Part shown: positions 1-38,828 of the stretch, in pieces
How the letters are laid out: each line of letters opens with the position of its first letter
Position numbering within the stretch: the first letter of the stretch is position 1
Virus record (IMG/VR): IMGVR_UViG_3300022690_000315
Span: 1 to 38,828 of that record
Length of the DNA stretch: 38,828 bases
Source: a virus
Direction: 5' to 3' (one strand)
Translations under genes and position numbers: made by a program
Notes under the pieces: model-generated
What the model was told of the DNA's origin: nothing
The model's input: the letters and a program-made list of their open reading frames with translations, nothing else
The model's database searches: none

Positions 1-135
1 GTGCTGCTTCCAATTCAGGTTACAGTGGTGCTGCTTCCAATTCAGGTTACAGTGGTGCTGCTTCCAATTCAGGTTACAGTGGTGCTGCTTCCAATTCAGG
101 TTACAGTGGTGCTGCTTCCAATTCAGGTTACAGTG
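1..135 (+). repeat. Perfect 27-bp tandem repeat, five units (left end)
   Basis: Five identical 27-bp units (1-27, 28-54, 55-81, 82-108, 109-135) are followed by a 9-bp partial unit. Each encodes nine residues (GAASNSGYS in cyclic order). The array continues from the right end of the window (38687-38828), so the true copy number cannot be read here. Identity at third codon positions points to recent expansion or slippage, and any unit change keeps frame. Confidence 0.97.
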
Positions 136-374
136 GTGCTGCTTTTTCTAACGGGCTTTATTCATCCGCCGAAACAAATGCACAAAAATCAGTTGCTTGT
201 TCTGTTGGGTATAATGCAAGAGTCAAAGGTAATTTAGGTTCTTGGATAATATTAGCTGAACGAAACGATAAAGAAGAAATATTATCTATTAAGTCTGTAA
301 AAGTTGATGGAAAAAAAATCAAGGCTGATATTTGGTATAAATTGAAAAAAGGAAAATTTGTAAAAGTTACTTAA
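3..374 (+). CDS. C-terminal part of DUF7666-like repeat protein (gene split by window ends)
   Basis: This is the 3' end of the gene that begins at 38345. The reading frame starts at base 3, runs through five perfect 9-residue repeats (GAASNSGYS type) and then a unique C-terminal domain of about 75 residues (SNGLYSSAETN..., LGSWIILAERND, VKVDGKKIKADIWYKLK), ending at TAA 372-374. The window's last 123 bp equal its first 123 bp, and joining them keeps frame and gives about 244 aa. The N-terminal domain, glycine-rich repeats and this tail resemble phage proteins I know as DUF7666-containing; the function is unknown. The frame starting with GTG at base 1 is not the coding one. Confidence 0.8.
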   Translation, partial: AASNSGYSGAASNSGYSGAASNSGYSGAASNSGYSGAASNSGYSGAAFSNGLYSSAETNAQKSVACSVGYNARVKGNLGSWIILAERNDKEEILSIKSVKVDGKKIKADIWYKLKKGKFVKVT

Positions 375-388
375 AACCCAATAAAATC

Positions 389-631
389 ATGAGTGATAAA
401 AACAAACCAGAAAAGACAATTGTTGTTAAAAAAACTTACACGATTGAGGAAATACAATATAGTGACGACACATTCACCCTTGATAGAACCAATGATGGAT
501 TTACGGCAATTGAATTATTGGGTTTATGTGAAATGGCTCAACTTGAAATTTTAGACCAAATTAGAGGTGGAATCAAGCCAGATACCATTAAGCGTAGTAT
601 AGTTGAGGCCAGAAACCAAGAAAACGAATAA
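389..631 (+). CDS. Small acidic early protein, unknown function
   Basis: 80 aa. The N-terminal third is Lys-rich (KPEKTIVVKKTYTIEEI) and the C-terminal half looks helical (GFTAIELLGLCEMAQLEILDQIRGG). No family recognised. It starts 14 bp after the DUF7666-like gene and ends 3 bp before the replication protein, so it is part of the early operon. Its size and place suit a small replication or host-takeover accessory, but that is inference. Confidence 0.7.
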   Translation: MSDKNKPEKTIVVKKTYTIEEIQYSDDTFTLDRTNDGFTAIELLGLCEMAQLEILDQIRGGIKPDTIKRSIVEARNQENE

Positions 632-634
632 GCC

Positions 635-1426
635 ATGGCTAAGGAATTGAATAGTTATAATTTATCAAGGGCTTGGTTTGACTTCTGTTTTGAGAACCCG
701 GAAATGATTAAACCAAATCATATAGCTATTTATTTCTTTGCTATTGAGAATTGTAACCGTTTAGGATGGAAGAAAAAATTCGCTCTCCCAACAACTATGG
801 CAAAAGAAGCAATTGGTATTAAATCCTACAACACATACATCAGCGCCTTGAATGATTTAATTGAGTGGGGTTTCATCAAAATGATTCAAAAATCAACAAA
901 TCAATTTTCAGCAAACATAATTGCCCTATCAGAAAACGTCAAAGCAAGTAACAAAGCATTGGACAAAGCATTGATAAAGCACGGGTCAAAGCAACGTGAA
1001 AGCATGGGTCAAAGCATTAGTAGTGTAGATAAACAAGTAACAAGTAAACAATTAACCAATAAACCAATTAACAATACTCCTACGGAGTACGGCAACGCCG
1101 AAGTAAGTGAAGTTGTTAATTACCTAAAAGAAAAACTTGGGGGAATTTCACTAGATGGGTCGGTGAAGGATAACAGAAATTTAGCTTGGCACTTAATCAA
1201 CAAAATAAAAAAGGATTACCCAGGGCTCGATGCCATAGATAGTATCAAAGCAATAATTGACCGTGGCTTAAAAGATAAGTTCCACGGCAAAAACATCACA
1301 TCAATACCTTACATATACAGAAATTTAACTAAAATTATTAATTCAATCAAAAATGACAAATCAAAATCTCCCACAAGTTCAGATATGCGATCTTATATTA
1401 AACAAAGACACGCTTCAAATAGCTAA
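635..1426 (+). CDS. Replication initiator-like protein (winged-helix, DnaD/RepA-like)
   Basis: 263 aa. Residues 1-95 read like a winged helix-turn-helix domain (WFDFCFENPEMIKPNHIAIY, TTMAKEAIGIKSYNTYISAL, LIEWGFIKMI), as in phage replication proteins of the DnaD/RepA-N type in Bacteroidota. A polar linker rich in K, S, N and Q (about 100-150) follows, then a C-terminal helical domain (150-235: EVVNYLKEKLGG, AWHLINKIKKDYPGLDAI) and a basic tail. Such proteins bind the origin and help load host helicase. The linker has repeated SKQ/NKP tracts. Its 3' end overlaps the next gene by 74 bp. The family call is by overall look, not a search. Confidence 0.6.
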   Translation: MAKELNSYNLSRAWFDFCFENPEMIKPNHIAIYFFAIENCNRLGWKKKFALPTTMAKEAIGIKSYNTYISALNDLIEWGFIKMIQKSTNQFSANIIALSENVKASNKALDKALIKHGSKQRESMGQSISSVDKQVTSKQLTNKPINNTPTEYGNAEVSEVVNYLKEKLGGISLDGSVKDNRNLAWHLINKIKKDYPGLDAIDSIKAIIDRGLKDKFHGKNITSIPYIYRNLTKIINSIKNDKSKSPTSSDMRSYIKQRHASNS

Positions 1427-1880
1427 GTACGCAGCTCAATTAACGGTTGCAACGGCTCAAAAGGGTATTCAATTAAGCAAAATGATGCGTGAAAATGAAG
1501 AAAACGCTATTGAAGTAGTTTGTGAGGTAGTAAGAAACTTAAACGATTCAATAAACATTGGTGAAAAAATGACCACAGAACAGATTTACGAAACAGCCGT
1601 GGCTATCTTAACCGAGTATTGGATGCTGAAGATAGATGAATTGCTAAACTGTTTTAAAATGGCTAAAAGTGGACGTTTCGGCCAAATTTACGGCCTCGAT
1701 CAACCTACTGTAATGGGATTTATTCACAAGTACGACACCGAAATAAAGTCAACTCACTACGACGAAATCGCACCTACTCACACTAATCGAGCAAGGGAAG
1801 AAAACCAGGGGACTAAGCATATTGCGTTAAGCGTAGAGGAATTTAAGAAACTGGAAGGAAATAATAACGATAAAAATTAA
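1353..1880 (+). CDS. Replication-associated phage protein (DUF6633-like)
   Basis: 175 aa. The core segment at about 72-125 (MTTEQIYETAVAILTEYW, KIDELLNCFKMAKSGRFG, QIYGLDQPTVMGFIHKYD) matches the pattern of Bacteroidota phage proteins that sit next to DnaD/RepA-like initiators (a DUF6633-like look). A helicase-loading or accessory role is inferred from position only. The start at 1353 gives an unusual 74-bp overlap with the upstream gene; a later in-frame start is the Met pair at residues 44-45. A TTATNCACA (DnaA-box-like) match lies inside it at 1720-1728 and may be chance. Confidence 0.55.
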   Translation: MTNQNLPQVQICDLILNKDTLQIAKYAAQLTVATAQKGIQLSKMMRENEENAIEVVCEVVRNLNDSINIGEKMTTEQIYETAVAILTEYWMLKIDELLNCFKMAKSGRFGQIYGLDQPTVMGFIHKYDTEIKSTHYDEIAPTHTNRAREENQGTKHIALSVEEFKKLEGNNNDKN

Positions 1881-1884
1881 AAAC

Positions 1885-2217
1885 ATGGGAATTATGAGAA
1901 AATTAAGGGAATCAAAGACCATAATATTTGCACTTGAACTGGGTGAGACCATTGAGAATGAAATCAAAGAACAGGAAGAAAAGGGTTGGATTATTGAAAC
2001 TGTTGAGCATGAGGATGACAAAAACTTCTCATTTACAAGGTGTACTGCTAAATTTTATAAATTGGACAGGCCAGAAATACCGTATCTAATTGCAACTTCG
2101 CCACAAGAAGAGATTGAAGCCAAGTTAATAGCCGAAAAGTGGAAGGAAATATGTACAGAACTAAGGAAATTAACCAAAGAACTTAGAGAGGCTGTTAAGA
2201 ATATTAAAAACAAATAA
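1885..2217 (+). CDS. Small protein, DUF4177-like look, unknown function
   Basis: 110 aa. The first 60 residues (KTIIFALELGETIENEIKEQ, EKGWIIETV, CTAKFYKL) have the Glu-rich helix followed by a GWxI strand seen in DUF4177-type small domains. The remainder is a charged helix (EEIEAKLIAEKWKEICTELR). The same pattern recurs in the 59-aa protein at 37189-37368, suggesting paralogues. It sits 4 bp after the previous gene and 2 bp before ninG. Confidence 0.6.
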   Translation: MGIMRKLRESKTIIFALELGETIENEIKEQEEKGWIIETVEHEDDKNFSFTRCTAKFYKLDRPEIPYLIATSPQEEIEAKLIAEKWKEICTELRKLTKELREAVKNIKNK

Positions 2218-2219
2218 CT

Positions 2220-2852
2220 ATGCCACGTTGCCGGAATTGTAAAGACAAATTCACAGCCAGGTATTTCAATCAGAAATACTGTATGTACAAAGACGAATGT
2301 ATTAAGGCTCATTCTAACGCAGTTCAGGACAAAATTAAAAAGACTGAAGCTAAAAAATGGGCTCAAATAAAAAAGGAAAAGAAGGCAGCTCTTAAAACAC
2401 TTACTGATTGGAAAAAGGATTTACAAGATGTCATAAACGAAATAGTCAGGCTAATCGATAAAGATTGCCCGTGCATGATGTGTTCTGACAGTGAAATGAA
2501 GCGAATAAACGCTTGTCATTATCATAGTAGGGGCTCACATCCGGCATTACAATTCCATTTGCTTAACAATTGGGCTGGTTGTAGTCAATGTAACAACGAA
2601 AAAGGCGGTAACTTACATGGATATGATATGCTATTGATTGAAAAATTTGGTCGGGAAAGATGGGAATACATAAAATTTGAGCTTACACGGCTTTATGGTC
2701 ATTTGGGTATCACTATACCAGAAATCAAAGAAGTGTTGCCAGAGGCCAAACAAATACGCTCAGAATTGAAATCTACTAACTTAGTTTACACCTACGAAAT
2801 GCGATGGAAACTTCGAGTAAAGTACAATAAACGACTCGGAATTTATGAATAA
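2220..2852 (+). CDS. ninG: NinG/Rap-like recombination protein
   Basis: 210 aa. It has the layout of lambda NinG (Rap): an N-terminal zinc-binding Cys cluster (C4, C7, C21, C27), a basic coiled linker (KIKKTEAKKWAQIKKEKKA), then an HNH-like core with CPCMMC, ACHYHSRGSHPALQFH and NNWAGCSQCNNEKGGN. Lambda Rap is a structure-specific nuclease acting on recombination intermediates and promotes Red-type recombination. That fits the RecT and exonuclease genes at 35473 and 36485. Length is close to lambda NinG. Confidence 0.85.
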   Translation: MPRCRNCKDKFTARYFNQKYCMYKDECIKAHSNAVQDKIKKTEAKKWAQIKKEKKAALKTLTDWKKDLQDVINEIVRLIDKDCPCMMCSDSEMKRINACHYHSRGSHPALQFHLLNNWAGCSQCNNEKGGNLHGYDMLLIEKFGRERWEYIKFELTRLYGHLGITIPEIKEVLPEAKQIRSELKSTNLVYTYEMRWKLRVKYNKRLGIYE

Positions 2853-2895
2853 CTACTGGAATGTAAGCTGGGTCTAATATGAAAATAGGGAGGAA

Positions 2896-3897
2896 ATGAA
2901 GATTAGGTTAACACAAATAGACGGTATATTACCCAATATTGCATTAATGAAGTTATCTCACTATTTCAAAAACAATGGTGACGAGGTTTATTTTGAAAAA
3001 AGTGTCAATAAATCCATGTTTGAGCCTGATTATGATCACGTATTTGCATCTGCAATTTTTACTGAGAGTAAAAAGAAAATTGAACTAATGAAAAGCCATT
3101 TTCCAAATACAATATTTGGCGGAACAGGAACAACGAATCAATTAACCGTTGAACAATACATAGAAGTACCGGAATATGAGAATTACGACTATGCTATTTA
3201 TCCTGATTACCCTTTTTCCATTGGGTTTTCTCAGCGTGGATGTAGATTAAAATGTCCATTTTGTGTTGTTCCTAATAAAGAGGGTAAAAACGTATCTATT
3301 AACACCATGGATGAATTGTACAGAGGTGAACCATTTCCTAAGAATATCGTTTTACTGGATAATGATTTCTTTGGTCAATCTGATTGGGAATCGAAATGTA
3401 ATAATATAATTGATGGAAACTACAAGGTATCATTCAGTCAGGGTATCAACATTCGATTATTTAACGAAGAACAAACCGAATATCTAAGCCGGATAAAATG
3501 CTATGACCGAAAATTTAAGCGTAAATACATTTACACGGCATGGGACAACGCAAAGGATGAAAAGCGATTTTTTAAAGGTATCAATTTATTGATAGACAAG
3601 GGCGGTTTTAAGCCATACCAAATAAGTGTTTATTTCCTTTGTAATTATTGGCAAGGTGGATTAACAGAAGATATTTGGTTTAGATATAAACGAATGATGG
3701 AGATTGGATTAAGACCTTATTGTATGATATTTGATAAGTCTCTACTTCCTCCCAAACATGATTTAAAGGCTTTTCAAAATTGGATCAACACTCATAATCA
3801 CATCAAAAAGCCAACTAGAGAAGGATTTGAAGAATATAAGATTTATTACCATAGGAAAAACAAACACGTGGATAAATCACAAATTGAACTATTTTAA
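2896..3897 (+). CDS. Radical SAM enzyme with degenerate B12-binding-like N-terminus
   Basis: 333 aa. The iron-sulfur motif is intact: C116, C120 and C123 in RGCRLKCPFC (CX3CX2C). Residues 1-100 look like a shortened Rossmann/B12-binding-like domain (IALMKLSHYFKNNGDEVYF, FGGTGTTNQ, YAIYPDYPFSIGFSQRG), and 130-300 fit a radical SAM barrel (NIVLLDNDFFG, VSFSQGINIRLF, ISVYFLCNY). The substrate is unknown; nucleic acid or protein modification during infection is a guess. A purine run (2888-2893) lies only 2 nt before the ATG, too close for a normal Shine-Dalgarno. The stop abuts the ATG of the next gene. Confidence 0.8.
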   Translation: MKIRLTQIDGILPNIALMKLSHYFKNNGDEVYFEKSVNKSMFEPDYDHVFASAIFTESKKKIELMKSHFPNTIFGGTGTTNQLTVEQYIEVPEYENYDYAIYPDYPFSIGFSQRGCRLKCPFCVVPNKEGKNVSINTMDELYRGEPFPKNIVLLDNDFFGQSDWESKCNNIIDGNYKVSFSQGINIRLFNEEQTEYLSRIKCYDRKFKRKYIYTAWDNAKDEKRFFKGINLLIDKGGFKPYQISVYFLCNYWQGGLTEDIWFRYKRMMEIGLRPYCMIFDKSLLPPKHDLKAFQNWINTHNHIKKPTREGFEEYKIYYHRKNKHVDKSQIELF

Positions 3898-4110
3898 ATG
3901 ACTAAAGACTTACTCACTAAACAGATATACTGTGAATGTCATTTTTGCCGAGCGGGCATGGAAATTTATACAGATTTTAACGGCAAAAAAGGCAAGCACC
4001 GAGTGTCATTTGAGGTTCCGATAGGTGAGTTTATTGGGATTAAAAAAGGTGATTTAATACCGGGAAAGAAGTGTTATAAGTGCAAAAAAGAAACTTTAAT
4101 AAGAGACTAA
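3898..4110 (+). CDS. Small zinc-ribbon protein
   Basis: 70 aa. Two Cys pairs (ECHFC near the N-terminus; GKKCYKCKK near the C-terminus) frame a beta-rich centre, as in zinc ribbons. The ATG directly follows the TAA of the radical SAM gene, so the two are probably made together and may act together. No specific family recognised. Confidence 0.65.
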   Translation: MTKDLLTKQIYCECHFCRAGMEIYTDFNGKKGKHRVSFEVPIGEFIGIKKGDLIPGKKCYKCKKETLIRD

Positions 4111-4325
4111 TGGATAAGCACGAACAATTAGACCACGACTTTCCGAACATCGAATACGATAAAGTACTCAGAGAAACGCCAAAAGCTATATTATTTGATG
4201 TCCGGGGAAAACAAGTCTGGATTCCGACCTCTCAAATGGATGATTTAGACGTTGTGGAAAAGGTATTTAATATTCCTCGTTGGTTAGCTGTTCAAAATAA
4301 ATTAATTGAAGAAGAATTGGAATGA
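4110..4325 (+). CDS. Small protein with ILFDVRGKQVWIP motif, unknown function
   Basis: 71 aa from the ATG at 4110, which overlaps the previous stop (TAATG); a longer reading from 4080 would run into the zinc-ribbon gene. The strand-loop-strand core (RETPKAILFDVRGKQVWIPT, SQM) is shared by many small phage proteins and may be a beta-barrel nucleic-acid-binding fold. It ends in an overlap (ATGA) with the next gene. Confidence 0.6.
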   Translation: MDKHEQLDHDFPNIEYDKVLRETPKAILFDVRGKQVWIPTSQMDDLDVVEKVFNIPRWLAVQNKLIEEELE

Positions 4326-4699
4326 ACGATATGCAAAGATTAACATTCTCAACTAACTGGAACAATAAACTCGATTGTGGTTCATTTACTACTATTCGAT
4401 TGAGTGGGCGGTTCAATATTGGAGAAGAAATTGAGGTATTCTTCAGAGATAATCGACGTGCCGGAAGGTTTAAGATAATTGGAAAGAAAAGGATTAGCCT
4501 GGACGGAATCAATGACTGGATTGCGTACATTGATACGGGATATTCGGCTGTGGAATGCAAGGATATTCTTCGAAAAATGTACAAAAAAAGTGTCAAAGAC
4601 TGGACTAATCAGTCGATTTATTATTATCTAATATCCAAGTTTAAAACAGAAAAGAAACCCGAACCAAGCCTATTTAGCGGTGAAAACGAAAAGAAATGA
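4322..4699 (+). CDS. ASCH/PUA-like domain protein
   Basis: 125 aa. Residues 5-90 have the signature of phage ASCH-like proteins: LTFSTNWNNKLDCGSFTTIR, a beta turn at FNIGEEIEVFF, GRFKIIGKK and AYIDTGYSAVECKDILRKMY. ASCH domains share a PUA-like fold and are thought to bind RNA or modified bases. A link to the radical SAM enzyme upstream is possible but inferred. It overlaps both neighbours by 4 bp (ATGA). Confidence 0.6.
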   Translation: MNDMQRLTFSTNWNNKLDCGSFTTIRLSGRFNIGEEIEVFFRDNRRAGRFKIIGKKRISLDGINDWIAYIDTGYSAVECKDILRKMYKKSVKDWTNQSIYYYLISKFKTEKKPEPSLFSGENEKK

Positions 4700-5007
4700 C
4701 CGAGTATATTTTAAAATTTGTAGATTTGTTACATGAGACTACCGAGATATTTCCTACGTCCTTGCGCTCGTTGCTGTGGTGGCAAATAGCTACTTTAGGG
4801 CTGACCTTTGGAATAACCCAATCTAAGCTATTTAACGGCCTTAGACGGCTTGTACCGCTTCTAAAATGCACTCAATGCGTTGGTTTTTGGGCTGGAATAT
4901 TCTTACTATTATTCAACAGTCCTATTTTAAACGCCGGACTAACTGCTTCATTTATTTGCTTTACGACTTACTTATTATTGGCTGAATTAATCAAAAAACA
5001 CGGATAA
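4696..5007 (+). CDS. Membrane protein with C-x2-C-x3-W-x-G motif (DUF1360-like)
   Basis: 103 aa. It has two or three hydrophobic segments (about 28-45, 60-78 and 80-98). The loop motif KCTQCVGFWAG is the hallmark of DUF1360-type small membrane proteins found in phages and spore-formers. It probably sits in the host inner membrane; its role is unknown. It is translationally coupled to the ASCH-like gene (ATGA). Confidence 0.65.
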   Translation: MTEYILKFVDLLHETTEIFPTSLRSLLWWQIATLGLTFGITQSKLFNGLRRLVPLLKCTQCVGFWAGIFLLLFNSPILNAGLTASFICFTTYLLLAELIKKHG

Positions 5008-5008
5008 T

Positions 5009-5212
5009 ATGAACAAACGAAAAAGCAAAATAATTCAATTAAAGCCAATAACTGATTCAAAGAGTTTGCAGTTTATAAAGTCTCATTTACTAAGGATAAT
5101 TTTAGAGCAAGAACAGGCTATTGTTAAGCACAGGAAGACTATTATCCAATATGAAGGGTATGTGTCCAAAATCGACAACGAGGGTATTTACGAGCAACAA
5201 ATGGAAGTTTAA
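5009..5212 (+). CDS. Small basic helical protein, unknown
   Basis: 67 aa, mostly predicted helix (SLQFIKSHLLRIILEQEQAI, VKHRKTIIQYEGYVSKID). It starts 1 bp after the membrane gene stop and its TAA shares a base with the ATG of the HNH gene. No family recognised. Confidence 0.6.
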   Translation: MNKRKSKIIQLKPITDSKSLQFIKSHLLRIILEQEQAIVKHRKTIIQYEGYVSKIDNEGIYEQQMEV

Positions 5213-5538
5213 TGGCAATAGATTATTCAAAATATCCACCAAATTGGCTAACGGAAATCCGTCCAAGGATATTAAAACGGGCTAAAAACAAATGTGAAGG
5301 TTCACCAAAATATCCCACTTGCGAGGCTGTTAACAGTCAATTGCATCCTGTTACGCATAGCAGAGTAGTTTTAACCATTGCACACTTGGATCACGACTCA
5401 ACAAATTGGGAGGTAAAAGACGAACGATTAAAAGCTATGTGTCAACGGTGTCACCTTGGATATGACTTACAAAACCATATTAATAACCGAAAATACGGAC
5501 GTAATTGGAAGAAAAATCAAACAAAATTGGATTTGTAA
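5212..5538 (+). CDS. HNH endonuclease-like protein
   Basis: 108 aa. It shows the phage HNH pattern of Bacteroidota: YPPNWLTEIRPRILKRAKNK leading to CEGSPKYPTC, then LTIAHLDHDSTNW (first His region) and LKAMCQRCHLGYDLQNH (zinc Cys pair and last His). This suggests a metal-dependent DNA nickase. It lies far from terS (8481), so a role in early DNA metabolism is as likely as a packaging role. Confidence 0.75.
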   Translation: MAIDYSKYPPNWLTEIRPRILKRAKNKCEGSPKYPTCEAVNSQLHPVTHSRVVLTIAHLDHDSTNWEVKDERLKAMCQRCHLGYDLQNHINNRKYGRNWKKNQTKLDL

Positions 5539-5760
5539 ATGGAAGATATAAATGGAATAACAATCAACGTTGGCGACAAGGTGAAAACCCAACAACCAAG
5601 TGGCGGTATATTACCACCTGCAAAACCTAAAATTGGGGTTGTTGAAAAAACAAAAGATCCATTTGGACATAACACTCTGCAAATAAGATATAGAAAAGAA
5701 GGTAAAACGTTTGATTCGTTCATATTACTTGAAGGTAAAATAAATAAAGTTATAATCTAA
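5539..5760 (+). CDS. Small beta-rich protein (KOW/SH3-like look)
   Basis: 73 aa. GITINVGDKVKT, GVVEKTKDPFGHNTLQIRY and GKTFDSFILLEGKI suggest a small beta barrel of the SH3/KOW type. No specific family recognised. It directly follows the HNH gene and overlaps the next ATG by one base. Confidence 0.55.
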   Translation: MEDINGITINVGDKVKTQQPSGGILPPAKPKIGVVEKTKDPFGHNTLQIRYRKEGKTFDSFILLEGKINKVII

Positions 5761-5906
5761 TGGAATACTTAAAAACCAAGGTAAAAAAACCACTTAAACA
5801 GCAATTAATCCAGGACTATAAGAAAATGAGGTCTGAGAAAAAAAGGAGCGAAAGGGAGTTATCAAATCGAAAAGCTCCAAATTGGCTTGAATTAACAGTT
5901 GAATAA
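5760..5906 (+). CDS. 48-aa basic protein, unknown
   Basis: ATG 5760-5762 overlaps the previous TAA (TAATG); the frame runs to TAA 5904-5906. The product is very basic (KTKVKKPLKQQLIQDYKKMR, KKRSERELSNRK) and ends NWLELTVE. The coupling and absence of any other open frame here support it as a real gene, perhaps a nucleic-acid-binding peptide. Confidence 0.5.
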   Translation: MEYLKTKVKKPLKQQLIQDYKKMRSEKKRSERELSNRKAPNWLELTVE

Positions 5907-5923
5907 CCGATAAGAATTAGATT

Positions 5924-6247
5924 ATGAGTTTATCAGTAACAACAGATATGGCAGTTCAATACATTTACGACAAAATAGATAAGTTTTCTATTTTAGCTAT
6001 AAAATCAGGAATATGCGAAGTTGATAGCGAAGAAATGGTTATGGAAATAATGAAGACAATTATTAAAAAAAAGAGGGAATTTGACGGTCACGCACCATTA
6101 AATGTGTATATTGTCAGAGGAATGAAAAAACAAACCGCTAAATTTTATAGGGATAAATACGTTAGCGAATTTTCAGACCGGGAAAGATACGAGCAAATGA
6201 ATTTAGCTCGAAAGATAATAAACGATAATCGGGAGAGGTACTCCTAA
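5924..6247 (+). CDS. Sigma-70 region 2-like small protein, candidate late regulator
   Basis: 107 aa. Residues 28-76 resemble the core of sigma-70 region 2: an acidic helix (EVDSEEMVMEIMKTIIKK) followed by FDGHAPLNVYIVRGMKKQTA and KFYRDK, comparable to the FdGrapf-Wl-rI-rN-a-dy-R pattern. Region 4 is absent. It is the last gene of the early operon, directly before the structured region and upstream of terS, where phages often keep the late activator or antiterminator. Both the fold and the role are inferred; it could simply be an unknown helical protein. Confidence 0.45.
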   Translation: MSLSVTTDMAVQYIYDKIDKFSILAIKSGICEVDSEEMVMEIMKTIIKKKREFDGHAPLNVYIVRGMKKQTAKFYRDKYVSEFSDRERYEQMNLARKIINDNRERYS

Positions 6248-6834
6248 GCCAACAGAGGATAAAAAACTCTCTTTGTTGGGTTAATACATAGGGTTTTACC
6301 AGTGTGTTAGTATGAAGATCACACTCAATAAGATAAAATACTCTATGTATTCGATTATAATAAACACGCGGATGTGAAACCAAAGCTATATTAACATAAT
6401 TGACTACATTATTCGACATTTTAGACCACCCACATAGTACATAAGCCTCCACAATATAGCCTCCGCGATAAAATATCAACCTCAACGTAAAACGTATTGA
6501 AATTTGAATTAACTTGGTCGTACAAAAGAACAAAATCCAAATTGTTTCTAACGAAAAAATCCTTGTATTTGTCCTTTTGTACTGAGCCTGAAAAACTTTA
6601 AATGAAACCAAAGCAATTTAGACATAAGGATGCGTTATATGACAACCTAAAGCGTTGCAATAGAACCCCCTATAACGAACATTATGTTAAATAGCCACAC
6701 TCACTACTAGGATACTCCTACTCATTTAATTTACAATTTTTAGGAGAAACTATGCGATGTGATTAAATGGATATTAAAGCAGATTGACAAACATAGATAT
6801 GGTAAATCTTTTCAAGATAGACTTCAAAAAAGAA
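6248..6834 (+). other. Gene-free region rich in inverted repeats; candidate large structured RNA
   Basis: No + strand gene was found. By-eye helices are 6249-6254/6274-6279; the stack 6286-6291/6343-6348, 6293-6298/6334-6339 and 6301-6306/6320-6325; 6367-6372/6462-6467 enclosing 6385-6392/6453-6460; 6520-6528/6574-6582 enclosing two smaller hairpins; 6613-6621/6647-6651 plus 6655-6658; and 6715-6720/6741-6746, which competes with 6708-6712/6716-6720. The 12-mer TGAAACCAAAGC occurs twice (6375-6386, 6603-6614), each time running into a helix that begins with its final GC. A 149-codon minus frame (6162-6611) is probably a by-product. Energies were not computed. Confidence 0.55.
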
Positions 6835-7038
6835 CTAAAGATTCTTCCTCCGTTCTGATCTCTCGTCTAAAATCTCGTTCATTAATTTTGTAATTTTCTT
6901 AATTAATTCTTCCTCTTTTAATGCAGGAAGCCCTAATCTAAGGCTTATTAGTAATTGGTGGTTAACTTGTGTCATTAAGGCTATTTCTTCTAATAATACA
7001 AGAACTTCTACTTTGTATTTTTCTTCACTATCTATCAT
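6835..7038 (-). CDS. Short helical protein, only minus-strand gene
   Basis: 67 aa, read right to left from ATG at 7038. Charged and amphipathic composition (SEEKYKVEVLVLLEEIALM, EEELIKKITKLMNEILDERS) looks like real coding sequence, likely a coiled helical hairpin. A Bacteroidota-type -7 element lies just upstream on the minus strand (7071-7064). No helix-turn-helix seen and no family recognised. Being divergent from the LRR gene and antisense to everything else, it could be a regulator of the late switch; this is inference. Confidence 0.45.
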   Translation of the reverse strand: MIDSEEKYKVEVLVLLEEIALMTQVNHQLLISLRLGLPALKEEELIKKITKLMNEILDERSERRKNL

Positions 7039-7063
7039 TGGTTGTTATTTAATAATTAACTAT

Positions 7064-7094
7064 CAAACCTACCCTATTTCACCCATTATCGCAA
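7064..7094 (-). promoter_or_regulatory. Candidate minus-strand promoter
   Basis: On the minus strand, TAGGTTTG (7071-7064) fits TAnnTTTG, with TTG (7094-7092) about 20 bp upstream as a possible -33 element. It would start a transcript about 20 nt before the ATG at 7038. A short dyad, CAACT-A-AGTTG (7092-7102), overlaps the -33 side and could be an operator. Confidence 0.4.
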
Positions 7095-7164
7095 CTAAGT
7101 TGTTCTAATAGAATAACGTTAGGAAATTTCTACTTTTTTTATATCAGATTCTTGTTATCTTTAT

Positions 7165-7188
7165 TCTGATTCACAAAGATGAATCAGA
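7165..7188 (+). other. Perfect 9-bp inverted repeat, 6-nt loop
   Basis: TCTGATTCA (7165-7173), loop CAAAGA, TGAATCAGA (7180-7188). It lies between the minus-strand gene and the 7203 pseudoknot. No T-run follows on the + strand; it may be an operator or an RNA hairpin. Confidence 0.6.
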
Positions 7189-7202
7189 TACATATTGCTT
7201 GT

Positions 7203-7320
7203 TTAGTTCAGAATTGGTACTTCAAAACGTGACAAGCCCTCCCCCAATGGATACACAGACGGTTATTTGTCACGGGTAGTACCAAACCTTGAACTAAGTA
7301 ATCATTAAGTCTGTGTATCC
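7203..7320 (+). ncRNA. Three-helix stem with 12-bp loop-to-tail pairing (pseudoknot leader or bistable switch)
   Basis: Three stacked 8-bp perfect helices are visible: 7203-7210/7290-7297, 7214-7221/7278-7285 and 7228-7235/7267-7274. The apical loop carries GGATACACAGAC (7249-7260), a perfect 12-bp match to GTCTGTGTATCC (7309-7320) just 3' of the stem. All pairings are Watson-Crick. Only 11 nt (7298-7308) link stem and tail, so the 12-bp helix may form instead of part of the stem, as a switch. It ends 43 nt before the LRR gene ATG at 7364, so it is most simply its 5' leader. Confidence 0.7.
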
Positions 7321-7363
7321 TAATTTATACCCTTCTTTGGCTTAGGAAGACATATCGTGCAAT

Positions 7364-8320
7364 ATGAAAAATATTCTACTATTATCATTTTTGATAACAA
7401 CAAATCTATTTAGTCAAAATGTAAATATACCAGACGCTAATTTTAAATTTTATCTGGTTGGAAACAATTTAATAAATATCAACTTAGATGGTGAAATACA
7501 GGTTAGTGAGGCTACGGCATTTCCAGGAGCCATTAATGTTTCTTCTGGTGTTTCCGATTTAACAGGACTAGCAGCATTTACTTCACTTACAAGATTACAA
7601 TGTCTTTCTACTTCTCTTATTAATTTAGACCTCTCTGGTAATTTAGCACTGACAGAGTTATTTATTAATAGTAACTCTTTGGTGAGCTTGAATATTTCTA
7701 ATAATACAGCACTTGAAAAATTAGACTTATTGTTTACTCAATTAGTCAATCTTGACGTATCTAGCAACATTGCGCTTACCTATTTAAGGTTTAAAAGCAA
7801 CTATTCCCTAACCAATATAAATGTTTCCCAAAATACAGGGCTTATAGATTTAAATTGCACAAACAATTCGTTGACAAGTCTGGATGTATCCAACAATACA
7901 GCCCTTACAAATTTAGATTGCTCTGCTAATTCCTTAACCAGCCTTGATTTATCGAATAATAAGGCACTTAAAAGCGTGAAATGCATTAATAATTCGTTAA
8001 CTAGCTTAGACCTTAGAAATGGAAATAATATTTTTATGTCTGCTAATTTCGATGCAACTGGCAACTTTCTGTTTTGCATATCAGTAGACAATAAAGCATG
8101 GGCAGATGCTACTTGGGCATCTAAAAAAGACCCTGGTACAGTTTTCAGCGAAGATTGTTATGTAGGAATCAAAGAGAACCAACTAGATAACATAACTGAA
8201 GTAACTATTTACGATTTATACGGAAGAAAGGTTAATCGTGTAAATAGATTTCAGGTATATTTGGTAAGAACTAAATCAAATGGAAGGTATACAAGCAAGA
8301 AAATAGTCCAAATCAATTAA
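7364..8320 (+). CDS. Secreted leucine-rich-repeat protein with T9SS-type C-terminal sorting tail
   Basis: 318 aa. A signal peptide at 1-18 (MKNILLLSFLITTNLFSQ) is followed by the IPDANFKFYLV opening common to secreted Bacteroidota LRR proteins. About eight degenerate 20-21-residue LRRs follow (LTSLDVSNNTALTNLDCSAN type, about residues 65-220), then CISVDNKAWADATW...FSEDC, and a C-terminal segment (VTIYDLYGRKV...YLVRTKSNGRYTSKKIVQIN) matching the type A sorting domain of type IX secretion. The host would export it to its surface. It is not a structural phage gene and looks captured from a host: a moron candidate for adhesion, immunity or superinfection effects. It is preceded by its own structured leader. 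Confidence 0.85.
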   Translation: MKNILLLSFLITTNLFSQNVNIPDANFKFYLVGNNLININLDGEIQVSEATAFPGAINVSSGVSDLTGLAAFTSLTRLQCLSTSLINLDLSGNLALTELFINSNSLVSLNISNNTALEKLDLLFTQLVNLDVSSNIALTYLRFKSNYSLTNINVSQNTGLIDLNCTNNSLTSLDVSNNTALTNLDCSANSLTSLDLSNNKALKSVKCINNSLTSLDLRNGNNIFMSANFDATGNFLFCISVDNKAWADATWASKKDPGTVFSEDCYVGIKENQLDNITEVTIYDLYGRKVNRVNRFQVYLVRTKSNGRYTSKKIVQIN

Positions 8321-8468
8321 CTCCAGCACCTATTTTCATTTAATCGACTTGATAACTACTTCCACTCATACTTCGTGGCCGTTATCTTCATCGAGCGTTT
8401 TTCAGGCTTCTAAAACAATCGCTATCGCTCTTGAAAAAAAGGATAATTCTAAATTTCAATACGTTTAT
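8321..8468 (+). other. Gap before terS with possible small pseudoknot
   Basis: No gene seen. GAGCG (8393-8397) can pair with CGCTC (8426-8430), and TTTTTCA (8398-8404) with TGAAAAA (8432-8438), in interleaved order. The second pairing is A/T-only and may be fortuitous. Either a leader structure or part of a terminator for the LRR gene. Confidence 0.35.
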
Positions 8469-8476
8469 TACCTTTG
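8469..8476 (+). promoter_or_regulatory. Bacteroidota -7 promoter element before terS
   Basis: TACCTTTG fits TAnnTTTG. Its last G is only 4 nt before the terS ATG at 8481, so the transcript would begin at or next to the start codon (leaderless or nearly so). No clear TTTG -33 element lies at the usual distance. Confidence 0.5.
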
Positions 8477-8480
8477 ATAC

Positions 8481-8879
8481 ATGGAAGATGAAAGATCAAT
8501 CAAAGACATAGAGAAAGACCTTACTGACAAACAAAAGATTTTTTGTAGAGAATACGTAACAGACTGGAACGCCACAAGGGCTGCCATAGCAGCAGGATAT
8601 TCAAAGAATACAGCTTCAGAAATAGGGTGGGAAAACCTCAGAAAACCTCAGATTGAAAAATATATCGACCATATTCAAAAGGATTTAATCAAATTGTGCG
8701 GTGTAAGTACGTTGAGTAATGTCGAATATCTAAAGAAAATACTCGAAAGAAAAGAGAAAACAACCGATCAAATCAAAGCTATTGAGGTCATCAATAAAAT
8801 GCTAGGTCTTAATGCACCCGAAAAGCAAGATATTACCACAGATGGTAAGTCATTCGATTTAATAAATTGGGTGAAATGA
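8481..8879 (+). CDS. terS: Terminase small subunit
   Basis: 132 aa. The N-terminal motif LTDKQKIFCREYVTDWNATR followed by AAIAAGYSKNTASEIGWENL is the DNA-binding helix-turn-helix of Terminase_2-type small subunits. The central region (KDLIKLCGVSTLSNVEYLKK) and the C-terminus are as in phages of the PBSX/SPP1 type. It recognises phage DNA and hands it to TerL. The stop overlaps the terL ATG (ATGA). Confidence 0.9.
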   Translation: MEDERSIKDIEKDLTDKQKIFCREYVTDWNATRAAIAAGYSKNTASEIGWENLRKPQIEKYIDHIQKDLIKLCGVSTLSNVEYLKKILERKEKTTDQIKAIEVINKMLGLNAPEKQDITTDGKSFDLINWVK

Positions 8880-10096
8880 CGAATATAAATGAAGTATTTA
8901 AGCCACTTTATACTTCTAAAAAGCGTTATTTCTTACTGACAGGAGGAAGGGGGTCACTCAAATCAACCTCAGTACATGATTTTATTTCACGCATGACACA
9001 TGAGAAAGGACACGGAATATTGTTTCTCAGGTACACAATGACATCGGCTGAGAAGTCAATCATACCCGAATTTAAGGAGGCCATACAGCGCAATAACTCA
9101 TACAATCTATTCCAGTTTAAAGGGGATAGGGTAATCAACACCAAGACAGGATCGTTCATAATATTCTCAGGTATCAAGACCTCATCCGGAAATCAAACGG
9201 CCACGTTAAAATCTATACCAGGATTAACTACTATGGTGGTTGAGGAAGGTGAGGACTTTGTTGATGAAAAGACCTTCGATGTAATAGATGATTCAATCAG
9301 GAGCAACGAGGCTATGAATAGGGTAATTTGGATAATGAACCCGACTACTCCTGAACATTTTATTTACAATAGATGGATTAAAGATTATAATAAACAGGTT
9401 GATGTTGAGGGATATCAGATAACAGTTAGCGATCATCCGGATGTCGAGCATATTCACACCACCTATCATCTAACTGAGCGTGCCGGATACCTACCTCAGA
9501 GTTGGCTCGATAAGGCCAATAAAGCCAAAAAAGAGAACCCGAAATGGTACTATCATAACTACATTGGTGGATGGCTTGAGAAGGCTGAGGGCGTAATTTT
9601 ACCTAATTGGAGGGAGGGAGAATTCGACAATGACTTGCCGTTTTGTCATGTTATGGACTTTGGTTTTAGTCCAGATCCCACCACGCTTCTAAAGATGGCC
9701 GTTGATAAAAAGAAGATGCTCATTTATGTGCAAGAAAAGTGTTACCAAACAGAGATGTCAACGGGAGATATTAAGAAAATGCTTGATGCTCACACTGAAA
9801 AAACTGATTTAACCGTCGCTGATTCGGCTGAGATGCGTCTAATCAATGAGCTTATCTCGGATAATTACAACGTCACAGCTTGTCACAAGTACCCAGGGAG
9901 CGTCAAGATCGGATTAAAAAAACTAACGGATTACACAATTGTAGTATGTGGCAGTAGTCCAAATCTGAAGATTGAATTAAATAACTACATTTGGAATGAC
10001 AAAAAGGCTGGAATACCTATCGACAAATACAACCATTGCATTGATCCTATACGGTATGGATTCGATAGATTGACTACCTCACATGGGTTATTTTAA
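8876..10096 (+). CDS. terL: Terminase large subunit (packaging ATPase/nuclease)
   Basis: 406 aa from ATG 8876, which overlaps the terS stop; a TTG at 8867 is possible but less likely. Walker A is GGRGSLKS (residues 23-30), Walker B is TMVVEEGEDF, and IWIMNPTTP fits the coupling motif. The nuclease half has HVMDFGFSPDP, VADSAEM and the C-terminal YNHCIDPIRYGF typical of Terminase_3 (PBSX XtmB-like). It packages DNA into proheads. Confidence 0.95.
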   Translation: MTNINEVFKPLYTSKKRYFLLTGGRGSLKSTSVHDFISRMTHEKGHGILFLRYTMTSAEKSIIPEFKEAIQRNNSYNLFQFKGDRVINTKTGSFIIFSGIKTSSGNQTATLKSIPGLTTMVVEEGEDFVDEKTFDVIDDSIRSNEAMNRVIWIMNPTTPEHFIYNRWIKDYNKQVDVEGYQITVSDHPDVEHIHTTYHLTERAGYLPQSWLDKANKAKKENPKWYYHNYIGGWLEKAEGVILPNWREGEFDNDLPFCHVMDFGFSPDPTTLLKMAVDKKKMLIYVQEKCYQTEMSTGDIKKMLDAHTEKTDLTVADSAEMRLINELISDNYNVTACHKYPGSVKIGLKKLTDYTIVVCGSSPNLKIELNNYIWNDKKAGIPIDKYNHCIDPIRYGFDRLTTSHGLF

Positions 10097-10099
10097 ACT

Positions 10100-10222
10100 A
10101 TGAGTAAAAAGAAAGAAAAACGCGGATTATATATAGATAGTAAAGGCAAACTAATTTATATAAATTACTTAGGGAGTAAATCATGTGGTGAAGAATATGT
10201 GTTGTTTAATTTTAAAAAATAA
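10100..10222 (+). CDS. 40-aa small protein, unknown
   Basis: ATG 10100 to TAA 10220-10222. The product is basic at the N-terminus (MSKKKEKRGLYIDSKGKLIY) and ends FNFKK. It fills the gap between terL and the next small gene. No family recognised. Confidence 0.45.
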   Translation: MSKKKEKRGLYIDSKGKLIYINYLGSKSCGEEYVLFNFKK

Positions 10223-10224
10223 TT

Positions 10225-10413
10225 ATGAGAAGATTATTTATATGGCTTAGATGGATTAAAGACAACAGAATCAAGCATGAGGACATATTCCATCCAAATT
10301 TATTCAAGAATTCTATTATTGAGGTTGAGAAATTAAACTTAGAACTTGATATTACACAAGCAAAACTGGAAAAGATTAAAGCACAATGTATCGCTTTAAT
10401 TCATACAAATTAG
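10225..10413 (+). CDS. Small helical protein, unknown
   Basis: 62 aa. The N-terminus is basic and aromatic (MRRLFIWLRWIKDNRIKHED) and the C-terminus a predicted coiled helix (IIEVEKLNLELDITQAKLEK). It lies between terL and portal; no family recognised. Confidence 0.5.
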   Translation: MRRLFIWLRWIKDNRIKHEDIFHPNLFKNSIIEVEKLNLELDITQAKLEKIKAQCIALIHTN

Positions 10414-10419
10414 TTTTTG

Positions 10420-10427
10420 TAATTTTG
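10420..10427 (+). promoter_or_regulatory. Bacteroidota -7 promoter element before portal
   Basis: TAATTTTG fits TAnnTTTG and lies 13 nt before the portal ATG, giving a very short leader. The -33 element is unclear. Confidence 0.45.
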
Positions 10428-10440
10428 TCAAAACGTCCGT

Positions 10441-11751
10441 ATGAATATACCCAAGTTAAGCTGGAAGAATCTCATTACATTAAAAAATCATTTACACCAT
10501 AGGACATTACACCCACTGCAAGACCTCCACGACTTCGATTTTGCCAATGGGAACCTAACCATCATGGGAATGGATTCAATAACGGGTCAAGTAACCGATA
10601 AGAAGCTAATTATAGAGGGGTACGATCGTAATGCTCAAGCCTATTCTATCATCAGAAAAATCAGCGAAACAGGCTCAGATATTCCTTGGATACCTCACAC
10701 CATTGAATCAGATGGCTCAATGAAGGAAGTAACAGAGGGTAGGTTTCACGACTTTGTAATGATGCCTAATGATAATCAAACTCAGAAAGAATTTAAGATG
10801 GATTCTAACGGATATTTCCTAACTACCGGGGATTTGTTTTGGCATTTCCCTGATATAGTCGGGTTCCCTTCCAATCAATTAACGGTCAAGGAGAGCCAAT
10901 TAATCGAGGTATTAAAGAATAGAAGTGAGCCACTTGTTCCAACGGGTTATAAGTTTGAGTTAGGTACAAAGCGTGAAGCGTTTACATTGGAAGAAATCAT
11001 TCATCAAAAGTATTTCAATCCGACAACTAAAGGCATATTATCCCTACGTGGGATGTCACCTTTAACTGCTGGATTTCTAACATTATCAGCCGACAATCAA
11101 AGAGCAGAGGCACAGGAATCCATGATGCGAAACAGGGGTGCAATAGGGTTCATTAGCAATGAATCTGACCAACTATTAAGTCCAGAAGACAGGGATATTC
11201 AGCAAGGGTTAATGGATAAAATACTGGGCGGTGCAAGGAAATTTAATCAAGTTGTAGTAGGTAAATCCAAAGCTAAATTTAATCAAATAGGTATGTCGAG
11301 TAGTGACCTTGAGATACTTAAAACCAGTATTCAAAATCTGCGTACGTTGTGTAACGTATATGGAGCACCTTCAGAGTTGTTCAACGATCCTGCTAATAAG
11401 ACATTTGCTAATCAAAAGACGGCTCTGAAGGCATTCTATGAAAACGCAGTGCTTCCGGTTGACAGGAGATTCTTGTCCAAATTCAATGAGGATGTTGTAC
11501 CAGTTTGGAGCAAGGCAGATAATAAGAATTATGTCGTAACTCAGGATTTGTCACACGTTGGAGCTTTACAAGAAGATCAGGATTTAAAAGCTGCACGGGC
11601 AGATAAGATAACAAACAGTATTACCAAGGTGATTCAATCAGTCAGTCAGGGGCTTGATCCTATTGCTGCTGCTGAAATAATTGCTCATGCTCAGGGCATC
11701 TCAATTGAGGATGCTCAAAAATTTGTAGTTTTGTCACGTAACAATCAATAA
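10441..11751 (+). CDS. Phage portal protein
   Basis: 436 aa, between terL and a prohead protease as in HK97-like phages. Portal-family traits: an N-terminal strand-rich wing (YDRNAQAYSIIRKISETGSD, IPWIP), then LFWHF, RGMSPLTAGFLTLSADNQ, the helical stem (DLEILKTSIQNLRTLCNVYG) and APSELFNDPANKTFANQKTA, which is the typical clip/crown junction. It forms the dodecameric DNA entry ring. Ends QKFVVLSRNNQ. Confidence 0.9.
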   Translation: MNIPKLSWKNLITLKNHLHHRTLHPLQDLHDFDFANGNLTIMGMDSITGQVTDKKLIIEGYDRNAQAYSIIRKISETGSDIPWIPHTIESDGSMKEVTEGRFHDFVMMPNDNQTQKEFKMDSNGYFLTTGDLFWHFPDIVGFPSNQLTVKESQLIEVLKNRSEPLVPTGYKFELGTKREAFTLEEIIHQKYFNPTTKGILSLRGMSPLTAGFLTLSADNQRAEAQESMMRNRGAIGFISNESDQLLSPEDRDIQQGLMDKILGGARKFNQVVVGKSKAKFNQIGMSSSDLEILKTSIQNLRTLCNVYGAPSELFNDPANKTFANQKTALKAFYENAVLPVDRRFLSKFNEDVVPVWSKADNKNYVVTQDLSHVGALQEDQDLKAARADKITNSITKVIQSVSQGLDPIAAAEIIAHAQGISIEDAQKFVVLSRNNQ

Positions 11752-11753
11752 AA

Positions 11754-11879
11754 ATGGGATCAGAAAATAAGTCAGTTGGACAAGTACCTCGAAGGGGAAA
11801 GGTGAATAAAGCAGCCTTGGAAGCATCTAAACAAGCCAAGGCGAAAGCCATTAAGGACAATAAAACTGTTTACAAATGA
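11754..11879 (+). CDS. 41-aa basic small protein
   Basis: ATG 11754 to TGA 11877-11879, overlapping the protease ATG (ATGA). The product is Lys/Ala-rich (GSENKSVGQVPRRGKVNKAA, EASKQAKAKAIKDNK). Coupling on both sides supports translation. Unknown; perhaps a head-assembly accessory. Confidence 0.5.
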   Translation: MGSENKSVGQVPRRGKVNKAALEASKQAKAKAIKDNKTVYK

Positions 11880-12691
11880 GAATCAAATTACCAGAATTCA
11901 GCTCACAAAAAGATAGGTTCTCTTATCTAATTGCCAACAAAGAACAGTTGATTGAGCAAAAAAAATTATTGCCTGTCATATCTGATGCGGTTACTTTCGG
12001 AGTTGAGACCATGGTAAAAAGTGGGTTTGCTTCTAAGGCCAACCATCCTATTGATGAAGATGTGGATAAACTTACAGTCCGTGTCGTTATGAACACGGCC
12101 AATTGGATTGATTCACATTTCGATATGTTACTTCCTGATGCAGCAAAGAAATCAATTCAGGAGCGAAAGGATATTATACCTCATCTGCATGATCACATAC
12201 ATAAGATTGAGGCGAAACTTGGTGAAGTAATTGACATCACATTGCCGATGTTGAGCTTTGAAGTATTAGGAATTGAAGGTAATGGATCGACACAGGCTAT
12301 CGTATTTGAAACTGAATTACAAAAATCGGATAACGAAAAAGTGTTCACTCAATATAAGCAAGGTAGAATCAATCAACATTCAATCGCTTTACAATTATTA
12401 CAGGTTGATTTAGCTATCAATGATGAAACAAGCGAGAAAGAATTTGACTTCTGGACTAAGCATTTCGATGCGGTCATTAATAAGGAAGTGGCAGAGGAGT
12501 TTGGTTTCTTTTGGGTGGTCCAAGAGTTTCGACTTATTGAAGGATCTGCCGTTTTATTCGGTGCGAATGTAATTACACCAACATTGGATAACAACGTAAA
12601 GCACTCGGAGCCGTCTTTGGACACTCCACCTGAGCCGGAGCAGTCCACTCAAAAAGACATGAGTAAATTTTTTAACTTAATACAACAATAA
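11876..12691 (+). CDS. Prohead maturation protease (S78-like)
   Basis: 271 aa. The pattern VVMNTANWIDSHFDMLLPDA (His81) ... IIPHLHDH ... LGEVID ... GRINQHSIAL (His168, Ser169) is that of HK97-type prohead serine proteases with a herpes-assemblin fold. It cleaves scaffold/delta segments during maturation. The C-terminus (SEPSLDTPPEPEQSTQKD) is a flexible, possibly scaffold-like tail. It overlaps the capsid gene (TAATG). Confidence 0.8.
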   Translation: MRIKLPEFSSQKDRFSYLIANKEQLIEQKKLLPVISDAVTFGVETMVKSGFASKANHPIDEDVDKLTVRVVMNTANWIDSHFDMLLPDAAKKSIQERKDIIPHLHDHIHKIEAKLGEVIDITLPMLSFEVLGIEGNGSTQAIVFETELQKSDNEKVFTQYKQGRINQHSIALQLLQVDLAINDETSEKEFDFWTKHFDAVINKEVAEEFGFFWVVQEFRLIEGSAVLFGANVITPTLDNNVKHSEPSLDTPPEPEQSTQKDMSKFFNLIQQ

Positions 12692-14295
12692 TGAAAACAA
12701 TTTTATTTATCATATCAGCCTTTATACAATCTATGTTTGTTCACTCAATGGAAGTGACTGAGGTAGTTGTTGAGAGAGGCACGAACTGTTATACAGCTGT
12801 ACTTAATCACTCTGGAAAGATTGAAAAAGAGGCAGCTAATTTATACACACTCATCATACGCAAAGCTGAAGCGGTGTTTGGTATTGATCTGAGCTTTATG
12901 AAATGGGGCGTTGCTGCCATTGGTGGTTTTGCTTTGTTGAATGGGGTTGATTTTCTTGATGCTGCAATAACTGTTGCTCCTGTACTTCCTATATGGATTA
13001 AGGACGACAAATTTGTTGAGCTGAATGAGAACGAAAGGAAAGAACATCTGAAGACCGTAGAGGATCAGGCTTCATATCAGCTTGCTTTTAATACCGACAA
13101 GATGGATACTTTGAAAACCGAGATGGAGGACAAAGTTGGAACGGATGTAGTAGAGGCTTTGCAAAAAGCGTTCGGTGAGTTGAAAGATGAGCACGTTGCA
13201 CAACTTCAAACAGCGATGGAAGAACAAGGTAAAGAGCTTGGAAAACTCAGAAATGAGAAAGCCAAAACTGCTTTACTTAATAAAACACCCGCTAGCTTCA
13301 GCATTGAATTGAAGCAAGTTTGGGATGAGAGGAAAGATGACATCGCTGATTATATCCGTAACAAGGAGAACAAAGGCTTTGCGATGGAGTTAAAGGCTAC
13401 TGTTGCACGAGCTTCTGTTGCTAACAACACAATGGCAGAATCAGTTCCAGGTGTTGGTCAAGTTCCAAGGAGAGCTAATGCAATCATGCCACTATTTAGC
13501 ACTGGTCAAATCGGCCCGGATTCTAACGGAGTTATTCGTTATTGGGATCAAGTAACAGTTACCTCTGGTGCTGCTGCTGTTGCTGAAGGTGGAACTATTC
13601 CAGAGGGAACATTGACTTGGGAAGAAAGAACCTTACCTGTTGAGAAGATAGGAGATTCACTTCCGGTGAACAGAGAAGCGTTAGTCGATGTTGGATTCGT
13701 TGAGGGAGAGATCAGGAATTTCTTATTCAAGAATATTGAATTGGAGCTTGACCGTCAACTTTTATTGGGAAGTGGTGCTAGTAATGAATTGGATGGTGTT
13801 GATTTAATTGCTCCTAACTATGTTGCTGGTGTATTTGCATTGAAAATCGTTGATCCAAGTATCTTTGATGTTATCTCTACTGGTATGGTTCAAGTTATGA
13901 ACGCAGGACAGAATGGCATGTTCATTCCTAACGCAATTATAATGAATCCAGAAGATGCTGAATTGATGCGATTGACTAAAGATACCGATGGCAATTACAT
14001 TATGCCTGCTTGGTTGAGCACAGATGGCATGAGAGTAAGAGGCGTTAGAATCATAGAGAATCAATTGGTTCCACAAAATCAATTATATATTGGTGACTTT
14101 ACTCAAGGAACTCTTTGGAATTCTGAAGGTATCACTCTTGATGTGGCAACACAACATGATACTGATTGGATCAAAGACATCACTCGAATGAAAGTGACTT
14201 CGAGACAAGTATTAGTAATCAGAAACGTACACAAAGCTGCATTCTTACACGTTCCTAGTATTAGTGCTTCAATCACAGCGATAACTAAACCCTAA
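12691..14295 (+). CDS. HK97-like major capsid protein with hydrophobic N-terminal extension
   Basis: 534 aa. Residues 110-200 are a charged coiled delta-like region (KMDTLKTEMEDKVGTDVVEA, LQTAMEEQGKELGKL). From about 240 the capsid fold follows: RYWDQVTVTSGAAAVAEGGT, LPVNREALVDVGFVEGEI, NIELELDRQLLLGSG, NAIIMNPEDAELMRLTKDTDG and VIRNVHKAAFLHVP. Unusual is the start: a signal-peptide-like segment (3-18, ILFIISAFIQSMFVHS) and a second hydrophobic stretch (about 70-101). The ATG overlaps the protease stop, so this N-terminus is probably genuine. The extension is presumably removed by the protease. Confidence 0.88.
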   Translation: MKTILFIISAFIQSMFVHSMEVTEVVVERGTNCYTAVLNHSGKIEKEAANLYTLIIRKAEAVFGIDLSFMKWGVAAIGGFALLNGVDFLDAAITVAPVLPIWIKDDKFVELNENERKEHLKTVEDQASYQLAFNTDKMDTLKTEMEDKVGTDVVEALQKAFGELKDEHVAQLQTAMEEQGKELGKLRNEKAKTALLNKTPASFSIELKQVWDERKDDIADYIRNKENKGFAMELKATVARASVANNTMAESVPGVGQVPRRANAIMPLFSTGQIGPDSNGVIRYWDQVTVTSGAAAVAEGGTIPEGTLTWEERTLPVEKIGDSLPVNREALVDVGFVEGEIRNFLFKNIELELDRQLLLGSGASNELDGVDLIAPNYVAGVFALKIVDPSIFDVISTGMVQVMNAGQNGMFIPNAIIMNPEDAELMRLTKDTDGNYIMPAWLSTDGMRVRGVRIIENQLVPQNQLYIGDFTQGTLWNSEGITLDVATQHDTDWIKDITRMKVTSRQVLVIRNVHKAAFLHVPSISASITAITKP

Positions 14296-14308
14296 TAATT
14301 AACCGATG

Positions 14309-14339
14309 ATAGGAGGGCAATAAAAGTCCTCCTATTTTC
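14309..14339 (+). terminator. Hairpin with T-run after capsid gene
   Basis: ATAGGAGG (14309-14316), 11-nt loop, CCTCCTAT (14328-14335), then TTTC. A perfect 8-bp stem fits a Rho-independent terminator or attenuator that would keep capsid mRNA abundant relative to downstream genes. The next ATG is 18 nt beyond the stem. Confidence 0.65.
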
Positions 14340-14353
14340 ACATTAACATTGAT

Positions 14354-14683
14354 ATGGATCAGACTGTAATAATATACGATGTCACAGGTGGAGATACTCA
14401 AATCTCAGTAGCACCAAATTTTTCATTGAGCCAGCGTTCAAAAGTCAGCTTCCAGGTTCAAGGCGCAAGTATATTGACTGGCTCTGTTACAGTACAATTG
14501 CAAGAGGCCAATACTGTTGCAGGTACATATAAAGATATTGCGGCCGGAGTGAAGGTCGTTCCCGTAGGTAACTCTGATGAATATATAGATGCAGGAGAAT
14601 ACAATGGAGTATTCCAACAAGTTAATATTACCGTTGGAAGTTCTACCGGAGGAATAATAACTATAACGTTAAATCATAAATAA
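14354..14683 (+). CDS. Putative head decoration or structural protein
   Basis: 109 aa, all-beta and Gly/Thr/Val-rich (SKVSFQVQGASILTGSVTVQ, YKDIAAGVKVVPVG, FQQVNITVGSSTGGIITITL). This is typical of small immunoglobulin-like or decoration proteins placed right after the capsid gene. Exact family not recognised. A weak promoter-like TAACATTG (14344-14351) lies just upstream. Confidence 0.55.
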   Translation: MDQTVIIYDVTGGDTQISVAPNFSLSQRSKVSFQVQGASILTGSVTVQLQEANTVAGTYKDIAAGVKVVPVGNSDEYIDAGEYNGVFQQVNITVGSSTGGIITITLNHK

Positions 14684-14910
14684 TGAAAACAGAAATTGAA
14701 ATTTTAAAAGATCATGAAGTGGGTCTCAAAAAAGGAGAGATTAGAAAAGTTAATAGTGATGTAGCTGTTGATATGGTAAGACAGGGATTAGCTAAAGCCT
14801 GTGATCCTAAGATAGCTAAACAAATAGCTGATTCTTATCCTGCTAAATCTGAAAAGAAAACCACTTCAAACAAAATAGAGAAGGGAGTCAAGGCGAACAA
14901 ATCTAAATAA
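14683..14910 (+). CDS. Small head-associated protein
   Basis: 75 aa. The N-terminus (EIEILKDHEVGLKKGEIRKV, then VDMVRQGLAKACD) is the short strand-rich domain that often follows phage capsid genes. The C-terminus is Lys-rich (EKKTTSNKIEKGVKANKSK). ATG overlaps the previous stop. Function unknown. Confidence 0.55.
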   Translation: MKTEIEILKDHEVGLKKGEIRKVNSDVAVDMVRQGLAKACDPKIAKQIADSYPAKSEKKTTSNKIEKGVKANKSK

Positions 14911-14916
14911 TACTCA

Positions 14917-15435
14917 ATGGCAAGGTTTGTAGCTGTAACAGATTTCCTTACAGGCGAGTTCTTGATTAGCTTACAGGATCAGACCGATGATTTGCAAGCA
15001 GTCATTGACCGTCTTGAGGAAGAAATACTTCAAGACTTACTTGGAAAGGAACTCCATGACCTGTTCATTGCCGATTTAGATACAGCGCCTTTCCCACAAG
15101 TGCCACAGTCTACACGTTTCTTAGATATATTCAACAAGTTTCATCAAGACGATCCATTCTATTTACGATCTGAGGGCATGATTAGGATGCTTCAGGCAAT
15201 GATTTACTTCGAGTGGATTAAGCAAACTGGTATGCAAGAGTCACCTGTTGGGGTTATTCAGAATGAATTTGAGAACGGGATTAATCTAAGTGCCAATGCA
15301 GCCAACTTAGAGATGACCCACAACCGGGGTATTAGAACATTCTTAGCTATCTTGGACTTCATAATACTTGACCAGGTAACCTATCCGGAATACTCTGGAA
15401 GATCGAAAGTACGTCAATTCATATCCTTTCTTTAG
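14917..15435 (+). CDS. Head-tail connector-like protein (DUF6712-like)
   Basis: 172 aa. Mostly helical, opening with VTDFLTGEFLISL and LQAVIDRLEEEILQDLLGKE, then FEWIKQTGMQESPVGVIQNE. This is the look of Bacteroidota phage connector proteins (DUF6712-like), which sit under the portal as adaptors. Position after the capsid cluster agrees. Confidence 0.65.
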   Translation: MARFVAVTDFLTGEFLISLQDQTDDLQAVIDRLEEEILQDLLGKELHDLFIADLDTAPFPQVPQSTRFLDIFNKFHQDDPFYLRSEGMIRMLQAMIYFEWIKQTGMQESPVGVIQNEFENGINLSANAANLEMTHNRGIRTFLAILDFIILDQVTYPEYSGRSKVRQFISFL

Positions 15436-15648
15436 ATGATTAAAAAACTTTATTATATAGCCTTTGTAATCGCAATCATATATACCCTTGTGGGATATTT
15501 CTACCCATTGTATTATATGTTCAACAATGCAGAATTAACCCAAACACAGGTATTCATTGATTGTTGGTGGTGTCTTTGTATGAGCGTTTCAGGTTCGCTC
15601 TGCCTTATTTGGCTATATGGCTATAGTGTTTATTTAGAAGATTTGTAG
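15436..15648 (+). CDS. Two-span membrane protein in head-tail cluster
   Basis: 70 aa with two hydrophobic segments (about 4-30, YYIAFVIAIIYTLVGYFYPL; and 41-65, FIDCWWCLCMSVSGSLCLIW). Abuts the genes on both sides with no spacer. A membrane protein inside a virion operon is odd; it may be a second holin or host-membrane effector. No family recognised. Confidence 0.55.
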   Translation: MIKKLYYIAFVIAIIYTLVGYFYPLYYMFNNAELTQTQVFIDCWWCLCMSVSGSLCLIWLYGYSVYLEDL

Positions 15649-17304
15649 ATGACTGTAAAAACTCCTGATACCGTCGATATAGTTAGGGATTTAGTCACGG
15701 CCTTAACACCTATTTTCCTGATAGATGCAGCAACATTATTAACAACCACCACTTACAGATTAGACACCTTCGATACTTTTTGGCTCAGACCTGAAAAAGT
15801 AATCACAATTGATAGTAAACAGTATCGTATAACAGCCTTTGTAATCAATGAGAGTATAACCATTGAGGATGTAACATCGGGAGCAGGAATACCGACTGTG
15901 ATGTCCTTTGCCATACCAGCGCCTAACTTCTTTCATGGCACACCTGTAATGATGAACAATGAGCATACCAGAAAGAAAGCAGCACCAGACAAAACGCCAT
16001 TTATTTGGTTACAGGAAGTACTTGAAGAAACTCAAATAGATGATAGGCGTAGTGCATTTGGTCGCACATCCAGTCCTAGAATCTTCTTTATGGATGAATC
16101 CAAACTTGCTGACTGGACTTCAGAACAGCATAAGACCAACGCAATCGAGCCAGCGCGACAAATAGCTGAGTTATTCTTTGCCAATATACGTGCAGATCGT
16201 TCAATGTTTGGGGAAATCAAGAATTACAAGAGCACCAACAGAGCCAATTGGGGTAAATTTTTAGCCGATCATGGTAACATTAAACTGCTTATCAATCAGA
16301 ATGTAAGTGGAGTTGAGACATTCTTTGATTTTCAAATGACCAAGAAAGCCTGTGATACAAGGATCAGTGGCATAGTATGTACTATTGGAGTAGTTATGGC
16401 TAAGACCGATCCAACTTCACCAGGCGCTTCAGATGGTACAGCAACAGCGAATGAGTTTGGAGATCAATCAACAGTGACTTATCAGTGGTTTGATGAGTTC
16501 ATGGTTCCAATAGGACAAACTACCAAGACTGCCACAGGACTTACTGAGGGCACATTTTTTGTAGAAGTGACCGATGCTATAACTGCTAATTGTGTGGCAA
16601 CGGGTGAAATCGAACTTGAAGATCCACCTGCTGCATTTATTCCTAGCGATATATTAGGCATGAAGGTATGGCTTGCTGCTGACGATCAGACTTCATTCAA
16701 CGCTGGAAGTATTAATGATTTAGACAAGGTAACCGATTGGAAAAGGCAAGTAGGTTCAGAGGTAGATTTTAATCAAACAACCGGAGTTAATCAACCTGTT
16801 TGGAACTCAGATGGATTCGGAACAAATAATAAACCTTATGTTAATTTTAATGGAAGTCAATGGTTGAATAGCATATTTGATTTAGTCTTACAACCATATT
16901 CAGTAATTATTGTACTTGAAAAAAATACTAATATAGGCAGTGATACAATTATGGCGAATGGAACTGGTGTTAATTTCCAATTATTTACATCAAGTGGTGA
17001 TACTTTAGGTTTATTTAATGGTACTGCTACATTGTCAGATGGCAGTTTAGGAACTGTACCTGTTATAACAAAAAGCGTATCAAATGGAGTATTAAGCAAG
17101 ATAGGTAAAAACTTAGACGCATTTACAACAGGCAATACGGGAACAGGAGGTATATTAGATTTAAGAATAGGCGCTAATGAGGGAGCGAGTCCTACTGCTC
17201 CTGGAGATGAAAGAATCGCAGAAATAGTCTTATATAATAATGAGATTTCTTCCGCAGATTTCACCACCCTGATTAATTTCTTTAAAACCAAATACGGAAT
17301 ATGA
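15649..17304 (+). CDS. Virion protein: connector-like N-terminus, SprB repeat, LamG-like C-terminus
   Basis: 551 aa in three parts. Residues 1-250 look like a tail-completion/connector protein (IVRDLVTALTPIFLIDAATL, AEQ-free acidic helices, FDFQMTKKACDTRISGIVC). Residues 251-325 match a SprB repeat: KTDPTSPGASDGTATAN, TYQWFDEF, ATGLTEGTFFVEVTDAITAN and C315. Residues 330-551 begin ILGMKVWLAADDQTSF and read like a LamG/concanavalin-type jelly roll, ending DFTTLINFFKTKYGI. SprB repeats occur in Bacteroidota cell-surface gliding adhesins. The protein could display a sugar- or surface-binding arm near the neck. Confidence 0.65.
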   Translation: MTVKTPDTVDIVRDLVTALTPIFLIDAATLLTTTTYRLDTFDTFWLRPEKVITIDSKQYRITAFVINESITIEDVTSGAGIPTVMSFAIPAPNFFHGTPVMMNNEHTRKKAAPDKTPFIWLQEVLEETQIDDRRSAFGRTSSPRIFFMDESKLADWTSEQHKTNAIEPARQIAELFFANIRADRSMFGEIKNYKSTNRANWGKFLADHGNIKLLINQNVSGVETFFDFQMTKKACDTRISGIVCTIGVVMAKTDPTSPGASDGTATANEFGDQSTVTYQWFDEFMVPIGQTTKTATGLTEGTFFVEVTDAITANCVATGEIELEDPPAAFIPSDILGMKVWLAADDQTSFNAGSINDLDKVTDWKRQVGSEVDFNQTTGVNQPVWNSDGFGTNNKPYVNFNGSQWLNSIFDLVLQPYSVIIVLEKNTNIGSDTIMANGTGVNFQLFTSSGDTLGLFNGTATLSDGSLGTVPVITKSVSNGVLSKIGKNLDAFTTGNTGTGGILDLRIGANEGASPTAPGDERIAEIVLYNNEISSADFTTLINFFKTKYGI

Positions 17305-17564
17305 AAATTGAAATAATACCATTTACTATTGAGCAAAAGGCTATCAATTTTCAAAAGAGTCTGTTTCAAGCAATGAAACCTCCTATTTCACCAAAAGGCA
17401 CAAAGGCATATTCCAATATTATAAAACATAATAGTCAGGATATTTTGGGCGTACAAGTAGTTGTTGATGGTAACTATTGGGAAAATGTGAAGCCTGTTAT
17501 GACTCAGCAACAACTTGATAGCATAGAAGAAATAACACCTGACTGGTTTGAAGAAATTGATTAA
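17301..17564 (+). CDS. Small protein, unknown
   Basis: 87 aa, beginning MKIEIIPFTIEQKAINFQKS and ending SIEEITPDWFEEID. Overlaps the previous gene by 4 bp (ATGA). No family recognised; sits just before the tail-tube promoter. Confidence 0.55.
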   Translation: MKIEIIPFTIEQKAINFQKSLFQAMKPPISPKGTKAYSNIIKHNSQDILGVQVVVDGNYWENVKPVMTQQQLDSIEEITPDWFEEID

Positions 17565-17584
17565 TAAATAATTTATTACTTTTG
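17557..17584 (+). promoter_or_regulatory. Promoter of the tail-tube gene
   Basis: TTG (17557-17559) and TACTTTTG (17577-17584, TAnnTTTG) are spaced 20 bp start to start, the best full -33/-7 pair in the window. The leader to the ATG at 17617 is about 25 nt and A/T-rich. A strong promoter here suits a highly produced tube protein. Confidence 0.65.
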
Positions 17585-17616
17585 AATATCTAAACTAATT
17601 TAAAACTCTTAAAAAG

Positions 17617-18588
17617 ATGGGCAATTTTATAGCAACTTGTAGCTGTGGAGATGGAAGCAGCATAGAAAATTACGGGCTTCCCGGATGTCTAAAAGGTGTG
17701 GAAGTTCCAGAAGACATTTATTTCATGTCACTTGACAAAGTAGATGGCAGTTCTAACGGAATCGATCTGGTAACAGATACGCTTAATCAGGCGTTCTTTG
17801 ATGCGAGATTTAAAAATCAAGAGGTTAGGGAAAGATGGTTACCCGTAAAAGACATTGAAGATTTCATAAGTACTCCACCTGATGCCAATAAATTCACCTT
17901 CCCAAGTGGACGAGAGATTAAAATATCCGAAGGGATTCGACTTGCCACTATGACATTCCCAATTGATGATCCTAATAAATTCAAGAAAAAACTTGATGCA
18001 TTAGCTTGCAGGAATCGACTTGGTGTTATGTACAAAGACCGTAACAAGTCTTTGGTAGGTCAAACAGTTCCCGGAACCGATGACTTTATTGCAAGAGAGA
18101 TTATAGACGGTACACTTGATGTTAAAGCGTTTGATAAAACAGATACACCTGAAGCTGCAAGAGTAGAACTTTCCTTCCAATATGCCAGAGCTGCTAAAGA
18201 TGGAGATGTTGACTTCATAGAAAAGGATTCGATGGGTGGTTTTGATTTAAACTTAGTTAAAGCTCTTGTTGATGCTAATATTAAAATCACAGCTTCTCTT
18301 TTAGCCAGTATTGCGTTCACCGTTGAAGATGATTATCAAGGTGCATTAAGTAGAACTCCTGTTGGTGGCTTGGCTGATGCACCTAGCTTGGATGTCTTTA
18401 ATAATACCGATGTTGCAGTTGAACCAACTTCTAGTGAAACTGAGCCAACAGCTGGTAACTATGTGTTTGTTTACACACTTCCTGTAACTGCTGCCGATCT
18501 TATGGAAGTACGAGGTATTGGCGGAAATTATGTTCAACTGGAATCTGACTTGAAACGATTTATCGGGGTGGAACTGGCTGCATCGTAG
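17617..18588 (+). CDS. Probable major tail tube protein
   Basis: 323 aa. Starts MGNFIATCSCGDGSSIENYG, a Cys-containing leader seen in Bacteroidota phage tail proteins. The body mixes beta strands and short helices (KFTFPSGREIKISEGIRLAT, ARVELSFQYARAAKDGD) and ends in a small beta domain. No motif proves tube identity; the call rests on a dedicated promoter, position upstream of the tape measure and length. Confidence 0.55.
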   Translation: MGNFIATCSCGDGSSIENYGLPGCLKGVEVPEDIYFMSLDKVDGSSNGIDLVTDTLNQAFFDARFKNQEVRERWLPVKDIEDFISTPPDANKFTFPSGREIKISEGIRLATMTFPIDDPNKFKKKLDALACRNRLGVMYKDRNKSLVGQTVPGTDDFIAREIIDGTLDVKAFDKTDTPEAARVELSFQYARAAKDGDVDFIEKDSMGGFDLNLVKALVDANIKITASLLASIAFTVEDDYQGALSRTPVGGLADAPSLDVFNNTDVAVEPTSSETEPTAGNYVFVYTLPVTAADLMEVRGIGGNYVQLESDLKRFIGVELAAS

Positions 18589-18625
18589 ATTTATTAACTT
18601 TATTATATAATTTAAAAACACAAAA

Positions 18626-18850
18626 ATGGCTGATAAAGCAAAGAAAACCCATGAGAAAATTGGTAATATTAGGTTCGTCTTAGCAGGATGTGAGAAGATG
18701 ACTCGTGCTAATTTCGACAAACTTTACGGTGATGAAAAGGACAGTAAAGGAAATCCAAAAACTTATTGGCAGTTAAAATCTGCTCAACGTGATCGCGTTT
18801 GGGAGTCACTTCAAAAAGTTCTTATTGACGAAGGTTATAAGTCTAAGTAG
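18626..18850 (+). CDS. Small tail-region protein, unknown
   Basis: 74 aa, basic (MADKAKKTHEKIGNIRFVLA, MTRANFDKLYGDEKDSKGN, QRDRVWESLQKVLIDEGYKS). Follows the tube gene after a short A/T-rich gap holding TAACTTTA (a weak -7 match). Could be a tail assembly factor by position. Confidence 0.55.
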   Translation: MADKAKKTHEKIGNIRFVLAGCEKMTRANFDKLYGDEKDSKGNPKTYWQLKSAQRDRVWESLQKVLIDEGYKSK

Positions 18851-18871
18851 GAATCCTAAAACCGGGTTCCA

Positions 18872-19324
18872 ATGTTCGACGAAATAAGGCAACTAAAGGT
18901 TAATATGAGTAAGATCACTGCTGCAAGTGTTCTTGACATACTCATTAATCAGACGAAGTTCCAAGACCTTATTATCCGGTTAAACACTGAAGAACAATTA
19001 TTCAAGAAAGGCATTGACTCAGAGGGTGAAACCTTGGGTATATATGCCGAATTTACTATCAAACAGAAACAAAAGAAAGGTCAGCCAACGGCTCACGTTA
19101 CATTAAAAGATACAGGTGATTTTTATGGCACTTGGACAGTCACCACAAATAACGGTGATATATTCATTGAAGCCGATGGGGATAAGCCGGACAAGAACCT
19201 GATGGATGTTTATGGTGAGGAAATCGTTGGACTTTTAGAATCTAATTTACAAATCTTGATAGATGAGATTGAAACTGACACTCCTGAAATTGTGGAGAAT
19301 CTTCTTCTTACCGGAACTGCATGA
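18872..19324 (+). CDS. Tail assembly protein, conserved in Bacteroidota phages
   Basis: 150 aa. The segment KGIDSEGETLGIYAEFTIKQ ... GQPTAHVTLKDTGDFYGTWTV is a pattern I associate with Bacteroidota siphophage proteins just upstream of the tape measure; exact role (terminator or assembly chaperone) is unknown. Its last 62 bp are overlapped by the next gene in another frame. Confidence 0.55.
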   Translation: MFDEIRQLKVNMSKITAASVLDILINQTKFQDLIIRLNTEEQLFKKGIDSEGETLGIYAEFTIKQKQKKGQPTAHVTLKDTGDFYGTWTVTTNNGDIFIEADGDKPDKNLMDVYGEEIVGLLESNLQILIDEIETDTPEIVENLLLTGTA

Positions 19325-19790
19325 TGACGTTGAATATGTTCCGGCGGTTGTTTGGTGGAAACTCCAAAAGGGTGACTTGCTGGCATTAATCAAAGGGACT
19401 AAAACCTCATCTATAAAAATACTCCAAAGGGCAGCGGAGCAGTGGGATAAGCTCAACGATCAATTCACAGATCACTTCGGGATTCAACAACGCCAAAAAA
19501 GGTACATCAGGCTCATTTCAGAGCTTCAGGAATTTAGGGTTAAATTTGCAGTGACAGGATCTTTCAGGTGGTATACGAGCATACTACGTGCTGAGGCAGA
19601 GATTCAGTCAATGCTTGTTGGTGCGAAGGATGTAGATGAATATGAAATGCTTTTAAATATCCAAATGGTATTGGAGGGCACTACTAAAATCGATCCGAAA
19701 GTGGATAGTATAATTGAGTTTGAAACAGCAAAGCGTCGAGCGATTAAGAGAAATAAAGAGATATTGTCTCGACAAAAACGCAGGAAATGA
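19263..19790 (+). CDS. Tail assembly chaperone-like protein
   Basis: 175 aa from ATG 19263. The first 17 residues (MRLKLTLLKLWRIFFLP) fall in the overlap with the previous gene; natural-looking sequence begins near PELHDDVEYVPAVVWWKLQK, so expression could start at a TTG/CTG there or by a +1 ribosomal shift from the upstream gene. Later part is helical and basic. Position immediately before the tape measure is where tail assembly chaperones lie. Confidence 0.5.
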   Translation: MRLKLTLLKLWRIFFLPELHDDVEYVPAVVWWKLQKGDLLALIKGTKTSSIKILQRAAEQWDKLNDQFTDHFGIQQRQKRYIRLISELQEFRVKFAVTGSFRWYTSILRAEAEIQSMLVGAKDVDEYEMLLNIQMVLEGTTKIDPKVDSIIEFETAKRRAIKRNKEILSRQKRRK

Positions 19791-22700
19791 CAGCGATAAC
19801 CAGGGAGAAAATATTTAATAAAAATGTCTTTACCGATCCAGAGAAGGAAGTTGAGGAGCTGAATAAGGCATTAGATATTACCGAACAACGCCTGAAGGAT
19901 GTTGCCACCGCATCGGTTGAAGCCTTCAAAGGAATAAAAGTTGAGAGTGCTAAAGACCTTAAAAAATTCAATACGGCTATTAATCAGAGCAAAAAGGCAG
20001 TTGGCGATCTTAACGTTTTTCAAAAAGAAAGATTGAAGTTATTGGATAAGCTATCCGTTGCCAATGCTACCAGAACCAAAGAAAATACCAAGTTAAAAAT
20101 TCAGATTCAAGAGCAAAACAAAGCAAACAAACAACTCGCCAGAGAGGAATTAGGACTTGTTAATGCGCATGATAAATTAACCAAAGCTACCAATAAGGCT
20201 CAAAAAGAATTCAAAAATTTGGCTGTTGAGTTTGGTTTAAATTCTAAGCAAGCAGAACGGGCACGACAAAGATTCCAAAAATTAGATGATAGATTAAGAA
20301 AAGTAAATGAAACAGCCAGAGATGGACGGCGCGATGTAGGGCGTTACGGTACCGCATGGCAAAAAGTAGGTGGAATATTATCTAAAGGATTGGGAGTATT
20401 AGGAATAACAGCCGGAATCTTTGCGCTCACTAGGGTTGTTGGTAATGCAATTGATAGAATCAGAGGATTTGATAAAGTAATGAGAAATATTGCTGGTATA
20501 ACTGGAATTGCCAGAGAAGAATTGGCTAGTGTTGAAAATGAAATTAAAAAAGTAGCCAGAGAAAGCATTAAGACATCTAATGAAGTAGGCCAATTAGCCG
20601 AAACCTTATTTACATTAGGTAAAACCAAAAATGAAGTAGAGATATTATTAAAGCCTGTAAACGATTTATCAATAGCATTAGAAGCCACCTCTGATGAAGC
20701 AGGCGAATTATTGATCCAGACTTTAAATGCTTTTGGTAAAAGCTCAGATTCAGCACAAGAATTTGCTGATATTATAGCCAAAATCCGTACTTCTACTGCT
20801 CTGGATTTCACAAGAATTAAAGATGCTTTAGGATTTTTAGCACCAACGGCAAAAGCTGCTGGTGTATCATTTGAAGAAACTGGAGCTATTTTAGGAGTTT
20901 TGGTAGATAATGGTATCAAAGCAGCAAGAGCAGGTCGTTTAACAAGTACATCATTTTTAAAATTAGCTGCCGATGGCAAAACTTTAAATGATGCTTTGGA
21001 TGAAATAAACAAAGCTCAAGATGAAGGGGTTGAAAAAACTGATTTATTAAGATTGGCGGGTAATTTATTTGGTAAAGAATCAGCAGCTCTTGGTTTGATC
21101 TTAGCTGATAATAGAGATAGAGTAGCCGAATTAACGGAAGAATTTAAAAACTCACAAGGAACATTAGATCAATTAACAGGTGAGCAATTAAAATCTTTAG
21201 ATGCTAGGCTTAAAATCCTTGATTCAGCATGGGAATCATTCATACTCACATTGGAAGACGGTCAAGGGGGATTTGCAAGTATTTTAAAAACCATTATTGA
21301 TGTGACTGCTGAATTACTTGGTTTTTTATCAGGAACTCAAAAAGCCACTGAAGAATTAAATGAAGCAGGATTACGAATAAGAAACATAGCTAAAAGTATT
21401 ATTTTTCTTACAAAAGTTTTGGGGTCTGTTTTGGCTGCTTTCGTGGCTTATAGATTAACTATTATAGCCACCAATATAGCTACCAAAGCCTATACAGTTG
21501 TTACAAACGGGCTTAGAATAGCACAAGCAGCACTTTCGGGTGGATTGAAAGGAGCTACTAAAGCAATGAAAGGTTTTAATCTTGCAACTAAAGCCAATCC
21601 AATAGGTGCATTGATAGCATTATTAACCTTAGCCGTTACAGCTTTTTTAGCCTTTAGAGATAGCGCAAATGAAGCCGCTGATGCTCAAAGAGACTTAAAC
21701 AATGCAATGGAGGAAAATATTAAGTTTCAAAAAAGCATTGAGAAAAGACTTGGAATTTTAGATACTTTAAATAAAACTGCGTTAACTACTTTATTAGCTG
21801 ATATTGAAAGCTCAAAGGAAAGATTAAAGATTGATGAAAAGCTAACCGAACAACTAATAAGACAATCAGATATACGAGCATTTTTAGCTGAAGGAGTAAG
21901 GGAGGATAATGAGTTTCTTGTCGCTGGATTGAAAGAAGAATTAAGATTAATAGATGAAACTATTGATGCTCTAAATAAAGAATCTGATGCAATAGAAGCA
22001 AACAAAAAACTCGTTCAAGATCGTATTGACTTCTTAAATAAAGAAACAAAAGCTACTGGTGGTGTTACTACGGCAACAAACAGTTTAATCGAGAAACAAT
22101 TAGAATTATTAAAAAAAGCTAAGGAATTATCTGAAAGAACAGAAAAAGATATAGCGTTAAAAAATGATACAATAGCTGGTATAGAGAAAGAAATAAAACG
22201 CCTTAGAGAATTAACACTCGTTAAAAAAGATCAGTTAATTATCGATAAGGAAATTGCTGAAGCAAGGGCAAAAGCCGATGAAGAAATTCAGGCACAAATT
22301 GATGCAGAACAGGAAATATTAGATGCAATTGCAGAAGCCAGAGCAACGGCAAATCAGGAAATATTAGATGAACAAAAACAGCTTGATGAAGAAAGGCTTG
22401 AAGCTCAAAGACAATTTGTTAATGATACGGTTAATTTAACTAAACAGGAGTTAGTTAAAAAAGACAAGTTGCGTCTACAAGCTGCTGATGACGATATCGC
22501 ACGAAGGGAAGATTTGATTGAACAACTTAGGGAAAGCAATGAAACAAGCTCACTTAAATCACTTGCGTTCGAAGAAGCGCAACTGGAAAAGGCTCGACTG
22601 GCCAGACAACGGGAAGAAGAAAAGCAACAAAGAAGAACTGAGGCAATATTGTTAGCTGAGACATTTTTAAGACAATTGGCTAACTCTGATAAGGAGGGTG

Positions 22701-23176
22701 CTGCTGCTATTGCAGAGGCGTTCTCAACCACTTTCTTAGCTAAAGCAATCGCAGCAGGTTTATCCGGATTTAAAGAGGGTATTGATGATACCGGAACGGG
22801 CGTAGGATTAAGGGATAAGGATGGAGCCATAACCGGATATACTCACGAAAGGGAAATGGTATTCAACGAAGATCAGGCCGATCAAATGAGATCAATGGGA
22901 TACACCAAACGAGATGATATAGTTGATGCAGTACGTGAACATAACGCAGGTAATACATGGATGTTCATGCCTAAACTTCAGGGTCATTTGGCTGAAAAAG
23001 AAGTCGATATGACTGAAGTTGTTGAGAGCCACAAAACTATTGTTAAAGCGATTGAGGATAATAGGGTTCAAATAGATACACATTGGGATTCTTTCCATGA
23101 AGTGTGGGAAAAACGCATGAAGGGTATGCAGAAGGAAACGATCAAATTCATAATGAAGAAAATTGGTAAGTATTGA
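19787..23176 (+). CDS. Tail tape measure protein
   Basis: 1129 aa, the longest gene. Long coiled coils (35-190; 640-920), a TP901-like core (SIKTSNEVGQLAETLFTLGK, EATSDEAGELLIQTLNAFGK, AAGVSFEETGAILGVLVDNG), and hydrophobic helices at about 200-220 and 540-620 (VLGSVLAAFVAYRLTIIATN, IGALIALLTLAVTAFLAF). The C-terminus (EREMVFNEDQADQMRSMGY) is typical of Bacteroidota tape measures. Length implies a tail of roughly 170 nm by the usual rule of about 0.15 nm per residue. Coupled to both neighbours (ATGA; TTGA). Confidence 0.93.
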   Translation: MTAITREKIFNKNVFTDPEKEVEELNKALDITEQRLKDVATASVEAFKGIKVESAKDLKKFNTAINQSKKAVGDLNVFQKERLKLLDKLSVANATRTKENTKLKIQIQEQNKANKQLAREELGLVNAHDKLTKATNKAQKEFKNLAVEFGLNSKQAERARQRFQKLDDRLRKVNETARDGRRDVGRYGTAWQKVGGILSKGLGVLGITAGIFALTRVVGNAIDRIRGFDKVMRNIAGITGIAREELASVENEIKKVARESIKTSNEVGQLAETLFTLGKTKNEVEILLKPVNDLSIALEATSDEAGELLIQTLNAFGKSSDSAQEFADIIAKIRTSTALDFTRIKDALGFLAPTAKAAGVSFEETGAILGVLVDNGIKAARAGRLTSTSFLKLAADGKTLNDALDEINKAQDEGVEKTDLLRLAGNLFGKESAALGLILADNRDRVAELTEEFKNSQGTLDQLTGEQLKSLDARLKILDSAWESFILTLEDGQGGFASILKTIIDVTAELLGFLSGTQKATEELNEAGLRIRNIAKSIIFLTKVLGSVLAAFVAYRLTIIATNIATKAYTVVTNGLRIAQAALSGGLKGATKAMKGFNLATKANPIGALIALLTLAVTAFLAFRDSANEAADAQRDLNNAMEENIKFQKSIEKRLGILDTLNKTALTTLLADIESSKERLKIDEKLTEQLIRQSDIRAFLAEGVREDNEFLVAGLKEELRLIDETIDALNKESDAIEANKKLVQDRIDFLNKETKATGGVTTATNSLIEKQLELLKKAKELSERTEKDIALKNDTIAGIEKEIKRLRELTLVKKDQLIIDKEIAEARAKADEEIQAQIDAEQEILDAIAEARATANQEILDEQKQLDEERLEAQRQFVNDTVNLTKQELVKKDKLRLQAADDDIARREDLIEQLRESNETSSLKSLAFEEAQLEKARLARQREEEKQQRRTEAILLAETFLRQLANSDKEGAAAIAEAFSTTFLAKAIAAGLSGFKEGIDDTGTGVGLRDKDGAITGYTHEREMVFNEDQADQMRSMGYTKRDDIVDAVREHNAGNTWMFMPKLQGHLAEKEVDMTEVVESHKTIVKAIEDNRVQIDTHWDSFHEVWEKRMKGMQKETIKFIMKKIGKY

Positions 23177-25002
23177 AGCTCAGATTTTTTATAGGGGAAC
23201 AGGAAGTCGAACCACCTCACAACTCAGGTGAGGTCAGGATTCAAATTAACCATGATGAGGAAGACCCTGATGCACGGTTTGCAGCGAGTATCCCAAATTT
23301 TACTTTTGGTGTAGGTGGCAGAGCCACAGAAAGCGGTGCAACGATCATAAATCAATATAGGGAGGATGGCAAAACAGGAGGTACGGGCGTTTGGGAAGGG
23401 CTTCCGGCACGGGCTGAACTGGAATCTAAAGGTGAAGTACTTAATTTAATCGACGGTTATATTGATCTGGCCGGAAGTGGAGTTGAGTTTGAATGTGATT
23501 TGGTAACGGCTGACATGGTTGACAGGGGTTCAAGTCCTTGGTTAAATGATCGGGCACTATTTACCTACTCGTTTTTAGCTAGTTTATCGGCTGGACAACC
23601 TGGCAGAATTACACCAGATGATTACATATTTGCTCCCTACACTAACTCAAAGATTCCAAATACTCAAGATATTGCCATATTTACCCTTACTGGTTTTGTA
23701 TTGGCTGTTCAAATTAAAACTGTTATTCAGGATTTAAAAGAATTTGTCATAGAATTTTTTGGAGTTGCTTCTCTTGCCAGGGCAATAGCTAAAATTGTGT
23801 TTTATGTAGTGTATTTGATTTTCTTAATAATAGCTATGATTAAACTAATAAAGGATTTGTTTCAATCTATTATTGGCCCCGTTAAATTTCAAGCTGGTAT
23901 GAGAATGAGAACCTTACTTGATCGGGGTGCTGAGTTTCTTGAAATGTCTTTTGAATCTACCATATTTCTTGATCCATTTTGGGATAAAGTAGTTGTATTT
24001 CCATCAAAATTTGAGAGTTTCGATGACGGCACTGGTATATTAGGATTTAAAAAACCAACTCCAACTATTCAAACAGGTTATTTTGAAGGAACGTTTTTAC
24101 AGATATTAGAGTTAGCGCAAAATATGTGGAACGCCCGCAAAATAGTTGAGGACAATATTATCCGTATGGAACGGATAGATGTGAACGTATCTGAGGCCAA
24201 CTATATTATTCCTGAAGCTGAAATACTCCAAACCCGAATCAACGCTGATGAAATAGAGGCTCTTTATCAGTTGCGTTTCTCAACTGATCTGAGCGATGAA
24301 AACACCATTGATGAGTTTGAAGGTACTTTAACCTCAATAGTTACTGAGCCTCTCGCAGTTGATAACGCCGACATGGTACTTATGAAAGGTGAAAGACAGG
24401 TTAATATAGGATTCGCCTTGGGTAAACGAAAGAACAAATTAACCGTCCCGGAGAAGTTTGCTAATGGTGTTATTAAAGCTATTTGCCCTTTACTTAATAC
24501 ATTACTTCGAGTAGCTAAACCTGTTTTGAAAAAAGATAAAAAGAACAGTAAATTACCAGCAGGAGGAATATGTGATTTAGTTTCGAATCGTATTGGTATG
24601 ATGAAATTAAGTGCAGATTATTTCCAGGTTCCTAAAGTAGTTGCACTTGATATTAAACCCAATGCAGTCGAAACAAAGGTAAGTCTTGATAATGCAATTA
24701 AGCTCAACACGGACTTCCTTTGGGAGAATTTTCACTTTGTTAATTCATTCGTTCCATCAGTTAAACTGCCTCTGCCTAATCAATTTGTTAAATTCATAAC
24801 ACCCAAGCCGATTACATTCTGTTTTGAGGACTACAAAAAAGTGCGGAGGAATAATCTTATCTTTGATGCAGACGGAAATGTCGGTAAACTCGTTTCACTT
24901 GATTGGGACCCCGAGAGCGAAGAAGCGATTATTGAATATTGGATACAAGAAATTTATAGTAGAAATCTCAAAGAAACCAAAGACACACCAAAAGGAGTAT
25001 GA
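23173..25002 (+). CDS. Tail hub/baseplate protein with long hydrophobic segment; TTG start
   Basis: 609 aa, starting at TTG 23173, which overlaps the tape-measure stop (TTGA); no suitable ATG is near. The phrase GSSPWLNDRALFTYSFL fits baseplate proteins of Bacteroidota phages. Residues about 196-232 (ASLARAIAKIVF, YVVYLIFLIIAMIKLI) are strongly hydrophobic, enough for a membrane span. Place after the tape measure suggests a distal tail/hub role, with the hydrophobic stretch perhaps inserting into host membrane on DNA entry (inference). Confidence 0.65.
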   Translation: MKLRFFIGEQEVEPPHNSGEVRIQINHDEEDPDARFAASIPNFTFGVGGRATESGATIINQYREDGKTGGTGVWEGLPARAELESKGEVLNLIDGYIDLAGSGVEFECDLVTADMVDRGSSPWLNDRALFTYSFLASLSAGQPGRITPDDYIFAPYTNSKIPNTQDIAIFTLTGFVLAVQIKTVIQDLKEFVIEFFGVASLARAIAKIVFYVVYLIFLIIAMIKLIKDLFQSIIGPVKFQAGMRMRTLLDRGAEFLEMSFESTIFLDPFWDKVVVFPSKFESFDDGTGILGFKKPTPTIQTGYFEGTFLQILELAQNMWNARKIVEDNIIRMERIDVNVSEANYIIPEAEILQTRINADEIEALYQLRFSTDLSDENTIDEFEGTLTSIVTEPLAVDNADMVLMKGERQVNIGFALGKRKNKLTVPEKFANGVIKAICPLLNTLLRVAKPVLKKDKKNSKLPAGGICDLVSNRIGMMKLSADYFQVPKVVALDIKPNAVETKVSLDNAIKLNTDFLWENFHFVNSFVPSVKLPLPNQFVKFITPKPITFCFEDYKKVRRNNLIFDADGNVGKLVSLDWDPESEEAIIEYWIQEIYSRNLKETKDTPKGV

Positions 25003-25208
25003 CCGATTTAGAAAAGCAAATAAAAGAATTTAAGACCATGGCTATTACGCTAGGTAAAGATGCTGAAAAGGCTATGAATAAATTCCAGGGGATAAGAAAT
25101 GTACTAACACCGGAGCAAAGAAAAAAGGTTGATAAAGAGCTTGAAAAGGATAAAAACATTGAGAAAGCACAGCAGATGTGGAATGATTTAAATTTTAATG
25201 ATCTATGA
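24999..25208 (+). CDS. Small coiled-coil tail-region protein
   Basis: 69 aa, almost all helix (EKQIKEFKTMAITLGKDAEK, LTPEQRKKVDKELEKDKNI). Good Shine-Dalgarno AAAGGAG at 24991-24997, close to ATG 24999. Coupled on both sides by ATGA. Function unknown. Confidence 0.6.
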   Translation: MTDLEKQIKEFKTMAITLGKDAEKAMNKFQGIRNVLTPEQRKKVDKELEKDKNIEKAQQMWNDLNFNDL

Positions 25209-27772
25209 GTTTATTCATTGAATCTACTAAATCCTGGGATGATCTAAGTGGTTCGTTAGACACTACGGACTTTATGGGTGCTAATCAGTCCTCGGTTCAA
25301 ATATCTCAGATTAAGGTTCGTTATGAAACTTATCGGATAGCTCAATCACTAGATTCTTCTGCTATAACAGGTGATCCTGAGAACCTGCCAGCTATTCAAA
25401 TTGGCCCAAGAGCGGTACATAATGGAAGGGTATTAGATTTAACTGCTATATGGTATTCTAACACGGGTACTGCATGGGAAGGTTTTAATGTTGGCGATAG
25501 AATCCAAACGGTTGGAACAGCAGGGGGGTTGAACGATGGACAAATGGACATATTAGAGATAATTGATGATGACAAAGGCACTCAAACCCTAATAACAAAT
25601 AGGGTTTTCATAGCTGAGACTATGCCTGTTGATGGTTATGTTGCTAACATTACCCCTCAAACAGCAATGGAGTTCTTACATAATCTCATTGAGAACGAGG
25701 AAGGACTGAACTTTATTTCCAAAGTAGACGGTGAAACCCAACGTACCCTTGTAAGTGGACTTGATTCAACTGATCTGGTCACAGTCAAAACGACGGAACA
25801 ACAAGGTCATAAGTCCTATCAATTCGGAACGATCACCGTTCAGGGTAATGGAGCAGGTCAGGGTAATACTGGTCTTGTGCCAGGGGTGGCTCAAGCCTTT
25901 ATAATCACTCAGGAATTACTTGTCAATCCTTTAATGTTATTCGATGAGTTCGATGATAATCAAAACAGAGTAGCACCGGAGGAAAGGTTTTTAGACGGTC
26001 TATCGTTAAAACCTGTATTTGGTATTAAATTATCTGCTGAGGTAAACGATCCTAACGACATAACAGAGATCGAAGAATTTGAGATGCTGGGTAATATGGG
26101 ATGGTTTGATGAAAACCTGAACGGCGGGCCAAGCAAATTCACCTTCCAAAATGTAGTATATAAACGTGCAGACAATACGTTGAACACATCCATTGAGCTT
26201 ACTTCTGCTATTACCAAGATACAATTCAGCGTAATTAGTATTGATTCTGTTTTCTCAGACGGCAATACAAAAGGGATATTCGGGATAAATTTCGCTCCGG
26301 CAGATGAGGCTCTTTACAGAAATAACACAATTGCTAACTCACAAACCCAGGATTTTAATTTCGCATTTGATAACATAGTATCCACGTTAGGGTCTGGTAG
26401 TGGTACTCCAAGACAAGATGGAACGAATATACAGACCATCAAATCAATGGAGATGACCTTTGTAAGTAGCTCTCAAATAGATGTCAAAGTAGAGATCGAA
26501 ATGGCAACTGATTTAGTGACTCGTATTGCAGCCAATGCTACGCAGAGATACATGATCTATTTCGAGACAGCAGATCATACCAAAGTACGTGCTGAAACTG
26601 ATAAAGTGCAATTACTCATTGATGCTCAAAATTACTTTAATGATGCCACAGACGAGGGTATGATTACTATGGTGCAAAAATATATGATACATCCTGATAG
26701 TGATATTGTCGCAGACCTTCAGACGTTCATTGATACATTTATTGAAGATGATATAGTCGGAGTTAATAATTTCTTTCTGGATAAGAACGGACGTGAAGAC
26801 GACACAATAGTATTTACAGGCATATCTAGTCAAATAATACTAAGGAAAACAACCGGAGCTTCCTTTGTGCTAGATAAAAGTCCACCGACTAATTTGTCCG
26901 CTTCAGAAATCATAGACGATCCTACCTTCGGAGATGTGCCTAATATCGACCTAACTCAACCGAGAGGGTTTAAAACGCCCGCAGATCAAAACAGAGCGAA
27001 TGTTCGCTTATTAAGAGTATTCGCTTCAGATGGTGGAGGGCTGTTCTTTTACCGTTCACAGTTTCCTTTTATTATTCGCTGGGAGGACTTTGTTGCGCTC
27101 ACAGGGGTTAATAGTGAGTTCTTTGATAACCTAGAACCTAACCAGGGATTTAATCAGGACTGGATACGTTATGCCAATACTGCTGATTGGGATTTATTCT
27201 TCAAGACTGTCTTAACAGCTCAAAAAAACGGTGATCCTTTGACCTTTCCTTTAGAAACCAAGATCGAAAGTGCCAATGATTACAAGGCCGGTGATGAATG
27301 GAATCTTGAGGAAGTATTAACCTTTGACGAAAACGACGTACTACTTGTAGATGGTGCTGAGAAGTTCATTATTAAATATGATAATGGTCGAGTTGAAATA
27401 AATATGACTTATATCGGGACGGCTCCAAATCCCTTAGTGAGTGAATTAACAGGGGTAATGAAATTGGACGTGTTCGAGGAAGGTACTTTTCAAAATACTT
27501 ATTGGCTGTACTCCGATTATGATGCCTCTCCTAATACATGGTGGAAAGGTATCGATGCAACTAACAGGGTCATTATAACTAATCCAAGTGGAAATATATT
27601 CAGGCTTGAAGCATTAATTATAGGTGATTTATTACCGGATAAACTTGAGTTTAAAATAACCGGAAGGCTATATGATAATAGGGCACCTGCTCCAAGTGCT
27701 GATGCTAAATTGAAAGAAGATGGAACGTTGAAGCAACTCGAAGGAAGCACTGGATTTAAGCTATTAGATTAA
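25205..27772 (+). CDS. Large tail/fibre structural protein
   Basis: 855 aa. N-terminal 1-170 is beta-rich (YETYRIAQSLDSSAITGDPE, NVGDRIQTVGTAGG). The centre and C-terminus alternate beta domains with Asn/Asp/Phe-rich loops (TSIELTSAITKIQFSVIS, YWLYSDYDASPNTWW). No enzyme motif was seen. Position after the hub and before fibre genes suggests a baseplate upper protein or tail spike; the family was not identified. Confidence 0.6.
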   Translation: MSLFIESTKSWDDLSGSLDTTDFMGANQSSVQISQIKVRYETYRIAQSLDSSAITGDPENLPAIQIGPRAVHNGRVLDLTAIWYSNTGTAWEGFNVGDRIQTVGTAGGLNDGQMDILEIIDDDKGTQTLITNRVFIAETMPVDGYVANITPQTAMEFLHNLIENEEGLNFISKVDGETQRTLVSGLDSTDLVTVKTTEQQGHKSYQFGTITVQGNGAGQGNTGLVPGVAQAFIITQELLVNPLMLFDEFDDNQNRVAPEERFLDGLSLKPVFGIKLSAEVNDPNDITEIEEFEMLGNMGWFDENLNGGPSKFTFQNVVYKRADNTLNTSIELTSAITKIQFSVISIDSVFSDGNTKGIFGINFAPADEALYRNNTIANSQTQDFNFAFDNIVSTLGSGSGTPRQDGTNIQTIKSMEMTFVSSSQIDVKVEIEMATDLVTRIAANATQRYMIYFETADHTKVRAETDKVQLLIDAQNYFNDATDEGMITMVQKYMIHPDSDIVADLQTFIDTFIEDDIVGVNNFFLDKNGREDDTIVFTGISSQIILRKTTGASFVLDKSPPTNLSASEIIDDPTFGDVPNIDLTQPRGFKTPADQNRANVRLLRVFASDGGGLFFYRSQFPFIIRWEDFVALTGVNSEFFDNLEPNQGFNQDWIRYANTADWDLFFKTVLTAQKNGDPLTFPLETKIESANDYKAGDEWNLEEVLTFDENDVLLVDGAEKFIIKYDNGRVEINMTYIGTAPNPLVSELTGVMKLDVFEEGTFQNTYWLYSDYDASPNTWWKGIDATNRVIITNPSGNIFRLEALIIGDLLPDKLEFKITGRLYDNRAPAPSADAKLKEDGTLKQLEGSTGFKLLD

Positions 27773-27778
27773 ATAATT

Positions 27779-27786
27779 TAACTTTG
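27779..27786 (+). promoter_or_regulatory. Bacteroidota -7 promoter element before fibre genes
   Basis: TAACTTTG fits TAnnTTTG. The last G is 5 nt before ATG 27792, again predicting a leaderless or near-leaderless transcript. Confidence 0.5.
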
Positions 27787-27791
27787 TAAAC

Positions 27792-28313
27792 ATGGCAGAC
27801 GAACGTATTTCAGAATATGCAATAGAGGAAGCACTGCTTCTATCAGACTTTGATTTGATGGATGTATCGGTCTTGGTTTCAACCGGGCCGGATGTATTTG
27901 ACAGTAGAAGTGTTCCGAATAGTTTAATAAAGGGAGTTAATATATTGGCATTTGCACCATTAGTTAATTTAGGGGCTTTGGGTGTAGGAGCAGAAACTTC
28001 GCTTACTTGGAATGCTGCTGTGGGTAAAACAGTAACTCCTACTTTTCTTAGATTACGTCATCGGAGCGGGGGGATAAAAGATTTGTCAGATATAACAATT
28101 CAAATAGGTTCGGCCACTGATACAGATGACATTTTAAAAGCCACTACTTTATTAGGTTACATCGTAGATGGAAGCTATATTGTTAATATTATGGGTGCCT
28201 TACCTGAGATGTTAAGCGTGACAGATACTTTTTTCTTTAAAGTATTAGTTGGGGCTCAAGCTGATGTAAATGAATCTGATGTATTTATACATGGACCGCA
28301 CACAGATGTATAA
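27792..28313 (+). CDS. Tail fibre-like protein
   Basis: 173 aa, beta-rich and acidic (MADERISEYAIEEALLLSDF, SLTWNAAVGKTVTPTFLRLR, TDTDDILKATTLLGYIVDGS). Opens with a short helix as fibre trimer-forming proteins often do. Own promoter. Family not recognised. Confidence 0.5.
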   Translation: MADERISEYAIEEALLLSDFDLMDVSVLVSTGPDVFDSRSVPNSLIKGVNILAFAPLVNLGALGVGAETSLTWNAAVGKTVTPTFLRLRHRSGGIKDLSDITIQIGSATDTDDILKATTLLGYIVDGSYIVNIMGALPEMLSVTDTFFFKVLVGAQADVNESDVFIHGPHTDV

Positions 28314-28824
28314 CGAGCCTCAAATATCAAATGAAAAATGTAAGGAACTTTCCAGTGAGAACTTTCTTTTATTAAACCAAAAAACACGTTTCGGTGATAA
28401 ATTAGTTATCAAGGAAGGTAGAAAATATATTGACAGTGTTTATAATTTTACCGATAAACGTTATGCAGAAATTGTTCAAAAACTCAAAGGAAAAGTCTTA
28501 ATACTTGGACTCGGACTTGGATGTAATGTAATCCGTGCAAGCCAAAAAAAACAGGTCAAAGAAGTTGATGTGCTGGAAATTAATACAGAAGTAATAAAAC
28601 TGTTTAAACGAATTTATGGAAAATTTCAAGGTGTTGAAAAAATAAACATATATCACGACGATGCGATGAAGGCTAAATGGATTGGTAAAAATTACGATCA
28701 TGTATTTATCGACATTTACAATGTGCAATTTGACCGTAAGATGTATGATAAAAATATGGCTATTTTAAAGGATAGGTATAAGGATTCAACGGTACATTTT
28801 ATAGAAATTTATAAACAATTATGA
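28306..28824 (+). CDS. Methyltransferase-like protein (spermidine synthase-type Rossmann fold)
   Basis: 172 aa from ATG 28306, which overlaps the previous stop by 8 bp; longer in-frame starts at 28270 and 28291 run further into the fibre gene. Motif I is VLILGLGLGCNVI, motif post-I is VDVLEINTEVI, then KINIYHDDA and YDHVFIDIY, as in class I SAM-dependent methyltransferases of spermidine synthase type. Substrate unknown. An enzyme among fibre genes may modify fibre proteins or host surface; this is inference. Confidence 0.65.
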   Translation: MYNEPQISNEKCKELSSENFLLLNQKTRFGDKLVIKEGRKYIDSVYNFTDKRYAEIVQKLKGKVLILGLGLGCNVIRASQKKQVKEVDVLEINTEVIKLFKRIYGKFQGVEKINIYHDDAMKAKWIGKNYDHVFIDIYNVQFDRKMYDKNMAILKDRYKDSTVHFIEIYKQL

Positions 28825-29585
28825 CACAAATTCAAAAACAACTTAGCAATGGACAATGGCAATGGTTAGATGAATCTATTCCTTTGTTGTATAATTTTAA
28901 TATTCTTCTTACAGCTCCTCCTGATCCCAAAGAGATTAGATTTAATAACGCTGTTAATTCCAGTGTGACAAATATTTTTATTCACGATCAGGAAGATTCA
29001 ACCACAGACATAAGTTCAATTACTTCTATGCTCCAAATAGGTGACGTTATTACATTAAGAAATAAAAATGATACAACCAAATTTGTCCTATTTTCTATCG
29101 ATGGCGATGTTGTGGATAATACTAGTTACTTTACAATTCCTGTTTCCTTTGAGGCTGACGGCGGATTTAATTTTGCAGGTTTTGATGAATTAAGTATTAG
29201 TTTTTATTCGTCAGGTGATGGTGGTTCAACTTTCGATAATGTTACAGTAAATGGTCAATTAAATAGTCCATTTGATATATTATCAGCCGCCGCCGCAACC
29301 ATTAATACGGATTTGGATAACGGTATGTATCATAGGGTTGTGCTTTTAGGTAATGGCCCTTACACGTTAGCTGATCCAACAAATTTAACTGATGGATCGT
29401 ATCATGAATGGTGGGTCGATCAGGATGCAACAGGTGGCCGATTGATGGCTTTTGGGCCTGCGTTTAAATTTCCAGGCGGTTCCGCACCGATTATGAGTGT
29501 CACCGCATTAGCTGGTGATCGCTACGGTGGAGTATGTGATGGTACTGTTATAAGAATGGGAATTCTAAAAGATTATCCAGCATGA
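28821..29585 (+). CDS. Tail fibre/spike protein
   Basis: 254 aa. Starts IQKQLSNGQWQWLDESIPLL; then beta-rich sequence (GDVITLRNKNDTTKFVLFSI, GNGPYTLADPTNLTDGSYHE, WWVDQDATGGRLM). Its Gly/Asp-rich C-terminus (YGGVCDGTVIRMGIL) resembles fibre tips. Coupled by ATGA on both sides. Confidence 0.55.
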   Translation: MTQIQKQLSNGQWQWLDESIPLLYNFNILLTAPPDPKEIRFNNAVNSSVTNIFIHDQEDSTTDISSITSMLQIGDVITLRNKNDTTKFVLFSIDGDVVDNTSYFTIPVSFEADGGFNFAGFDELSISFYSSGDGGSTFDNVTVNGQLNSPFDILSAAAATINTDLDNGMYHRVVLLGNGPYTLADPTNLTDGSYHEWWVDQDATGGRLMAFGPAFKFPGGSAPIMSVTALAGDRYGGVCDGTVIRMGILKDYPA

Positions 29586-30253
29586 TATATGGAATTGGAA
29601 GCAGATACGCAAACTTAGAGGCTTGGTTGCCTTTCGATGAAAGTAGTGGCGCACTAGCAGAATTAAGCGGCAACAGACGTCCTTTTACTGTTACAGGTGC
29701 TACGCAAAACTTTGATGCAGGCGATTTAGGACGTGCTATTGACTTTGACGGTGTTGATGATCATGTAACTTCAACTGATTCAGCTCTGCTTTCAATCTTT
29801 GACGGTTCTGTTGAGCATACTATAACTTTTTGGGCTGCTTCAACTGCTTACAGAATTGATCAGGCCGCGTTTGGCATAGGCGCAACCGACAGCAATGACA
29901 ATTTAGCTTTTTATCCTTATTTCGACGCAGGAATGGGTGTTACTCAGATTTGGCTATGGGTTGACGGTTCTTACATATTTCAAGTCACGACTTCTTTACC
30001 AGCAGATAGTACGTTTCATCATTATGGATTAATTACAAGGTCAGCAACAGATCATGAACTTTATAGCCAAGGTGTGAGTATAGCAACAAGTTCAACTAAT
30101 AAAGCATTGGCCGCGATTATAGCACAAATAACCATAGGAGCGTATGATGACTTTACAAACGAAGAATTCCAAGGACAGGTTACGATTCCTAAATTATGGA
30201 AAAGAGCGTTAACAGATGCAGAAATGCTACAAGATTTTAAATACCCTCAATAA
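29582..30253 (+). CDS. LamG/concanavalin A-like fibre protein
   Basis: 223 aa forming one LamG-type jelly roll: LEAWLPFDESSGALAELSGN, GRAIDFDGVDDHV, HTITFWAAS, WLWVDGSYIFQV, HHYGLITRS and KLWKRALTDAEM. This fold binds carbohydrates or proteins and is common in receptor-binding phage proteins. A second LamG-like domain is in the 15649 gene. Confidence 0.8.
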   Translation: MIYGIGSRYANLEAWLPFDESSGALAELSGNRRPFTVTGATQNFDAGDLGRAIDFDGVDDHVTSTDSALLSIFDGSVEHTITFWAASTAYRIDQAAFGIGATDSNDNLAFYPYFDAGMGVTQIWLWVDGSYIFQVTTSLPADSTFHHYGLITRSATDHELYSQGVSIATSSTNKALAAIIAQITIGAYDDFTNEEFQGQVTIPKLWKRALTDAEMLQDFKYPQ

Positions 30254-30555
30254 TGAATAACAATTATATATACCCTGTATGGAGTACAGACGCAACAAGC
30301 GTAACAGAACGCGCTGAGGCTGGTTATGTTGGTGGTAAAAGATCGAGTGACGGCACTATGATTATGGGCGACAAGCAAGATCAAGATGAACCAACCATGA
30401 CAAACCCACCAGCGAAACCAAGTTATTTCGTGGAAACAGTTGCTAATTGGCCGTATTTAACACATACAGAAGCAATACTATTTAAGTCTTATATGGTGGT
30501 TATAGTAGGTGATAGCCTTGGTTATGCACATAATAAAACAACTCCAACATCTTGA
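30253..30555 (+). CDS. Small fibre-cluster protein, unknown
   Basis: 100 aa (NYIYPVWSTDATSVTERAEA, GYVGGKRSSDGTMIM). Start overlaps the LamG stop (TAATG); stop overlaps the TTG start of the next gene. Unknown, possibly a fibre chaperone or minor tip protein. Confidence 0.55.
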   Translation: MNNNYIYPVWSTDATSVTERAEAGYVGGKRSSDGTMIMGDKQDQDEPTMTNPPAKPSYFVETVANWPYLTHTEAILFKSYMVVIVGDSLGYAHNKTTPTS

Positions 30556-30989
30556 TAGAAAGAAAACAAATACAATCTCATGTTGCTGATGTAATAGAGC
30601 GTTATTCAAAAACAAAATATCCAATTACTTGCAAAGCAAATTGTCCAAATTGTTGTCATGTTAAAGTATCGGTTTTTTCTGAAGAGGTGAATGAAATTAT
30701 TAGTCTGGGAATCGATATCGACATGGATAAACTTGAAAAACAAGTTAATGATTGGAATAATTCTGATAAAACCTGCGTATTTCTCAAAGAAGGTAATTGC
30801 TCTATACACGAAAACAAGCCTTTATCTTGCATGGCTCATTTAGTTAATAGTCCAAAAGAGAATTGTCACATTAATAGCAATCAGCCAACAAACAGGATTC
30901 AAGTGAACAAAGCCAATACAATATTAAAAAAGTTAAGAAGTGAGAGTGATATGGTAATTTTGCATGAACAACTTTACAAAAGATTATGA
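30552..30989 (+). CDS. YkgJ-like cysteine-cluster protein; TTG start
   Basis: 145 aa from TTG 30552 (TTGA overlap); the next in-frame ATG is far inside. Cys pattern CKANCPNCC (C27, C31, C34, C35) and later C75, C83, C93, C105 with GNCSIHENKPLSCMAH is that of YkgJ-family metal-cluster proteins (Fe-S or zinc). Such proteins are linked to metal-dependent modification in bacteria. Its role among phage fibre genes is unknown. Confidence 0.75.
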   Translation: MIERKQIQSHVADVIERYSKTKYPITCKANCPNCCHVKVSVFSEEVNEIISLGIDIDMDKLEKQVNDWNNSDKTCVFLKEGNCSIHENKPLSCMAHLVNSPKENCHINSNQPTNRIQVNKANTILKKLRSESDMVILHEQLYKRL

Positions 30990-31918
30990 GAGGGGATGTA
31001 GTCACGCAGAAAGTAACTTGTTTAGCTGAGAAAATAATCCCGGACACAATCACGGATGTATTTTTAGATCCAAATAATATTGACTGTTGTTTCGAACTTC
31101 CAATTTTGGCCGACATTTCTGATACAGATCCATTAAAGAATGATTTCACTCGATTTCTGAGACCTTATGAGCCTTCAGTTTTAACGGTAGATATGTTTTT
31201 GACCAAACCATCTGATCCGTCTTTCGCAGATATTCCACTTGTTGATGATACATTTGGAGAGTTTTTTGGTTATGATACATCTGATCCATTCCATCAAGAT
31301 GAGCTAGGCAGAGTTTACGCCGGATATAGATTTGATTGGAGGTTAGTATTAATTGCTCATGGAGAAGGTACATATCAGCTCAGAGCAGACAAATTAACTA
31401 TTTTAGGTGTTCCGCCTTCAGATTTTGACTTCGAGTATTGTGTAGGTAATTTTTCAGACGCTAGGGCAAATGGAACCATTAAGATAGATTTTTCGAATTC
31501 ATTCATATTAGGTGATAGGTTCGACGTTAGAAAACGTGTTTTCTTCCCACTTAATTGGACTAATCAATTACGTGTTCATGGTTTCTTTGGAGGGGACAAT
31601 TCTGATTACGATAAGACGTTTACCAAATTCAGAAATGAAGAAAAGAAAACAGTTAGAGATCAGCAATTAGAAAAATATTTCATGCGTATCGATCATGCTC
31701 CGGCGATAGTTCATAATTTTGTTAAAACAGAGGTACTGCAAGCCGATTCTATTGAGATAACGGACTACAACAACAATAACCCTAATAAGCATACTAAAAC
31801 GCCTGTACGCAATCCTAACGAATACAAACCGGAATATAGGGAAGATGGCACCCTGCTTGCTCAGGTTGATGTAACGTTCGATAGTAGATTTGATAATAAA
31901 CTTAAAAAGCACTGCTGA
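30986..31918 (+). CDS. Conserved tail structural protein
   Basis: 310 aa. Beta-rich in the middle (YAGYRFDWRLVLIAHGEGTY, IKIDFSNSFILGDRFDVRKR, NQLRVHGFFGG), with a charged Asn-rich C-terminus. Last gene before lysis. It is similar in style to Bacteroidota phage baseplate proteins; the family was not identified. Confidence 0.55.
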   Translation: MRGDVVTQKVTCLAEKIIPDTITDVFLDPNNIDCCFELPILADISDTDPLKNDFTRFLRPYEPSVLTVDMFLTKPSDPSFADIPLVDDTFGEFFGYDTSDPFHQDELGRVYAGYRFDWRLVLIAHGEGTYQLRADKLTILGVPPSDFDFEYCVGNFSDARANGTIKIDFSNSFILGDRFDVRKRVFFPLNWTNQLRVHGFFGGDNSDYDKTFTKFRNEEKKTVRDQQLEKYFMRIDHAPAIVHNFVKTEVLQADSIEITDYNNNNPNKHTKTPVRNPNEYKPEYREDGTLLAQVDVTFDSRFDNKLKKHC

Positions 31919-32121
31919 TGATTTATAAGATAATGAAATATAATGTCGATATTGATTTTTCAATGATATTTTTAAACGCTACAAGTTTTGGTGCTTTGGC
32001 ATTGGCATGGATGACCGAACATTTGGCGGGTGTAGGTGGATTTATTTTAGTAATTTCAATTGCAGCATTGAATTTCGCTAAGGCATGGGCTATTTTTAAA
32101 GGCAAAAAGATTAAGAAATGA
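31918..32121 (+). CDS. Holin-like two-span membrane protein
   Basis: 67 aa with two hydrophobic segments (about 15-34, SMIFLNATSFGALALAW; 38-58, AGVGGFILVISIAALNFAKA) and a Lys-rich tail (FKGKKIKK). Directly upstream of and coupled to the endolysin (ATGA). This is the standard holin context. Confidence 0.7.
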   Translation: MIYKIMKYNVDIDFSMIFLNATSFGALALAWMTEHLAGVGGFILVISIAALNFAKAWAIFKGKKIKK

Positions 32122-32603
32122 ATTTTGAAACTGCAATAGAAAAAGTATTATCACATGAAGGTGGATATGTAAACGACCCAACTGATCGGGGTGGTGAAAC
32201 TAATTATGGTATCACTATTGCTGTTGCCAGAGAGAATGGATATTCCGGTAATATGAGAAATTTGCCAATAGAGACTGCAAAGGAAATCTACAAAACGAAA
32301 TATTGGGATAAAGTCAGGGCCAACGATTTGCCCGAATCAATTAGATATATTGTATTTGATACCGGGATCAATATGGGAACATCACGGGCAATCAAGCTAT
32401 TACAACAATGTGGTGGTGCTGTTGTGGATGGAATTATAGGACCCAACACAATCAGACATTCTAAATCTGTTGGACTATATCAATATGCACTTGAAAGGAT
32501 GTATTTTTATTGCCAACTCGTTAGAAAGAACAAATCTCAGGCTAAATTTATTGGAGGATGGAGTAATAGAGTAATGGATGTAGTAAAATTCTCACAATCG
32601 TAA
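32118..32603 (+). CDS. Endolysin, GH108 muramidase
   Basis: 161 aa. The GH108 signature EGGYVNDPTDRGGETNYGIT contains the catalytic Glu (E14). It continues KEIYKTKYWDKVRANDLPES, VFDTGINMGTSRAIKLLQQ and VVDGIIGPNTI (PG_binding_3-like). It cleaves peptidoglycan N-acetylmuramyl bonds at lysis. No signal peptide, so it depends on the holin. Confidence 0.93.
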   Translation: MNFETAIEKVLSHEGGYVNDPTDRGGETNYGITIAVARENGYSGNMRNLPIETAKEIYKTKYWDKVRANDLPESIRYIVFDTGINMGTSRAIKLLQQCGGAVVDGIIGPNTIRHSKSVGLYQYALERMYFYCQLVRKNKSQAKFIGGWSNRVMDVVKFSQS

Positions 32604-32620
32604 CATTTAAACTAATTATC

Positions 32621-32911
32621 ATGGGTAAAAAAATATTTCCAAACGGTTTCAAGGATAGCAAGCTGAATAAATTCTTTAAAGAAACTACTGTCGGAAAAGG
32701 TATTGCCGGATTGGCTCAATCGGCTCCTATTGTTGGGACTTTAGTAACTAATTTTAAGGAGGATACCAAGGAAAACCCTGCTGGTAGTCTCAAACTTGGT
32801 AAACCAGAACTTTGGAGGATTGTTTTAGGATTGGTTATAGCAGGACTTATCGCTAAAGGCGTTCTTACCCAGGAGCAAATTGACTTTGTTATGGGTATTA
32901 TGGGCTTATAA
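32621..32911 (+). CDS. Small membrane protein, possible second holin/antiholin
   Basis: 96 aa. Basic, Gly-rich N-terminal half (NGFKDSKLNKFFKETTVGKG) and one clear span near 68-85 (IVLGLVIAGLIAKGVL). Sits right after endolysin. A lysis role is inferred from position. Confidence 0.6.
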   Translation: MGKKIFPNGFKDSKLNKFFKETTVGKGIAGLAQSAPIVGTLVTNFKEDTKENPAGSLKLGKPELWRIVLGLVIAGLIAKGVLTQEQIDFVMGIMGL

Positions 32912-32935
32912 TTCCCACAATTCAACACATTTTAT

Positions 32936-32943
32936 TAACTTTG
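32936..32943 (+). promoter_or_regulatory. Bacteroidota -7 element opening the second early operon
   Basis: TAACTTTG fits TAnnTTTG. A transcript from about 32949 would carry the ~310-nt structured leader and then the operon from 33261. Confidence 0.55.
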
Positions 32944-33156
32944 CACTGAAGATTCGATCAAAATCTTTCGCATAAGATCAGATTTAGAGGCTTTAACAAG
33001 GACAGATTCTAATGCCTGTTCTATCTGATCTGACTTATTTTCGTAGGTATTTCACCTAATTTCATACTTAAACCAGAATTAATTGCAGAAATACTTGTTT
33101 TATTGAAACCTAAGTACGTAGTTAGCGTTTCAATAAGTAATTAAAGACGAAAATCC
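32944..33156 (+). ncRNA. Structured 5' leader, upstream part (three hairpins)
   Basis: No gene in this stretch. Helices: AAGATT 32949-32954/AATCTT 32962-32967; AGATCAGAT 32975-32983/ATCTGATCT 33023-33031 (perfect 9 bp) enclosing 32999-33005/33016-33022 (7 bp with one G-U), with a continuous 3' strand; and ATTGAAAC 33102-33109/GTTTCAAT 33127-33134 with inner CTAA/TTAG around TACGTA, a near-perfect dyad of 33 bp. The last could also be a DNA operator. Confidence 0.55.
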
Positions 33157-33244
33157 GTGCTGGAAAATTCAATTAAAATATTGGTAGACACATTAAGAAG
33201 GTTCTTTGGAAGCCAGCACTTCCTTCGTCGCCTTCGTGTCTACC
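33157..33244 (+). ncRNA. Pseudoknot leader element, copy 1
   Basis: Helix 1 is GTGCTGG (33157-33163) with CCAGCAC (33213-33219). Helix 2 is GGTAGACAC (33183-33191) with GTGTCTACC (33236-33244). The order 1-2-1-2 makes an H-type pseudoknot. Loops are 19 nt (AAAATTCAATTAAAATATT), 21 nt and 16 nt (contains TCCTTCGTCGC). Helix 2 ends 16 nt before ATG 33261. Copy 2 is at 38227-38328 with the same order, the same first and third loop lengths and the same ATG spacing, but different helix sequences. Confidence 0.8.
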
Positions 33245-33260
33245 TCTTTTATTATATAAG

Positions 33261-33473
33261 ATGAAAAAATTACATAACGAATTAGACAACGTAATTGATA
33301 AAATTGAGCGCAAATACGATGAGCGTCGAAATTATTGGTACGATAAAAGTGAGGCGTGGCAAGAATCAGATAAAGGTTTAGAACATGAAACAACAACAGA
33401 TGATTTAGAGATGATTCTTTGTGAATTGCGTGAAAAACGTGATGAACTTTTAGACTGGATTGAATCTAATTAA
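33261..33473 (+). CDS. Small coiled-coil protein, first gene of operon
   Basis: 70 aa, strongly charged helix pair (NELDNVIDKIERKYDERRNY, DDLEMILCELREKRDELLDW). Unknown family. Lies 16 nt downstream of the pseudoknot element, so it is the direct target of any control by that RNA. Confidence 0.65.
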   Translation: MKKLHNELDNVIDKIERKYDERRNYWYDKSEAWQESDKGLEHETTTDDLEMILCELREKRDELLDWIESN

Positions 33474-33481
33474 CTAACCTT

Positions 33482-33501
33482 CTAAGTGAATGGTCACTTA
33501 G
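33482..33501 (+). promoter_or_regulatory. Perfect 8-bp hairpin before next gene
   Basis: CTAAGTGA, loop ATGG, TCACTTAG, with no T-run. Ends 15 nt before ATG 33517, so it more likely affects translation or mRNA processing than termination. Confidence 0.6.
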
Positions 33502-33516
33502 GTAAAAACAAATAAG

Positions 33517-33780
33517 ATGAATTCTAAAGAAGGTAAGTGGGAATTAAGAAGAATGAGAACAATTGATTATAAGAATCAAGTCTTTGAACCGTCTGAATGG
33601 ATAATAAAGACAATCAATAATGGCATTGGTTCCCACGTCATTTCTTTACGGTACACAAACTCCGAAGGTAAAGTCTATGCAACTCATCCTATGTTGTTAA
33701 ATGCACCACAAGAATTAAGAATAGAATATAAATATCTCAAACGATTAATAACAGATTTAATCAAAAAAGCAACCGAATGA
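33517..33780 (+). CDS. Small early protein, unknown
   Basis: 87 aa, with strand-like WELRRMRTIDYKNQVFEPSE and a helical C-terminus (IEYKYLKRLITDLIKKATE). Overlaps the next small gene (ATGA). No family recognised. Confidence 0.55.
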   Translation: MNSKEGKWELRRMRTIDYKNQVFEPSEWIIKTINNGIGSHVISLRYTNSEGKVYATHPMLLNAPQELRIEYKYLKRLITDLIKKATE

Positions 33781-33881
33781 CCGAATTGATACCAGCCATA
33801 TTATTTGAGGCAACCGTTATCGGGTACTACTTTTTGATAAAAGAAAGTTGGATTTTATTTAAACAAATTAGAGAATTATGA
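33777..33881 (+). CDS. 34-aa single-span membrane peptide
   Basis: ATG 33777 overlaps the preceding stop (ATGA), and its own TGA (33879-33881) overlaps the next ATG (ATGA). The peptide MTELIPAILFEATVIGYYFL continues into a charged end. Double coupling and a hydrophobic centre support a real tiny membrane protein. Confidence 0.55.
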   Translation: MTELIPAILFEATVIGYYFLIKESWILFKQIREL

Positions 33882-34183
33882 AACTTGAACCGGGGCTTTA
33901 TAGACATTATTACAGTAGCACAATAACTTTAACAGCAATATTTACCATAGGTAATAAACTTGTAAATATCGAAGAGAGAACTTTGGATAAAGAATATCCT
34001 GATAAACCTAATTCTTGGTTTCATCAGAGGTTTCCAATAGACAGGATTAATTTTTCGGATAATTTGGAAAAGATTAGATGCTTAACAGATAAAGAAATAT
34101 GGATGAAATCTATTCAGTTTAAATGGGAAGATTTTAATTCCGAAGAAATATTCAATAATATGGAAAACTTAAATCTGAAATAA
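33878..34183 (+). CDS. Small early protein, unknown
   Basis: 101 aa; beta-rich start (GLYRHYYSSTITLTAIFTIG), then KPNSWFHQRFPIDRINF and an acidic end (FKWEDFNSEEIFNNMENL). No family recognised. Confidence 0.55.
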   Translation: MKLEPGLYRHYYSSTITLTAIFTIGNKLVNIEERTLDKEYPDKPNSWFHQRFPIDRINFSDNLEKIRCLTDKEIWMKSIQFKWEDFNSEEIFNNMENLNLK

Positions 34184-34195
34184 AAAAGCTATATC

Positions 34196-34435
34196 ATGAC
34201 AATGGAGAAGATGGAAATATTAACCGAGCAATCAACCGAGAACTTGTGGCAAATAGAAATTACCAGGAGGCAAATCAAGGGCAAAAAGGAGAGTATTTTA
34301 AAAAGAGAACAGCTTGGATACGATGCTGAATATTTAAGAGTACATATTGACAAGCTGGAAACCGAAAAAACCGAGTTGACAAGAAAGTACAAAGACCAAT
34401 TGAGTGAATTATTAACCCTAAGTAGTGAATTATGA
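34196..34435 (+). CDS. Small coiled-coil protein
   Basis: 79 aa, nearly all heptad-like helix (ENLWQIEITRRQIKGKKESI, VHIDKLETEKTELTRKYKDQ). Possible alternative start at the Met three codons in. Overlaps the next ATG (ATGA). Confidence 0.6.
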   Translation: MTMEKMEILTEQSTENLWQIEITRRQIKGKKESILKREQLGYDAEYLRVHIDKLETEKTELTRKYKDQLSELLTLSSEL

Positions 34436-34959
34436 AAACAGAAAAAATGGTATCGAAAATAACAAATGATTCAACCGTAAAATATTTCACAGAATTAATG
34501 GGAGATAGGTATAGTGGCCTCTTATTAGTGGGTGGGGCTGTTGTTGATATATTAGAAGGTCGAACGCCTTTGGATTATGACTTTGTGGCTGCTAGTGACG
34601 CTGATATTGATATATTCAAGTGTAACGGATTTAAGTTTGTCAGCGTTACGAAGTCGGCTATTACACTAAAAAAGCAAAAGATTGTTGTTCAGTTTTTAAC
34701 AAGAAGCCTAGTGGAATTTGATTTCAAGATAAGCCAAAGCACTTATAATTTCAGGACGAAAAAACTAACGATAGACCTAATTTCCTTTGAAGAAAAAACA
34801 TTGATTCCAACTTCTTTCATAAACGAAGAATACGCAATACGCTCTTTGGTCAGAATACCGCATTGGAGAAAGAAAGGCTATGACATAAAAGATGTCACTT
34901 ATTTAAGCCTTTTGAATGTCATTGGAACATCTAAAAGAATCGAATCAACTAAATCTTAA
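34432..34959 (+). CDS. Nucleotidyltransferase-like protein (Pol beta/CCA-type head)
   Basis: 175 aa. LLLVGGAVVDILEGRTPLDY then DFVAAS gives the GG (34-35) and DxD (D48, D50) of the Pol beta nucleotidyltransferase superfamily as in PolyA/CCA-type heads (GGaVRDlLlGr-p-DiD). A third acidic residue is not obvious; the CCA domain and other C-terminal parts are absent. May be a minimal transferase or an inactive relative. Lies among early genes. Confidence 0.65.
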   Translation: MKTEKMVSKITNDSTVKYFTELMGDRYSGLLLVGGAVVDILEGRTPLDYDFVAASDADIDIFKCNGFKFVSVTKSAITLKKQKIVVQFLTRSLVEFDFKISQSTYNFRTKKLTIDLISFEEKTLIPTSFINEEYAIRSLVRIPHWRKKGYDIKDVTYLSLLNVIGTSKRIESTKS

Positions 34960-34963
34960 TTAA

Positions 34964-35149
34964 ATGGACTACCAAGATCACATAAAACACGTCGAAGAAA
35001 GCGAAGAAACCGAAATATTCAGCGGAGTAAATAGAGATGATTTTTTCGCGTTACCGGAGCATATCAAAAGGATGGAATTAAAGCGCGACTGGTTTGTGAA
35101 AATGAGAAACTGGTTTATTAAACGAACAAAAAATTTGATACCTCTATGA
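34964..35149 (+). CDS. Small charged protein, unknown
   Basis: 61 aa; acidic N-terminus (DHIKHVEESEETEIFSG) and basic aromatic C-terminus (KRDWFVKMRNWFIKRTKN). Overlaps the next gene (ATGA). Confidence 0.55.
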   Translation: MDYQDHIKHVEESEETEIFSGVNRDDFFALPEHIKRMELKRDWFVKMRNWFIKRTKNLIPL

Positions 35150-35469
35150 AAAATCCGTATTCAATACCCGGAGTACCAAAAAAGGTCAGCATGATAGACA
35201 GAATAACTATTTATGTTTGTGAACAGCACTGTATAACCGTAAAAGATATTAAGTCTACGTGTCAGAAAAGAGCAATAATCACACCAAGACAAATTTGCAT
35301 GTACGTACTTTACAAGTACACCAGAAGCACTCTTGATTATATCGGGGAATATTACGGGAAAGATCATACTACTGTCCTGTATGGCACAAAAACTATCTCA
35401 GGTTATTTGGAAACGGACAAAAAATTAGGTGAAGAAATAGACAAAATAATTAAGCATTTTAAATTATAA
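35146..35469 (+). CDS. Stand-alone DnaA domain IV-like protein
   Basis: 107 aa. It aligns with the C-terminal DNA-binding domain of DnaA: ITVKDIKSTCQKRAIITPRQ, CMYVLYKYTRSTLDYIGEYY and GKDHTTVLYGTKTI, including the DHTTV motif (D73-V77) that reads DnaA boxes. The AAA+ ATPase domain is missing. It may bind DnaA boxes in the phage or host origin to divert or block host initiation. Which DnaA boxes matter could not be decided by eye. Confidence 0.85.
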   Translation: MKNPYSIPGVPKKVSMIDRITIYVCEQHCITVKDIKSTCQKRAIITPRQICMYVLYKYTRSTLDYIGEYYGKDHTTVLYGTKTISGYLETDKKLGEEIDKIIKHFKL

Positions 35470-35472
35470 ATA

Positions 35473-36243
35473 ATGAACGACAAAAAAGAAGAATTGGCCG
35501 TAAAGGTCACAGATAATCAAATAATGATCGCTGAGACGTTAGATAACTTCAGCGAGGCTCAGGTAGCAATTGTAAAGAATAGCGTTGCTAAGAACACCAC
35601 AAATCCCGAATTAGCCTATTTTTTGCAAGTATGCCAGACCGTTGAATTGAATCCTTTGAATAAGGAGATTTGGTGTTATAAAGACAAGAAAGGTAATTTA
35701 CTTGTATTCGCTGGGCGTGATGGTTTTCTTGCAAAGGCACAAAGAAGTCCTTTTTATAATGGGATTCGGTCATGTGAAATATGCGAACATGATGAATATG
35801 AAATCGATATTCCTAACGGAGTAGTCCATCATAAAATAACCAAAATTGGAAAGGAAAGGGGTAATATAATCGCCGCTTATGCAATTGTATTCCGAAAAGA
35901 CGGTGAATCTACTATTGAGTTCGTTGAAATGAGCGCATACAATAAAGGATTTAATGCCTGGTCATCCCATCCGGCAGATATGATTAAAAAAGTTGCCGAA
36001 ACTCATGCTCTAAAGAAAGCATTTGGGATCTCTGGACTTCAAAGCGAATACGATTACAATGTAAATAATGGTGTCGCGGTTCCTATTCAAACAAAAGTGT
36101 ACACTTTGGAAGAAATAGAATCTCTTTATGAGTTGAAAAAAGAATCATTAAGCCTTGAACAGCAATTGGAAGTTGAGGCCATCATAGAAGAAAAAGACGA
36201 AAAGAGCTATCGCAAGGTGTATGACAAATTAAGTAAACTGTAA
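35473..36243 (+). CDS. recT: RecT-family single-strand annealing protein
   Basis: 256 aa. Hallmark segments: ELAYFLQVCQTVELNPLNKE, IWCYKDKKGNLLVFAGRDGF, IGKERGNIIAAYAIVFRKDG, HPADMIKKVAETHALKKAFG and ISGLQSEYDY. It anneals complementary single strands during phage recombination. It pairs functionally with the exonuclease 240 bp downstream. Acidic C-terminal helices (VEAIIEEKDEKSYRK) resemble SSB-interaction tails only loosely. Confidence 0.93.
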   Translation: MNDKKEELAVKVTDNQIMIAETLDNFSEAQVAIVKNSVAKNTTNPELAYFLQVCQTVELNPLNKEIWCYKDKKGNLLVFAGRDGFLAKAQRSPFYNGIRSCEICEHDEYEIDIPNGVVHHKITKIGKERGNIIAAYAIVFRKDGESTIEFVEMSAYNKGFNAWSSHPADMIKKVAETHALKKAFGISGLQSEYDYNVNNGVAVPIQTKVYTLEEIESLYELKKESLSLEQQLEVEAIIEEKDEKSYRKVYDKLSKL

Positions 36244-36245
36244 TT

Positions 36246-36482
36246 ATGGAATCAAAACAAAAAGCTGTTTCGTTAATTCGCATGATGTTAATTAATGGAC
36301 AAGAACAACCTAAAGTTGGATTAGATATGCCAGAAGAATCGTGTCAAAGAGCAAAGAAATGCGCGATAAAACTTGTAGACGAAATACTTGATTTGCTTAA
36401 TCATAAAAGCACTTGGGATAATTGGTTTTATGAAGAACGTGACTATTGGAACGAAGTTAAATTACACATGCAAAAATTGTAA
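36246..36482 (+). CDS. Small protein between recT and exonuclease
   Basis: 78 aa; helical (AVSLIRMMLINGQEQPKVGL, RAKKCAIKLVDEILDLLNHK, FYEERDYWNEVKLHMQKL). A similar small gene often lies between these two genes in Bacteroidota phages. Function unknown. Confidence 0.6.
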   Translation: MESKQKAVSLIRMMLINGQEQPKVGLDMPEESCQRAKKCAIKLVDEILDLLNHKSTWDNWFYEERDYWNEVKLHMQKL

Positions 36483-36484
36483 TT

Positions 36485-37192
36485 ATGAAAGAACAAAACG
36501 CAAGACACGGTACATTCTCATCATCTGAAATTTACAAGTTAGTCAAAACTGGAAGGGCAAAAGATGCTAATTTTTATCAAACTGGATTGACTTACATTCA
36601 GGATAAACGATTTGAACAGAAGCTAGGTAAATCTCTAACGGGTGAGACAAGTGCAAAGCCGACGAATTGGGGTAAATTCATGGAGATTCGAGTATTTGAT
36701 TTGATCGACTTGAGTTATCGACTGGATTCTGAAAGAAGATTAGGACATCCAACAATTAAGGAGTGGACGGGCGCACCTGATACATTACGAGGCGAGTTCG
36801 TTGGTGACATTAAATGTCCCTGGACACTCAAATCATTTTGTGAGGCCATAGATGCGCTCGAAGAAAGTACTGAGAAATTTAAGGAAGTGAAGCCTGAATG
36901 GTATTGGCAATTGGTTTCAAATGCTATTCTCACCGGAAAGGACAAAGCTGAGATCATCATTTATGTTCCTTACTTGTCAGAACTGGAAGAAATCCGGGAA
37001 ATGGCTAACAATTACGACGGCGATCAGAACAAGATCGCTTTCATTAATTGGTCTGAAGACGAAGATTTACCTCACTTATTGGATGGTGGAGAGTACAAGA
37101 ACATCAACATCTTCGAGTTCGACGTTCCACAAGAGGACGTTGACTTTTTAACTGAACGCGTAGAAGATGCGATAAAACTATTGAAGGCATGA
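36485..37192 (+). CDS. YqaJ-type phage exonuclease (lambda Exo-like)
   Basis: 235 aa. Core motifs of the PD-(D/E)XK recombination nuclease: ARHGTFSSSEIYKL, WGKFMEIRVFD, GAPDTLRGEFVGDIKCPW (catalytic D...DxK) and WYWQLVSNAILTGKDKAEII. It resects dsDNA 5' ends to feed RecT. Confidence 0.88.
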   Translation: MKEQNARHGTFSSSEIYKLVKTGRAKDANFYQTGLTYIQDKRFEQKLGKSLTGETSAKPTNWGKFMEIRVFDLIDLSYRLDSERRLGHPTIKEWTGAPDTLRGEFVGDIKCPWTLKSFCEAIDALEESTEKFKEVKPEWYWQLVSNAILTGKDKAEIIIYVPYLSELEEIREMANNYDGDQNKIAFINWSEDEDLPHLLDGGEYKNINIFEFDVPQEDVDFLTERVEDAIKLLKA

Positions 37193-37368
37193 AAGCAATT
37201 GAAAAAACCATTATCTATACGATGGTACAAAGTGATAACCTTGAGCCTGAAATTGAAAGAGAATCCAAGGATGGATGGATAATGCAGGGCTGTGATTATG
37301 TAAAAGAAAGACATTCTCCTGAAATTCAAGCAACGGTGAAATACAGGAAAATGAGCAGAATAGATTGA
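37189..37368 (+). CDS. 59-aa protein, paralogue-like to 1885-2217
   Basis: ATG 37189 overlaps the exonuclease stop (ATGA). Sequence KTIIYTMVQSDNLEPEIERE then SKDGWIMQ shares the KTII...E-I-x2-E...GWI pattern of the 1885 protein. DUF4177-like look; function unknown. Confidence 0.6.
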   Translation: MKAIEKTIIYTMVQSDNLEPEIERESKDGWIMQGCDYVKERHSPEIQATVKYRKMSRID

Positions 37369-37391
37369 ATATTAACTATAACAATTAGATT

Positions 37392-37525
37392 ATGCAGGAA
37401 GCAAGTGCAACAACACATTTTGATATTTGGTTCGATTGCCCTTATTGTGCGAAATATGTGGTGAATATCTTGGAGATGGTTGCGGTTTTCCTGTCACTTG
37501 TGACGGATGCGGTGGTGACTGTTGA
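37392..37525 (+). pseudogene. Zinc-finger protein with apparent -1 frameshift
   Basis: Frame from ATG 37392 begins MQEASATTHFDIWFDCPYC, a zinc-knuckle opening, but then turns into an unnatural hydrophobic run continuing to 37589. One base back, the frame from 37448 reads CEICGEYLGDGCGFPVTCDG then CGGDC and stops at 37523-37525. This is exactly the missing Cys-rich second half. So the gene carries a -1 shift near 37441-37455: a mutation, sequencing error, or programmed frameshift. No classical slippery heptamer was seen. Confidence 0.6.
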
Positions 37526-37593
37526 TAAAATGTCGAAAAAACAACCATTTAGATTGATTATAAGCAAATTAACAAAACAGAGTTATTAACATT

Positions 37594-37758
37594 ATGATAG
37601 CAGACGCATATTTAGACCATGAGACTGGAAGCGCACCGACAATAGATCAGTTGCATGAATTGTGGGAAGTGTTCAACAAAAAAGGGAAAATAGTATTGGA
37701 AGCGCCGGACAAATGGAAGTTAGTCAGTAGTATATTTAAAATTGAAAATTTGAATTAA
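37594..37758 (+). CDS. 54-aa small protein, unknown
   Basis: ATG 37594 to TAA 37756-37758. The product (MIADAYLDHETGSAPTIDQL, HELWEVFNKKGKIVLEAP) has a balanced composition and lies 1 bp before the YopX gene. No family recognised. Confidence 0.5.
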   Translation: MIADAYLDHETGSAPTIDQLHELWEVFNKKGKIVLEAPDKWKLVSSIFKIENLN

Positions 37759-37759
37759 G

Positions 37760-38152
37760 ATGGAAAACAGGATTATAAAGTTTAGAGCATGGGATATTGA
37801 TAACAAAAAAATGACATTTTCGGATGCCTTTTGGATTATAACAGGAAGTGAAGTATTACTTTTAAATCCACATCACAAAGATACTACATATTACAAAGTT
37901 GAAAATTGTGAAGATGGATTTGAGATAATGCAATTCACCGGCCTCCACGACAAAAACGGAAAGGAAATCTATGAAGGGGATATATTTAAATACAAAGGTG
38001 AAATTTGGCAGATAGTTTATTATGATAAATCTGCAATGTTCGTTTTTAATCCTACTGACAAAAAAGGCAGAAAGTGTATCGTTAATTGTGGTTATGTAGA
38101 TCATGGTGAGGTAATCGGAAACGTCTTCGAAAATCAAGGATTGTTAAAATGA
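37760..38152 (+). CDS. YopX family protein
   Basis: 130 aa. IKFRAWDIDNKKMTF at the start and MQFTGLHDKNGKEIYEGDIF in the centre are the YopX signature; ends VIGNVFENQGLL. YopX proteins are common in phages and prophages, beta-barrel-like, of unknown function. Confidence 0.9.
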   Translation: MENRIIKFRAWDIDNKKMTFSDAFWIITGSEVLLLNPHHKDTTYYKVENCEDGFEIMQFTGLHDKNGKEIYEGDIFKYKGEIWQIVYYDKSAMFVFNPTDKKGRKCIVNCGYVDHGEVIGNVFENQGLLK

Positions 38153-38226
38153 TTGTTCATAACAATTCGAACGACAACTTGCGAAGGTGACAAGTAAAAT
38201 ATAGTTTAGCCAATAACTTAAAATTC

Positions 38227-38328
38227 AGCTTGACAGAATCAATTAAAAATATTGCCCACAGCAAGCCTGTAAAGGTAAATGAGTCCATAGGGGAAGTCAA
38301 GCTCTCCTTAGTTGCTTATGCTGTGGGC
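38227..38328 (+). ncRNA. Pseudoknot leader element, copy 2
   Basis: Helix 1 is AGCTTGAC (38227-38234) with GTCAAGCT (38296-38303). Helix 2 is GCCCACAGCA (38254-38263) with TGCTGTGGGC (38319-38328). The first loop is 19 nt (AGAATCAATTAAAAATATT), 14 of 19 positions equal to copy 1 without gaps. The second loop is about 32 nt and ends GGGGAA; the third contains TCCTTAGTTGC, matching copy 1. Helix 2 ends exactly 16 nt before ATG 38345. Different helix sequences with kept pairing are compensatory. Confidence 0.8.
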
Positions 38329-38344
38329 TACCTTATTTAAACCC

Positions 38345-38828
38345 ATGAAAAAAACAAAAAAAACAACATATAAGGGATTCAATGTAGATATGAAATGCAG
38401 AGGATTCCAATATAAAGTAGGCGAAGAATATGAAACCAAAGGTGCTGCAAGATGTACTAGTAATGGTTTTCATTCATGCGAAAATCCGCTAGACATATTT
38501 GGTTATTACGATCCTGCAACTTCTGTTTTTGCGGAATGTGAAGCATCTGGAGATATTGATACTGATAATAACGACACAAAGATAGCTTCTTCTAAAATTA
38601 AAATCAAAGCAAGTATGTCGCTTCATTCTATAATAGAGGCGGGTGTTGAGTTTATATTTTCCAAAGCAAAAAAAATCAATAAAAAATCCAATTCAGGTTA
38701 CAGTGGTGCTGCTTCCAATTCAGGTTACAGTGGTGCTGCTTCCAATTCAGGTTACAGTGGTGCTGCTTCCAATTCAGGTTACAGTGGTGCTGCTTCCAAT
38801 TCAGGTTACAGTGGTGCTGCTTCCAATT
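38345..38828 (+). CDS. N-terminal part of DUF7666-like repeat protein (continues at base 3)
   Basis: 161 codons up to the window end. Residues 1-110 form the DUF7666-like domain (TYKGFNVDMKCRGFQYKVGE, GFHSCENPLDIFGYYDP, SVFAECEASGDIDTD, KIKIKASMSLHSIIEAGVEF). From about 115 the 9-residue repeats begin. This is the first gene of the early operon, 16 nt after pseudoknot copy 2. The complete protein is estimated at 244 aa if the 123-bp end overlap is counted once. Confidence 0.85.
   Translation, partial: MKKTKKTTYKGFNVDMKCRGFQYKVGEEYETKGAARCTSNGFHSCENPLDIFGYYDPATSVFAECEASGDIDTDNNDTKIASSKIKIKASMSLHSIIEAGVEFIFSKAKKINKKSNSGYSGAASNSGYSGAASNSGYSGAASNSGYSGAASNSGYSGAASN
38687..38828 (+). repeat. 27-bp tandem repeat, right end
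   Basis: A 19-bp partial unit (38687-38705) is followed by four full units (38706-38813) and a 15-bp partial unit that ends the window. Bases 38706-38828 equal bases 1-123. The contig was evidently opened inside this array. Confidence 0.97.

Follow-up and report, generated by a model that had tools for sequence, protein, structure and literature searches.

The DNA analysed here, called the window throughout, is the whole 38,828-nt stretch of the IMG/VR virus record IMGVR_UViG_3300022690_000315. Its terminase is closest to those of IMG/VR contigs, with up to 72% identity, and among named phages it is closest to those of Riemerella and Nonlabens phages, with 43-46% identity. The window is thus that of a flavobacterial-type siphophage whose host probably belongs to the Flavobacteriaceae or is closely allied to them. 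Some 2.2 kb of inserted DNA (6248-8480) separate a gene that ends at 6247 from the small terminase gene, which is at 8481, and hold both a gene for an LRR protein and the structured element described below. Relatives of the LRR protein occur in 123 of 299 Flavobacteriaceae genomes; a single-protein search of IMG/VR found none and a profile search found two distant ones. The last 56 residues of the protein score 18.0 bits against Por_Secre_tail and 25.1 bits against the T9SS type C domain, both below cut-off. In the terminase relatives, which are up to 72% identical, nothing corresponds to the non-coding part of the insert or to the LRR gene. Cargo would be expected to behave in this way, and the LRR gene is best seen as a host-derived phage cargo gene (moron) whose product appears to resemble the secreted proteins of Flavobacteriaceae.

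The remainder of the insert has several further features. About 350 nt at 6248-6611 lack a convincing gene. Hairpins lie there at 6250-6280, 6283-6297/6337-6351 and 6520-6534/6568-6582, the minus-strand fold z-score is -4.4 at 6500-6619, and no convincing relative was found for a minus-strand ORF of 149 aa. A direct repeat at 6375-6399 and 6603-6627, TGAAACCAAAGC(T/A)AT...ACATAA, is 84% identical over 25 nt. On the minus strand at 6835-7038, divergent from the LRR gene, is an ORF of 67 aa with protein-like composition; searches of phages and of 199 Flavobacteriaceae genomes gave no convincing relative.

The element at 7203-7320 consists of three nested perfect 8-bp helices (H1, H2 and H3) and an interleaved perfect 12-bp match between the loop and the tail, making 36 Watson-Crick pairs in total (Table 1). 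It had been pointed out in a sequence-only reading of the window, the coordinates and 36 Watson-Crick pairs of which all proved correct when the sequence was checked again, as did the 11-nt length of the linker and the interleaving of the loop-tail pairing with the stem. The tiers are set apart by unequal internal loops of 3/4 nt (H1 to H2) and 6/3 nt (H2 to H3), the closing loop is 31 nt long, and the 12-mer of the loop-tail helix is found at two places only in the window, its own two strands. With a hairpin loop that pairs outside its hairpin, through a perfect match interleaved with H1-H3, the element has the architecture of an H-type RNA pseudoknot. The loop begins with a C-rich run at 7236-7245, GCCCTCCCCC, which contains the anti-Shine-Dalgarno core CCUCC and is unusual at 36% GC.

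Table 1. Features of the element, its flanks and the downstream LRR gene (window coordinates)
Feature	Position	Strand	Sequence or remark
9-bp perfect dyad, upstream of structure	7165..7188	.	TCTGATTCA-CAAAGA-TGAATCAGA
H1 5' strand	7203..7210	+	TTAGTTCA, perfect complement of 7290-7297
H2 5' strand	7214..7221	+	TTGGTACT, perfect complement of 7278-7285
H3 5' strand	7228..7235	+	CGTGACAA, perfect complement of 7267-7274
First loop segment, C-rich, 13 nt	7236..7248	+	GCCCTCCCCCAAT, direct reading
Pseudoknot helix, loop strand	7249..7260	+	GGATACACAGAC, perfect complement of 7309-7320
H3 3' strand	7267..7274	+	TTGTCACG, pairs with 7228-7235
H2 3' strand	7278..7285	+	pairs with 7214-7221
H1 3' strand	7290..7297	+	pairs with 7203-7210
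Linker, 11 nt	7298..7308	+	GTAATCATTAA, direct reading
Pseudoknot helix, tail strand	7309..7320	+	GTCTGTGTATCC, perfect complement of 7249-7260
Spacer to LRR start codon	7321..7363	+	hairpin over the Shine-Dalgarno-like AGGA at 7344-7347 possible but unremarkable
LRR gene, 318 aa	7364..8320	+	signal-peptide-like start, partial T9SS sorting-domain-like end

As a sequence feature the element is real and far too regular for chance. When the whole 38.8-kb window was dinucleotide-shuffled 400 times, each shuffled copy contained on average 0.0025 nested triples of 8-bp helices and 0.005 pseudoknot helices of at least 10 bp around a nested pair. A 12-bp match was present in 25 of 5000 shuffles (0.5%) of the local 301-nt region. 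Folding of 7200-7325 gives a z-score of -3.45 under an energy model that cannot include the pseudoknot, and none of 200 shuffles was equally stable. A structural descriptor run over 4.1 Mb of fetched sequence returned nothing related to the element; iteron-like repeats apart, only one place equalled the element in its total of pairs, and that place is GC-rich with shorter stems.

Searches for relatives were negative throughout. Rfam covariance models gave 0 matches in the window at the gathering score, and at a relaxed threshold only chance-level matches to unrelated families. BLAST of the element in phage records and plasmids, a DNA search of 397 Flavobacteriaceae genomes and a comparison with the terminase-related phages each failed to detect a homologue, and the structure was absent from the fetched upstream DNA of the distant LRR relatives in host genomes. 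A covariance model built from the element, low in power for being founded on one sequence and limited accordingly in its negatives, recovered nothing beyond the window itself; it was run over the window together with 64 loci, over 67 more loci, over the 397 Flavobacteriaceae genomes and over 395 genomes at class level. Four scans of IMG/VR by helix or loop patterns produced chance hits, apart from a family of repeated CGTGACAA...TTGTCACG boxes that is unrelated to the element. By these comparisons the element is so far an orphan and a singleton and, with no homologue in phages, plasmids, picked viral contigs or about 790 Bacteroidota genomes, covariation offers no evidence for or against the pairing.

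The ends of the helices bear on which strand might be transcribed. On the + strand, G-U pairs at 7202-7298, 7211-7289 and 7236-7266 lengthen H1 and H3, and their minus-strand counterparts would be A-C mismatches; among the helix-adjacent positions the + strand has G-U in these three cases, and the A-C pattern that would signal the other strand was never seen. Because such terminal wobble extensions exist on the + strand only, the sequence leans weakly towards + strand RNA.

An element acting as DNA is one alternative, though we consider it unlikely. It could be a protein-bound cluster of inverted repeats, or a site for recombination or packaging close to the terminase genes, and its likeness to an RNA structure would then be superficial. 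It would be in keeping with the exclusively Watson-Crick pairing, with the identity of H3 (CGTGACAA/TTGTCACG) to the box repeated in many IMG/VR contigs, and with the separate perfect dyad at 7165-7188, a possible operator. Against it, a set of dimer sites would not require the nested tiers that the unequal internal loops create, the stem interleaves with the 12-bp match and does not enclose it, and nothing similar is found at the corresponding place in related phages. An integron attC site was rejected, as the outer arms TTAGTTCA...TGAACTAA have the opposite polarity to the RYYYAAC...GTTRRRY core. The CGTGACAA...TTGTCACG pairs are abundant in IMG/VR phage contigs, often clustered at fixed spacings (41, 48 and 50 nt) with extra copies, and these clusters look like an iteron or operator array.

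The ATG of the LRR gene lies 43 nt downstream of the element on the same strand, with no other + strand gene between them. That the element is the leader of this gene, as the sequence-only reading had proposed, is plausible but unproven: the shared strand, the position 43 nt upstream and the lack of an intervening terminator hold, whereas no promoter for the LRR gene can be claimed, as the -7 candidates upstream do not exceed chance. The Flavobacterium -7 element is TAHHTTTG (PMC6847099). No full copy was found upstream of the structure, and partial matches in 7040-7203 numbered 2 against about 2.2 expected by chance. At 7191-7198, CATATTGC is one letter off an SM5-type promoter box and would start an RNA exactly at 7203; boxes one letter off turn up at about 1% of positions. 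Between 7320 and the ATG there is no clear -7 element either (4 of 6 matches only), and on neither side does a promoter exceed chance. Full TAHHTTTG elements occur at 16 places in the window. Those at 8469, 10420, 17577 and 27779 lie just upstream of phage genes, the first of them (8469-8476) preceding the small terminase gene, which points to short leaders in several transcription units. Against a leader, flavobacterial 5' UTRs are usually short, with a median of 24 nt and a mean of 65 nt; in its favour, structured 5' UTRs with no Rfam match are known in Flavobacteriaceae (PMC9723704).

The same region was considered for a small non-coding phage RNA that acts in trans, with the C-rich loop as a seed or protein site, or with intermolecular loop-tail pairing into head-to-tail multimers. 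The fold is self-contained, no significant link joins its 12-nt tail to the start region, and the sequence equally permits an intermolecular loop-tail match. Such an RNA is nevertheless improbable, as there is no terminator-like site after 7320 (nor any between the structure and the LRR gene), no independent promoter above chance, and no relative that we could find. It is also doubtful that the element represents a class of phage RNA not described before, whose long three-tier hairpin and 12-bp loop-tail helix would build either a pseudoknot of very large size or head-to-tail multimers and would control a secreted cargo protein or act alone.

Whether the four helices could coexist was assessed by rigid-rod sampling with A-form dimensions. 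The sequence-only reading had held the 11-nt linker to be too short and had therefore leaned towards a two-state switch. The sampling does not support the linker argument, with many arrangements that place the 12-bp helix across the stem and every loop at about 4 Å per step; because the rod model, crude as it is, accommodates all four helices at this linker extension, a static pseudoknot is possible. A cis-regulatory switch, in which the H1-H3 hairpin and the loop-tail duplex would be mutually exclusive and a signal would shift the balance between them to control LRR expression, seems to us rather unlikely. In its favour, two mutually exclusive nested folds over 7203-7320 have predicted energies of -31.0 and -30.8 kcal/mol, a near-equality that permits a switch without demonstrating one. 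Besides the steric compatibility of the helices, the switch is opposed by the lack of a ligand family in Rfam and of a riboswitch-like expression platform, no terminator having been found and masking of the start region being insignificant: start-site masking by the hairpin over AGGA was discarded as 32% of shuffles fold equally well. Shine-Dalgarno sequences are absent from Bacteroidota mRNAs (PMC6847099).

A leader-peptide attenuator is very improbable. It would use a small ORF at 7247-7279 (MDTQTVICHG) that starts in the loop and overlaps both the loop strand and the 3' arms, so that its translation would open the stem as well as the loop-tail helix. Chance commonly produces ORFs of 10 codons; this one has a run of C before its start, unlike the Flavobacterium context of A at -3 (PMC6847099), and it comes with neither a regulatory codon run nor a terminator.

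We tentatively prefer, with limited conviction, the most economical reading, namely that this orphan element is an H-type pseudoknot which acts in cis from the 5' UTR of the phage's cargo gene for the secreted LRR protein. The lack of homologues counts against it, as does the absence of the structure upstream of the distant LRR relatives in hosts. Under this proposal the three-tier H1-H2-H3 hairpin would form first, during transcription, and the 12-nt tail would then pair with the hairpin loop, locking a large H-type pseudoknot. In folds of successive prefixes the stem is complete by 7297 and the tail comes last, which is the natural cotranscriptional folding order for a pseudoknot. The compact fold may act in cis by shielding the message with a stable block at its 5' end, or by offering a protein or ligand a docking site that sets LRR expression. 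The analysis shows the helices, how improbable they are, where they lie and that the gene is cargo; that the + strand is transcribed, that the pseudoknot forms in cells and that it has any effect on regulation we infer.

H-type pseudoknots occur in phage and viral mRNA leaders, such as that of T4 gene 32. Like leaders of the T4 gene 32 type, the element has a stem that interleaves with a loop-tail helix, in a 5' UTR on the coding strand, but it is much larger, with a three-tier stem of 24 bp and a second helix of 12 bp, and has no similar sequence, Rfam match or known protein partner. Pseudoknot riboswitches (SAM-II, preQ1, fluoride and others in Rfam) are likewise compact pseudoknots upstream of a coding start; the element differs in that no covariance-model match, conserved core or expression platform was found for it. 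The unassigned structured 5' UTRs of Flavobacteriaceae (PMC9723704) resemble it as long structured leaders of flavobacterial-type mRNAs with no Rfam match. Those UTRs, however, belong to host genes, with conservation across genera in some cases, whereas the element lies on a phage cargo gene.

At present the element is a clean, testable orphan structure and not an established regulator. Flavobacteriaceae translate without the use of Shine-Dalgarno sequences, and few of their regulatory RNAs are understood; if confirmed, the element would be an RNA structure that controls a phage-carried secreted protein in this family.

Follow-up and report, generated by a model that had tools for sequence, protein, structure and literature searches.

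Genomic Context of the Leader Elements

The window, that is, the whole stretch of DNA analysed, covers a 38,828-base phage record whose large terminase is 46% identical to those of Riemerella phages. Two early operons each carry a structured element ahead of their first gene (Table 1). In operon 1, the first gene is followed by small ORFs and by genes for a DnaA C-terminal-domain protein, RecT, and an exonuclease-like product. The DnaA-related gene (35146-35469) encodes a small protein with only the C-terminal DNA-binding domain. In operon 2, the DUF7666 gene is followed by an 80-aa ORF and then by a weakly recognised replication-initiation O-like ORF (635-1426). The genome is probably circular, since the DUF7666 gene leaves the window on the right within a repeat array with which the left end also begins. 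This tandem array of NSGYSGAAS units (38682-38828 and 1-140) lies at the assembly cut of the probably circular genome, and similar arrays are present in the relative L371. No element was found directly ahead of the DUF7666 gene in DUF7666 relatives.

Two perfect inverted repeats, TTATTGAAAC/GTTTCAATAA and AGATCAGAT/ATCTGATCT, lie in the non-coding DNA that separates copy 1 from the lysis genes (33100-33136 and 32975-33031) and may represent a terminator, operator, or attachment site. A Radical-SAM-family protein is encoded in the phage early region (2896-3897).

Table 1. Leader elements and adjoining genes in the window.
Feature	Position	Strand	Remarks
Third element, same general layout	7203-7320	+	0/1500 shuffles
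Third element, arm TTGGTACT	7214-7221	+	Loop AGTACCAA, 7278-7285
Third element, P2a GGATACACAGAC	7249-7260 / 7309-7320	+	
Third element, extra arm pairs TTAGTTCA/TGAACTAA and CGTGACAA/TTGTCACG			
Copy 1, whole pseudoknot element	33157-33244	+	0/1500 shuffles match
Copy 1, P1 5' arm GTGCTGG	33157-33163	+	Partner CCAGCAC, 33213-33219, apical loop
Copy 1, A/U-rich linker L1	33164-33182	+	95% A/T; common to copy 2 and the G042 phage
Copy 1, P2a 5' strand GGTAGACAC	33183-33191	+	Partner GTGTCTACC, 33236-33244
Copy 1, distal hairpin	33197-33235	+	P2b GAAGG/CCTTC, P2c GGAAG/CTTCC, apical loop CCAGCA
Landing zone, 16 nt, unstructured, A/U-rich	33245-33260	+	Ahead of copy-1 ATG, 33261
Operon 1 first gene, 70 aa, unknown	33261-33473	+	Downstream of copy 1
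Possible Bacteroidota-type promoter of copy 2, TTG-N20-TAGTTTAG	38179-38209	+	7/8 to TAnnTTTG; weak, consensus only
Copy 2, whole pseudoknot element	38227-38328	+	Recovered by copy-1-only model, E = 0.0024
Copy 2, P1 5' arm AGCTTGAC, (A)GCTTGAC	38227-38234	+	Partner GTCAAGC(T), 38296-38303
Copy 2, P2a 5' strand GCCCACAGC	38254-38262	+	Partner GCTGTGGGC, 38320-38328
Copy 2, distal hairpin	38279-38319	+	P2b ATGAGT/GCTTAT, P2c AGGGGA/TCTCCT, apical loop AGTCAAGC
Operon 2 first gene, DUF7666	38345-38828	+	Downstream of copy 2; continues 1-374 if genome circular

Structure of the Two Copies

The sequence-only reading had described both copies as H-type pseudoknots. The interleaved helices stand, as all letters and coordinates check, but a simple H-type fold does not, given that loops 2 and 3 pair. 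Folding of both copies yields a long hairpin composed of P2a (9 bp), P2b, and P2c, with an apical loop complementary to a 7-8 nt arm located 19 nt upstream of P2a. Because the "second" and "third" loops pair mutually, it is this hairpin's apical loop that supplies the 3' arm of helix 1, and the H-type-only reading was dropped once folding had revealed P2b and P2c. The P1 and P2a pairings were confirmed in both copies, as had been claimed, even though the helix letters differ between them. The first loop measures 19 nt in each and is near-identical (14/19 positions are the same without a gap); if one indel is allowed, the shared L1 reads TCAATTAAA(A)ATATT. The motif TCCTTnGTyGC is indeed common to both, but it forms mostly one side of the hairpin rather than a third loop, while the distance of 16 nt from the last helix to the ATG was found in copies 1 and 2 alike. 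Nested folds that lack P1 are already stable, which means that P1 could represent only one of two states.

Shuffling and Covariation

In a genome this large, chance alone produces single interleaved helices of this length, and an origin of the copies by chance, or as a DNA-level repeat without an RNA role, was considered. A loose interleaved-helix search returned about 1.7 overlapping matches per shuffled genome, with no single match being significant. Interleaved helices at 4955-5051 lie within coding sequence, have an ordinary score, and were assigned to chance. With loop lengths and ATG distance fixed, however, the best score among 60 shuffled genomes was 38, compared with 42 and 47 for the copies, and the full arm/hairpin descriptor was matched in none of 1500 shuffles of its own leader for either copy. 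These tests uphold the claim that the agreement of the copies is very unlikely to be accidental. Combined with the homologues, the syntenic covariation, and the position before ATGs described below, they render an explanation by chance or by a silent DNA repeat scarcely tenable.

A covariance search had been proposed as a check, and it succeeded in two steps. A hairpin-only model of copy 1 recovered copy 2 at 28.9 bits (E = 0.0024 over the whole window, next match 0.076), and a model of both copies led to another phage, G042, where the arm-loop helix is intact. In the two-copy alignment, 38/38 pair cells are standard (100%), and 12/19 modelled pairs are changed on both sides, which agrees with the proposal of compensatory change. 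This alignment leans towards the proposed structure, since it was fitted to the hairpin.

The copies themselves are real, though the window holds more than two such structures. A third element (Table 1) ends 43 nt before the ATG at 7364, and all three meet the definition of the leader class given below. The gene after the third element (7364-8320) encodes a secreted leucine-rich-repeat-like protein and lies just ahead of the terminase genes.

Relatives in Other Phages

The two-copy model identified G042:16466-16590(-), on a contig whose terminase is related, with E = 0.0037 in a search of 510 kb. Although P1 was not modelled, the apical loop ACTTCCAC of G042 pairs with its arm, GTGGAAG. Another contig, G046, has the layout with an 11-bp P1, 15 nt ahead of an ATG, before a DnaB-containing replication module. 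The Cellulophaga phages phi19:1, phi10:1, and Nekkels_1 were reached through the replication protein of G042, and each carries the layout in the gap ahead of its replication operon.

A descriptor restricted to leaders was then applied, comprising an arm, an A/U linker, a hairpin with an arm-complementary apical loop, and a start codon within 46 nt. It recovered members in Polaribacter P12002L, Flavobacterium FCL-2, Croceibacter P2559S, and Riemerella RAP44, as well as in the contigs G031, G019, and G063; a member in Flavobacterium 11b was recognised once the annotated gene start had been corrected. At the final settings, isolates gave 7 matches in 300 leaders versus 0.17 expected, related viral contigs 3 versus 0.17, random viral contigs 0 versus 0, and bacterial contigs 2 versus 0.5. 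The mirror-image layout occurred in 3 of 619 leaders, compared with 12 for the forward layout. The seven isolate matches include phi19:1 and Nekkels_1, and the first members had guided the choice of settings. The match in Arctus_1 (L439 4263), also among the seven, is doubtful and was not accepted as a secure member, as it lacks a promoter box and has a long extended stem. Five further Bacteroidota phages, taken as a second blind set (P2559Y, phi13:2, phi46:3, phi14:2, and phi17:1), yielded no members with the descriptor. For these reasons the class is considered recurrent but not universal.

Across members, the common layout begins with an arm of 6-13 nt and an A/U-rich linker of 15-35 nt. 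A long hairpin follows, in which the apical loop complements the arm, and between this hairpin and the start codon there are usually 6-23 A/U-rich nucleotides. The helix letters vary freely while pairing is kept, which implies that shape is what matters. As a structural class, this layout is well supported.

Evidence for the arm-loop helix comes first from four members found without using P1, in which the arm-loop match has p = 0.010, 0.024, 0.019, and 0.011. The F. columnare phages FCL-2 and FCV-1 are syntenic at this locus, with the same upstream gene and the same position, and their P1 helices are unrelated but paired (CATCCAC/GTGGATG in one, GTAGAGAG/CTCTCTAC in the other). FCOV-S2 keeps a 7-bp P1, with one mismatch in P2a. 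Judged by sequence comparison, P1 is real.

Scans that relied on conserved letters were far less productive. Exact patterns with the conserved loops gave no true member among the matches listed (20 viral contigs and at least 120 genome contigs), and a relaxed loop pattern hit 25 contigs, G042 alone being real. Since these scans yield only G042, the loop-sequence family is rare, whereas the layout recurs. Model R1 found no match in 47 viral records; it also missed G042 at first look, so this null result is uninformative. With strict filters, model R2 produced two weak matches in 395 Bacteroidota genomes, both judged by eye to lie inside coding sequence, and its match in L145 was judged a terminator-like hairpin. 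Loose scans for interleaved helices returned near-chance counts and were too noisy.

Position Relative to Promoters and Genes

In seven relatives (G046, phi19:1, P12002L, FCL-2, P2559S, 11b, and RAP44), TAnnTTTG, the consensus -7 promoter box, is found 17-22 nt ahead of the arm; in Nekkels_1 the distance is 41 nt. In the window the promoters are imperfect, and the box is not clear. Transcription starts at a usual distance from the -7 box; if this holds here, the box at 17-22 nt places the arm within about 10 nt of the RNA 5' end. The end of the knot is 6-23 nt from the ATG, with the exception of phi19:1, phi10:1, and the third window element (43 nt).

The direct or next gene is a replication-initiation, DnaD-like, or primosomal gene in FCL-2, P12002L, P2559S, G031, G019, G063, G042, G046, FCV-1, and Nekkels_1. 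The downstream products act as initiators of replication or as helicase loaders. Because the descriptor is blind to gene function, this concordance constitutes independent support. Other types of gene follow copy 1, the third window element, and the member in RAP44.

An arm so near the RNA 5' end, predicted to be only a few nucleotides away, would also be expected if the knot hid that end from decay enzymes and stabilised early mRNA with no specific effect on initiation. The dependence on pairing rather than sequence fits such protection, and the open A/U-rich landing zone is compatible with it. A plain 5' hairpin would suffice for this purpose, however, and protection leaves unexplained both the restriction to replication and early operons and the closeness of knot and ATG. 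Protection as the sole role is thus rated as unlikely, though it remains a serious alternative to control at the level of translation.

Comparison With Known RNA Systems

In agreement with the statement that no named RNA family has this layout, Rfam 15, which includes structured leaders of phages and Bacteroidota, gave no match at the gathering score for the window and ten member contigs, and weak scans of Rfam 15 gave no credible match. No description of the leader class was found in the open-access literature. It can be regarded as a new variant among pseudoknotted mRNA leaders that would work most like the T4 gene 32 or IncI repZ knot, without meeting the defining features of either in topology, position, and partner side.

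The gene 32 leaders of T4, T2, and RB69 likewise place a pseudoknot upstream of a replication/recombination gene with A+U-rich sequence nearby, and in T4 this serves translational control (PMC3014915). A 2010 review considered the T4 knot as maybe the only viral example for autoregulation of translation (PMC3014915). It is a small H-type structure located 67 nt upstream of the start, with a conserved sequence recognised by gp32 (PMC3014915), and its unstructured A+U stretch lies downstream of the knot, over the ribosome site. In the present class, by contrast, the knot is built on an extended hairpin (P2b/P2c) usually 6-23 nt before the ATG, the A/U stretch is inside the knot (L1), and the helix letters are free. 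The first genes also differ, being unknown, DUF7666, or replication initiators rather than a knot-binding single-strand binding protein.

This precedent for gp32 acting at its own leader pseudoknot (PMC3014915), together with the position ahead of replication and recombination operons, raises the question of whether the element is a specific operator for a phage protein, for instance in autoregulation by replication or recombination proteins. The helix and loop letters of the two copies in one phage share almost nothing, so any protein common to both would have to read shape only, and an operator of this kind appears rather improbable.

In ColIb-P9 (IncIα), the partner of the loop lies 3' of the hairpin, immediately ahead of the Shine-Dalgarno sequence of repZ, and the pairing is subject to competition from an antisense RNA. 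The resemblance lies in a pseudoknot formed by a hairpin loop and a single strand within the leader of a gene for a replication initiator (Asano and Mizobuchi, 1998, cited in PMC10724649). Unlike in the IncI, IncB, and IncL/M rep leaders, the partner arm of all members lies 5' of the hairpin, near the RNA 5' end. Those leaders are moreover controlled by antisense RNA and a leader peptide, and no leader ORF was noticed in copies 1 and 2 of the window.

A third comparison concerns HK022 putL and putR, RNAs of about 70 nt downstream of PL and PR (PMC9378689). If the nascent leader bound RNA polymerase in the same way, it would promote terminator read-through in the early operons. The window resembles put in having promoter-proximal, cis-acting structured RNAs near the early promoters of one phage, in two copies for two early operons, with structure more conserved than sequence (PMC9378689). 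The put RNAs, however, share sequence and consist of two stem-loops, with no pseudoknot and no ATG-spacing constraint described (PMC9378689). Both layout and sequence thus differ, an elongation signal would not be expected to keep so nearly fixed a spacing from the start codon, and most relatives have one element ahead of replication genes rather than one per early operon. Processive antitermination is unlikely on this evidence, yet it cannot be lightly dismissed, and it ranks with 5'-end protection among the serious alternatives to translational control.

Proposed Role in Translation Initiation

The suggestion of a cis-acting RNA draws support from homologues with intact pairing and from the position after a promoter, near a start codon, and mostly in replication operons. 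That it acts at translation is plausible but still an inference. The elements are probably a previously undescribed control device for early genes, usually at the start of DNA replication. The favoured reading, with a probability of about 0.5, is that they are pseudoknotted 5' leaders of early phage mRNAs that primarily control translation initiation, a function inferred in the absence of expression, probing, or start-site data.

Flavobacterium johnsoniae initiates translation without Shine-Dalgarno sequences, and initiation is tuned by low structure from -20 to +20 and by upstream adenines (PMC6847099). Control of initiation fits a leader that is folded to about -16 and leaves an A/U-rich pad free, given this preference for an unpaired -20 to +20 region. 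It is proposed that the hairpin would fold during transcription of the leader and that its loop would then capture the 5' arm. The resulting knot would tie up the entire 5' UTR up to about -16, with only the A/U-rich ribosome landing zone remaining free. It may thereby govern the frequency of ribosome starts on the first gene, in most cases that of a replication-initiation operon, and may also shield the RNA 5' end from decay. A protein or the ribosomes themselves could shift the balance between open and closed states, and whether the effect is on or off is unknown. A further, rather improbable possibility is that the knot acts as a kind of bacterial IRES that brings in or places the 30S subunit, a shape-only device shared by phages of SD-less bacteria for translation of early and replication genes.

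The class is relevant to translation in a phylum whose members do without Shine-Dalgarno sequences. It recurs at replication operons in several lineages of cultured Flavobacteriia phages and can be tested in laboratory phage-host pairs. Because the helices keep pairing and not letters, sequence searches miss it.

Variation Among Members

In RAP44 the knot is absent from the leader of the primosomal gene, and the member of this phage precedes gp42 instead. The leader in Nekkels_1 (L438, NC_062753 ~48400-48589) looks like a double version of the element: enclosed by the same P2a is another hairpin, ACCA[CTTCCAA]TGGT, whose loop complements an additional arm, ATTGGAA. The otherwise unrelated leaders of FCL-2, P2559S, and 11b (L451, L457, and L446) have (C)GAAA in common directly before the 3' strand of P2a.

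Follow-up and report, generated by a model that had tools for sequence, protein, structure and literature searches.

A predicted pseudoknotted, terminator-like leader RNA preceding replication and recombination operons in Bacteroidota phages

Among the closest described counterparts of the leaders reported here is the CI system of phage P4, in which CI RNA pairs with seqA upstream and seqC downstream and the replication genes are stopped by premature termination, according to PMC4825925, which also calls the Gifsy-1 IsrK RNA a structural homologue of the P4 SeqA RNA. The likeness is threefold: in both cases a phage leader stands before replication genes, a segment in it is complementary to an upstream 5' segment, and the outcome, described there (PMC4825925) and predicted here, is that transcription stops prematurely, or that one terminator gives rise both to a short RNA and to a read-through mRNA. 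Unlike P4 CI, the present family has its pairing partner in the same RNA, all of its helices are predicted to coexist and the hairpin itself bears the U-tract; it belongs to phages of a different phylum, shares no sequence or Rfam match, and its predicted pairing is in cis. The intrinsic terminators and attenuators of Bacteroidota offer a second comparison, with an A-rich-footed stem followed by a U-tract, and a model of the family's stems b and x does retrieve chromosomal terminators; unlike these, the family has a loop paired to the transcript's own 5' end, specialised internal loops and a fixed loop geometry. Kissing loops (ColE1 RNA I/II, TAR-TAR*) likewise have an apical loop of 6-8 nt that is fully paired and stacked on its stem, but there the loop meets a second hairpin loop, whereas in the family it pairs with a linear 5' segment of its own molecule. 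H-type pseudoknot riboswitches (SAM-II, preQ1) share interleaved helices near the start codon and an A-rich crossing strand; the family differs in having no conserved pocket, a long rod between the helices, a fully paired apical loop and a zero 3' linker, and such riboswitches were not matched in its Rfam scans. To our knowledge, a terminator-like hairpin loop tied to the transcript 5' end has no described counterpart.

Two such leaders lie in the window, which is the entire 38,828-nt viral stretch analysed (IMG/VR record IMGVR_UViG_3300022690_000315); they and the genes behind them up to the window end are on the + strand. Copy 2 occupies 38227-38328, exactly where the first-pass annotation had placed it, and the interleaved helices proposed there are confirmed. 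Helix 1 joins 38227-38234 to 38296-38303 (8 bp) and helix 2 joins 38254-38263 to 38319-38328 (10 bp), an interleaving that makes the fold a pseudoknot; with the same scanner, none of 2000 dinucleotide-preserving shuffles of its own region reaches the combined score of the two helices, hereafter a/a' and b/b'. Upstream, 38202-38209 (TAGTTTAG) is a weak match to the Bacteroidota -7 box TAnnTTTG, with one mismatch in the six fixed bases; it is identical to the box of a related locus, L074 (L numbers denote loci), and carries a G where F. johnsoniae, as described in PMC6847099, avoids G. Segment a (AGCTTGAC, 38227-38234), the 5' strand of the pseudoknot helix, is followed by an A-rich first loop of 19 nt (L1, 38235-38253) and the 5' strand of stem b (38254-38263). 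Folding predicts an inner stem y (38279-38284 with 38314-38319) and a stem x (38288-38293 with 38305-38310, approximately TAGGGG/TCCTTA) that flanks the return strand of helix 1; since x/x' encloses this strand, a' (GTCAAGCT, 38296-38303) would be the apical loop of a long hairpin, paired with the 5' segment a. The 3' strand of stem b (38319-38328) runs into a U-rich tail (TACCTTATTT..., 38329-38345) that reaches the ATG of the next gene. With 5 T in its best 8 nt, this U-tract is weak relative to most family members, and copy 2 only weakly has the stem plus U-tract of an intrinsic terminator.

Copy 1 (33157-33244) has the same helix order, and its a+b score is reached by 3 of 2000 dinucleotide-preserving shuffles with the same scanner. 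Its segment a (GTGCTGG, 33157-33163) precedes a first loop of again 19 nt (33164-33182), the 5' strand of stem b (33183-33191), a 4-nt strand of stem x (GGAA, 33208-33211, with TTCC at 33220-33223), the apical loop a' (CCAGCAC, 33213-33219) and the 3' strand of stem b (33236-33244); TCTTTTATTATATAAG then leads to the start codon at 33261. The arm that joins helix 2 to the return strand of helix 1 measures 32 nt in copy 2 and 21 nt in copy 1, as originally reported, and the suggestion that this arm is the variable part holds among window-type copies. The longer arm is best explained by an inserted side hairpin (38265-38276), predicted in a constrained fold with a' kept unpaired; constrained folds predict a counterpart in L074 and none in copy 1. 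The third loop (15/16 nt) had been regarded as a free loop, a description that has to be given up, its first part being paired with the end of the arm (x/x'). In both window copies the ATG lies 16 nt past the last helix, and neither has a canonical TAnnTTTG box. Within the wider family they are divergent members, with longer arms, non-canonical promoter boxes and, in copy 2, a weaker U-tract.

Sequence comparison places both copies in a family of predicted leaders that precede replication, helicase and recombination operons in many Bacteroidota phages. A typical member has a TAnnTTTG promoter and, at about +6 to +10, segment a; an A-rich strand leads from there to stem b, beyond which come the internal loop, stem x, the apical loop a' that pairs with a, the return strands x' and b', and finally a U-tract of 11 nt. 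Terminase relatives of the window phage supplied the first homologues (L074, L059, L065 and L067), and because the L059 and L074 elements precede a replication-type gene (the 'LPYFQFEP' type), relatives of that protein were fetched. A scan of 2.65 Mb gave 62 matches at a score of at least 51 and none in shuffled sequence, and a further 0.99 Mb gave 30 matches against 1 in shuffled sequence, the controls of these scans being dinucleotide blocks shuffled within 300-nt stretches; in both counts a contig can occur more than once, under different locus names, and removal of repeats and of rows without a U-tract leaves 42 distinct sequences. Counted by locus, the element accompanies a rep59-type gene in 49 of 80 cases, a relative of the window's own replication gene in 9 of 26 and a terminase relative in 10 of 60. 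In this survey by locus, the pattern loci L131 and L155 are probably false, and the hits in L035, L044 and L047 are scanner matches only. Most carriers are uncultivated contigs, but six of nine cultivated-phage records (five of the nine covered in part) also carry the element: Flavobacterium phages 11b, morran9-1, FCV-1 and FCOV-F4 (the last two closely related), Cellulophaga phi19:1 and Polaribacter P12002L. It was not found in Nonlabens P12024L, Riemerella RAP44 or a 12.3-kb part of Leeuwenhoekiella Arctus_1. In the morran9-1 record, the annotated small gene morran91_gp042 overlaps the RNA element (L374:5619-5762; MN812219.1 14157-14300) and may be no real gene.

Other searches were less productive. 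A strict loop pattern derived from copies 1 and 2 gave six matches in viral contigs, none with the helices; among the matches listed for a looser pattern from L059, almost all were chance occurrences in coding sequence. BLASTN of the L059 and L067 elements against phages gave no match, and L075 was rejected as chance together with other low-scoring interleaved repeats. An alignment of the replication protein searched against 84,980 species genomes retrieved one relative, without the element, and a search with the protein in 395 Bacteroidota genomes gave two matches.

The predicted helices are supported by covariation. In an alignment of 12 leaders from one subfamily (A5), 99.6% of 279 cells are paired under a structure of a, b and x specified by hand, and 18 of 24 pairs have changed on both sides (6 of 8 in a/a', 8 of 12 in b/b' and all 4 in x/x'); the covariation score is 0.713, compared with 0.208 for shuffled and at most 0.161 for slid alignments. 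L292 and L296, one column out of register in alignment A2, were excluded from these rows, and L302 and L299 were added. RNAalifold, with no structure supplied, recovers b and x. The scanner required complementarity in a and b, so their pairing signal is partly there by construction; x, which entered only as a score bonus, the U-tract and the loop geometry are less affected by this selection. Another subfamily swaps b from GGCTTT/AAAGCC to GCCTTT/AAAGGC, and among five near-identical leaders the sole change in a (TGTGCCC to TGTGCGC) is matched in the a' of L291, a single compensated pair swap relative to L269, and left unmatched in L267, whose broken a/a' pair counts against this reading. Helix sequences thus vary freely with compensation, which agrees with the earlier suggestion that helices serve as a scaffold. 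A covariance model of b and x without the pseudoknot (R1) recovers five members on which it was not trained (E 2.9e-11 to 7.5e-4); in 395 Bacteroidota genomes it gives only two weak matches, both resembling ordinary intrinsic terminators without the pseudoknot, in a chromosome scan that covers one subfamily under strict filters.

The geometry of the loop indicates, on comparison of the sequences, that a/a' and x/x' exist at once. The linker from a' to x' is 0 nt in 29 of 33 elements (two of 35 lack a usable x and are omitted), and the total linker rises with the length of a/a' (rho 0.69 over the 33 elements, whose kinship makes p-values approximate), from 0 for 6 bp through mostly 0-1 for 7 bp to mostly 2 for 8 bp. 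Linkers of this kind are what a loop helix would need if it stacked on its own stem and crossed the deep groove, as in kissing-loop geometry, and mutual exclusion of the two helices gives no reason for such order. In 31 of 35 elements, 19-23 nt separate a' from the foot of b, a range that the window copies and L074 exceed because of their extra stems. A candidate relation between the length of L1 and that of the rod was rejected (rho 0.13).

The internal loop between b and x exists in several forms: AGUA/GAA (L245, L236, L263, L242 and L305), which we take to be a bulged-G or loop-E motif; a strand-exchanged version, GAAA/GAGUA (L278, L272 and L294); and UGAA/GGAU (L274, L276, L271 and others), which presumably forms tandem G-A pairs. 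This bears on two proposals. First, the loops had been suggested to be a single conserved surface recognised by a factor or ligand, and this does not survive the comparison: both the first-loop sequence and the internal-loop module differ across subfamilies. The A-richness of the first loop, also part of that suggestion, is retained, although its sequence is not. Second, a pseudoknot and a terminator in a 5' leader are a common riboswitch layout, and the element could be a metabolite riboswitch with a pseudoknotted aptamer. We consider this highly improbable: the three internal loops interchange, no set of loop bases is invariant across subfamilies, and the downstream genes of known class are phage replication and recombination genes. 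What is conserved, as judged from the aligned leaders, is an architecture: where a sits, close to the predicted start of the transcript, how a' joins x', how long the rod is, and the presence of the U-tract.

Selection by promoter box, a and b alone yields 46 distinct elements and 3 in shuffled sequence, the control again being dinucleotide blocks shuffled within 300-nt stretches. The TAnnTTTG box was required in this set; an exact box is also found upstream of most of the 42 catalogued elements, where it merely added score. In 40 of the 46, the start of a is located 9-13 nt past the -7 box. In F. johnsoniae the G of the box is placed at -5 in PMC6847099, and PMC9723704 gives the box position likewise, so that a would start near +6 to +10. 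A -33 box is only weakly apparent: TTG stands 19-23 nt upstream in 11 counts over 35 elements. This closeness of a to the predicted 5' end, and its pairing into a rod of near-constant length, would also suit an mRNA stabiliser, a fold that locks the 5' end and shields early mRNAs from end-dependent decay, with the U-tract incidental or a weak terminator. Such a role appears unlikely, however, since it leaves two features unexplained: the sharply bounded 11-nt U-tract beside stem b, and the absence of the element at other promoters of the same phage group. As to the first, 42 of the 46 elements have 5 T or more in the best 8-nt stretch behind the stem, compared with 2 of 13 shuffled matches at a lower score cut. 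Counted from the last G-C pair in 35 distinct elements already selected for U, the T frequency by position is 74, 94, 97, 80, 86, 69, 49, 57, 89, 86 and 60%, then 20%; the 4 of 46 elements with fewer than 5 T in 8 are left out of this profile and of the linker and second-copy counts. The median MFE of the hairpin is -18 kcal/mol (n=42). As to the second, other promoters in the L059 phage group (L096, L227 and L230; TTTG..TACATTTG) have short unstructured leaders ending in ACAGAGAAAATG or similar, and these plain leaders mean that the element marks one or two early operons and not all promoters.

The distance to the start codon is far less constant. The ATG lies 8 to about 60 nt from the element, and in several members a second small hairpin stands between the two, so that the conserved ATG spacing inferred from the two window copies does not extend to the family. 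The same range bears on translational control, in which a stable structure by the start codon, alone or bound by a protein, would tune non-Shine-Dalgarno initiation. The ATG does lie within 8-28 nt in many members, including the 16 nt of both window copies, and in Flavobacterium mRNA structure around the start codon tunes initiation, as described in PMC6847099; yet the start codon moves and a hairpin can be inserted while the U-tract stays put, and we regard this explanation as quite unlikely. From this pattern across the aligned leaders we conclude that stem b and the U-tract are terminator-like and that ATG distance is not the selected feature. A leader peptide was rejected as well: a reading frame spans the L059 leader, but by eye its openness differs between L067 and L066, and the helices explain the conservation.

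The second hairpins form a type of their own (TAGTTTATCGGTAGCTTAAAACCG), found between the U-tract and the ATG in L334, L374, L332, L335, L106, L304 and L061, about 15-45 nt past the element. Their stem covaries by eye (CGGT/ACCG, CCGT/ACGG, AGGT/ACCT), and the products of the genes behind them begin MA(K/N), with a common ELK(F)-like start.

The interpretation that we favour, with a little better than even confidence, is that the element is a 5'-end-locked intrinsic terminator, an attenuator or terminated leader RNA, controlling early operons. As the 5' leader of early replication or recombination operons, it would fold into a rod of stem b, internal loop and stem x, whose apical loop a' would pair in full with segment a close to the predicted transcript 5' end, with the A-rich L1 returning alongside the rod. 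Stem b and the 11-nt U-tract would form an intrinsic terminator about 100 nt past the start site and ahead of the first gene, where RNA polymerase would either release a structured leader RNA of about 100 nt or read through into the operon; the balance between release and read-through would be set by the terminator loop as it captures the 5' end of its own transcript. The element would in this way probably decide whether the replication and recombination genes are read. Comparison of the leaders supports the three predicted helices and their coexistence, as well as the U-tract and a location between promoter and operon; termination at the U-tract, its regulation and a trigger for read-through belong to the predicted part of the model. 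Against it, no conserved alternative antiterminator helix was found in the family leaders, a/a' looks able to form together with the terminator and not in its place, and the window copies have no canonical promoter box and, in copy 2, a weak U-tract.

The terminated leader might instead act in trans in the manner of P4 CI RNA, as a small RNA controlling copy number or superinfection, with a' pairing to a, or to a second copy of a, in other nascent leaders and forcing termination of the replication operon. This analogy with P4 gains from the position of a upstream of a', like that of seqA in P4, and from a second copy of at least 6 nt of a located 5-160 nt after b' in 8 of 35 elements, where 2.1 are expected (reached in 0 of 300 permutations, with four distance ranges tried). 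One leader variant (L283:2373-2560) combines a 10-bp a/a' with a long L1, and 9 nt of a recur in it as a third copy right before the ATG (GACGTGCAACAATG). Against it, 27 of the 35 elements have no second copy in that range and pairing in cis accounts for the covariation, and we hold an action of this kind to be decidedly improbable. Several carriers (FCV-1 and P12002L) are presumably virulent, so lysogenic immunity cannot be a general role of the element. To return to the 5'-end-locked terminator, a bolder extension would be a private code, in which the terminator loop of each operon recognises its own transcript 5' end and the terminated leader, about 100 nt long, has a further action in trans on other copies of the genome. 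This is a long shot; if true, it would amount to RNA-coded dosage control of the replication operon and possibly to exclusion of related Bacteroidota phages.

Behind copy 1, same-strand genes that would form one operon occupy 33261-38152, starting with a 70-aa orphan for which no relatives were found and including a RecT-like annealing protein gene (35473-36243), an exonuclease-like gene (36485-37192) and, last, a YopX gene (37760-38152). Within the latter, 59 nt (37928-37986) have 86% identity to Brevibacillus phages and 84% to Streptococcus phages, which is unusually high across phyla. The gene behind copy 2 (38346-38827, running off the window end) is DUF7666, as first proposed (Pfam PF24703, E 4.7e-35). 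The proposed link between the element and DUF7666 genes fails in other phages, where homologous leaders were looked for and the element was present at none of seven DUF7666 relatives. What the element heads is operons, and in the window DUF7666 simply opens a run of genes extending to a replication O-like one: the gene appears to continue at 3-374, followed by 389-631 and then by a gene at 635-1426 that matches 'replication initiation O-like' (E 8e-4). Continuity across the window ends is deduced from a 123-base end repeat (1-123 and 38706-38828), which itself lies within a tandem repeat of the DUF7666 gene, so that assembly could account both for the seeming circularity and for the number of repeats. 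The L059 phage has one element in front of a helicase gene and a second in front of rep59, a gene with a weak match to 'primosomal protein'; in P12002L the element is directly upstream of a gene annotated 'replication protein'.

Rfam 15 gave no match in the window at the gathering threshold and no match to the element at ten member-bearing loci, where the one match, DUF805b RNA at L278:101-135, lies outside the element; when the leaders of copy 2, L278 and L274 were scanned permissively, all matches stayed below threshold. In the open-licence literature on leaders, terminators and transcription of Bacteroidetes, Flavobacterium and Cellulophaga phages, no description of such a leader was found. 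The element may therefore be a previously uncatalogued RNA structure of a known kind, the structured phage leader or attenuator, and an earlier description outside the open-licence literature is possible. Early-gene control in Bacteroidota viruses is little known, and the literature searched yielded nothing on the subject; here a strongly covarying RNA architecture sits at the replication and recombination operons of diverse phages, cultivated ones included, and existing phage-host pairs make direct testing feasible.

The window contains another interleaved repeat, at 7203-7320, with three nested 8-bp arms around a loop in which a 12-nt segment (GGATACACAGAC) is complementary to a downstream 12-mer. 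Its topology is unlike that of the leader family, and it precedes a gene at 7364 whose product is, by eye, repetitive and leucine-rich-repeat-like.
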